From an uncultured bacterium (GTDB taxonomy: Bacteria; DRYD01), in NCBI GenBank assembly GCA_937139605.1, contig CAKZQG010000015.1, positions 1-40,648 on the forward strand: DNA of 40,648 nt, read 5' to 3'. Below, one piece after another: positions 1-40,648 of this stretch. The notes beneath the pieces were generated by a model that saw nothing but the letters and a program-made list of their open reading frames with translations, did not search any database and had not been told where the DNA came from. The position numbers and the translations under genes were made by a program. Each line of letters begins with the position of its first letter. Position 1 is the first letter of the stretch.

Positions 1-393
1 CAAAATTTTTTATAAAATATACCATAATTTATCTAATATAATATACAATAAATATAATTAAACCCTTGATAATACTATTAAAAACACTATTATAATAAAA
101 ACCCCTAATTTTTATTTTACATTTTTTTAACATATTTTTAATATATTTTTTACGATTTTAACATCCTAAAATTACAAAAAATAATATAAAAAAATTTTAT
201 AAAAAATAAAAACCATTACACTCAATAAAACATAAACTTATAGCTAAAAAACAATAAAGCCTAAAAATTAATTAAAATAGTATTAGACAAATCAAAAAAA
301 TAGCACCTTAGAAAACTACTAAACTATATTTAATTAACTTCTACAAAATTTAATAGCTATTTTTTATATATTAGTATTATATTTATTTTATAA
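1..393. other. AT-rich intergenic stretch, no gene seen
   Basis: No convincing reading frame or RNA gene is visible. The stretch lies downstream of the minus-strand EF-G-like gene. A 10-bp inverted repeat, AAAAAATAGC at 295-304 and GCTATTTTTT at 356-365, could let the EF-G-like transcript fold just past its stop. The loop of about 51 nt is too long for a canonical intrinsic terminator, so this is only a possible transcript end. Confidence 0.5.
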
Positions 394-2448
394 TTAAGAA
401 GAAACTTCAGTTTGTTGTTGTTTTTTAGTTTCATTTATAACTAAAGTAGCTATATGAGATGGAGCTTCTTCATAATGAGATAATTTTAAAGTATAAGTAG
501 CTTTACCTTGGGTAGCAGATTTTAATTCAACAGCAAAATCCCTTATTTCCATCCAAGGTACTTGTGCTTTTATTAATTGCCATCCCTTCCTATAACTTGC
601 TTCCATCCCCATTATCCTTGCTCTCTTAGTATTAAGCAATCCCATAACATCACCTAAGAAACTATCTGGAGTAAATACTTCCATCTCCATAATAGGCTCT
701 AGTAATATAGGATTAGCTTTAGACATAGCTTCTCTAAAAGCCATAGCTCCAGCTATCTGGAATGCCAAATCGCTGGAATCAACCTCATGATACTTTCCAT
801 CAAATAAAATAACCCTAACATCTACCACTTTATTACCAGATAATATTCCTTCTTCCATAGCATTTCTAATACCTTTTTCAACAGATGGAATAAAGTTCTT
901 AGGTATAGCTCCACCAAATATTTTATCAACAAATTCAAAGCCCTGTCCCCTTGGCAAAGGTTCAATTTCAATATGAGCTACTCCATATTGGCCCCTTCCA
1001 CCAGATTGCTTTATATACTTACCTAAAGCTTGAGCTTTACCCTTTATAGTTTCTAAATATGGGATCTTTCTAGGCTGCAAATCTATATTAACTTTATACC
1101 TATTTTTTAATTTAGATATAATATAATCTAAATGAACATCTCCAACAGTAGATATAACAAATTGTTTAACATCATGATCTCTAAAAGCCTTAAAAGTAGG
1201 ATCTTCTTCTAAGATTCTAGTAATAGCAGAAGATAATTTTTCTTCATCAGCCTTAGTTTTAGGTTCTAAACCTTTTTCATATAAAGGTTCCGGGTACTCA
1301 ATCTTAGTTAATTTAACAGGATTTTCTACAGCACTTAAAACATCCCCAGATAAAGTCTTTTCTAATTTATAAACAGCACAGATATCCCCACTTAAACACT
1401 CATTTATAGGATTATGTTGATCAACAATAACCTCAACTAAAGTACTTACTTTCTCTTTTTCATTTTTATAAACATTTAAAACGGTAGAATCTTTAACTAA
1501 TTTACCAGTAAAAACCCTAATAAAAGAAACTCTACCTTTATAGGGATCAGAAATAGTTTTAAATACCAATGCACTAAAAACATTTTTATCGACAACATTC
1601 CCATCTACATCCTTAATAACTCTTTCATCAGAATTAATTAATATCTTTTCTAAATAATTATTTAATAATTTAACAGATGGTAAAACTTTAGCACTTATAG
1701 TAAATAAAGGATATAACAATCTTTGATTATAAGCATCTTTTAAACCTTTTATTATTTGATTAAAATCTAATTCCCCATGTTCTAAATAATGATTTAATAA
1801 CTCTTCATTAGTTTCAGCAACACTCTCTGAAATCTTTTCATAATAAGAATTAACTAAAGAAACTAAATCCGACGGAATTTCTGTTTCTTTTAATTCATCA
1901 TTATTAAAAGCAAAAGCCTTTTTATTTAAAACATCAATTACTCCCTTAAAAACATTAGACTCATATATAGGAACTACTAAAGGAATAATTCTATTAGAAA
2001 AATTCTCCGCTAATTGATTTACAATATTTTCAAAATTAAGATTTTCTTTATCATAATGATTAACGATAAAAAGGATGGGTAAATTAGTTTTTTCAGTAGA
2101 AATGAACCAAGATCTTTCAGTTCCTACTTCTATAGGATTAGAAGCATTTATGACTATAGCTAAATTATCAGAAGCAAAAACTCCTCCTAAAATTTCTCCA
2201 ATAAAATCCCCAAAACCAGGAGTATCTATTAAATTTAGTTTATAATTTTTAGTTTTAATAGGAAAAACTTTAGTTAAAGTAGTGGTTTTTCTTTTTTTCT
2301 CCTCTTCATCTACATCCATCAAACCTGGAGTTCCAAAAGAATTTGGTAAATCTTGTTTATTAGTTTTATTTATATAAGCTAAAGATTCTATAATAGAAGA
2401 TTTTCCACTAGCAGTATGTCCTAATAAGGTTAAATTCTTTATAACCAT
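394..2448 (-). CDS. EF-G-like translational GTPase (EF-G paralogue)
   Basis: This 684-residue protein has the full EF-G domain plan: a GTPase domain, domain II, and a C-terminal half with the domain III-V signatures, including a GGRGQYGVAH stretch. The P-loop is GHTASGKS (10-17) and G3 is DTPG (75-78). The G4 motif reads NHYD (130-133) instead of NKxD. The P-loop differs from the GHVDHGKT of canonical translocase EF-G, which points to the EF-G-like paralogue family found beside a true FusA in many bacteria. Its precise role is unsettled; ribosome-associated GTP hydrolysis is the family expectation. The ATG is preceded by a good AGGAGG. No ribosomal protein genes or tuf flank it, which also argues against the str-operon fusA. 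It is the last gene visible of the leftmost minus-strand run. Confidence 0.88.
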   Translation of the reverse strand: MVIKNLTLLGHTASGKSSIIESLAYINKTNKQDLPNSFGTPGLMDVDEEEKKRKTTTLTKVFPIKTKNYKLNLIDTPGFGDFIGEILGGVFASDNLAIVINASNPIEVGTERSWFISTEKTNLPILFIVNHYDKENLNFENIVNQLAENFSNRIIPLVVPIYESNVFKGVIDVLNKKAFAFNNDELKETEIPSDLVSLVNSYYEKISESVAETNEELLNHYLEHGELDFNQIIKGLKDAYNQRLLYPLFTISAKVLPSVKLLNNYLEKILINSDERVIKDVDGNVVDKNVFSALVFKTISDPYKGRVSFIRVFTGKLVKDSTVLNVYKNEKEKVSTLVEVIVDQHNPINECLSGDICAVYKLEKTLSGDVLSAVENPVKLTKIEYPEPLYEKGLEPKTKADEEKLSSAITRILEEDPTFKAFRDHDVKQFVISTVGDVHLDYIISKLKNRYKVNIDLQPRKIPYLETIKGKAQALGKYIKQSGGRGQYGVAHIEIEPLPRGQGFEFVDKIFGGAIPKNFIPSVEKGIRNAMEEGILSGNKVVDVRVILFDGKYHEVDSSDLAFQIAGAMAFREAMSKANPILLEPIMEMEVFTPDSFLGDVMGLLNTKRARIMGMEASYRKGWQLIKAQVPWMEIRDFAVELKSATQGKATYTLKLSHYEEAPSHIATLVINETKKQQQTEVSS

Positions 2449-2514
2449 AGTTTTCTTTCCTCCTAGTTTTTTGTTTAATAAAAATTTATTTAATAAAAAA
2501 GTTATAAAAAATTA

Positions 2515-2685
2515 CTAGATTTCGGCATATTCTCGCGGGATTTTTTTACCAGCTCTTAAAGCACACTCTCTATGCCATTTTTTTCCTCCTATTTTAACAA
2601 ATCTTCCACCCTCAATTAATCCCCTACAAAATCTACATTTAGCAGGCCCTGGTTTTTTGGTACTCATCTTTTTCTTACCACCCAT
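2515..2685 (-). CDS. 56-residue LIM-like zinc-finger protein
   Basis: This small gene lies between the YvcK-like and EF-G-like genes. It begins at an ATG seven bases after a strong AAGGAGG and ends in TAG. The product is basic and carries C17-x2-C20-x17-H38-x2-C41, with a Trp directly before the histidine (KKWHREC). This spacing matches one zinc site of a LIM or treble-clef finger. The N-terminus is Lys/Gly-rich (MGGKKKMSTKK), suggesting nucleic-acid or ribosome contact, but that is inference. I do not recognise a named family. The perfect ribosome binding site and the intact zinc ligands make a real gene likely. Confidence 0.75.
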   Translation of the reverse strand: MGGKKKMSTKKPGPAKCRFCRGLIEGGRFVKIGGKKWHRECALRAGKKIPREYAEI

Positions 2686-2767
2686 AAATACTACCTCCTT
2701 ATTATAATATAAACTATTATCATATTATTTATATTTTATAATTCTATATAAAACAACTCTTAACCTT

Positions 2768-3940
2768 TTAAAAATAATGAGAATATATTTTTTTTATAGC
2801 ATTCGCAATTTTCAAAGGATCATGTCTTATAAAATTATCATCATCAGCTAAAAAATCATCATAAATTAAAATTATATTATTCTCTTCTAAATATTCTTTA
2901 GATAAATCATTTTCTATAGGTTTATAAAATTTATCCTTATAAATATACTTATTTAAAATCTGTTCTTTTATAGGCTTACTATTAAATAATACATAATTAA
3001 AAAATAAACCATATTTTTTAAGGATTTCTAAATATATAGATAATTTAGTTTCTTTAATTTCATTAGGTTGATTCATAATATTAGCTATATAAATTTTAAT
3101 AGCTTTGGATTTTTTATAAGCGTTTAAAATAGGATTTAATAAAAAATTAGGTAATATACTAGAATATAAACTGCCAGGGCCAACTATTATTATATCAGCA
3201 TTCAAAATATTCTCTATAGCTTGCTCATTAACATCATCATCAACTAAATCTTCTAAATATATCTCTTTAACATAAATCTCAGGATTGGAAGAAATAAAAT
3301 TATTAATATTAGTTTCCCCTTTAATAACTTGCTCATTAGATAGCTTAGCTACCAAAATTCCTCTTTTCTTAGCAGAAGGCAAAACTATCCCCCTGATCTT
3401 AAAAATACTATTAATATATTCTCCCATTAAACTAAGATTATTATTAGCTATCTTATATAGAGCTAATAATATAAAATTTCCCAAAGCATGCCCAGACAAC
3501 TCCCCCCTATCAAACCTATATTGTAATAATTTCTGTAAAATCTCGTTAGAAGATAAATTAGCTAAACAATTTCTTAAATCACCTACAGGCAAAATATCTT
3601 CATAAATTTTTAAGATTTTACCAGTAGATCCACCATCATCAGTAACAGTAGAAATAGAAACAATATAATCAAAATAATTTTTAATGCCCCTTAATATATT
3701 AGCAATCCCACTCCCCCCCCCTATAACCACTACCCTATTCTTTTTTATCAAAAAATTATCAACTATATATTCATTTAATTTTTCCTCTTCTTTAAAAAAC
3801 TTTAATAAAAAAAAATAAACCCAAAATAAATAAACAAAACTTAAAATAATAAAACCTAAAATAAAAATCCAAATAATACTTCCTAAGCTCTTATGATGAA
3901 AAAAGATAATAAAAAGAAAAGTAATAGCAAAAATAATCAC
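2768..3940 (-). CDS. yvcK: YvcK/CofD-like protein with membrane-anchored N-terminus
   Basis: Residues 70-390 form the YvcK (gluconeogenesis factor, CofD-like) fold, with GGGSG (74-78), TDDGGSTG (100-107) and GDLRNCL (120-126). Family members bind UDP-sugars and influence cell-wall precursor supply and carbon metabolism. The first 50 residues hold two hydrophobic segments, so this version is probably tethered to the membrane. The start is uncertain. The GTG at 3940 has no Shine-Dalgarno sequence. The frame is open upstream for about 19 more codons, including a basic KTRGLKR stretch that would suit the cytoplasmic side of the first helix. An AGGGG lies there, and an ATT at 3961 is a possible start, though its 13-nt spacing is long. 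The WhiA and RapZ genes that often accompany yvcK are not seen. Confidence 0.85.
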   Translation of the reverse strand: MIIFAITFLFIIFFHHKSLGSIIWIFILGFIILSFVYLFWVYFFLLKFFKEEEKLNEYIVDNFLIKKNRVVVIGGGSGIANILRGIKNYFDYIVSISTVTDDGGSTGKILKIYEDILPVGDLRNCLANLSSNEILQKLLQYRFDRGELSGHALGNFILLALYKIANNNLSLMGEYINSIFKIRGIVLPSAKKRGILVAKLSNEQVIKGETNINNFISSNPEIYVKEIYLEDLVDDDVNEQAIENILNADIIIVGPGSLYSSILPNFLLNPILNAYKKSKAIKIYIANIMNQPNEIKETKLSIYLEILKKYGLFFNYVLFNSKPIKEQILNKYIYKDKFYKPIENDLSKEYLEENNIILIYDDFLADDDNFIRHDPLKIANAIKKIYSHYF

Positions 3941-4033
3941 AAAAAAGAAAAAACCAAAAATATATCTTTTTAATCCCCTAGTTTTTAAAATTAAAAAAAA
4001 AACCTAAAAAAAGAATAAAAGATATTATACATA

Positions 4034-5029
4034 TTAAGAATAAATATTTTTCAATTGATTATAATTAACTGAATAAAGCGGTTCTTTATTTTGTAAAACT
4101 AGTAATAAATTATTAACAGCAATTTCAGCCATTTTTTCCCTTGTTTCGAAACTAGCACTACCTATATGAGGTAATAAAACTACATTATCTAATTTTAGTA
4201 ATTCTTCATTAACTTTAGGTTCAAATTCAAAAACATCTAAACCAGCAGAAAAAATTAAACCTTCTTTTAATGCTTTAACTAAATCATCTTCTTTAATAAC
4301 AGGTCCTCTAGCTGTATTTATTATTGTAGCTGTATTTTTCATTAACTTCAATTTTTCATAAGTTATTAAATGATAAGTTTCATTATTTAAAGGAGTATTA
4401 ATTGAAACTATATCAGATTCTCTAAGCAAATCATCTAAGGATTTATATTCTAGTTTCATATTATATTCTTTTAAAAAATATTCTTCTATATCAGGTTTAG
4501 GAGTTCTATTATAATAAATTACTTTCATATTAAATCCTTTAGCTCTTTTAGCAACTGCTTGCCCTATCCTACCTAATCCTATTATCCCCAAAGTTTTAGA
4601 ATGAACATCATAACCTAAAAATAAATTAGGATCCCAACCTTTAAATTTACCATCTCTTAAGAATTTATCAGCACTAATAATATGCCTCCTAGCAGCTAAT
4701 ATCAAAGCCCAAACTAAATCAGCACTAGTTTCTGTCAAAACCCCAGGAGTATTAGTAACTACTATACCCTTTAAAGTAGCGTATTCTACATCAATATTAT
4801 CAAAACCTACAGCATAATTACTTATAACTTTTAACCTTTTAGCTTTATCAATTACTTCCTTATCTATTTTATCAGTTAATAAACATAATAATCCATCTAC
4901 ATCTTTTATATTTTCTATCAAAAATTCCCTTGCTATTACTTCATCCTTATCCCATAAAATAACTTCATAATTATTTTGTAATAATTTATGATAATCTCCT
5001 GGTAGTTTTCTTGTTATCAAAACTTTCAT
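4034..5029 (-). CDS. gyaR: Glyoxylate/hydroxypyruvate reductase (D-2-hydroxyacid dehydrogenase)
   Basis: The 331-residue length is typical for D-isomer-specific 2-hydroxyacid dehydrogenases. The NAD(P)-binding GLGRIGQA motif starts at residue 151. The catalytic triad is visible as Arg241 (NTARGP), a Glu near 268-270 and His288 (LPHIGSA). The order and motifs resemble the GyaR glyoxylate reductases of Thermococcus and thermophilic bacteria, which reduce glyoxylate or hydroxypyruvate with NAD(P)H in the cytoplasm. Substrate choice cannot be read from sequence alone; D-glycerate dehydrogenase or a phosphoglycerate dehydrogenase without the ACT domain are alternatives. The ATG follows TTGGAGG at 8 nt. 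The gene lies 30 bp downstream of the TPR gene and is probably cotranscribed with it. Confidence 0.85.
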   Translation of the reverse strand: MKVLITRKLPGDYHKLLQNNYEVILWDKDEVIAREFLIENIKDVDGLLCLLTDKIDKEVIDKAKRLKVISNYAVGFDNIDVEYATLKGIVVTNTPGVLTETSADLVWALILAARRHIISADKFLRDGKFKGWDPNLFLGYDVHSKTLGIIGLGRIGQAVAKRAKGFNMKVIYYNRTPKPDIEEYFLKEYNMKLEYKSLDDLLRESDIVSINTPLNNETYHLITYEKLKLMKNTATIINTARGPVIKEDDLVKALKEGLIFSAGLDVFEFEPKVNEELLKLDNVVLLPHIGSASFETREKMAEIAVNNLLLVLQNKEPLYSVNYNQLKNIYS

Positions 5030-5059
5030 CTAAAATACCTCCAATCCTTAAATTTTATT

Positions 5060-8000
5060 CTAATTAACATAATCTTTTATAGAATTTATTATAATATTAT
5101 CTAAAAAACTAAGGAAATTAAACATAATTTTATTAGTTTCTTTGAAATTATTTAAAGTAATTTGAAAATATTTTTTATATTCATTTATTTTATTTAAACT
5201 TAAATACACTAAAGATAAAACAATTAAGAAAAAAGAAAAATAATAAATATTATTTTTAAATTTAGCCATTAATTCTTTTATTTTTATTAAAATTGCTTTA
5301 ATATCAAAAATATTGCTTTCTATATCAATAACAGCATTAAAAAACTCCTTTAAAGATAAATTTTGTTTAACAAATTCATCCCTTTTTTCTACAAATACAC
5401 TAAAATCAATACTATCAATTAATTCATCTAAATCTAACTTATTGTGTAATTTTAATAAATATATCATATAAAAAATATTAACTATAATAATATCATCCAA
5501 ATCACTTAGTTTTAATTTATCTATATTAGAAAGGTACAATTTAATAGTGTTTTTATCTATATCATCACTTAAAAACAGACTATTTAAAGATTTATCAAAA
5601 ATATTTTCTTTAGTAATATTAACTAATTCTTTTTCTATTATATCTTCTTGAACACTTATTGATATTTCGGTTGTATTTTGTTCTTCATAAGTTTCCATTA
5701 ATTCTTGTTCTTCGTCTTTTGTTATTTCTTGTGCTTCTATTATTTCATATTTTTTAGTATCTTCTTGTTTTTCTATTTCTTTTTGTTTTTCTATTTTCTC
5801 TTGATGTTCTATTTCTTTTTGAATCTCTGTTTCTTCTTGTTTATTTATATTCTCTTTTTCTTTACTAGATTCCTCTGTTTCTCTTGGCTTTTCTATCTGT
5901 ATTTGTTCTTCTATATTTTCTTGTTCTTTTATTTCTAATTTTTCTTGTGTTTTTATTTGCTCTTGAATCTCTTTTTTTTCTATTATTTCATTTTTATCCT
6001 GTATTTTCACTATCCTTTCCATCATTTCTTGCTTTTGTACATTTTGTGTTTGTATATTTTCTTGCTCTTCTAGTTCTACTTTATCTTGTATTTTTTTTTG
6101 CTCTTCTATTTGCTTTTCTATAATATTTTGGTTTCTTATTTTTTCTTCTACTTCTAAATTTTCTTCTATTTCCTTTTGATTTTTCAATCCTTCTTCAAAT
6201 GAATCTAAATCCAATTGAATATTATCAATATCCAATAATTGATTGTTATCTAATTGATAATCCACAAATTCTTTATTCTCGTTAAATTCCGTTAATTGTT
6301 GTTCAAGGTTTTCAAGGTTTTCAATGTTTTCAATTTGTTTAATTTGTTCAATTTGTGTTTCTAATTCTTTAGATTTTTCTTGAATAAGTATATTTTGTTC
6401 AATTTTGTTTTCTATTTTTTCTGTTTTTTCTTCTAAATTAGTTTGGATATAAGCTTCTTTCTTAAATAAAGAAGCATAAGTAATTTGAGCCTTAATTTTT
6501 AGTTCTTCAAAATCAGAAAATTCAGAATAATTATAAAGCTTCTTATCTATAAGATCTATTAAATTATCCAGATTTTTGTCTAATGCCCATATTTTGAATA
6601 AATTATAATAATAAATGAAATATTGGTAAATCTCCAATTTATCATATAAAATAGCTTTAATAATAATATTTTCTATTTTAGTATCATCATTTAAAGTTTC
6701 AATATATTTTAATACCTCTTCTATTTTCCCTTTTTTTATAAGATTTAAATAAGAAGTAATAGTAATAGAAATACCTTTGAAAAGATTTTCTAAAGTAAGT
6801 AGGAAGTTATTATAATTTTCACGTTCAGTTTTAATAGTAGCTAAAAGTTTCTGAGCTTCTATTAATAAGTTATTAGTTTTAGCTAATTTTATGAGTCTTT
6901 TAGCAATAACCTCAGCATCAACAAAATCCTCTGTTAAGTATAAATAATATGCTAATAAATAATTAATCCTATAGTTATCAGAAAACTTCCTACTTAATTC
7001 ATTTAAATACTTAATCAATTTATAAATACTAAAATATTTGGAATAAATTTTAGATAAATATACAACAGTTGAAATTAATTGATAATTATATTGGAATTTA
7101 AATTTATCTTCTATAATAATTTCAAAAGCTTTATCTAATAATCTAATAGCTTCGTTTTTATTTTCAAAAATAATAATATTAGCATAAAGAGCCATAGCTA
7201 AAGGATTAAATTCTAATATTAATTTTTCTAAATCTTCTTTTACTACTTCTTTTAATTCATCTAAATTAATTAAATTCTTTAATCTAATTAATTCTAAATA
7301 ACTCTCATAGAAAAAACTATCATAATATTTTTGGATATTATCTATAACTTCACGAGGCTTATTTTCTAAATCTAATATATCTATTTTATATCTTAAAAAA
7401 ACAGGGTAATTAAAATTAATAAATAAATCAATAAAATCTAATGCAATATCATTAATTTCATTTTCTATTAGTAATGGAATTATATCTTCAAAAATTTTAA
7501 TTATAACAGGATTCTTAAAATTAATAATATCTTTTTTATTAAAAATATAATCCTTAAAAACCAAAACAACATAAATAAAATTTAAATTTAATATTAATAA
7601 ATAAAATAAAATACTTCCACTTAATACATCTTTATTACCAAAGTTATTAATAACAAAATTTATAAACCCACTATTAAGATTTATATTATCATACTCTTTA
7701 ACAAATAAAAAACTAAATGTTTTTATTTTTTCTGTGATACTTATATACTTTCTTAAATAATCTTCAGATTTATATTCAACATATAAAGTAAATATTATTT
7801 TTAAATAAATCAATAGTAAATTAAATAAAATCAAATTAAAACGATTATTAATAATATCTTGACTATTTTGAATATTAGCTAAGATATCTAAAAACTGAAA
7901 ACCCACTTTAGAATTAAAATACTCATAAGCCTGTAAAGTATTAACTTCATATACTCTCTCAAGATACTCTATCTGTAATTCTAAACATATTTCTTTATTT

Positions 8001-9472
8001 TGATTACAATCAATAAAATTTAAAACCTTACTTAAAAAAGATAAATAAATTTCTCTGTCTTTATTCTTTATAAAAGTAATCAAATCAAAAAGATAATTTA
8101 TATCATTGTATAATTTATTTTCAAAAAATACATAAAACGCATTTTCATAATCCTTTTTTTCAAAATAAATAAATATTATTCGTTTAATAATCTCTACATC
8201 TTTTACTAAATTTTTAATAATATCCAAAAATTTTTCTGCTTTTTGTATTTGTCTTAGGTCAACGTAAATTTTAAATAAATCAACAATAATTTTAGTATCT
8301 TTTGAATTTAATTCAAAAGCTTTTTCTAAATAAAATAAAGCTTTTTCTTTATTATTAATTTTGATATAATTTAAGTACAATAAATAAAAAGCTTGCCAAT
8401 TATTATTTAATATTTTTACATAATTTTCTAAATTATATATAGCTTTTTCATAATTATCAATATTATAATAAAATTGGCCTAACATAAAATACACTTCAGG
8501 ATCAGCTATTTTATCAGTTATATTTTCTAAAATATCTATAGCTTTAGTATAATCATTAAAATAAGAATACAATTTAGCTAAAGAGTATTTAGCTTCTATA
8601 AAATTAGGATCTATTTCTAAAGCTTTTAAATACTGCTCAATGGCTAATTCAAAATTAAATTCTTTTTCTAAGGCCTTCCCTAAATAAAAATACGACCACT
8701 TAGAATTAGGATTACTATCTATTGAAATTTGTAGAGTTCTTATAGCCTGAGGAATTTTATCTAATTCTAAATATACTCTTGCTAAGGAATTTAAATACCT
8801 ACTATTATTAGGAGCTAATTCCACCGCTCTTTCTAAATTCTTTAAAGCCAAACCATAATTCCCCATATCTATATAAATTTCCCCCAATAACCAATAACTA
8901 TCAGGATAATAATTATTTATCAAAATTGATTTTTTTAAATAATTTATAGCATTTTCATAGTTATTTAATTCTTTATAAGATAAAGCCAAATAAATATAAA
9001 CCTCCCAATTATCAGGTTTTAATTCAATTATTTTTCTAAAGTAATTAATAGCAGATTCATAATTCTGGATATAAAATAAAATTCTACCCATTAAATACAA
9101 GTTCTCCAGATTATTAGGATTTATTTCTATTTGATCTTGAATTACTTTAATACTACCTTTAATTAGCTCATCTAAAATTTTTTCTATTTCATAATCAGAC
9201 TTAATTTTTAAAAATACTTTTTCATCAATAGTATAAGCTTTTTCTAAATACTTAAGACCTGTTTTGAATTCTCTATTATAAATAACAATAAAACCAATAA
9301 AGAACTGAGCTTGAGCAAAATAAGGATTAATCTTAACAGCGGTTTCTAAAGCCTTATAAGCTTGAGCAATATCCTTTATTGAAAAATAATAAGCACCTAA
9401 ATAAAACCAATGCTTAGGATTATTAGGCTCCAATTTAGTTAAAGCTTCTAGTTTTTTTAGATCTAAAGGCAT
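5060..9472 (-). CDS. Giant TPR-repeat protein with a long Glu/Gln/Lys coiled coil
   Basis: This is the largest protein here, at 1470 residues. The first 430 or so residues contain about eleven canonical 34-residue tetratricopeptide repeats with the usual A/G-Y/F-A-P pattern, often ending in xINPxN or xLxPxN. A long helical middle of weaker TPR-like repeats runs to about residue 1000. Residues about 1015-1280 are almost only Glu, Gln, Lys, Ile and Asn (for example EIEKQKEIEKQ) and should form a charged coil or disordered linker. A helical tail of about 190 residues ends in a short hydrophobic stretch (FSFFLIVLSLVYLSLN). No signal peptide and no catalytic domain is seen, so it is probably a scaffold. 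It starts at an ATG just downstream of SRP RNA. Function unknown. Confidence 0.85.
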   Translation of the reverse strand: MPLDLKKLEALTKLEPNNPKHWFYLGAYYFSIKDIAQAYKALETAVKINPYFAQAQFFIGFIVIYNREFKTGLKYLEKAYTIDEKVFLKIKSDYEIEKILDELIKGSIKVIQDQIEINPNNLENLYLMGRILFYIQNYESAINYFRKIIELKPDNWEVYIYLALSYKELNNYENAINYLKKSILINNYYPDSYWLLGEIYIDMGNYGLALKNLERAVELAPNNSRYLNSLARVYLELDKIPQAIRTLQISIDSNPNSKWSYFYLGKALEKEFNFELAIEQYLKALEIDPNFIEAKYSLAKLYSYFNDYTKAIDILENITDKIADPEVYFMLGQFYYNIDNYEKAIYNLENYVKILNNNWQAFYLLYLNYIKINNKEKALFYLEKAFELNSKDTKIIVDLFKIYVDLRQIQKAEKFLDIIKNLVKDVEIIKRIIFIYFEKKDYENAFYVFFENKLYNDINYLFDLITFIKNKDREIYLSFLSKVLNFIDCNQNKEICLELQIEYLERVYEVNTLQAYEYFNSKVGFQFLDILANIQNSQDIINNRFNLILFNLLLIYLKIIFTLYVEYKSEDYLRKYISITEKIKTFSFLFVKEYDNINLNSGFINFVINNFGNKDVLSGSILFYLLILNLNFIYVVLVFKDYIFNKKDIINFKNPVIIKIFEDIIPLLIENEINDIALDFIDLFINFNYPVFLRYKIDILDLENKPREVIDNIQKYYDSFFYESYLELIRLKNLINLDELKEVVKEDLEKLILEFNPLAMALYANIIIFENKNEAIRLLDKAFEIIIEDKFKFQYNYQLISTVVYLSKIYSKYFSIYKLIKYLNELSRKFSDNYRINYLLAYYLYLTEDFVDAEVIAKRLIKLAKTNNLLIEAQKLLATIKTERENYNNFLLTLENLFKGISITITSYLNLIKKGKIEEVLKYIETLNDDTKIENIIIKAILYDKLEIYQYFIYYYNLFKIWALDKNLDNLIDLIDKKLYNYSEFSDFEELKIKAQITYASLFKKEAYIQTNLEEKTEKIENKIEQNILIQEKSKELETQIEQIKQIENIENLENLEQQLTEFNENKEFVDYQLDNNQLLDIDNIQLDLDSFEEGLKNQKEIEENLEVEEKIRNQNIIEKQIEEQKKIQDKVELEEQENIQTQNVQKQEMMERIVKIQDKNEIIEKKEIQEQIKTQEKLEIKEQENIEEQIQIEKPRETEESSKEKENINKQEETEIQKEIEHQEKIEKQKEIEKQEDTKKYEIIEAQEITKDEEQELMETYEEQNTTEISISVQEDIIEKELVNITKENIFDKSLNSLFLSDDIDKNTIKLYLSNIDKLKLSDLDDIIIVNIFYMIYLLKLHNKLDLDELIDSIDFSVFVEKRDEFVKQNLSLKEFFNAVIDIESNIFDIKAILIKIKELMAKFKNNIYYFSFFLIVLSLVYLSLNKINEYKKYFQITLNNFKETNKIMFNFLSFLDNIIINSIKDYVN

Positions 9473-9506
9473 AAAACTGGAATCCTTATAAAAAGATATT
9501 GAATAA

Positions 9507-9603
9507 GAGGGTAGGGTTATGTTAGCGGTTTAGAGCTTACTTACCGTTGCTTCCTTCCGGACCTGGCGGGGTTCGTAAGATAAACCCTAACAGCCCTACC
9601 CTC
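9507..9603 (-). ncRNA. ffs: Signal recognition particle RNA (4.5S type)
   Basis: The minus strand carries the conserved SRP apical hairpin, with GCCAGGTCCGGAAGGAAGCA including the GGAA tetraloop and the Ffh-binding internal loop. The RNA ends are closed by a perfect 10-bp stem, GAGGGTAGGG at the 5' end and CCCTACCCTC at the 3' end, giving about 97 nt. This is the short bacterial form without an Alu domain. It guides Ffh to signal sequences at the membrane. It sits between tRNA-Arg and the TPR gene; transcription runs toward the TPR gene with no clear terminator between them. Confidence 0.93.
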
Positions 9604-9676
9604 TTTTTTATTATTATCCAAAAATTTCAAAAAACCTCTTTAAAAATTTATTTTTTTATTAAATTCTTATAATTAT

Positions 9677-9750
9677 TGTGCCCGAGGGGACTTGAACCCC
9701 TAACCTCCAGATCCGCAATCTGACGCTCTATCCATTTGAGCTACGGGCAC
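9677..9750 (-). tRNA. tRNA-Arg with GCG anticodon
   Basis: The cloverleaf has acceptor GTGCCCG/CGGGCAC, D-arm GCTC/GAGC, anticodon stem TCAGA/TCTGG with loop TTGCGGA, T-arm AGGGG/CCCCT and discriminator A. Anticodon positions 34-36 read GCG, decoding CGC and CGU. Most bacteria use an ACG anticodon, deaminated to inosine, for this box. CCA is not encoded. It is one of two tRNA genes between cdsA and SRP RNA. The 224-nt spacer up to tRNA-Ser (9751-9974) holds only a small hairpin (ATTACT/AGTAAT) next to this gene and no recognisable gene. Confidence 0.95.
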
Positions 9751-9974
9751 ACCAAATTACTCCCAATTATAGAAGTAATGATTTTTTAGTTCATCACTGA
9801 ATACCTTTCTTATAATCTTCTATACATACATTCCCAGCTCTAAAGCTTTGAATTCAAAGTGTTTCATTTTTAATTCTCATAAATTCTGCAAAACCTACTT
9901 TGTAAATATTCATTTTTATGTATAAAGATATTTGTTAAAGCGGCTTTACCTAAAGAAGAAGATTATTTAGGAAA

Positions 9975-10066
9975 CGGAGAGGGCGGGATTCGAACCCGCG
10001 GTGTCACCTATTAAGCGACACTCTCGCTTAGCAGGCGAGCGCCTTAGACCACTCGGCCACCTCTCC
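9975..10066 (-). tRNA. tRNA-Ser (GCU)
   Basis: This 92-nt class II tRNA has acceptor GGAGAGG/CCTCTCC, anticodon stem CTCGC/GCGAG with loop CTGCTAA (anticodon GCT, reading AGC and AGU), a long variable arm closed by GTGTC/GACAC, T-arm GCGGG/CCCGC and the serine discriminator G. CCA is not encoded. It lies about 70 bp downstream of cdsA in the same orientation. Confidence 0.96.
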
Positions 10067-10135
10067 TTGCTCTAATATTATTATTCTATATCCTTAACCC
10101 ATTAACCTCCAAATATTTATACCAAAATTCTAATA

Positions 10136-11131
10136 CTAAAAAAACAAAAAGAAAATAAAAGAAAAAATATAAATACTAAAAATAAAGCTATCAAATCTAT
10201 CTAAGACCCCTCCATGTCCTGGTATAATATTAGAAATTTCTTTTAACTCAAAACTTCGTTTAATAAATGAAGCAAATAAATCTCCAAAAGGAGCTAATAA
10301 ACTCATTAAAAATACTAATATAACTAACTTATACACATCTAAAATTAAGTATAAATTAGAAAAATATGTCCAAATTAACCCTCCCAAAATCCCTCCAATA
10401 ACTCCCCCAATAAACCCCTCTAACGTTTTATTAGGACTAATAAACTCAAAAAACTTCTTATTTCCAAAAACCTTACCAATAAAATACGCAAAAATATCAT
10501 TAAAAAAATTAGTAAAAACAACTAACATTAACAAATCTCCTTTTCTCAAAGAGCTTATAAATATAACTAAACCAAAAGGAATAACAACATAAAACAAAAT
10601 AATAAAATTGACTCCTAAACTATTTATAAAATAATTATAAATATTAGTATTAGATTTTATAAATTCTAAGATACTTTTTTCTTCTTTATCTAATTTTTTA
10701 TAACTTTCTTTTAAAGTATTTTGTAAATAAAAAATAAAATTAATAGAAAAAATAAGGAATATAAAAAAAATAGAGAACAAAAAGAAAATAAATTTATCAG
10801 AATTAAATCTAAAATTACTAAAAACAGTTATAACATCAAAAGAATTAAAATATATTAAAATATCTAAATATAAAGCAATAAAAAACAAGGAAAATTTATC
10901 AACATAATATTTTTTAGAAAAAATTGTAACTACTTCATAAATAGCAATTAATTGAATAACAACAACAAAAATAACAAAAAAATGCCAATTATATAATAAT
11001 AGAAAAAGAGCTAACAAAAAAAGAGAAAAGCCACTAACTATCCTTAAAATAAACTTCTTGGGATCCTTTACAAGCTTTCTATCCTTGATTTCCATATTAT
11101 CAATATTATCAATATTACTAATATCTTTCAT
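10136..11131 (-). CDS. cdsA: Phosphatidate cytidylyltransferase
   Basis: CdsA makes CDP-diacylglycerol from phosphatidic acid and CTP, the branch point for all bacterial phospholipids. The protein is strongly hydrophobic with about seven or eight membrane helices. The family signature lies near the C-terminus: SFIKRSFELKE followed by IPGHGGVLDRFDS, including the Mg-binding Asp residues of the DRFD motif. NKTLEGFIGG upstream is also typical. The length (331 residues from the ATG at 11131) is somewhat above the usual 270-290 because of an Asn/Asp/Ile-rich N-terminal tail and a longer loop near residues 130-160. An in-frame TTG three codons upstream (11140) is possible; neither start has a clear ribosome binding site. 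The gene is 28 bp from the CDF gene and probably cotranscribed. Confidence 0.93.
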   Translation of the reverse strand: MKDISNIDNIDNMEIKDRKLVKDPKKFILRIVSGFSLFLLALFLLLYNWHFFVIFVVVIQLIAIYEVVTIFSKKYYVDKFSLFFIALYLDILIYFNSFDVITVFSNFRFNSDKFIFFLFSIFFIFLIFSINFIFYLQNTLKESYKKLDKEEKSILEFIKSNTNIYNYFINSLGVNFIILFYVVIPFGLVIFISSLRKGDLLMLVVFTNFFNDIFAYFIGKVFGNKKFFEFISPNKTLEGFIGGVIGGILGGLIWTYFSNLYLILDVYKLVILVFLMSLLAPFGDLFASFIKRSFELKEISNIIPGHGGVLDRFDSFIFSIYIFSFIFFLFF

Positions 11132-11159
11132 AAATATCAATTTTAATAAGAATTTATTT

Positions 11160-12176
11160 TTATTTATTTCTATCTATTTCATTACTATCTATATTATCTA
11201 TATTATGATAATGTTTATCATGATGATCATGAAAATTTTCAGTATGCATATGTAAATGATTTTTATGGTAATTTTTTAATGAAATATCTTGATAACTTTG
11301 ATATAGTTTTTGATTACAATCCTGAAAACATTCATACTCAATATCTTCAATTTGTATAGTAATATGATTTATATTATTTAATTTAGATATCTCTTTAATT
11401 TTATCTAATAAATAAGAATCTTGTATATTTTTATCTTTAACTACATGAACAGTTAAAATATTATTCTTAGGATTGATAGACCATATATGTAGATCATGAA
11501 AATCCAAAATTCCATTGATGTTTTTTATCTGATTAGCTATATTGTTTAGATTAATTTCTTTAGGAATAGCTTCTAAAAATATATCAATAGACTGATAAAG
11601 TAAAATAAAAACAGAAGGAATCATTAACAACGAAATAACAATACTTAAAATAGGATCAATCTGATAAAATTTAGTAAAAATAATAATAACAGAAGCAACA
11701 ATAGCAACAACAGATCCTAAAGTATCAGAAATTACATGCAATAATGCAGATTTTATATTTAAATTTTCAGAATGCTTAAAAAGAATAAAGATAATAAAAA
11801 CATTAACTATTAATCCTAATAAAGCGATAAACAACATAGGTTTAGCTAAAACCACCTCAGGCTTTATAATCCTATTTATTCCATTAAATAAAATAAAAGC
11901 TATAATACCTAATAAAAAAATGGCATTAACAAAAGCCGCTAATACTTCTAATCTGTATAATCCAAAAGAAAATCTATTATTCCTTAAATTTAAAACAAGA
12001 TAATTAGCTAAAAAAGAAATAAATAAAGAAAAACTATCAGTAATCATATGTCCAGCATCAGATATCAATGCTAAACTATTAGTTAAAAATCCCCCCATAA
12101 ATTCAACTAATGCAAAAACAAAAGTTATAATTAATGCTAATTTTAAAGAATTTAACTCACTTTTTTTATTTTCCAT
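11160..12176 (-). CDS. Cation diffusion facilitator metal exporter
   Basis: This protein exports divalent cations such as Zn2+, Co2+ or Cd2+ in exchange for protons at the cytoplasmic membrane. Six membrane helices are evident. The transport-site residues appear in SDAGHMITDS (helix 2, Asp40, His43, Asp47) and LHVISDTLGS (helix 5), and a cytoplasmic CDF domain follows (about residues 205-275). The C-terminal tail is unusually rich in histidine (for example HKNHLHMHTENFHDHHDKHYH, in part), a likely metal-binding buffer favouring zinc. The tail ends in an Asn/Ile/Asp repeat that resembles the N-terminus of the adjacent CdsA at DNA level. The ATG at 12176 is preferred over the TTG at 12182 because its codons match family starts; the SD is weak. 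Confidence 0.92.
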   Translation of the reverse strand: MENKKSELNSLKLALIITFVFALVEFMGGFLTNSLALISDAGHMITDSFSLFISFLANYLVLNLRNNRFSFGLYRLEVLAAFVNAIFLLGIIAFILFNGINRIIKPEVVLAKPMLFIALLGLIVNVFIIFILFKHSENLNIKSALLHVISDTLGSVVAIVASVIIIFTKFYQIDPILSIVISLLMIPSVFILLYQSIDIFLEAIPKEINLNNIANQIKNINGILDFHDLHIWSINPKNNILTVHVVKDKNIQDSYLLDKIKEISKLNNINHITIQIEDIEYECFQDCNQKLYQSYQDISLKNYHKNHLHMHTENFHDHHDKHYHNIDNIDSNEIDRNK

Positions 12177-12199
12177 TAGCAACTCTAAATATAATGATT

Positions 12200-13852
12200 T
12201 TACTTATTAATAAGTAATCTTTTTAAAATTTTTCCTGCTTGATTTTTAGGAATATCATCAACAAACTCAACTTCTTTAGGCACCTTATAATGAGATAATT
12301 TATCTTTACAATATTTTATGATATCAGATTCTGTAATATCCCGATTATTTTTAACTACAAAAGCTTTAACAATTTGCCCATTAATTGGATGTTCAATTCC
12401 GACGACAGCAGCTTCTAAAACTCCCGGCACCTTTAAAATAACTTCTTCAACTTCCCTTGGATAAACCTTAAATCCACTTACTATTATCATATCCTTTTTT
12501 CTATCTACAATCTTAAAATATCCATCTTCATCCATTATAGCTATATCCCCAGTATATAAATAACCATCAATTATTGAATTATTAGTTTCTTGCTCATTTT
12601 TGTAATACCCCAACATAACTTGTGGTCCTTTAATAATGAGTTCCCCCTCCTCATTAACCCCTAATTCCTTATCTTTTTCATTTATATCAACTATTTTAGC
12701 ATCAGTATCTGGAATAGGTAATCCTATAAAGCCTACCTTAGAAATACCTCCAAAAACCGGATTAATATGAGTAACAGGAGAAGCTTCTGAAAGTCCATAT
12801 CCTTCAACTAACTTTGCATTAGTTAATGAAACAAATCGGTTATAAATCTCTTGATTCAAAGCAGAAGCTCCAGAAATACAAACCCTAACACTACTTATAT
12901 CTATTTTAGTTTTTATGGCATATAAAGATATAGCATTATATAAAGAAGGAACCCCCGGTAAAAAATCTATTTTATATTTATTTATAATCCTTAAAATCAA
13001 ATCAATAGAAAAATGAGGTACTAAAACCATAGCATTAGCTAACCTAACACTAACGTTCATACCAACCGTCATACCATAAGCATGAAATAATGGAATAACA
13101 CATAACGTTTTATGATTATCTTTAGGCTCAAACTCATAAACCCAATTAACAATTTGCTGAGCATTAGCTACTAAATTAAAATGACTGAGCATAGCAGCCT
13201 TTAAAATTCCTGTTGTACCACCAGTATATTGTAATACAGATAGTTTTTTAAATATATCAAAATCTCCTAAACCTTTCAAATCCTTTTCTGTTAAAACATT
13301 TTTTTCTTTTAATAAATCAGAAACAAATACTAATTTATTACTTAATTTCTTATATTCACTTACATTTAAATTAATATTATTTTTAAAATAAACATCATCT
13401 ATGATAATTTTTTCTAAACTAATATCATCAATAATTTCATTCAATTTAGGTAAAATATGAGGAAAAGTTATAACAAATTTACTATCAGAATTAGTAATAT
13501 ATTTTAGGATTTCAAAAGGAGTTAATTCGGGATTAACATTAACTACAACCCCACCTAAAGCTAATACCGCATAATAGAAAGCTATAAATGTTGGAACATT
13601 AGGTAATAAAAAAGAAACTTTATCATCAAAATTTAAATTTATTAACTTTAACCCATTTACTAATTTTAAAGTTAAATCATATAATTCCTGATATTTTAAG
13701 ATTTCGCAAAAGTTATCATAATCAAGTACAACAGCTAAATTATTAGGATAATCTTTAGCAATTTTTTTCAACATTTCAAATAGACTAATTTTTTCATAAT
13801 CTAAATTAAAAGGAATTTCCTTAGGATAACTTTTATACCATAATTTAGACAT
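12200..13852 (-). CDS. fadD: Long-chain acyl-CoA synthetase (AMP-forming)
   Basis: The 550-residue ANL-superfamily enzyme activates a fatty acid with ATP to acyl-AMP and transfers it to CoA. The P-loop-like A3 motif is YTGGTTGILKA (about 209-219), A5 is YGLSEASP, A7 is YTGDI and the C-terminal catalytic lysine motif is NQAGKILKR. The VDRKKDMIIVSGFKVYP stretch is characteristic of long-chain fatty acyl-CoA ligases. There is no membrane helix; the enzyme is cytosolic or peripheral. It begins at an ATG with GGGGGTGG upstream and lies 24 bp before the CDF gene, with cdsA next, so fatty-acid activation and phospholipid synthesis are adjacent. Chain length and whether the role is uptake or recycling cannot be told. 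Confidence 0.9.
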   Translation of the reverse strand: MSKLWYKSYPKEIPFNLDYEKISLFEMLKKIAKDYPNNLAVVLDYDNFCEILKYQELYDLTLKLVNGLKLINLNFDDKVSFLLPNVPTFIAFYYAVLALGGVVVNVNPELTPFEILKYITNSDSKFVITFPHILPKLNEIIDDISLEKIIIDDVYFKNNINLNVSEYKKLSNKLVFVSDLLKEKNVLTEKDLKGLGDFDIFKKLSVLQYTGGTTGILKAAMLSHFNLVANAQQIVNWVYEFEPKDNHKTLCVIPLFHAYGMTVGMNVSVRLANAMVLVPHFSIDLILRIINKYKIDFLPGVPSLYNAISLYAIKTKIDISSVRVCISGASALNQEIYNRFVSLTNAKLVEGYGLSEASPVTHINPVFGGISKVGFIGLPIPDTDAKIVDINEKDKELGVNEEGELIIKGPQVMLGYYKNEQETNNSIIDGYLYTGDIAIMDEDGYFKIVDRKKDMIIVSGFKVYPREVEEVILKVPGVLEAAVVGIEHPINGQIVKAFVVKNNRDITESDIIKYCKDKLSHYKVPKEVEFVDDIPKNQAGKILKRLLINK

Positions 13853-13960
13853 TTAATAACCACCCCCAAAATTCTTATACCTTAAAAATAAAAAAACACA
13901 AACTATTCTTTAGCTTTATATAATTTTAAATAAAAATAAATAAATTCCTTTATTAAATTA

Positions 13961-15130
13961 TTAATCTTTTTGTTTATTATTAAGAATAAGTTTTTTGAGA
14001 AGGAAAATAGAAAAATTATAATCAAGTGAAGATACGGGGCAATCTGAAGCAAATCCTATACCAAAATTATTATACTCCTTAAAAATTTTAAAAACTTCAT
14101 CTAACCTAAAAATAAAATAATTTCTTAATAATTTATTTAATTTAGTATATTCAATTTCATTAAAAAAATTAATATCAACAAAAAAGAAATTAGGATTAAA
14201 AACAAAATAAAAATTAACATCCTTATATTTAATTAAATTATCTTTTAGTAATTGAATAGTTTGGTTATTAATAAATAAAGCGTGCTCTATTCTAAAATTA
14301 ATTTTAGTTAATTGAGATATTTTAGTAATATATTTATTTAATAGATTATTTAACGCAAAATTAATAGCTTTATCACCTATACAATGAAAAGCAAAACTTA
14401 TTTTAAATAATTTTATTTTTTTTAAAACATAATACAATTTTTCTAAAAAATTCTGATAAAAATCTAAATCTAAATACAATTTAGGATTAAAATTTAAGGA
14501 ATAAATATCATCCAGCATAGCATCTTTATTGCTTAAAGTTCCATCAATAAAAAATTTAAACCCTAAAAAATACTTATCATTTAATACCTCTTTTAATTTT
14601 TTTAATTCAAATTTAAATAAAATATTAGGATCCAATAAATAATAAATTTCCAATCTTTTATTATTTATTTTTTTATTAACTAATTTATAAAATTCTAAAA
14701 ATTCTGTAGTAGTATAGGCATCTATTGTTTTAGTTATACCATATCCAATAAAATAGTCTTCCAATAATTTATAATATTTTTTATAGTTTTTCTTTATATA
14801 ATCTATAAAAAATCTATCAACTATATTAAAATGTTTTTCATCTAAAAAATTTATATTTAAATTTAATTTTTTCTTTAGATAATTATTTACAAAAAACTTA
14901 TGATAATTTTTAGATTTAAAAATAATAGGGATATCAATAGAATTGACAAAATCAAGCAAATATTTATATTTTTTTATAAAGTCTGATTCATTTTCTAAAG
15001 GAGTATTTAAAATAAAGAGATATTTTAATTTTTTTTTAAATTTATTAAAAGTTTTAGAGAAAAAATAGAAATCATAGGAATTAACTAAATTTTGTAAAAT
15101 TAGAATAGGATGGGTATGAGGATCATACAT
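13961..15130 (-). CDS. Compact amidohydrolase (YtcJ-like, amidohydrolase family 3)
   Basis: The N-terminus opens directly with the metal-binding H-x-H (DPHTHP, His5 and His7). Later motifs fit amidohydrolase family 3: FHCIGDKAINFAL with the conserved His, FRIEHALFI with the second His, and GIGFASDCPVSS with the catalytic Asp. YtcJ-type proteins are usually about 530 residues, with a composite beta-sandwich domain built from both termini. Here both flanks are missing and only the 389-residue barrel remains. A hydrolase acting on an amide or enamide is expected; the substrate is unknown. The barrel is rich in Lys, Asn, Phe and Ile and diverged. It follows dapB by 30 bp in the same direction. 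It could be a degraded enzyme, but all metal ligands that I can locate are present. Confidence 0.7.
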   Translation of the reverse strand: MYDPHTHPILILQNLVNSYDFYFFSKTFNKFKKKLKYLFILNTPLENESDFIKKYKYLLDFVNSIDIPIIFKSKNYHKFFVNNYLKKKLNLNINFLDEKHFNIVDRFFIDYIKKNYKKYYKLLEDYFIGYGITKTIDAYTTTEFLEFYKLVNKKINNKRLEIYYLLDPNILFKFELKKLKEVLNDKYFLGFKFFIDGTLSNKDAMLDDIYSLNFNPKLYLDLDFYQNFLEKLYYVLKKIKLFKISFAFHCIGDKAINFALNNLLNKYITKISQLTKINFRIEHALFINNQTIQLLKDNLIKYKDVNFYFVFNPNFFFVDINFFNEIEYTKLNKLLRNYFIFRLDEVFKIFKEYNNFGIGFASDCPVSSLDYNFSIFLLKKLILNNKQKD

Positions 15131-15160
15131 TAGCTTAAGATCTTAGTTTTAATAAATTAT

Positions 15161-15913
15161 TTAAATATTACCATTAATAAAATCAATTATATTAAGATTA
15201 AAATAGAACCCAGGATTTAATTTTTTATTATTATCAAATTCATTAACAAATTGATTAATTATTTTAGTAATTACTAATTTAACGCCATAGTAAAAACTTT
15301 TTCTATCTAAGGAATGGTGTTTAATTTCTAATATCTCCCCAAAATTATTACTAAAAATTATATTTTGATGAGCAACTAGAGAAGGTAACCTTATTGAATG
15401 AATATTAATATCTTTATAAATATTATTTTTTTCCCACTCATTTTTTATTATATTTTTAGACATTAAAGAGGTTCCTGAAGGTTTATCTTTTTTTAAATGA
15501 TGATGAGCTTCTATTATCTCACAATCATAAAAATATTTTGCCACCTCATTAACAAATTTATTTATTAAGTTAATTCCTATACTAAAATTAGGAAAATGAA
15601 ATCCAAATAATTCTTTTTTAATAAAAATCTCATTAATTAATTTTATTTCTTCATAATTAAATCCAGTTACTCCTGTGATATAAAATATATTTTCTACTTT
15701 TTTTGATTTTATTTTTTGTATAAAGCTTAATATAAAATCTTTATGGGATAAATCTAAAATAATCTGATTAGAATCCAAAAATTTTTCAAAGTACTCATTA
15801 GAATTCATCGAATTAATTAGATAATCAAAAAAAATATTATCATTATTAAAATTATTAAATATAATTGATCCTGTTTTACCAGTATACCCAACAAATATTT
15901 TTTTATACTCCAT
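15161..15913 (-). CDS. dapB: 4-hydroxy-tetrahydrodipicolinate reductase
   Basis: DapB reduces the cyclic product of DapA with NAD(P)H on the way to diaminopimelate and lysine. The nucleotide-binding loop is GYTGKTG (9-15). The diagnostic active-site motif EAHHHLKKDKPSGTS (135-149) contains the catalytic histidine and lysine and the substrate-binding PSGTS. A TGVTGF stretch near 80 matches the usual nicotinamide-pocket region. At 250 residues it is slightly shorter than the common 265-270. No other lysine pathway gene is adjacent; its neighbours are SppA upstream and the compact amidohydrolase downstream. It indicates DAP-type peptidoglycan or lysine synthesis. Confidence 0.92.
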   Translation of the reverse strand: MEYKKIFVGYTGKTGSIIFNNFNNDNIFFDYLINSMNSNEYFEKFLDSNQIILDLSHKDFILSFIQKIKSKKVENIFYITGVTGFNYEEIKLINEIFIKKELFGFHFPNFSIGINLINKFVNEVAKYFYDCEIIEAHHHLKKDKPSGTSLMSKNIIKNEWEKNNIYKDINIHSIRLPSLVAHQNIIFSNNFGEILEIKHHSLDRKSFYYGVKLVITKIINQFVNEFDNNKKLNPGFYFNLNIIDFINGNI

Positions 15914-15961
15914 ATTAATTATAAATTTAATTATAATAAAAAATGATTTATAATAAAAAAA

Positions 15962-16873
15962 TTATTGCGCAATCATCCACAGCTGATAATTAAAATAATT
16001 TAAATACTTTTTTATATAGCTATTAAAATCATTACTATAATTTAACTTTGAACCTAATAATTGATCTAAAAAAGTTTTCTTAGGAGGCTTTATTTCTTTA
16101 AATTTTACATCCTTAATATTAACCAATTGTTTTATTTTTTCTTTAGCATCATCTATAGTGCCTATATCATCTATTAGTTTATAATTTTTAGCAGTAAAAG
16201 GACTAAATACTCTTCCATCCGCTATTTTGTATAATTCGCTTATAGCTATATTCCTATTTTGAGAAACATCTTTAACAAATTGCTTATAATATTCCACAAC
16301 TAAATCCTGAATATATTTTTTTTGTTCATTATTTAATTCTTTAAAAGGACTTAAAGCATCTTTATATTTTCCACTTTTAATAGAAACCATATTAATTCCT
16401 AATTTATCAAGTGCTTTATAAATTTGTGGGATAGTAATAATAACTCCAATACTTCCGACAATAGCTTGCGGATTAGCAATAATATAGTTAGAAGAAGAAG
16501 CGATATAATAAGCTCCCGATGCTCCCAAATTCTCTATATATGCAACTACTGGTTTCTCCTTTGATATCTTTTTTATTTTATATGATATTTCTAAACTTGG
16601 AGCAGCTACTCCCCCAGGACTATCTATTACTAACAATATTCCCTTATAACTCTTATTTTCTCTAATTTTATCTAAAATTTGTACAACATATTTAGAATCA
16701 ATAACTCCCTCTGTTTCTTCCTCATTAACAATCATACCCTTTAAATACATTACAGCTATTAAATTTTTCCCATTATCATTATTATTAAATAAAAATGATA
16801 TAATAAATCCAAAAACACATAAAAATAATATAAAAGATATAAATATAATAGTTATAACTTTTATTATTCTCAT
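15962..16873 (-). CDS. sppA: Signal peptide peptidase SppA (short form)
   Basis: A single N-terminal membrane anchor (about residues 4-30) is followed by one S49-family domain. The oxyanion region is VIDSPGG, the catalytic serine is in NLGASGAYYIAS (Ser119 from the ATG) and the general-base lysine is in SIKSGKYKDALSPF (Lys169). This is the half-length 36K form that assembles as an octamer, as in Bacillus, rather than the double-domain E. coli enzyme. It degrades cleaved signal peptides at the membrane. The ATG at 16873 is preferred over the TTG at 16879 because GAGG stands at the correct distance. The downstream gene dapB begins 49 bp on. Confidence 0.93.
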   Translation of the reverse strand: MRIIKVITIIFISFILFLCVFGFIISFLFNNNDNGKNLIAVMYLKGMIVNEEETEGVIDSKYVVQILDKIRENKSYKGILLVIDSPGGVAAPSLEISYKIKKISKEKPVVAYIENLGASGAYYIASSSNYIIANPQAIVGSIGVIITIPQIYKALDKLGINMVSIKSGKYKDALSPFKELNNEQKKYIQDLVVEYYKQFVKDVSQNRNIAISELYKIADGRVFSPFTAKNYKLIDDIGTIDDAKEKIKQLVNIKDVKFKEIKPPKKTFLDQLLGSKLNYSNDFNSYIKKYLNYFNYQLWMIAQ

Positions 16874-16925
16874 TATCAACCTCTTTAAAACAAAACTTAC
16901 CTAATTAAATTAAAAATAAATTTAA

Positions 16926-17291
16926 TTACGAACTTTTAATTATATTAATAATGTTTTGCAAAATTTTTGCTTTTTCATCTACAAATTTTATAACAACAAA
17001 ATTAGGTCTAAATAGAAACACTAAAACTTTATTATTTTGTTGATAATCATCAATCAAAACGGTATATTCTTTAGAATTGAATAAAATAGTTATTAAATCT
17101 CCACCAGGTTTAGTATTTTCGTATAATTTAATCATATCTACAGCGATTTTAGATATATTATTTATTTCGCTTAAAGCCAAACTTTCCTTAATAACAAACT
17201 CAATAGGCTCCCCATTAACCCTGTTAACCACAATTAAGCCCTTAACATTTTCATCACTCTCAACATATTTCTTTAATTCTTCTTTTAACAT
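16926..17291 (-). CDS. Small roadblock/LC7-like protein
   Basis: The 121-residue protein has an alpha helix followed by GLIVVNRVNGEPIEF, then a helix, a glycine-rich turn (TKPGGDLITILF) and paired strands. This order fits the roadblock/LC7 fold, whose bacterial members often regulate small GTPases of the MglA type. No MglA-like GTPase is encoded in the window, so any partner must lie elsewhere. The assignment rests on pattern only; a generic profilin-like or Longin-like regulatory domain is the alternative. The start is an ATG after GGGTGGGG. It is cytosolic, with no signal peptide or membrane helix, and precedes sppA by 52 bp. Confidence 0.5.
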   Translation of the reverse strand: MLKEELKKYVESDENVKGLIVVNRVNGEPIEFVIKESLALSEINNISKIAVDMIKLYENTKPGGDLITILFNSKEYTVLIDDYQQNNKVLVFLFRPNFVVIKFVDEKAKILQNIINIIKSS

Positions 17292-17442
17292 TTACCCCAC
17301 CCTTTTTCTATAAAACTTTTTTTAATTAAATTTCAGCGACTCCTTACTTTTACCTTTTAATAATATATAAAATTTTAATAATATACAAATTATTAATATA
17401 CAATTATAATATATATATTAATATATTAAAAAATAATTACTA

Positions 17443-17619
17443 TTACATGGTAGTTTCATTACCAGCAGTAGTATTCATATTTTCCATAGTAGTAGCAGCA
17501 GTAGTAACAGTTGTGGTTGTCGTATTATTTTGTTGTTGCTGATTACAAGATATTAAACTAAAAGCTATAAATAAAACTAAACCTATTACTATTAATATAC
17601 TAGCTATTATTTTTCTCAT
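17443..17619 (-). CDS. Small Thr-rich lipoprotein
   Basis: This 58-residue gene starts at an ATG with GGAGG nine bases upstream and ends in TAA. It has a basic MRK start, a hydrophobic core and the lipobox LISC, so Cys25 should be lipidated after signal peptidase II cleavage. The mature part of 34 residues starts NQQQQNN and is mostly Thr, Asn and Ala (TTTTTVTTAATT), resembling the Thr-rich linker of the pilin-Hint protein encoded 15 kb away. It may be a membrane-tethered spacer or a glycosylated surface peptide. No family is recognised. It stands alone between the GT9 gene and the roadblock-like gene, both on the same strand. Confidence 0.75.
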   Translation of the reverse strand: MRKIIASILIVIGLVLFIAFSLISCNQQQQNNTTTTTVTTAATTMENMNTTAGNETTM

Positions 17620-17739
17620 TTTTACTTGCCTCCTTTTTACTTTTGTATTTTTTTATACATTTACTTTTTTATTTTAGATTATACACTATAATTTTTCTAA
17701 ATAATAAAAAAAAATCCTTCTAAAAATAAAATAAAAAAA

Positions 17740-18858
17740 CTAGATAATTTTATCTAAAAAATATCGTATTTGATAAAATACATTAAAATAATCTAAATTA
17801 GAAAAATCAATAATATTAAGTTGTGGATCAAAGATATCTAATTTAATAATAAAAGATAAATCAGCTAAAGGAGCCCATCTATAAGAATCAAAATAAAAAT
17901 ATCTATTAGAAAATAAAGCGATAGTGGGAATATTAAAAGCAGAAGCAATATGAACTGGCCCACCATCAAAACTAATAACTACCCTACTATTACTAACTAA
18001 ATATAATAATTCCATTATGTTAGGTTTTAATATTTTAATATTTTCTAATACCCAATCCCTATTAGTTATAAAAGCAAATCTAAGATTCTTACTTTTTACA
18101 TAAGAATTAATTTCTAATAATAACTTTCTTAAAAATTCTTTTGAAATATTATCTTTAATCAAGAAATTTTTATCAAAAAACAAAACATCAAAAGTTTGGA
18201 TATCCAAAGTAGGGACAACTAAGTAAGGTCTTATTTTTTTTAAGTCTTCACAAGTAAAATTTTCAAAATTAAATTCCAATTTGATATCTTTATCTTGTTT
18301 TAAAACTAATAAATTTTGAACTGCTTCATGGTTAATTTTTACTCCACTAGAAATATATTCTTCTTCATAAAACTTATCTATCTTATCCAAATAAAACTTA
18401 TATCTATTTTTAAATAAATAATAATTAATCAATTTAGTTTGATAAAAATAAGAATATTTCTCTTTAGAATTGAGAAAATATCCTAAAAAATAAGAAACAA
18501 AATTGGGACTAAATACATAAATTTTATCAAATTTATATTTTTTATTAAATATTTTTATGAATTTAAAAATGTTAATAAAATTAATAAAATTATCATAAGC
18601 TTTTAAAAATACAGAATAAAAATTATCAAAATAATAACTTAATTTTATATCAACTACTTCAATAACATCAAAATAAGGATGAATTATTTTATTATTATAA
18701 GAAAACAAATTATAATTATAGCTACTTAAAATAGCAACTAATAAGGAATCTTTATAATTATCTTTAATAATTTTAATAGCAGGTAAAGTTAAAATAGTAT
18801 CTCCTAACCTATCTAATCTTATAATACCTATAATATTTTTAGATTTAGAATCAATCAT
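17740..18858 (-). CDS. Family 9 glycosyltransferase (heptosyltransferase-like)
   Basis: The N-terminal motif IIGIIRLDRLGDTILTLPAI (about 10-29) is the classic ADP-heptose:LPS heptosyltransferase start. The C-terminal nucleotide-binding motif is FDGGPVHIASAFNIPTIALF. The protein is a two-Rossmann-domain GT-B enzyme of normal size (372 residues) with a diverged centre rich in Phe, Tyr and Asn. It probably transfers a sugar onto a cell-surface lipid or glycan; the donor cannot be inferred. Its presence is compatible with a lipopolysaccharide-bearing outer membrane but does not prove it, since GT9 enzymes also decorate other polymers. It follows cytidine deaminase by 21 bp. The ATG lacks a strong SD. 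Confidence 0.82.
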   Translation of the reverse strand: MIDSKSKNIIGIIRLDRLGDTILTLPAIKIIKDNYKDSLLVAILSSYNYNLFSYNNKIIHPYFDVIEVVDIKLSYYFDNFYSVFLKAYDNFINFINIFKFIKIFNKKYKFDKIYVFSPNFVSYFLGYFLNSKEKYSYFYQTKLINYYLFKNRYKFYLDKIDKFYEEEYISSGVKINHEAVQNLLVLKQDKDIKLEFNFENFTCEDLKKIRPYLVVPTLDIQTFDVLFFDKNFLIKDNISKEFLRKLLLEINSYVKSKNLRFAFITNRDWVLENIKILKPNIMELLYLVSNSRVVISFDGGPVHIASAFNIPTIALFSNRYFYFDSYRWAPLADLSFIIKLDIFDPQLNIIDFSNLDYFNVFYQIRYFLDKII

Positions 18859-18879
18859 TAAAAAATTACTTTAAAAAAA

Positions 18880-19326
18880 TTACTTTAAAAATGAAGGTCC
18901 GAATACTTCCTTAAAAATCTCACTTAAATAATAAATTTTAAATTCAAATTCTTTATTAAACACAACAATAGGTATATCCTTAACAAATTCGGATATAACT
19001 TGCCTACAAGCTCCACAAGGAGGAACAAATTCCTTAACTGGAACATATAAAAATAAACTTAACCATTTATTATTATAGTTATTAATTAATCCATTAGAAA
19101 CAGCATTAAAAACAGCTACTCTCTCAGCACATATTGTTAACCCATAAGAACTATTTTCTATATTAGTCCCCCCAATAAAATTAACTAAATTACTTTTATT
19201 ATTTAAAATCATCAATACAGAAGATACCTTAAATTTAGAATAAGGACTATAAGAATTATTATTATAAAAAATAAGTTCTTGCTTGATTTTTTCAATATAT
19301 TTTTCTAAAATTTCATCAATTTTCAT
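18880..19326 (-). CDS. cdd: Cytidine deaminase
   Basis: The protein is 148 residues, slightly longer than the usual 130-135 of the tetrameric form. Zinc ligands and the catalytic glutamate are clear: C66-A-E68 (TICAERVAV) and C104-G-A-C107 (PPCGACRQV). The N-terminal SPYSKFKVSSVL is the usual substrate-pocket region, with NIENSSYG further on. It hydrolyses cytidine and deoxycytidine to uridine forms in pyrimidine salvage. It lies 22 bp downstream of rdgB and 21 bp upstream of the GT9 gene. Together with rdgB and the nearby purine nucleoside phosphorylase it forms a nucleotide-salvage group. Confidence 0.95.
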   Translation of the reverse strand: MKIDEILEKYIEKIKQELIFYNNNSYSPYSKFKVSSVLMILNNKSNLVNFIGGTNIENSSYGLTICAERVAVFNAVSNGLINNYNNKWLSLFLYVPVKEFVPPCGACRQVISEFVKDIPIVVFNKEFEFKIYYLSEIFKEVFGPSFLK

Positions 19327-19348
19327 TATTTTTTACTAAATATATAAA

Positions 19349-19963
19349 TTACTTAATTAAATGGGGTTTAGATTTAATAAAATCAAACATTTTTTTAAAA
19401 GCGATAGCTCTATGACTATATTTACATTTTAGTTTTACATCAATTTCCCCAAAAGTTTTTTTTAAGGAAGGTAAAACAAAAATAGGATCATAACCAAATC
19501 CATTATCCCCAATAACTTTAGAGCTAACATATCCTTCAACACTTGCTGTAAATACATAATAATTAGAGAAATTAATCAATAAAACTGCACAACAAACATA
19601 CTTACATTTCCTATAGACTATATCTAAATCTTTAAACATATTAACAAATGCTTGATTTTTTTGGGATTGAGCTAAAGAAGGAAATATTCTTTTAGAATAA
19701 GGTCCTGGAAAATTATTTAATTCCAAAAATTCAATTCCACTGTCTTCAGAAATAACCAGCGCTAAAACTTGATGATACACATATTGTGCCTTCTTTACAG
19801 CATTATCATGATAATTATCATACACTTCTATATCCTCTGGGATATCTCCTTCATATTCTTTTAATTCAATGTAAAAATCCGGATTCTCTTCTTGATAAAT
19901 ACTTAATATATGAAATATTTCCCTTACTTTATGAAAATTCTTAGTAGCTAAATAAATAACCAT
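19349..19963 (-). CDS. rdgB: XTP/dITP diphosphatase (Ham1/RdgB)
   Basis: This house-cleaning enzyme removes dITP, XTP and other deaminated purine nucleotides before incorporation. The N-terminal TKNFHKVREI matches the conserved T/SxNxxKxxE substrate motif. The SEDSGIEF segment holds the catalytic Asp and metal ligand, GPYSKR follows, and GDNGFGYDPIFVLP and SHRAIAF complete the family signatures. At 204 residues the size is normal. The start is an ATG with GAAGGG upstream. It lies between the GAF/GGDEF-like membrane protein and cytidine deaminase, all closely spaced. Confidence 0.94.
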   Translation of the reverse strand: MVIYLATKNFHKVREIFHILSIYQEENPDFYIELKEYEGDIPEDIEVYDNYHDNAVKKAQYVYHQVLALVISEDSGIEFLELNNFPGPYSKRIFPSLAQSQKNQAFVNMFKDLDIVYRKCKYVCCAVLLINFSNYYVFTASVEGYVSSKVIGDNGFGYDPIFVLPSLKKTFGEIDVKLKCKYSHRAIAFKKMFDFIKSKPHLIK

Positions 19964-19991
19964 ACTTTTAACAACCCTTCTTTTTATTAAA

Positions 19992-21776
19992 TTAACTTTT
20001 TACTACATTAACTTTAGCAAATAATTCTTCTATAATTAGAGAAACATCTTTATTATAATTTATAAAATCAGCAAATTCAAATCTCACTTTACTTTCTTCG
20101 CCTAAAGATTTCAGTTTTAGATTAATATTATTTATAATCCTATTAACTACTTCTTTAGTTTTATTAGAATCTATTTTAATTAATAAAACAGTTATTATCC
20201 CATTACCTATATAAGATATTATATCTGTTACTCTTATAGTATTTCTAATAACAATATTAATTTCCTTTATAATTTTTATCTCTCTATCTTGCAAATCTTC
20301 AACTTCAGAAGAAGAAATAGCAAACAATTTAATAAATAAAATAGCAGAATTCTCATTATATCTTTTTGAAATAAAAAACTGATTATTAAGTACCTCCCAA
20401 AAGAAGGAAGGGCTGTAGCAATTTAATCGCTCATCCCACAAAACTCTACTTATAGTTTTATTATAATTAAGTGATACAAATATTATAATAGAAAGAGCCA
20501 ATCCAATATAAGCTAGAATTTCTTGTTTATCTTTTGTTATATCTCTTGGCTCTAAAGATGACAAATATATTAAACCAATAGGTTTTTCTCCAAAAGTTAA
20601 GGGAATAGCGGCAACACTCCTTTCCTTAGGATAAAAAGGACTAAGCAAAATACCATCTACATATTCTTTATCCTCTTCTATTACAACTATACTATTATTA
20701 TTATAAACGTAATTAAACAAATCTTCTAATTCTATTTTATTATAATTATAATAAAACTCGTAATTTTCTCCGTAAATTATAAACGGTTCTATTTTTAAAG
20801 TTGTATCAGATTTTATAAAAAGAACAAAAGTAGAAAAATTAATATATTTAGATATAAATTTTACTATATCATCTGATACTTTATACAAATTATTAAAGTT
20901 TTTAATAATATCAAAAATATCGAACAATATATTTAAAAGTACTTCACTTTTTTTATAATCTTGACTTAAAGATAATTTAAGGTTTTCTATTTCAGTATTT
21001 AAATCATCAATTAATTTATCTTTGATAGTTAATTCATTAGTTAAAGCTTTAATTTGATTATAAACTTCGTCTTTTTTCAATTGACTATCTTTAATTATCT
21101 TTTCTAATTCCACATTAAAAGCAATTTTTTCTTGTTCTAATTCTTGTTTTAAATTAGCTATTTCTTTTTGATACTCTGAAATTTTCTGTTCAAGCAAAGA
21201 AATATTCTCATTTAAAATATCCCTTTCTTCTACTAATGCATTAATTTGCTCAGTAAAATATTTAGCAACATAATTCAATCTAATCAAAACAAAAATTATA
21301 AATGAAATTAAAAATATGTTTAAAAATAAAAAGGGGATTAAATAATTAAAAGCAGGATCTCCTAATTTTTGAATAAACCCAATAGAACCTAAAATAGTAC
21401 CAACTAAAGATAAAAAGATTAACATAATATAATAAAAATTAGACACAAGTCTTAAATAAGTTATAGCCAAAGAAATAGGAACTAATAGAGATAAAAATAA
21501 AGCTGAAGAACTACTAAAATACAAAATAACACTACCTAAAATTACATCAATTAATCCCACAAATAATAAAAAACCGTATCTTCTATTATAAAGTAAAACA
21601 AAAGAAATTAAATCCCAAATAAATAATATCACAAAAAAAAAGTAAATATAAACAAAATTAGATTTATAAAGTAAAATATTGTCTATTACACAATATCCTA
21701 AACTAAAAAATCTTATAATAACATTAATTAACAGGTAATTATAAATAATAAAATTACCCATAAAATTAGAAAACAC
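19992..21776 (-). CDS. Membrane GAF protein with degenerate GGDEF-like domain
   Basis: About six hydrophobic helices fill residues 10-170. A coiled coil follows (about 172-270, with LNENISLLEQKISEYQKEI), then a GAF domain (about 285-430; the SVAAIPLTFGEKPIGLIYL stretch is typical). The C-terminal 150 residues follow the GGDEF plan, beginning WDERLNCYSPSFFWEVLN where active enzymes have DxLTGLxNRRxF. The signature loop reads YIGNGIITVLL instead of RxGGDEFxxLL, so diguanylate cyclase activity is very unlikely. It may be a signal-sensing scaffold or nucleotide receptor. The start is either GTG at 21776 or ATG at 21761, neither with a good SD. It lies among nucleotide-salvage genes. Confidence 0.75.
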   Translation of the reverse strand: MFSNFMGNFIIYNYLLINVIIRFFSLGYCVIDNILLYKSNFVYIYFFFVILFIWDLISFVLLYNRRYGFLLFVGLIDVILGSVILYFSSSSALFLSLLVPISLAITYLRLVSNFYYIMLIFLSLVGTILGSIGFIQKLGDPAFNYLIPFLFLNIFLISFIIFVLIRLNYVAKYFTEQINALVEERDILNENISLLEQKISEYQKEIANLKQELEQEKIAFNVELEKIIKDSQLKKDEVYNQIKALTNELTIKDKLIDDLNTEIENLKLSLSQDYKKSEVLLNILFDIFDIIKNFNNLYKVSDDIVKFISKYINFSTFVLFIKSDTTLKIEPFIIYGENYEFYYNYNKIELEDLFNYVYNNNSIVVIEEDKEYVDGILLSPFYPKERSVAAIPLTFGEKPIGLIYLSSLEPRDITKDKQEILAYIGLALSIIIFVSLNYNKTISRVLWDERLNCYSPSFFWEVLNNQFFISKRYNENSAILFIKLFAISSSEVEDLQDREIKIIKEINIVIRNTIRVTDIISYIGNGIITVLLIKIDSNKTKEVVNRIINNINLKLKSLGEESKVRFEFADFINYNKDVSLIIEELFAKVNVVKS

Positions 21777-21906
21777 TAAATAGTTTTTACCTTATAAACT
21801 TACTAAAATCATTCTTTACAATCCAAAAGCATTATTATATCTTTAATTATTATGTACTAATATAATAATACAATTTAAAAACCTTATTATACATTTTTTG
21901 AAAAAT

Positions 21907-22770
21907 CTATTGAATCTTATCAATAGCGATAGTAATTATTTTTTTGATATTATCTATAGATTTTTTAACGTTATCTAAAACTTCCTGATGACTAACTCCC
22001 CTTTCTATAACTTCTTCCATAATATCTGTAACAATCGATAAGCCAAATACTTTAATTTTAGAATGTACAGCAACAATAACTTCAGGCACAGTAGACATTC
22101 CTACTGCATCTACCCCTAAAGTTCTTAGCATCCTTAACTCAGCAGCAGTTTCGTAATTAGGGCCACTTACCATACAATAAACTCCTTTAACATAAGGAAC
22201 CCCTTTATTTTTTAGCTCATTTTCTACCTTTAATCTCCATTCTTTATCATAAGCATTTTGCATGCTAATAAATCGCTCTCCATATTCATCTAAATTCTCT
22301 CCCCTCAAGGGATTTTCTGGTAAAAATAATGCAATATGATCAGATATAATCATAATGTCTCCAACTTTAAAAGCAGGATTAACCCCACCACTGGCATTTG
22401 TTATTATTAAATAATCAATCCCTAATTTTTTCAAAACTCTAATATAAAAAGTAACTTTTTTCATATCATAACCTTCATAATAATGGAATCTTCCTTGTAA
22501 AAATAATAAATTAGTATTCTTGTAATTAGAAAATATTAATTTTCCTTTATGTCCTGCCACAGTAGTTTTTTCAAAATTAGGGATATCCTTATAATCTAAT
22601 TCACTTCTTTTTTTAAAAATAGAATGATCTTCAGGGATCTCATTTAATCCAGAACCTAAAACTACTGCTACCTTTGGAATCTCTATTTTTTCGTTTTTTA
22701 TAAAATTATTTAAAAAATTATAACTTTCATTTATTTGATTTAAATAATTTTCTTTATCGAAATTTCCCAT
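21907..22770 (-). CDS. Purine nucleoside phosphorylase (trimeric type)
   Basis: The enzyme splits purine nucleosides with phosphate to free base and ribose-1-phosphate. Key motifs are VLGSGLNEIPE (phosphate loop), TVAGHKGKL, GRFHYYEGYD, TNASGGVNPAF and VSGPNYETAAELRML, with a GVDAVGMSTVPEV segment carrying the base-binding region. I use the ATG at 22770 (287 residues, usual for the PunA/PNP-II class). The longer frame to 22839 would overlap the ROK gene and adds a segment with no family counterpart. No clear SD precedes either start, so translational coupling to the ROK gene 22 bp upstream is likely. Adenine phosphoribosyltransferase at 29.9 kb would reuse any free adenine. Confidence 0.92.
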   Translation of the reverse strand: MGNFDKENYLNQINESYNFLNNFIKNEKIEIPKVAVVLGSGLNEIPEDHSIFKKRSELDYKDIPNFEKTTVAGHKGKLIFSNYKNTNLLFLQGRFHYYEGYDMKKVTFYIRVLKKLGIDYLIITNASGGVNPAFKVGDIMIISDHIALFLPENPLRGENLDEYGERFISMQNAYDKEWRLKVENELKNKGVPYVKGVYCMVSGPNYETAAELRMLRTLGVDAVGMSTVPEVIVAVHSKIKVFGLSIVTDIMEEVIERGVSHQEVLDNVKKSIDNIKKIITIAIDKIQ

Positions 22771-22792
22771 AGTAATAAAATATTCTATATTT

Positions 22793-23761
22793 TTATATAA
22801 AATCCTTAGCAAAAGCGCTTCCCAAAATATTATATTCATTTATATTATTAAAAGGCTTTAAAAAAACTATCCTTTTATTAAAGTATTCTTTATTTATTTT
22901 TATCATTTTAACATTTTGTTTTAAAAAATAAAATAATTTTTCTTTAAAATAGTTTAAAGATAATACAATTTTTCCACCTATAAAAATATAATAAGGATTA
23001 ACAGTTAAGATAATATTATTAATAAGCAAAGCTAAATAAAATGCAAAATCATTAAATAAAATCTTATATTTACTATATTTTTCGTTTTGAATAATTTCTT
23101 TTAATCCTTTGTAATTTTTATGGTATTTATTATTAAAAAGATCAGTTAAAGACTTAGCGGAAGCAAAAGTTTCGATACAATTAAATGAACCACAACCGCA
23201 TTTTGTTAAATTATTTTTATAATTAGTTTTAGGGTAATATACTTTAGTATGTCCTAATTCAAAGGCAGAATAATCTGCTCCTAAAACTATTTTATTATTT
23301 ATAATAGCTCCTGAACCTATTCCAGTCCCTATTACCAAATATACTATATCTTTATTATATAAATTAAATTTATTAAAGAATTTCTTATAAATTCCTATTG
23401 TTCCTGCATTTGCATCATTTAATACATACAAATCTATATTTCCTTTAAAAATCTTATTTATTTTTTTAAAAAAAATTTTATTAAAATCAATTTCTTTAAA
23501 ATATTTTAGATTTGGGCACTTAATACAATAATTTTTTTTAGTATTAACAATCCCTGGTAGAGCTATACCGATATTTATTTTCTCATATCCAGCTAAATCT
23601 AACTTAAATAAATTATCTATTATTTTATTAATAAGATCTATTGGTTTATAATAGTAAGTTATATCAAAAGAATCTAAAATTTCTAACTTATAATTATTTA
23701 TATTTACTTTACATATATCTATATGGCTTCCTCCAACATCTATTCCTATATTTAATTCCAT
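22793..23761 (-). CDS. ROK-family sugar kinase
   Basis: The N-terminal IGIDVGGSHIDICKVN is the ATP phosphate-binding loop of ROK kinases. LNDANAGTIGIY carries the catalytic Asp of the sugar site, and GTGIGSGAIINNKIVLGAD with ELGHTKV follows. The zinc motif CGCGSFNCIE is intact. There is no N-terminal helix-turn-helix, so this is a kinase rather than a NagC/XylR repressor; a glucokinase or a related hexose/N-acetylhexosamine kinase is most likely. The 322-residue length is normal. It lies 7 bp downstream of the response regulator and 22 bp upstream of purine nucleoside phosphorylase, indicating one transcript. Confidence 0.88.
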   Translation of the reverse strand: MELNIGIDVGGSHIDICKVNINNYKLEILDSFDITYYYKPIDLINKIIDNLFKLDLAGYEKINIGIALPGIVNTKKNYCIKCPNLKYFKEIDFNKIFFKKINKIFKGNIDLYVLNDANAGTIGIYKKFFNKFNLYNKDIVYLVIGTGIGSGAIINNKIVLGADYSAFELGHTKVYYPKTNYKNNLTKCGCGSFNCIETFASAKSLTDLFNNKYHKNYKGLKEIIQNEKYSKYKILFNDFAFYLALLINNIILTVNPYYIFIGGKIVLSLNYFKEKLFYFLKQNVKMIKINKEYFNKRIVFLKPFNNINEYNILGSAFAKDFI

Positions 23762-23768
23762 AATATAA

Positions 23769-24428
23769 TTAATCTACTTTTAATTTTATTTTTCCACCTT
23801 TTACAGTTATTAATTTTAATCCTAATTTTTCTATTTTTTTCCTTAAACTATAAATATAATAATTATCAAAAGAATTATCATTTAAAATAACAAAGTTATT
23901 GATATTACTTAATAGAGTTTCAAATAGTATTGATTCTTGATAGGATAAAGTATCTATTAGTTTATAATAATTTCCTTGATTAATTAATAAACTAGCATTG
24001 GATTTATCATAATAATAATCTTTAAATAAATGAACTAATTCGGATTTATTATAATCTAGGCGTTTTATCCAATTATTTAATTTAGCTATAACTTCATCAA
24101 GATTAAAAGGTTTTAGGATATAATCATCAGCCCCTAGATTTAAAGCAATTAATTTATAATCTTCAATAGCGGTTAAAAATATTACAATAGCTTTAGGGTT
24201 TAATTCTTTTATTATTTTTAATAATTCTATGCCATCTCCATCAGGTAGAAGATAATCCAATAAAGAGATATCTATTTTATTTTTATAAATTAGTTCTTTA
24301 GCCTGATAAAAATTATCTGCTGTTAATAAATTTAAATTAAATTTAGGGATTATAAAATTTTGAATGCTTTCAGTAATAGTTTGCATTATATTAAATTCAT
24401 CTTCCACAACAAGTAAAGATACCGACAT
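23769..24428 (-). CDS. Orphan response regulator, OmpR-like
   Basis: The receiver domain is complete: acidic pair Asp10/Glu11, phosphoacceptor Asp58 (SLLDYLLPDGDG), Thr86 and Lys106 (LKPF). The C-terminal 95 residues are a shortened winged-helix of OmpR/PhoB type; LSYQESILFETLLSN and YIYSLRKKIEKLGLKLITVKG match the usual recognition-helix and wing region. No histidine kinase gene is near, so the partner must act in trans or the regulator is kinase-independent. The ATG has GAGG upstream, and it overlaps the stop of the preceding gene (TAATG), so it is translationally coupled. Regulated genes unknown; its own operon is a reasonable guess. Confidence 0.85.
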   Translation of the reverse strand: MSVSLLVVEDEFNIMQTITESIQNFIIPKFNLNLLTADNFYQAKELIYKNKIDISLLDYLLPDGDGIELLKIIKELNPKAIVIFLTAIEDYKLIALNLGADDYILKPFNLDEVIAKLNNWIKRLDYNKSELVHLFKDYYYDKSNASLLINQGNYYKLIDTLSYQESILFETLLSNINNFVILNDNSFDNYYIYSLRKKIEKLGLKLITVKGGKIKLKVD

Positions 24429-25111
24429 TATAAAATTCCTCTTTCTTTTGCTTTAGAAATAACGTAATCTTGAAATTCGTAAATAGTATTATATCTTTGG
24501 ATTTTCTGTAAAGAATTTACTTCGCAAAAACTATGAAAATTATTATCAAATAATTCTTTATGAAATATTTCCAATAGTTTATTAAAAAATCTTCTCATAT
24601 TAATAAAAGAAGAATAAGCAAACTCTTCTTTTAGAAAATCTTTATAATCAAAAAATGACAAATCAACTCTAAAGAAATAATTTTGTTCATTTTCTCTTAT
24701 TATGATATCCATAAAAATTTGTTCTTTAATATTAACTATTTTTTCATTTTTATCACCGTGCATTCCTAAAGTTATAGCTTTCTTAAATAATCTAATTACT
24801 CCTGGTTCCCTATTTTTTAACTCCTCTACTTCCTTTATATATCCTAAAGCGATTAATTTAACAGAAGAAATATCAAAAATATATTCCTTATATTTTCTAA
24901 AATCATTTTCTATATTTTCTTTTTTATATTCTATATTATCTTTGAGATTTATTACATCATTTAAATTTTCTTCACTAACGTTTAGATTATTTTCTAAAGT
25001 ATTTCCAGTATTATTATCATTCTTATTTTCAAACAAGAATATACTAAGAATAATTTTATTTTCCTTTTCATTTATTTTTATTTTTTTCACTCTAAATGGA
25101 ATATAAATCAT
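24428..25111 (-). CDS. Hypothetical protein, 227 residues
   Basis: I do not recognise a family. The protein is hydrophilic with no signal peptide or membrane helix. An N-terminal beta-rich part (IPFRVKKIKINEKENKI) is followed by an Asn/Glu-rich low-complexity linker (about 35-70). A mixed alpha/beta region (80-160) with alternating strands could be a PH-like or PilZ-like barrel. A helical tail follows. Its stop overlaps the response regulator start, and it lies 22 bp after the metallopeptidase gene, so it is part of the same operon and may belong to that signalling route. I chose the ATG at 25111 over a TTG at 25117. Confidence 0.6.
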   Translation of the reverse strand: MIYIPFRVKKIKINEKENKIILSIFLFENKNDNNTGNTLENNLNVSEENLNDVINLKDNIEYKKENIENDFRKYKEYIFDISSVKLIALGYIKEVEELKNREPGVIRLFKKAITLGMHGDKNEKIVNIKEQIFMDIIIRENEQNYFFRVDLSFFDYKDFLKEEFAYSSFINMRRFFNKLLEIFHKELFDNNFHSFCEVNSLQKIQRYNTIYEFQDYVISKAKERGIL

Positions 25112-25133
25112 AAACAATTTAGTTTAATATAGT

Positions 25134-26354
25134 TTATTTAATAGGGGTTGGAGTTGTATTTTGAATATAATATTGCCATTTTTTTTCTATCTCTTTTATT
25201 ATATTTTCATTATTATAACTAAGTGAAAACTTATAAACTTTATTAAGTGAATTCAATATATCATTATTATTTTTTAATTCTTTAATAAAGTCTCTATATT
25301 TATTAATACCAAAGGAATTTACTAAAAAGCATGTAAAAGCTAAGGAATTATCATAAAAATTTTTTATTTCTTCATTTGAATAAAAATTAGGATATAATAG
25401 ATTATTAAAAGAAATTTTATTATTAGGAATATAATTAATATAATCCAGACCAGTTATAATTCTATACTCTTGGTATTGAGCAATACCTTCCAATATAAAT
25501 TTAAAATTTATAGGGGTATTAATTATATTTAAATATCTATACATAACCAAATGAGATATTTCATGTGGTAAAACTCTTTGAATAAGCATAGGATCTTTTT
25601 CATGAGCATATATACTTGCCCTTGCTAAATTATAATAATCAAAATTAATAACAAAAGCTCCAGATGACCATTCAGGAACCATATCATAAGATCTATAAAT
25701 ATCATCATTAGGAGCTAAATATATAGGTATCTTCTCTCCAAAAAAAACTGAAAAATTATAATAATCATTAAATCCCATAAACTTTATAAATTCTTCATAA
25801 TAATAATCTACTAAATTATTTAATATTATTTTTATTTGCTCATTTGTATAATAAACTGTAAAATATTTTGTTTCATATTTTTTATATTCAATTTTATTTG
25901 TTTTTAAATCATTATTAAAATTTAAATCCAATTGATAGCTACTATTTGTTTTACTTTCTTGTGTATCTAAATTTTCTAAATTCTTTCTGTTTATATTATT
26001 TACATCTATTATTCTTGTTTCTTTATTTATAGACAAAATAAATTTAGAATTATAATCTGAGATTATTTTTATTAAATCATAGTAATAATTCCCATTAATA
26101 TTAATAGGTAAGTAATTATTTATATTAATATCATATATTAACTGTTCTACTATTTTTTTACTAACAAATATATTTAATTTTTGATTTTCTTGCTTTATTA
26201 TGTATTCATTTTTATTTACAGGTTTATTAAAAATAAAAAGAATATATTCATAAGAGTATATAGGTAAAATTGAAAAAAATAAAATAGCTATAAAAATTAC
26301 AATTAATGTTGAAATTTTAGATAAAATAATTTTAAAAACTTTAATAAGTTTAAT
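25134..26354 (-). CDS. Secreted gluzincin-type metallopeptidase, likely AUU start
   Basis: The zinc motif HEISH (His264, Glu265, His268) is followed 20 residues later by LEGIAQYQE, with the third ligand Glu289, as in peptidase MA-like gluzincins. The first conventional start is a TTG at 26036, but the frame stays open for 106 codons upstream and nothing there provides ATG, GTG or TTG. That extension begins right after AGGGAGGGG (26362-26370) with an ATT at 26354. It reads as a signal peptide: IKLIKVFKIILSK, a hydrophobic core, then ILPIYSYEY. It continues with a domain containing NYLPININGNYYYDLIKII, reminiscent of copper-amine-oxidase N-terminal-like repeats. The full product would be 406 residues, exported or membrane-anchored. 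It heads the operon with the response regulator. Confidence 0.72.
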   Translation of the reverse strand: MKLIKVFKIILSKISTLIVIFIAILFFSILPIYSYEYILFIFNKPVNKNEYIIKQENQKLNIFVSKKIVEQLIYDININNYLPININGNYYYDLIKIISDYNSKFILSINKETRIIDVNNINRKNLENLDTQESKTNSSYQLDLNFNNDLKTNKIEYKKYETKYFTVYYTNEQIKIILNNLVDYYYEEFIKFMGFNDYYNFSVFFGEKIPIYLAPNDDIYRSYDMVPEWSSGAFVINFDYYNLARASIYAHEKDPMLIQRVLPHEISHLVMYRYLNIINTPINFKFILEGIAQYQEYRIITGLDYINYIPNNKISFNNLLYPNFYSNEEIKNFYDNSLAFTCFLVNSFGINKYRDFIKELKNNNDILNSLNKVYKFSLSYNNENIIKEIEKKWQYYIQNTTPTPIK

Positions 26355-26731
26355 AAAAAATCCCCTCCCTTAAATTATTTAAATTTTAAAAATAATAATT
26401 CCTCCTTTAAACAAATTAACAAGAACCACCCAAAAAAATACAAAAAAACAAAAATATTAAAAATTATTAAAAATTATTAAAAATATTGATAAAAGTCAAC
26501 AAAATTGATATTTTTTTAAAAAAATTACTTTTTCTATTATTTTTTCTAATTTTAAAAAAAATTTTTATTTTTATTCCTTGAAAATACTATAATCTTAATG
26601 ATCATATTTAAAAAATTTTTATAAAATTCTTGAATTTTTAAAAAAAATAAGTATATTTTAATAAAATAAAGGGAAAATAAGTATGAATATAAAATAATAT
26701 AATTGTAGAGAGTAAAAAGGAGGTGACGTAA
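26355..26731. promoter_or_regulatory. Divergent intergenic region with phased A-tracts
   Basis: The region separates the minus-strand metallopeptidase from plus-strand HU. From 26431 to about 26495 A-tracts recur every 10 bp (for example aaattattaa twice in a row at 26461-26480), which should bend the DNA. A second SD-like AAAGGAGG on the minus strand (26401-26408) is not followed by any usable start codon. Near HU, TATAAT occurs at 26698-26703 but without a convincing -35 element; TTGAAA at 26578-26583 likewise lacks a partner. HU has an excellent AAGGAGGTGA five bases before its ATG. Promoters must be here, but I cannot fix them. Confidence 0.5.
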
Positions 26732-27052
26732 ATGCCAAAGGCAACAAAAGCAAAGAGTAAAGTAGTTACCAAAAAGGAATTAGTAGATTCCATGGTAAAA
26801 TGGGCTGCTCAAAATAAAGGAGTAGAATTAACAAAAAAACAAGCAGAAGCAGCTTTAAAAGGAATGTTAGAAAGCGTAAGAGAATTCCTACATAAAGGAC
26901 ATAAAGTTCAATTAGTTCCATACGGAAGCTGGGAAGTTAGACAAAGAGCTGCAAGAAAAGGAAGAAATCCAAAAACTCAACAAGTTATCCAAATCCCCGC
27001 AAGAAAAGTCCCTGTTTTTAGAGTAGGTAAAAGATTAAAAGAAGGAATGTAA
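26732..27052 (+). CDS. hup: HU-family nucleoid protein
   Basis: HU/IHF proteins bind and bend DNA as dimers and shape the nucleoid. The core from KKELVDSMVKWAAQ to the end follows the family: two helices, then GSWEVRQRAARKGRNPKTQQ, matching the GFGxFxVxxRxxRxGxNPxTG beta-arm signature, with IPARKVPVFRVGKRLKE at the end. The phenylalanines of the usual GFGxF are replaced (YGSWEV). The length, 106 residues, exceeds the usual 90 because of a basic N-terminal extension (MPKATKAKSKVVT) and altered spacing. The gene is monocistronic, with a perfect ribosome binding site, an own terminator and codon use richer in G/C than its neighbours, consistent with high expression. Confidence 0.95.
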   Translation: MPKATKAKSKVVTKKELVDSMVKWAAQNKGVELTKKQAEAALKGMLESVREFLHKGHKVQLVPYGSWEVRQRAARKGRNPKTQQVIQIPARKVPVFRVGKRLKEGM

Positions 27053-27085
27053 TTTTTTTAATTTAATGTTAATTAAAGAACTTTT

Positions 27086-27121
27086 AAGGGGGGTTAAATA
27101 AAAACCTCCCTTTTGTTTTTT
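27086..27121 (+). terminator. Rho-independent terminator after HU
   Basis: AAGGGGGGTT at 27086-27095 pairs with AACCTCCCTT at 27103-27112 with one G-T pair, closing a 7-nt loop. It is followed by TTGTTTTTTT. It begins 34 bp after the HU stop. Confidence 0.85.
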
Positions 27122-27241
27122 TATTAATTTTTAAGTATAAATTTTTAAACAAATTTTAGACAATTAATTAATTAAGAGGTAATCCCTAAAAGCTATAGAA
27201 TATATAAAATAAAGGGTTAATGAATTTTAATTAATTATAAA

Positions 27242-27313
27242 GCCCACGTAGCTCAGTGGAAGAGCGCATCCTTGGTAAGGATGAGGTCACCGGTTCGATC
27301 CCGGTCGTGGGCT
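27242..27313 (+). tRNA. tRNA-Thr (GGU)
   Basis: The 72-nt cloverleaf has acceptor GCCCACG/CGTGGGC, D-arm GCTC/GAGC, anticodon stem CATCC/GGATG with loop TTGGTAA (anticodon GGT, reading ACC and ACU), T-arm ACCGG/CCGGT and discriminator T. CCA is not encoded. It directly precedes the structured RNA candidate and may share its promoter. Confidence 0.96.
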
Positions 27314-27334
27314 TTTCTTTATTCTATAAAATTA

Positions 27335-27606
27335 AATCGTTTTTAGGAGGATAAAATAGTTGCCAAAAACTATTAAAAAGATTTCAACATAAATCCAACT
27401 ACAAGAAAGAATTTATCTTTGCTAATAAAAATCTCCTTTAAAGAAAATCTTAGTAGCTAGGAATAAGATAACAAGGGGAAGCTTAGGTCTTGTGCTTGCT
27501 ACAAAACCCATAATTAGCCTAATACCGCCTGCAGACCATAAGGCTAAAAAATTGGCGGAATAAAAATAGGTCTGTCAAAAGTGTATAAAAATATACACTT
27601 TTGCTA
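27335..27606 (+). ncRNA. Unidentified structured RNA or leader upstream of alcohol dehydrogenase
   Basis: This 306-bp gap (27314-27619) has no reading frame but contains many complementary segments and more G+C than ordinary spacers. Local hairpins are AATAGTT/AACTATT (near 27355) and GATTT/AAATC (near 27380). An outer helix GTAGC/GCTAC (about 27453-27502) encloses ACAAG/CTTGT. Then three helices interleave: TTAGCCT (27514-27520) with AGGCTAA (27541-27547), CCGCC (27525-27529) with GGCGG (27554-27558), and CAGACC (27532-27537) with GGTCTG (27569-27574). A 12-bp hairpin, CAAAAGTGTATA/TATACACTTTTG with an AAAA loop, ends it 14 nt before the dehydrogenase start, without a U-tract. It matches no riboswitch, tmRNA, RNase P or 6S consensus I can recall. 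It may be a free RNA or a cis-regulator. Confidence 0.4.
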
Positions 27607-27619
27607 ACCAGGATAAAAT

Positions 27620-28651
27620 ATGTTTAAATTCTTATCAGCATATTGCATAAAGCCCAAAAAAGAATTAATCATAAAAGAAACTACTATTGAAAATTTAAAA
27701 CCTAAGGAAGTATTAGTTAAAGTTTTATATAGTGGTATTTGTCATAGTGATATACATATAATAGATGGGGATTGGGAAAGTAGGGGTTTTATAAAATACC
27801 CATTAGTGCCTGGGCATGAAATAGTAGGAGAAGTAGTAGAAACAGGAAATAATGTTAATTTTATTAAAAAAGGGGATATTGTAGGATTACCTTGGGTTTA
27901 TAGTAGCTGTTTAAATTGTGATTATTGTATTAGTGCTAATGAACAATTTTGCGAAAATAGAAAAATAACGGGGATAGATTCCATTGGTGGTTTTTCTCAA
28001 TATATTATAGCGCTTGAAGATTTTTTAACAATTATTCCTAAAGATATGGATTTAGCTCAAGCTGCCCCACTATTTTGCGCAGGTTTAACAGTATACAGTG
28101 CAATAAAAAATCTTAACTTAAAAGCTAATTCATTTATAGCGATCCTTGGGATAGGGGGGTTAGGACATTTAGCTATTCAAATAGCTAAATCCTTTGGACT
28201 AAATGTCATTTCATTTAGCTCCAATGAAAACAAAAAAGATTTAGCTATTAAATTAGGTAGCGATTACTTTCTTAATTACAATGAAATAGATAAATTAAAG
28301 AACATAGGAAAAATAGACGCAGTTTTATCCACTTTACCAAATATTAAAGGGAAATCCGAAATAGTTATGAACTTTATTAACTATTTAAAACCGTTTGGCA
28401 AAATATCTTTTGTAGGAGCACATCTAGAAGAATTAACATTTAAACCAATAGATCTAATCTCAAAAAACTTAATAATAACTGGGAGTGCAGTAGGTAGTAG
28501 AATAAACCTAAGAGAACTTATAAACCTTGCTTACAAAAAAAATATAAAAACTGTTATTCAAGAATTTAGTTTTAAAGATATAAATTTAGCTATAGAAAAA
28601 GTTAGAAAAGGACAAATTATATTCAGAGCAGTTATTAATTTCTTTAAATAA
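27620..28651 (+). CDS. Zinc-dependent alcohol dehydrogenase
   Basis: This is a medium-chain dehydrogenase/reductase of 343 residues, the AdhA/AdhP-like class. The catalytic zinc ligands are in GICHSDIH and PGHE, with a further Cys in LFCAGLTVY. The structural zinc loop is intact (SSCLNCDYCISANEQFC: C-x2-C-x2-C-x7-C). The NAD(P)-binding motif is GIGGLGHLAIQ. It should interconvert primary alcohols and aldehydes. The ATG follows a modest AGGAT. It is the only gene after the structured RNA candidate, so that RNA may act as its leader. No acetaldehyde dehydrogenase or pyruvate route gene is nearby, hence the physiological substrate is open. Confidence 0.92.
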   Translation: MFKFLSAYCIKPKKELIIKETTIENLKPKEVLVKVLYSGICHSDIHIIDGDWESRGFIKYPLVPGHEIVGEVVETGNNVNFIKKGDIVGLPWVYSSCLNCDYCISANEQFCENRKITGIDSIGGFSQYIIALEDFLTIIPKDMDLAQAAPLFCAGLTVYSAIKNLNLKANSFIAILGIGGLGHLAIQIAKSFGLNVISFSSNENKKDLAIKLGSDYFLNYNEIDKLKNIGKIDAVLSTLPNIKGKSEIVMNFINYLKPFGKISFVGAHLEELTFKPIDLISKNLIITGSAVGSRINLRELINLAYKKNIKTVIQEFSFKDINLAIEKVRKGQIIFRAVINFFK

Positions 28652-28772
28652 TCTTTTACATTTTTAATAAATTATTAATTTTTTTAACAAAATCAAACTA
28701 AAAATTAAATTTTAAAAATTAAATCTATAAATAATAATATCTTTAAAAATTATAAACAGGGGGTTGATATTT

Positions 28773-29735
28773 ATGATTAATTTTAATAGTTTTATAAGTT
28801 TTAGCAGGTTCCAAAACTTTAATTTTAATTCATTTAATAATCTCAATTTATCAATTACCAATATAAATATTCCTAATGATTTATCTAATATTAACCCATT
28901 AATTAATAATTTTAATAATTTTAATAACTTATCAAATTTAATAGGTTCAAATATTGGATTCTTGTTAGGTTCAATGTTAGGTAGTAATTTAGGACTTAAC
29001 TTAGCTAATCAAAACAATATTAATTCCCCTTATCAAAATTTATCAAATAATTCCTTAAATAATACTCTTTTATTAACTCTACTTATGCTATTAATAACTT
29101 TATTAATAAATAATAACAGAACAGGGATTTCAAATATAGGTGGATTTCCTGGTGGTTTTAATAATGGAATTAATGGAGGATTTCCTGGAGGTTTTTCAAA
29201 TGGGTTCCCTAATATGCCAGGATTTCCCAATAGTTTTCCTAACATAGGATCTCCTAATAATACTTTTGGAGGTTTAGGTTCTCCAAATAATCATCAAAAT
29301 AATCCAATAGGAGGAGCTAATCCAATAAAAGGTAACGGTAGCGCTCAAGATTTTGTAAGAATAGCATTATCTCAAACTGGAAAGCAATATATCTTTGGAG
29401 CAGAAGCTAACCCTAATGATTCTAATCCAAGAGCATTTGATTGTTCGGAATTAGTAGAGTGGGCCGTAAAAAGAGCAGGAGGAAATATAGTAGATGGTGC
29501 CGCTAATCAATTTAATTATTGTAGACAACATGGAACAGTTATAAGTGTTCAGCAAGCTTTAAGAACTCCTGGAGCTCTTCTATTTTATAGAGATTTGGGG
29601 CACGTTATGATAAGCTTAGGAGATGGAAGAGTCGTAGAAGCAGGTAATAGTAGGGTTGGTGTTGTAGTAAGACCCGCTAGTGTTCATGGAAATAACATAG
29701 CATATGCAGCATTAGTACCAGGCCTTAGATACTAA
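28773..29735 (+). CDS. NlpC/P60 protein with Asn/Phe/Gly-rich N-terminus
   Basis: Residues about 190-320 form an NlpC/P60 cysteine-peptidase domain: FDCSELVEW with Cys224, and GHVMISLGDGRVVEA with His277. Members cleave peptidoglycan stem peptides or related amide bonds. The first 190 residues are unusual: an Asn/Phe-rich stretch (NFNNFNNLSN), a glycine-leucine patch (IGFLLGSMLGSNLG), one strong hydrophobic segment (LLLTLLMLLITLLI, about 100-113), then a repeat of GGFPGGF-type motifs and Pro/Asn. No signal peptide is apparent, so export would need the internal hydrophobic segment or another route. The start is the ATG at 28773, which has AGGGGG at the right distance. It is monocistronic between dehydrogenase and apt. 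Confidence 0.85.
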   Translation: MINFNSFISFSRFQNFNFNSFNNLNLSITNINIPNDLSNINPLINNFNNFNNLSNLIGSNIGFLLGSMLGSNLGLNLANQNNINSPYQNLSNNSLNNTLLLTLLMLLITLLINNNRTGISNIGGFPGGFNNGINGGFPGGFSNGFPNMPGFPNSFPNIGSPNNTFGGLGSPNNHQNNPIGGANPIKGNGSAQDFVRIALSQTGKQYIFGAEANPNDSNPRAFDCSELVEWAVKRAGGNIVDGAANQFNYCRQHGTVISVQQALRTPGALLFYRDLGHVMISLGDGRVVEAGNSRVGVVVRPASVHGNNIAYAALVPGLRY

Positions 29736-29936
29736 AATATTTTTACTACTTATTAATTTTTCATAAAAATAATTAAAATCAATTTAATATTTCTGTAGTT
29801 CAATTAGTTTTATTATAAATTAATACTTATTATTTTTAAAGGATTTTTTTTAAAATTTAAAGAATAAATAAAATGGTTGAGAAAAATAGATAATTTACAA
29901 TTAAAAAATATTAATAAATGAAAGGGGGCAAATTTA

Positions 29937-30485
29937 ATGCTAACTAACACAGATTATATGATGGAAAAATATGTTAGATCTTTAATAAGAGAGATTCCGG
30001 ATTTCCCAAAAACTGGCGTTAATTTTAAAGATATTACCCCATTATTACGTGATAAAAAAGCATTTCAATATGTAGTAGATACGTTATCTCATTATTTTAT
30101 AGATAAAAATATAGATATAGTAGTTCCAATAGAAGCAAGGGGTTATATAATAGGCTCAGCAGTAGCATATAAATTATCTGCAGGGATAGTACCCGTAAGA
30201 AAACAAGGGAAATTACCTTCAGAAAAAATAGCTGCAGCATACCAATTAGAATACGGTGAAGAAGTCTTAGAAATCCATACTGATTTAATAAAACCTGGAG
30301 AAAATGTATTAATAGTAGATGATTTAATAGCAACAGGTGGTAGCGCAGAAGCTACTAAAAAATTAGTAGAAAACTTAGGTGGAAAAGTTATAGGATTCGC
30401 ATTTATTATAGAACTATCATTTTTAAATGGTAGAGAAAAAATAAAAGATTACGACTATTTTGCATTGCTAAAATACGATAAATAA
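29937..30485 (+). CDS. apt: Adenine phosphoribosyltransferase
   Basis: The enzyme joins adenine to PRPP giving AMP, the adenine salvage step. IPDFPKTGVNFKDITPLL near the N-terminus is the diagnostic APRT segment. The PRPP-binding motif is VLIVDDLIATGGSAEAT, and VPIEARGYIIGSAVA with PVRKQGKLP completes the active site. At 182 residues it is slightly long by an N-terminal tail. The ATG has AAAGGGGGC upstream. It is 33 bp from the following kinase gene. It complements purine nucleoside phosphorylase and RdgB in the left half. Confidence 0.95.
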   Translation: MLTNTDYMMEKYVRSLIREIPDFPKTGVNFKDITPLLRDKKAFQYVVDTLSHYFIDKNIDIVVPIEARGYIIGSAVAYKLSAGIVPVRKQGKLPSEKIAAAYQLEYGEEVLEIHTDLIKPGENVLIVDDLIATGGSAEATKKLVENLGGKVIGFAFIIELSFLNGREKIKDYDYFALLKYDK

Positions 30486-30518
30486 TAAAGAAATCAAAAA
30501 TGAATAAAGAAATTAAAA

Positions 30519-31418
30519 GTGAATATAAAAGTAATCCAAAGTGGAAGCAATAGGGAATTTATTTTATTAAAAAACAGCATCCTCTTGATAGACCCAGATA
30601 AAGATAATTTAAAAAAATATATAAAGATCTTATTTTTTCTAAAAAATAAGAAACTAAATGTACCAAAAATTAAAAAAATTTATAATAATTTTGTAATAAT
30701 ACAAAACTTAGGGCAAAAAAGTTTACTTAATTTATTCCTAAAAAGTAAAAAAAATGAAAATAGTATTTCATATATCCAAGAAAAGTACAAATTAATCCTA
30801 AAAGAAATTTCCAAATTATACAAAATAAATATAAAGGAAGAGTATGGAATATTAAAATCAATAGGGATAAAAAATTTTGATTTAAAAACTTTAAAATGGG
30901 AATGGCAATATTTTATAGAAAACTTTTTAATAAATTACAAAGGGTTTTCTAATTTTAAAATTTTTAAATTTTATTTATTATCTGAAGTGTTTATAAATAC
31001 TTGCTATAACGTAATTAAAAGCTTTTCTACATTAATCCATAGGGATTTACAATCTACAAACATTATCTTTTATAAAAATAAACCATATTTAATAGATATC
31101 CAAGGTATAATGATAAGTAATTTTTTATATGATTTAGCTTCATTATTAGAAGATCCTTATATTAATTTACCTTATAAAATAAAAAAAAATTTATTAAATT
31201 ATTTTTTTAAAATTAACTCTCATTTAATACGATTTTGTAAATATTATAATTATTTTAAATTTCAGAGGTTAGTTCAAGTTTTAGGAGCCTTCAGTTATCT
31301 TAGTATCCATAAAAATAAAATATTCTTCATAGATCAATTAAAAAAAATTTCTAACTTATTTCATAATTTAAAACAAGAGAAGGATTATTGGGCTTATCTA
31401 TGGGATTACTTGGAGTAA
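30519..31418 (+). CDS. APH/choline-kinase-fold phosphotransferase
   Basis: Catalytic motifs of the aminoglycoside phosphotransferase superfamily are present: IHRDLQSTNIIF (His174, Asp176, Asn181) and the metal-binding LIDIQG (Asp193). FLYDLASLLEDPYINLP after it closely resembles the AmgK/sugar-kinase branch, which phosphorylates amino sugars such as N-acetylmuramate at the anomeric position. The N-terminal lobe is short and diverged, so substrate assignment is tentative. The start is GTG without a clear SD; the frame has no better candidate. The last 68 bp overlap the 3' end of the convergent PLD gene. It probably shares a transcript with apt. Confidence 0.72.
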   Translation: MNIKVIQSGSNREFILLKNSILLIDPDKDNLKKYIKILFFLKNKKLNVPKIKKIYNNFVIIQNLGQKSLLNLFLKSKKNENSISYIQEKYKLILKEISKLYKINIKEEYGILKSIGIKNFDLKTLKWEWQYFIENFLINYKGFSNFKIFKFYLLSEVFINTCYNVIKSFSTLIHRDLQSTNIIFYKNKPYLIDIQGIMISNFLYDLASLLEDPYINLPYKIKKNLLNYFFKINSHLIRFCKYYNYFKFQRLVQVLGAFSYLSIHKNKIFFIDQLKKISNLFHNLKQEKDYWAYLWDYLE

Positions 31419-32547
31419 AAGGCAAATTGCTTATTGGTTCTAGAGAAGTATTATTTTTCCATACCTCATTAAAAAAAACTTTAGCTTTATTTAGTATTTC
31501 ATTATCATTAGTTATTAATCCAACCTCATGATTTACGTCTAATCCTTTATGAGAAAAATTTCCGCTACCTATTATCACTTCATTATCAACTATCATTAAC
31601 TTCGTATGCAACATATTAAATTCAGTATCGTGATATGAATTAGGTTTAAACCATCTATAACTTATCTTATTTTGCTTTAAAATTTCAGCAGTTTGATAAT
31701 TTGGGTTATCATAAGTATCACTTTTATTTGGATCTAATATAATCTTAATATCAACTCCTCTATTTTTAGCATTTATTAGAAGTTTTATCAAATAAGGATC
31801 AGACAATACAAAAGCAGAAATAAATATATTTTTTTGAGCATTAGAAACAGCTCTATACACTGCAGCTCTATAGCTATCCTTAGGGAAATTTTTATCGGCT
31901 ATTAATAGTGAAGCTTTAGAATTGCCAGCTACTTCTGCTCTTGGTTGATATTCATAATCTTTACCTCCACTTCTTTTAAATAAAAACCAAAACTCTTTTT
32001 CTAAGTCATTAACTACTAGACCTTCTACATATACCCCAGCATCCACATTTTTAAATGCTCTATTACTCCAATTTAAACTAGATATCACTGCTTTCTTACC
32101 ATCTACAACAATATACTTCGCATGCATCAATTGATATTTTATATAATCCTTTAAATTAACTTGACTTTCATTACAGTTTTGTTCTTTATTATTAGATTTT
32201 TCAAGTGGAATAAATGGAAACTCAACTACTTCCACATTGTTACTCTCTAAATAATTAATAATATATTTTTTTAAATTCCAGTCATTAGGAGAAAAATTTG
32301 AAGATAATGGATCAATTACTAATCTTACTTTAACTCCTTCTTTTGCTTTTTTAACTAATAAATTAGCAATTAATGGATTATTAAAAGAAAATTTAGCTAT
32401 ATGTAGTGTATCTTTAGCCTGATTTATAATATCTAATTCTTTTGCAGTTAAATCTTCATTTACAAAAAATTCTACCTTATTCCCATCTTTATAATAATCT
32501 TTATTTATACCATTAAAGTTATTTTTTATTCCTATATTATTTAACAT
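31351..32547 (-). CDS. Phospholipase D-family protein with two HKD motifs
   Basis: Both catalytic H-x-K-x4-D motifs are present: MHAKYIVVDG (His142, Lys144, Asp149) with downstream SSLNWSNR, and LHTKLMIVDN (His314, Lys316, Asp321) with GSGNFSHKG. Two motifs in one chain of 398 residues fit cardiolipin-synthase-like or nuclease-like PLD enzymes. There are no N-terminal membrane helices of the bacterial Cls type and no signal peptide, so a soluble phosphodiesterase or nuclease is equally possible. The start is an ATG preceded by GAAAGGGG. Its 3' end overlaps the APH-fold kinase gene by 68 bp on the other strand. Confidence 0.85.
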   Translation of the reverse strand: MLNNIGIKNNFNGINKDYYKDGNKVEFFVNEDLTAKELDIINQAKDTLHIAKFSFNNPLIANLLVKKAKEGVKVRLVIDPLSSNFSPNDWNLKKYIINYLESNNVEVVEFPFIPLEKSNNKEQNCNESQVNLKDYIKYQLMHAKYIVVDGKKAVISSLNWSNRAFKNVDAGVYVEGLVVNDLEKEFWFLFKRSGGKDYEYQPRAEVAGNSKASLLIADKNFPKDSYRAAVYRAVSNAQKNIFISAFVLSDPYLIKLLINAKNRGVDIKIILDPNKSDTYDNPNYQTAEILKQNKISYRWFKPNSYHDTEFNMLHTKLMIVDNEVIIGSGNFSHKGLDVNHEVGLITNDNEILNKAKVFFNEVWKNNTSLEPISNLPFTPSNPIDKPNNPSLVLNYEIS

Positions 32548-32703
32548 TTTTAAACCCCTTTCTCTTTAAGATTTATTATATTTTAAATGAAAAAATTCAA
32601 AAACCTCTTCTATTTTTTTAGTTAAAAAAATGTTAAAAAAATAAAACCACAACTATTTTATTATAATTTAAATTAGCTAGAATTAATTTCTTAAACCAAA
32701 AGA

Positions 32704-33951
32704 TTACATTTTTTGAGAAGGGGCTGCAAAGATATATGAATTAAGTCCAGTAAAGCTAAGAACCATGAATATCTGTCCACCTAAAATTAAAAAACTTAAT
32801 GGCTTTAATAAATTAATATGTATATATCCTGAATGAGCTAATATAAATGAATTTTCCTCTGATGAAACCAAAAATGTATTTATGTTATCCTTTAATTCTA
32901 TTGTCATTACTTTATCTTTTATTATTTCTTTTTTTATTTCCTTTATTTCTTGCCATGTATAATTTCCATTTTTATATACTAATACTTTATCTCCTATTTC
33001 TAGTTTTCCTGCTTTTTTAATAGTATTATTTTCATCTATTATTAAAGGATGATTTGGAGTTAATCTTAATTTAGAACCCTCTGTTATTATTTCTAATATC
33101 TCATATTCTTCTTCATCATGCATATGTATTTTCTCTACTTCTATTTCTTTTAGTTTGTAATTTTCTACAGGATCTATTGTTAATACTATATCCCCTATTT
33201 TTACATCTCCTATTCTCTTTAGCTTATAATTATTATAATCTTTTACCAAAATTAGTGAGGATAATTCGAAACATCCGCCATCACCGCCACCACCACTTGT
33301 AGTAGTTGTTGTCGTTGTAGGTGCTGTTGTTGTTGTAAGTGCTGTTGTCGTTGTAGGTGCTGTTGTTGTTGTAAGTGCTGTTGTCGTTGTAGGTGCTGTT
33401 GTTGTTGGTCTAACTACTGTAAAAGTTCCTACATTTATACTCTCTATTGCATTAAATCCTATAGGTGCTACTTTAAAGGAATTTGCTGTTAAATATATTT
33501 CAAAAGCATTTTTTCTTATTATATTCTTATGTTCATATTCTATTTCCACTTCTACTTTATATAAATTTGTATTATTCATTCTTTGAGGATCTTTTATCCT
33601 TATTGTTATTATTTTGTTATATCTATTATACCCATTTTGATTTATTAAATCAAATATTTCATTAGGGGTATTAGCTTTCATTTTTAAAATATATTGTCCT
33701 TCACTACCTGCTATTGGTTCTAAATAGAAATATTTGCCAGCATTTTGAGTTAGCTCTGTTTTTATAAATATTGAAGCATTTCCTATATCTATTAGTTTTT
33801 GATTTAAATCACTAAACCCAGTTGATCCCCAATATACTATACTATATAACGCCATTATCAATATTAATGCTATCGTAAAGGATATAACTACCTCTATTAT
33901 AGTCATCCCATTCTTTTCTTTCCAATTTTTTTTACTTATTTTATTACTCAT
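32704..33951 (-). CDS. Type IV pilin-like protein fused to a Hint (Hedgehog/intein) domain
   Basis: Residues 12-40 are a class III prepilin signal: KEKNG cleaved before MTIIE, with Glu at mature position 5, then the hydrophobic helix. A pilin-like globular part reaches about residue 180. Residues 182-219 are a Thr linker (TTTAPTTTTALTTTT repeated), followed by GGGGDGG. From Cys227 a Hint fold begins: GGCFELSSLILV, then KLKRIGDVKIGDIVLTID, block B TPNH (Thr298, His301), GDKVLVYKNG, and the C-terminal block NTFLVSSEENSFILAHS (His373, Ser374). A hydrophobic segment (about 380-410) could anchor the C-terminus. Autocatalytic thioester formation at Gly226-Cys227 is expected; the usual terminal Asn is Ser, so cleavage rather than splicing is likely. 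The gene is last in a pilin operon. Confidence 0.85.
   Translation of the reverse strand: MSNKISKKNWKEKNGMTIIEVVISFTIALILIMALYSIVYWGSTGFSDLNQKLIDIGNASIFIKTELTQNAGKYFYLEPIAGSEGQYILKMKANTPNEIFDLINQNGYNRYNKIITIRIKDPQRMNNTNLYKVEVEIEYEHKNIIRKNAFEIYLTANSFKVAPIGFNAIESINVGTFTVVRPTTTAPTTTTALTTTTAPTTTTALTTTTAPTTTTTTTSGGGGDGGCFELSSLILVKDYNNYKLKRIGDVKIGDIVLTIDPVENYKLKEIEVEKIHMHDEEEYEILEIITEGSKLRLTPNHPLIIDENNTIKKAGKLEIGDKVLVYKNGNYTWQEIKEIKKEIIKDKVMTIELKDNINTFLVSSEENSFILAHSGYIHINLLKPLSFLILGGQIFMVLSFTGLNSYIFAAPSQKM
33308..33408 (-). repeat. 36-bp tandem repeat encoding the Thr-rich linker
   Basis: Two perfect 36-bp copies (33308-33343 and 33344-33379) and a 29-bp partial third copy encode TTTTALTTTTAP-type units of 12 residues. 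Because the unit is a multiple of three, slippage would change the length of the pilin-Hint linker without a frameshift. Confidence 0.9.
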
Positions 33952-33992
33952 CTTAATCTCCCCCCTATATCCCTTTCAAATTTTTTTATATT

Positions 33993-34616
33993 TTACTTAC
34001 TATTAACAGGCACATCTAAATAAAATATTAACCTACTTCTTTGATTCCTAAATAAAAAATCTGTTTTTATGCTTATCCTTATTAAATTTGCATTCCTATT
34101 TTCAAAGTATAATTCACTATTTAATACATTTTCTATTATCCCTAAATTAACTGTACTTTCTATTCTTGTATCACCTGGATCTAATACTAAATCCCTATTA
34201 CTATCTGTATATAATATTTTTCTTACTCTAAATGAATAATCCCTTACGTATCCCTTATTTCTTAATAAATTTCTTTCTATTATCAGATAATTATAATATG
34301 TTTCTATATTTACACTTGGAGGCGTTGAAGAAATTTGATTTATTTTATTTGTTGTAAATCCTATCTCATTATTAGATATTTTAAAAATAGAATCTTGAGA
34401 GCTATTAAAATTAGAATTTTTTATTATCTCATTTGAAAGCTTATTTAATATATTCTTAGTTGTAGATGCTACATAATATTTAGAAGATAACTTTCTCATT
34501 ATAAATGTCATCTTATTTATTGATAATAATAATATCAGCATAATAATTAATGCAATAGACATAGCTATTATCAACTCTGGCAAACTAAATCCCCTCTTTT
34601 TAATAACATTATCCAT
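33993..34616 (-). CDS. Minor pseudopilin (PilW/GspJ-like)
   Basis: The N-terminus KKRGFSLPELIIAMSIALII is a canonical type IV prepilin signal: cleavage after Gly9, Phe at +1, Glu14 at +5. The helix of about 25 hydrophobic residues is followed by a 165-residue globular domain ending in a strand pair, as in minor pilins. Length and position in the cluster fit PilW or GspJ, but no sequence feature decides between pilus and type II secretion. It lies 41 bp before the pilin-Hint gene and 31 bp after the PilX/GspK-like gene. The ATG lies close downstream of AGAGGG. Confidence 0.8.
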   Translation of the reverse strand: MDNVIKKRGFSLPELIIAMSIALIIMLILLLSINKMTFIMRKLSSKYYVASTTKNILNKLSNEIIKNSNFNSSQDSIFKISNNEIGFTTNKINQISSTPPSVNIETYYNYLIIERNLLRNKGYVRDYSFRVRKILYTDSNRDLVLDPGDTRIESTVNLGIIENVLNSELYFENRNANLIRISIKTDFLFRNQRSRLIFYLDVPVNSK

Positions 34617-34647
34617 ATATCAACCCTCTTTTTATTAATTAATAATC

Positions 34648-36186
34648 TTAAAATTTTTTTATTTCTTTTGCTAGTATTTGGGTTCTATATATCTTAAGAT
34701 TTGCTATATTGTTTATTTTTTCTACTCTTGGATCTGAATAATAATATTCTGTTGCATTAGTATAAGATATATCTTGATTATTTATTTTTAAGCCATCGTA
34801 TGTTTGAAACGCCCCAAATATGTTAAGTTTAATATTATTAGGAGCATTTATTACGTTTATAGAAGAATTATTATTATAAAATGCAACATAAGCACCAGTT
34901 ATATCTATTAAACTACTATTATTAGCATCTATATCTATATTATCTGCAATAACTCTTATAAAGCTATTAGAATTTTCTGGTAAAGAATGATTTAAAACAT
35001 CATAATCCCAATATCTAAATGGGGTTTTTATTTCAATCCTCTTACCAGGAGCTACAATCACTTGAACATTATTATATAAACTTACAGATGATTCTAAGGT
35101 AACATTATCTAATGCTAATATTATAAACTCTTTTTTAGGAGTTTTTATACTTATATACTTATTATTTAAATCTATTACCTTTGCTATAGCATTAGGATAA
35201 TAATTTAAAATTCTATCTATTCTATTTTGGTAAGTATTAGCTAAATCTAAATCGTTAGTTTCTAAATCTTTATTTGTAGTATAATCAAGAACATAACCAT
35301 TTTCTACGATATTTTGTCCATCAATTGTTATATATTTACTAACAGCAAAGAAATAAGTACTAGCGCTAATATCAATATCTATATACGTTTCAAGTGCCTG
35401 ACCAGGTACCAATGATTTTCTATAAATCTTTACATTTGCTCGTCTTTTTAAAATCAAATCTCCTTCGTTTGTAAAAACTATATCATCGTTAGCATATAAA
35501 TAAGTACCAGGTTTTGGATTCATTGATGAATCTAAATATTTAGCATATAAATTATTATAATAATTCCTATAATAATCAGATATATATTGATTTAATGTTT
35601 GATTTAAATTTGGGATATCTATATCAGTTATTAAATTATTAGTATATTTGGAAAATTCATTGGTATTAATTGGTGTACCATCTGTTTTGATTATATTAGA
35701 ATTAGGTAAAGTTATTAAATTATTAAATATTTTATTTGCATTTACATCTATATAAGAACTATTTGTAGCAATTAATGTGTTGTTATATTGATTATTAGCT
35801 TTAAAAGTAGTAGGATTTCCTACTATTTTATTTATACTCCCTAAATCCACTGAATACAACATAATATACTTTGCATATAAATCATTTGATTTTAATATAT
35901 TTACTAATAGCTTAGATGAATCTATAGGATTTATTTCATATCTATAACCTGTACTGAAAATATTACTATTTCTTTGATTATTTTGTTTATATAGTTCAAC
36001 TGCTGCTATTGCATATGAATCTAACTCTAGGGATTTTTTTATATTTTTAAAAAATTTATTAGAAGTTTTTATATCAGCACTTACATAGTTAAATATTACT
36101 ATACTTGCAGTGGATATAATTAATGTAAATAAAATTAACCATATATACAAACTAAACCCGCTTTTTTTAAATTCACTTTTTACCAT
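34648..36186 (-). CDS. Large pilin-like protein lacking Glu5 (PilX/GspK-like)
   Basis: The start MVKSEFKKSGFSLYIWLILF has the prepilin cleavage site after Gly10 and a hydrophobic helix, but position +5 is Ile, not Glu. Glu5 loss is typical of tip subunits such as GspK or PilX-like proteins. At 512 residues it is large. The ectodomain is Asn/Tyr/Ile-rich and contains beta-repeat stretches (VSLYNNVQVIVAPGKRIEI) similar to pilus assembly PilX_N or filamentous surface proteins. It is the first gene of the three-gene pilin operon, with AGGGGGG as ribosome binding site. It likely caps or initiates the filament formed with the two downstream pilins. Confidence 0.75.
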   Translation of the reverse strand: MVKSEFKKSGFSLYIWLILFTLIISTASIVIFNYVSADIKTSNKFFKNIKKSLELDSYAIAAVELYKQNNQRNSNIFSTGYRYEINPIDSSKLLVNILKSNDLYAKYIMLYSVDLGSINKIVGNPTTFKANNQYNNTLIATNSSYIDVNANKIFNNLITLPNSNIIKTDGTPINTNEFSKYTNNLITDIDIPNLNQTLNQYISDYYRNYYNNLYAKYLDSSMNPKPGTYLYANDDIVFTNEGDLILKRRANVKIYRKSLVPGQALETYIDIDISASTYFFAVSKYITIDGQNIVENGYVLDYTTNKDLETNDLDLANTYQNRIDRILNYYPNAIAKVIDLNNKYISIKTPKKEFIILALDNVTLESSVSLYNNVQVIVAPGKRIEIKTPFRYWDYDVLNHSLPENSNSFIRVIADNIDIDANNSSLIDITGAYVAFYNNNSSINVINAPNNIKLNIFGAFQTYDGLKINNQDISYTNATEYYYSDPRVEKINNIANLKIYRTQILAKEIKKF

Positions 36187-36267
36187 ATCTTACCCCCCCT
36201 ATTAAGTAAAACTAATTACCTACCTATTTTTTAATTAAAAAAAAATAAATAAAAATCCTTATAAATT

Positions 36268-36295
36268 AGTATAATTTTTAACAAATTATTAACAA
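36268..36295 (-). promoter_or_regulatory. Candidate sigma-70 promoter of the pilin operon
   Basis: On the minus strand TTGTTA (36290-36295) and TATACT (36268-36273) are separated by 16 bp, about 80 bp upstream of the first pilin start. In such AT-rich DNA chance matches are common, so this is only the best candidate in the divergent region 36187-36362. Confidence 0.4.
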
Positions 36296-36362
36296 AGTTA
36301 TTTTAAATAAAATCACATAAAAAAAGAGATAATAATAAAAAAAATACTTATAATAATGAGTA

Positions 36363-37094
36363 ATGATAATAGATAACAATTTAATAGAGAATCTAAAAAA
36401 AGAGCAACTAAGGTTAGCTAATAAATTAAATTTAGTAAAAATAGATAAAACTATAAGAGATTTTAAGTTAATAGTTGGAATAGATTTAACATTTATAAAA
36501 GAAAACTCTAAAGAAAAAGGAATAGTTTGTTTTTCTATATTAAAAAATAATATAAACAATATAAAAATAGAATATAAAATTTTAAAAAAGGAAATAAAAT
36601 TTCCATATATTCCTGGGTTGCTAGCTTTTAGAGAATACCCATTAATAGAGAAGTTATTTTATATATTAAATGAAGAATATAAAACCGAGTTAGAAAATAA
36701 AGAAGTATTATTTTTTATAGATGGTCATGGTATAAGCCATCCTAGAACATTAGGGATAGCTTCACATTTTGGAGTTAAATTAAATCAAGTATCTATCGGA
36801 ATAGCAAAAAGAAAATTATTTGGTTATTATAACGAAAACAATTTAAAAACATTAAAAATAACAGAATTATATAATAATGAACAAAAAGAGAAACACTTAG
36901 GATATGTAATTAATACAGATTTAATAACTAATAGGAAAATTTTAGGTAGTAAGGTTTTATTCATATCCCCCGGTAACAACATAGATTGTGAATCAAGCCT
37001 AAAATTATTCATTCAAATGATAAAAAATTATAATTTAGTGATAACAGAATTAGCTCATAATTATTTAGTTAAAATAAAAAATGAGCAAATATAA
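36363..37094 (+). CDS. nfi: Endonuclease V
   Basis: Endonuclease V nicks DNA one base 3' of deaminated purines (inosine, xanthine). The catalytic Asp41 is in VGIDLTF. FPYIPGLLAFRE supplies the PYIP wedge (81-84) and Glu91, and IDGHGISHPRTLGIASHFG contains Asp120 and the HPR motif. SIGIAKRKLFG carries the conserved lysine. The 243-residue length is normal. It overlaps yraN by 14 bp, so coupled translation is expected. With RdgB in the same window it gives both pool-level and DNA-level protection against deaminated purines. The start is an ATG with no strong SD. Confidence 0.93.
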   Translation: MIIDNNLIENLKKEQLRLANKLNLVKIDKTIRDFKLIVGIDLTFIKENSKEKGIVCFSILKNNINNIKIEYKILKKEIKFPYIPGLLAFREYPLIEKLFYILNEEYKTELENKEVLFFIDGHGISHPRTLGIASHFGVKLNQVSIGIAKRKLFGYYNENNLKTLKITELYNNEQKEKHLGYVINTDLITNRKILGSKVLFISPGNNIDCESSLKLFIQMIKNYNLVITELAHNYLVKIKNEQI

Positions 37095-37413
37095 TAAAGG
37101 TAAATATTTCGAAGAATTAGCATATAAATATTTAATAAAAAAAGGATATAAAATAATTCATAGAAATATTTATTCAAGATTTGGAGAGATAGATATATTA
37201 TGTATAAAAGACAATAAATTAATTATAGTAGAAGTAAAAGGAGGAAAATTCAGATACGAAAATATAAATAAAAAAAAGCTAAATAAAATAATAACAACTT
37301 TCCTAAATAAAGAAGCTAAATTTAATACCTATAAATTCAAAGCTATCCAAATTGATATAATTTTTATAGATGAAAATAATAAAATAGAACATATAGAAAA
37401 TATAATAGAATAA
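37081..37413 (+). CDS. yraN: YraN-family (UPF0102) nuclease-like protein
   Basis: The 110-residue restriction-endonuclease-like fold shows GEIDIL (Glu36, Asp38) and the VEVKG motif (Glu51, Lys53), the usual PD-(D/E)xK arrangement. KGKYFEELAYKYLIKKGYKI at the N-terminus is the family signature. Its function is unestablished; it commonly sits beside rnhB and DNA-repair genes, and here with endonuclease V, whose 3' end it overlaps. The start is ATG within the nfi coding region. Confidence 0.9.
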   Translation: MSKYNKGKYFEELAYKYLIKKGYKIIHRNIYSRFGEIDILCIKDNKLIIVEVKGGKFRYENINKKKLNKIITTFLNKEAKFNTYKFKAIQIDIIFIDENNKIEHIENIIE

Positions 37414-37479
37414 AATATAATCATAAGCATAATCAAAAAATAAAAAAGGATAAAAAATATAATTATAAAATTAAATAAT

Positions 37480-38160
37480 ATGGATTTATTAGATATAATA
37501 GCATTTGAGGGGGTAGATGGAGTAGGAAAAACTACCATAATGTCTGTAGTTTATCAAAAATTACTAAATTATATAAACGATAATAATCAAAAAATCCTAA
37601 GTTATGCTGAACCCTCCTATTTTAAAGAATTAATTGAAGAACTAAAAGAAGATAATATTAGTTTATTATTACTATTTTTACTATCTAGAAGAAAGCTATT
37701 ACAAAATATAAAAAAAGAAATAGAAAGAGAAAAAAAACCAATCTTAGTACTCCTTGATAGATACATAGATAGTACAATTGTATATCAAATACTTTATAAT
37801 AAATTAGATCTAAAAACTTTCTTACAATTTCAAGACATAATATTCTTTGAAAACCATAATAATTACCCATTAATAACTTTTATATTTAAAGCAGAAACAA
37901 ATGAAATCATAAAAAGAATAAAACTAAAAGCTAATAAATTCTTATTTGACAAAGACCTAGAAATAAAAAGAATAGAATTAATACAAGAATTATATTTAAA
38001 GCTACCACAGATATTTGCTAACAGAGTATTTTATATAATAGACACAACCAATGAAACTATTGAATCTATCTCTAATAAAGTATTTGATATTATTAAAACT
38101 AAAATATTAATTAATAATATTATAAATAAAAAATATTTAATAGAAAGTAAAAAACAATGA
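37480..38160 (+). CDS. tmk: Thymidylate kinase
   Basis: The enzyme phosphorylates dTMP to dTDP. The P-loop GVDGVGKTT (11-19) follows IAFE as in canonical Tmk, and LLDRYIDSTIVYQ contains the DRY/H catalytic Asp-Arg pair. The C-terminal half is diverged and Ile/Lys-rich. The length of 226 residues is normal. It ends in TGA that overlaps the ATG of the zinc-ribbon protein gene (ATGA), so the two are coupled. The endV-yraN-tmk order looks like a small DNA-maintenance operon. Confidence 0.9.
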   Translation: MDLLDIIAFEGVDGVGKTTIMSVVYQKLLNYINDNNQKILSYAEPSYFKELIEELKEDNISLLLLFLLSRRKLLQNIKKEIEREKKPILVLLDRYIDSTIVYQILYNKLDLKTFLQFQDIIFFENHNNYPLITFIFKAETNEIIKRIKLKANKFLFDKDLEIKRIELIQELYLKLPQIFANRVFYIIDTTNETIESISNKVFDIIKTKILINNIINKKYLIESKKQ

Positions 38161-39293
38161 TAGGATATAATAAGTGTAAAACATGTAATAATATAATTCC
38201 AAGAGATATTAATATATGCCCATTCTGTGGTAGTGAATTAAAAGAAGCGGAAAAACAAGTAGATAAAATAGAAAATGAAAACCAAGAAATAACTCAAAAT
38301 CAAACTCAAACTAAAAATCAAAATCAAAACCAAAGTGAAAATATAACTTATCAAACGATACATTCAGATATATCAGATATAGAAAAACAAGAACTAAAAA
38401 AACAGGAAATAGAAAAAAGCAGTATAAAACAAAACCAAAAAAGCGCAGATTTTTTAAATACCTCAATTGAATTAATAAAAAATAATTTTTCTATTTTTTT
38501 GTTATTCTCTTTTTTAAGTAATCCCTTAATTACTGTTTTATTAATATTGATAAACATAGCCGGATTCTCTGCTTTAACACATATAAGTTTAGATAAATTA
38601 TTTAGTTTCGATTTTAATGAATATAACTCATTCTTATTAATAATTTTTATTTTTTATTTATTTATGGTGCTATTAATAGGACTATCTATTAATTTAGCAT
38701 ACCTTAATGATTTTACCTATAGATGTTGTAAAGCACTTTTAAAAATAAAAGAATCAACAAAAAATAACGAGATAATTGAGTATAAAATTTACAAAAATTT
38801 GAATTTATTTGAATCCCTAAAAAGTGGGACTATTATATTATGGTATTCATTTTTATATTTTCTTCTACCAATAATATTTCTTGTTATTTTCTATCTTATT
38901 TTTCAAGTAATTTTTTCATTTTTAATGTCTTCATTTTTATGTTGTATAGCTTTTCCTATTTACATTATTGTTAATTTATTAATAGCATTAATATACACTC
39001 TTTTATATATTGGATTTTTTATTTATTTAGCTTTTATAAATACTAATAACCAAAAATTTAATCTAATTGATAGCTACAAATTTATTTATAATAATTTTAT
39101 ATTAAATAATTTATCAAATTCATTGATAACTATAAGTATATATATTTTATTTTCGCAATTTGTATTACCTATTATCTATATATTTTTTATTTTATTTACC
39201 CTTGGGGTTGGTTTAATATTTTTATATCTTCCTACGTTCTTACTTAATACCTTTATATTCTCTTATTTAATACTAAACATAGATATCAATTAG
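38157..39293 (+). CDS. Zinc-ribbon membrane protein
   Basis: The N-terminus has a zinc ribbon: C7-x2-C10 and C21-x2-C24 (CKTC and CPFCG). A Gln/Asn/Lys-rich linker (about 35-100) leads to a membrane domain with six or so helices (first near 105-135, then 160-185, 220-250, 255-290, 320-345, 350-375). Many bacteria carry such zinc-ribbon plus DUF-type membrane proteins of unknown function. It has no catalytic motif. It is translationally coupled to tmk. It may sense zinc or act as a membrane regulator, which is speculation. Confidence 0.65.
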   Translation: MIGYNKCKTCNNIIPRDINICPFCGSELKEAEKQVDKIENENQEITQNQTQTKNQNQNQSENITYQTIHSDISDIEKQELKKQEIEKSSIKQNQKSADFLNTSIELIKNNFSIFLLFSFLSNPLITVLLILINIAGFSALTHISLDKLFSFDFNEYNSFLLIIFIFYLFMVLLIGLSINLAYLNDFTYRCCKALLKIKESTKNNEIIEYKIYKNLNLFESLKSGTIILWYSFLYFLLPIIFLVIFYLIFQVIFSFLMSSFLCCIAFPIYIIVNLLIALIYTLLYIGFFIYLAFINTNNQKFNLIDSYKFIYNNFILNNLSNSLITISIYILFSQFVLPIIYIFFILFTLGVGLIFLYLPTFLLNTFIFSYLILNIDIN

Positions 39294-39372
39294 TAATTGT
39301 AAAAATTCAGTAAAAAAATAGTTAATAAATTGTAAATAAGTCTCTAAAATCACTTATTCTGGCAACATTTTT

Positions 39373-39403
39373 TTAACAATTTTTATTTAAAAATCATTAT
39401 AAT
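39373..39403 (+). promoter_or_regulatory. Candidate promoter of the secreted calcium-binding protein
   Basis: TTAACA (39373-39378) and TATAAT (39398-39403) are 19 bp apart; a second TATAAT lies at 39405-39410. Upstream, AATAAGT/ACTTATT (39335-39358) forms an inverted repeat that might be an operator. The gene has a strong AAGGAGGTGA before its ATG. Confidence 0.4.
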
Positions 39404-39431
39404 ATATAATGTAAAAAGGAGGTGATTTAAT

Positions 39432-40373
39432 ATGAAAAGATTAATAATAATGATATTATTAATAACAATGATAAGTGTAAGTATAGCATTAGCAGGGATA
39501 AAGAAAGGTGATATTCAAAAAGATTTTCAATATACCCAAAATAAAACAATTACACATAGAGTAGTATCAGGTTCTGCAGCAGCTCAATTAGGACCTAATT
39601 TTTATGATAATGACTGGGATGAAATAAGGCAAGGGTCTTGGAGTAGTTTAACTCAAGAAGATATAAACTATTTAAAAACTATATCAGGTTTAAGTAATGG
39701 GATTTGGTATTATATTGATTTAACAGATAAAACAGGTGCAATAGCAGGTGTAGATGAAAACACAATGCCTTTTCAAGATTTTAGCGAAGTTATATCAGAA
39801 GGAGATGTCACTATTAATATAGATCATACTTACCAATTAGTTTTACAAGTTTATGATTATTCTCCAATTGTTTTAGATTTAAATAACGATAAAAAAATAG
39901 ATGTAGCATATAACTATTGGTTGCCACATGCCCCTAAATTCTTTACCCAAAATGTAGTAAAATTTGATATAACAGGAGATATAGTCCCTGATTTAGTTGA
40001 ATGGGTTATAAACCCTAATGATGGATTACTTGTTGAACCAGGAGTTAAAAAAGTTAAAAGTGCATTAGATCTATTTGGAACAGCAGGAGGATATTCTGAT
40101 GGATATGAAAAATTAGCTACCTATGATAAAGATAAAAATGGATTTGTTGAAGGAAAAGAGTTAGAAGGATTCAAAATATGGATAGATAAAAACCAAAATG
40201 GAGTATGCGAAGATAACGAATTATTTAATATCTCACAATTCAATATAAAGAGATTGTCTGTAAATCATAACGGTAAATACGTAAGTTATTATGAAACAAA
40301 TGATGGGCAAAAGAGGATAATGTGGGACTGGTGGCCCGCAGCTATCCAAGTCAAAAAAATAGCTACAGAATAA
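39432..40373 (+). CDS. Secreted protein with RTX-type calcium-binding module
   Basis: A typical signal peptide (MKRLIIMILLITMISVSIALAG) is cleaved near residue 21. The mature part has Ca-binding loops: D149-L-N-N-D153-K-K-I-D157, D232-K-D234-K-N236-G-F-V-E240 and D252-K-N254-Q-N256-G-V. Spacing and wording (VLDLNNDKKID, DGLLVEPG, LDLFGT, GYEKLATYDKDKNGFVEG, FKIWIDKNQNGVCEDNEL) closely follow the domain next to RTX repeats in bacterial calcium-binding exoproteins, though no nonapeptide RTX repeats are present. No protease or lipase motif is seen. It is likely an extracellular calcium-stabilised adhesin or matrix protein. A strong SD and terminator suggest high single-gene expression. Confidence 0.75.
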   Translation: MKRLIIMILLITMISVSIALAGIKKGDIQKDFQYTQNKTITHRVVSGSAAAQLGPNFYDNDWDEIRQGSWSSLTQEDINYLKTISGLSNGIWYYIDLTDKTGAIAGVDENTMPFQDFSEVISEGDVTINIDHTYQLVLQVYDYSPIVLDLNNDKKIDVAYNYWLPHAPKFFTQNVVKFDITGDIVPDLVEWVINPNDGLLVEPGVKKVKSALDLFGTAGGYSDGYEKLATYDKDKNGFVEGKELEGFKIWIDKNQNGVCEDNELFNISQFNIKRLSVNHNGKYVSYYETNDGQKRIMWDWWPAAIQVKKIATE

Positions 40374-40436
40374 ATCATAAAAAATACCAACATGATAAAA
40401 CCCACTAAAAATAAATAATTCAAGTTAGTATAAAAG

Positions 40437-40470
40437 TAGGGGGAATAACAAATTTCCCCCTATTTTATTT
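40437..40470 (+). terminator. Rho-independent terminator after the calcium-binding protein
   Basis: TAGGGGGAA (40437-40445) pairs perfectly with TTCCCCCTA (40454-40462) around an 8-nt loop, and TTTTATTT follows. It starts 64 bp after the stop of the upstream gene. Confidence 0.88.
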
Positions 40471-40505
40471 TTTATAAAAACAATTAAATAAGGAGGTAGA
40501 ATTTT

Positions 40506-40648
40506 ATGAATCAAAATAATTTAACCATAAAATACATAATAATAATATTTTTATTATTTTTTATTTTTATTTTGAATTATATCCAAGCTGCTGAAGTAAA
40601 AATAATTTATAAATACGATATATATGAAATCTTAAATAATTCAATACA
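40506..40648 (+). CDS. Start of a secreted protein (truncated by window end)
   Basis: The ATG follows AAGGAGG at nine bases. The first 47 residues are MNQNNLTIKY, then a hydrophobic core, then LNYIQAAEVKIIYKYD. This is a signal peptide with a probable cleavage after IQAA or just before EVK. The remainder lies beyond the window, so the product cannot be named. It may belong with the upstream secreted calcium-binding protein. Confidence 0.7.
   Translation, partial: MNQNNLTIKYIIIIFLLFFIFILNYIQAAEVKIIYKYDIYEILNNSI

Follow-up and report, generated by a model that had tools for sequence, protein, structure and literature searches.

In HINT chemistry, a cysteine at the first position (Cys1) and the TxxH motif support an N–S acyl shift, and C-terminal cleavage does not take place when the terminal Asn is missing. 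Pilin maturation, as far as it is known, is N-terminal and is carried out by the prepilin peptidase. Among the proteins with a HINT fold, Hedgehog and the inteins have Cys258 and the TXXH motif in common, and Asp303 and Cys400 are peculiar to Hedgehog (PMC9163320). The D303A replacement in Hedgehog blocked the transfer of cholesterol, whereas cleavage with thiols still took place; the D303H protein retains activity (PMC9163320). Hedgehog lacks the C-terminal His-Asn end and cleaves at its N-terminal side (PMC9163320); the same is true of the B-type BIL domains, which have Cys1 and TxxH and reside in variable parts of bacterial proteins (PMC7765530).

The window, the whole 40,648-nucleotide stretch of DNA that was analysed, is contig C15 of a MAG of the small hot-spring phylum Calescibacterota (genome G000; 1.88 Mb, 45 contigs). 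The gene considered here, 32704..33951 including the stop codon, is on the minus strand and encodes a protein of 415 residues in which a pilin is fused to a Hint domain; the plus strand across 32704-33951 is riddled with stops. The preliminary description of this gene, which gave no strand, was correct residue by residue in its domain order and in the residues that it quoted, and the open reading frame lies where it had been placed.

The prepilin leader (residues 1–15; 33907..33951) ends with KEKNG15 and is followed by M16TIIE20, so that cleavage is predicted at Gly15/Met16 and Glu20 is at position +5. The match to Pfam N_methyl (PF07963; residues 12–36, E 2.4e-4) scored 21.0 bits, 0.2 bits below the cut-off of 21.2 bits, and the orthologue in genome G001, of the same genus, clears this cut-off with 21.4 bits, as well as that of the Hint profile. 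In the AlphaFold2 model of the full-length protein, a helix (residues 18–69) leads into a four-stranded sheet, with pLDDT of about 70–85 over most of the pilin; the pilin region (33472..33906) thus consists of an N-terminal helix (16–69) and a beta domain (70–160). In the fold search with this model, the top matches were all to the Hint domain and no independent match was obtained for the pilin fold. The earlier assignment as a pilin is supported. Of the hallmarks of type IV pilins and pseudopilins, the leader with Gly−1, Glu+5 and the hydrophobic helix are present, and the genome has a prepilin peptidase. The protein shares with type IV minor pilins and T2SS pseudopilins the leader, Glu+5, the order of helix and sheet, and location in a minor-pilin operon; it differs from them in having a long low-complexity linker and a C-terminal autoprocessing domain.

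The linker (residues 182–219; 33295..33408) is Thr-rich. The 12-residue repeat noticed earlier corresponds to a perfect 36-bp tandem repeat at 33307-33407 (2.8 copies, 100% match). It is followed by the Gly-rich stretch GGGGDGG (residues 220–226; 33274..33294), which directly precedes the predicted scissile bond. The Hint domain (residues 227–376; 32824..33273) matched Pfam Hint (PF01079) over residues 224–342 with 33.9 bits (E 3.2e-8), above the cut-off of 29.7 bits. A hydrophobic tail (residues 377–415; 32707..32823) completes the protein. Its best 19-residue hydropathy is 1.87, and it may be a membrane anchor; the tail helix in the AlphaFold2 model of the Hint region is of low confidence.

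The profile search and the structure prediction agree on the Hint domain proposed in the preliminary description. The model has a mean pLDDT of 79, with values of ~90 across most of the core, and its best Foldseek matches were BIL domains, Hedgehog and inteins. In this model, residue 8 is Cys227 and residue 155 is Ser374. VIA-align superimposed model residues 8–157 on residues 258–402 of Hedgehog Hh-C17 (1at0) with Z 20.5 and 1.7 Å over 137 residues, and model residues 5–155 on residues −2–139 of the NpuDnaB intein with Z 20.5 and 1.6 Å. The alignment obtained by hhalign against the single Hedgehog sequence (1at0) was shifted and not informative. The hallmarks of the HINT superfamily are all present: the predicted fold, the N-terminal Cys nucleophile (Cys227, codon 33271-33273) and the TxxH of block B, which reads T298-P-N-H301 (codons 33058-33060 for Thr298 and 33049-33051 for His301).

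The C-terminal end of the domain is different from that of inteins. The motif LAHS (residues 371–374) ends with His373 (codon 32833-32835) and Ser374 (codon 32830-32832). The alignments of the model to several inteins stop at residue 155, that is Ser374, opposite the last residue of the inteins, in agreement with the earlier argument against full splicing. Judged from these alignment ranges rather than from residue pairs, Ser374 seems to stand in place of the terminal Asn of inteins and of Cys400 of Hedgehog. At this place, the other genus has Cys in G002 and Ser in G003. The protein resembles inteins (NpuDnaB, gp41-1 and others) in the fold and the N-terminal active site, and differs from them in that there is no terminal Asn, no true C-extein and no insertion within a conserved protein core. 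By the criterion that B-type BIL domains have the intein motifs minus the C-terminal His-Asn, the sequence, with His373-Ser374 in place of His-Asn, would be of this type. The difference from the described B-type BIL domains is that the host protein here is a minor type IV pilin.

The comparison set consisted of the closest genomes, namely one from the same genus, four from the family and one from the order; those next in distance share the domain only. A search for further pilin-Hint fusions among relatives, as suggested earlier, gave five intact genes of diverged sequence in three genomes: the gene in the window, a second copy in the same genome (G000 C5; L002 1288-2544), G001 C20, G002 C9 and G002 C6. 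In G003 C61, the parts are the same and the repetitive linker is frameshifted, and in G002 C18 a pilin from a different family is followed by a decayed Hint copy. Every convincing Hint domain found in the order comes after a pilin, three minor-pilin families being involved, and searches of the seven genomes with the Hint subfamily and Intein_splicing found no other convincing one. Two weak Intein_splicing matches (G004 C134, E 0.01; G003 C55, E 0.06) were regarded as chance. No Hint match was found in G004, G005 and G006, which are 71–79% complete and in one of which (G005) the orthologue leaves the contig inside a Thr/Pro-rich linker, so that a Hint domain may still be present there; on these incomplete genomes, the module is not obviously essential.

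In six homologues from two genera (30–71% identity), Cys1, the Thr and His of TxxH, Lys274, His276 and His278 are invariant. The Gly-rich stretch before the Cys is present in five of the six (the window, G001, G002 C9, G002 C6 and G003), and the C5 copy has KK-C, with Lys instead of Gly in front of the Cys. The linkers of the homologues are repetitive and differ in composition. All six have the hydrophobic tail, with peaks of 1.87–2.09 despite sequence divergence. The Hint core is under purifying selection: dN/dS was 0.24 for C15/G001 and 0.21 for C15/C5 (simple NG86 estimates). The tail diverges far faster than the core and retains its hydrophobic peak. A pseudogene or an assembly error is ruled out by the recurrence in three separately assembled genomes together with this selection, and a chance origin of the architecture is excluded, since it recurs in five diverged intact genes and the domain has a predicted Hint fold.

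Clear evidence from the DNA points to copying of the Hint domain as a unit between pilin genes. The pilin of the C5 copy is of a different family, unrelated to that of the window, whereas the Hint parts of the two are 79% identical. At the DNA level, the identity is 85% over 451 bp, a block that corresponds to the Hint domain: it opens with the first base of the Cys227 codon and breaks off inside that of Tyr376. The match between G001 and C5 starts at the identical position and ends at nearly the same one. The dS value between the C15 and C5 modules within one genome (0.50) is lower than that between the C15 orthologues of two species (0.64), which dates the copying to about the time when the species separated, or later; gene conversion would look the same. 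Both pilin families also have members without Hint. Those of the C5 family are in G000 C7, G001 C67, G002 C7, G004 C51 and G005 C123, mostly with Gly/Ser/Thr-rich ends. Such exact copying between unrelated pilins suggests that the domain is used as a cassette. It should be mentioned that, in front of the C5 copy, the gene for the large pilin-like protein (L002 2557-3233) is split into two frames of 83 and 147 residues; the C5 operon might be decaying, or the assembly might be wrong there.

Other pilin ends were observed in these genomes. A disrupted, closely similar duplicate of the pilin in the window (L012 1480-1926; G000 C11, about 62154-62600) is 89–91% identical in DNA in two pieces and has an internal deletion with a frameshift. 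After its Thr-rich linker comes a short Cys/His-rich end, CGYVLPGGYTCARPKGHKGPHAF, and no Hint domain, as though various modules could be attached at the end of the pilin. Minor pilins of one family (L074, L075, L070, L071 and L072) have low-complexity Gly/Ser/Thr/Pro tails ending with SF, SL or GF (KITRSF, TTTITTSF, ESSYSF, GTGSL and GSIGF), which is possibly a C-terminal signal. A related pilin in G004 C96 (L061 751-1401) has a Thr-rich linker, the Gly run GGGSGGGGGGG and then YIKPPQVM, and no Hint domain. It lies ~25 bp from a convergent gene, which leaves no room for a Hint remnant. This end, with the linker, the Gly run and eight residues, resembles the predicted cleaved product of the fusion protein.

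A minor pilin of 207 residues (33993..34616, minus strand; N_methyl E 2.7e-6) directly precedes the gene and is found at the same place in G001. Ahead of this is a large pilin-like protein of 512 residues without Glu+5 (34648..36186, minus strand). A homologue of the latter (30% identity over 266 columns) is located immediately before the pilin-Hint gene in G002 C9, and the gene upstream of the fusion gene in G002 C6 is related to the one in C9. The 512-residue protein is possibly a GspK/PilX-like tip protein, and the occurrence of such a large protein ahead of the fusion gene in both genera suggests a tip-complex operon. The earlier phrase "new way to build or shed a pilus" went too far, since the protein seems to be not the major subunit but a minor pilin, encoded together with other minor pilins in an operon. 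The genome has 20 N_methyl places above the cut-off, one prepilin peptidase, 13 T2SSF domains and two secretins; prepilin peptidase, T2SSF and secretin genes are present in all seven genomes of the order examined. Just downstream of the fusion gene is a gene with two PLD-like domains (31351-32547, minus strand), which adjoins the fusion gene in G001 as well and the 3' end of which overlaps a convergent kinase-like gene (30519-31418). Farther away, an NlpC/P60 protein (28764-29735, plus strand) has an N-terminal half that is Asn-rich and Gly/Pro/Asn-rich; its G001 homologue carries a different repeat there (FGFPNN).

The earlier suggestion that the protein releases itself or becomes attached to a nucleophile would fit this anatomy. 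We favour, with a probability of roughly 55%, a one-sided cleavage at Gly226-Cys227, similar to that of Hedgehog and B-type BIL domains, which would free the minor pilin from a membrane-held Hint domain. The minor pilin (or T2SS-like pseudopilin) would be synthesised as a precursor that ends, on its C-terminal side, with the Hint domain and the hydrophobic tail. It would be inserted into the inner membrane, the leader would be removed at Gly15/Met16, and the Hint domain would probably lie outside the membrane. Cys227, aided by Thr298 and His301, would turn the Gly226-Cys227 bond into a thioester, which would be opened by water or another nucleophile. The pilin would then be released with a flexible, Thr-rich, Gly-ended tail and may join the pilus tip complex; the Hint domain would be left behind on its hydrophobic anchor. 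With Cys1 and TxxH present and the terminal Asn lost, one-sided release is the reaction to be expected, because Ser or Cys replaces the Asn that inteins need for C-terminal cleavage. As the second hydrophobic segment would hold the precursor at both ends, a cut seems to be needed before entry into the pilus; we infer that this segment is in the membrane and the pilin at the tip. The Hint fold, the invariance of Cys1, TxxH, His276 and His278, the Gly-rich stretch, the dN/dS values, the tail, the pilus genes, the L061 end and the N-terminal cleavage by Hedgehog and B-type BIL domains all count for self-release. The Lys before the Cys of the C5 copy, the low-confidence tail helix, the lack of an independent pilin-fold match and the three incomplete genomes without Hint count against it.

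A Hedgehog-like ligation is a tentative alternative. The tail would bring up a specific nucleophile (a lipid alcohol, a glycan or an amine from a second pilin) to attack the Gly226 thioester, and the minor pilin would become covalently attached to it. The domain is above the PF01079 cut-off and has the fold, Cys1 and TxxH of Hedgehog. It also has Ser or Cys at the place of Cys400, and a hydrophobic segment follows it as the sterol recognition region does in Hedgehog. Lys274, His276 and His278 are in the strand near the general base Asp303, so that His is found near a place where the Asp303His protein stays active (PMC9163320); the match to Asp303 relies solely on spacing along the sequence, and His is frequent in this strand of inteins. 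The tail has no detectable likeness to the sterol recognition region, no acceptor is known, and this protein is bacterial. If this doubtful possibility held, there would be a bacterial counterpart of Hedgehog ligation, in which the C-terminus of a minor pilin is joined to a lipid, glycan or protein nucleophile and the tip bears a covalent group, the module being a ready-made 150-residue cassette passed between minor pilins.

C-terminal domains of tip minor pilins often bind surfaces, and the Hint domain might likewise have lost cleavage and act as a folded domain for adhesion or binding at the pilus tip. The linker is suited to display and the C5 copy lacks the Gly before the Cys, but the invariance of Cys1 and TxxH across two genera and the hydrophobic tail, ill-suited to tip display, make this rather unlikely compared with self-release. 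A decayed or selfish intein-like element that sits at pilin gene ends by chance, with no role for the pilin, is very improbable: the copied block does begin exactly at the Cys codon and end within that of Tyr376, and three pilin families carry the module with one copy decayed, but there is no endonuclease part, the position is C-terminal and not in a conserved core, and the module has remained with a single pilin family in two genera, with dN/dS of about 0.2. An ordinary intein is ruled out because the domain is C-terminal and has no terminal Asn, and searches of phages, plasmids and viral contigs gave no match that would indicate such an origin.

Outside the order, no pilin-Hint fusion was found in up to 386 sampled genomes, with a PF01079 scan that first missed the two copies of G000 itself, and a simple pattern test detected no prepilin motif in Hint-bearing frames from other genomes. 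In the scan of 84,980 species, the patterns were specific to the Hint subfamily of the window. Known positives escaped the wide scan, so that the evidence on how the fusion is distributed beyond Calescibacterota is weak. The literature search, which had most subscription journals outside its reach, found no paper joining Hint or BIL domains with pilins. The pilin-Hint fusion is real, conserved and, within the literature searched, unreported. The chemistry is expected to be of a known kind; the apparent novelty is in the protein that hosts the module and in the way the module has been grafted onto several pilins. If the proposed release is true, the building of the type IV pilus or the type II secretion pseudopilus would have a new control point, a self-catalysed step at the C-terminus, and the terminal thioester of a pilus subunit could permit covalent attachment.
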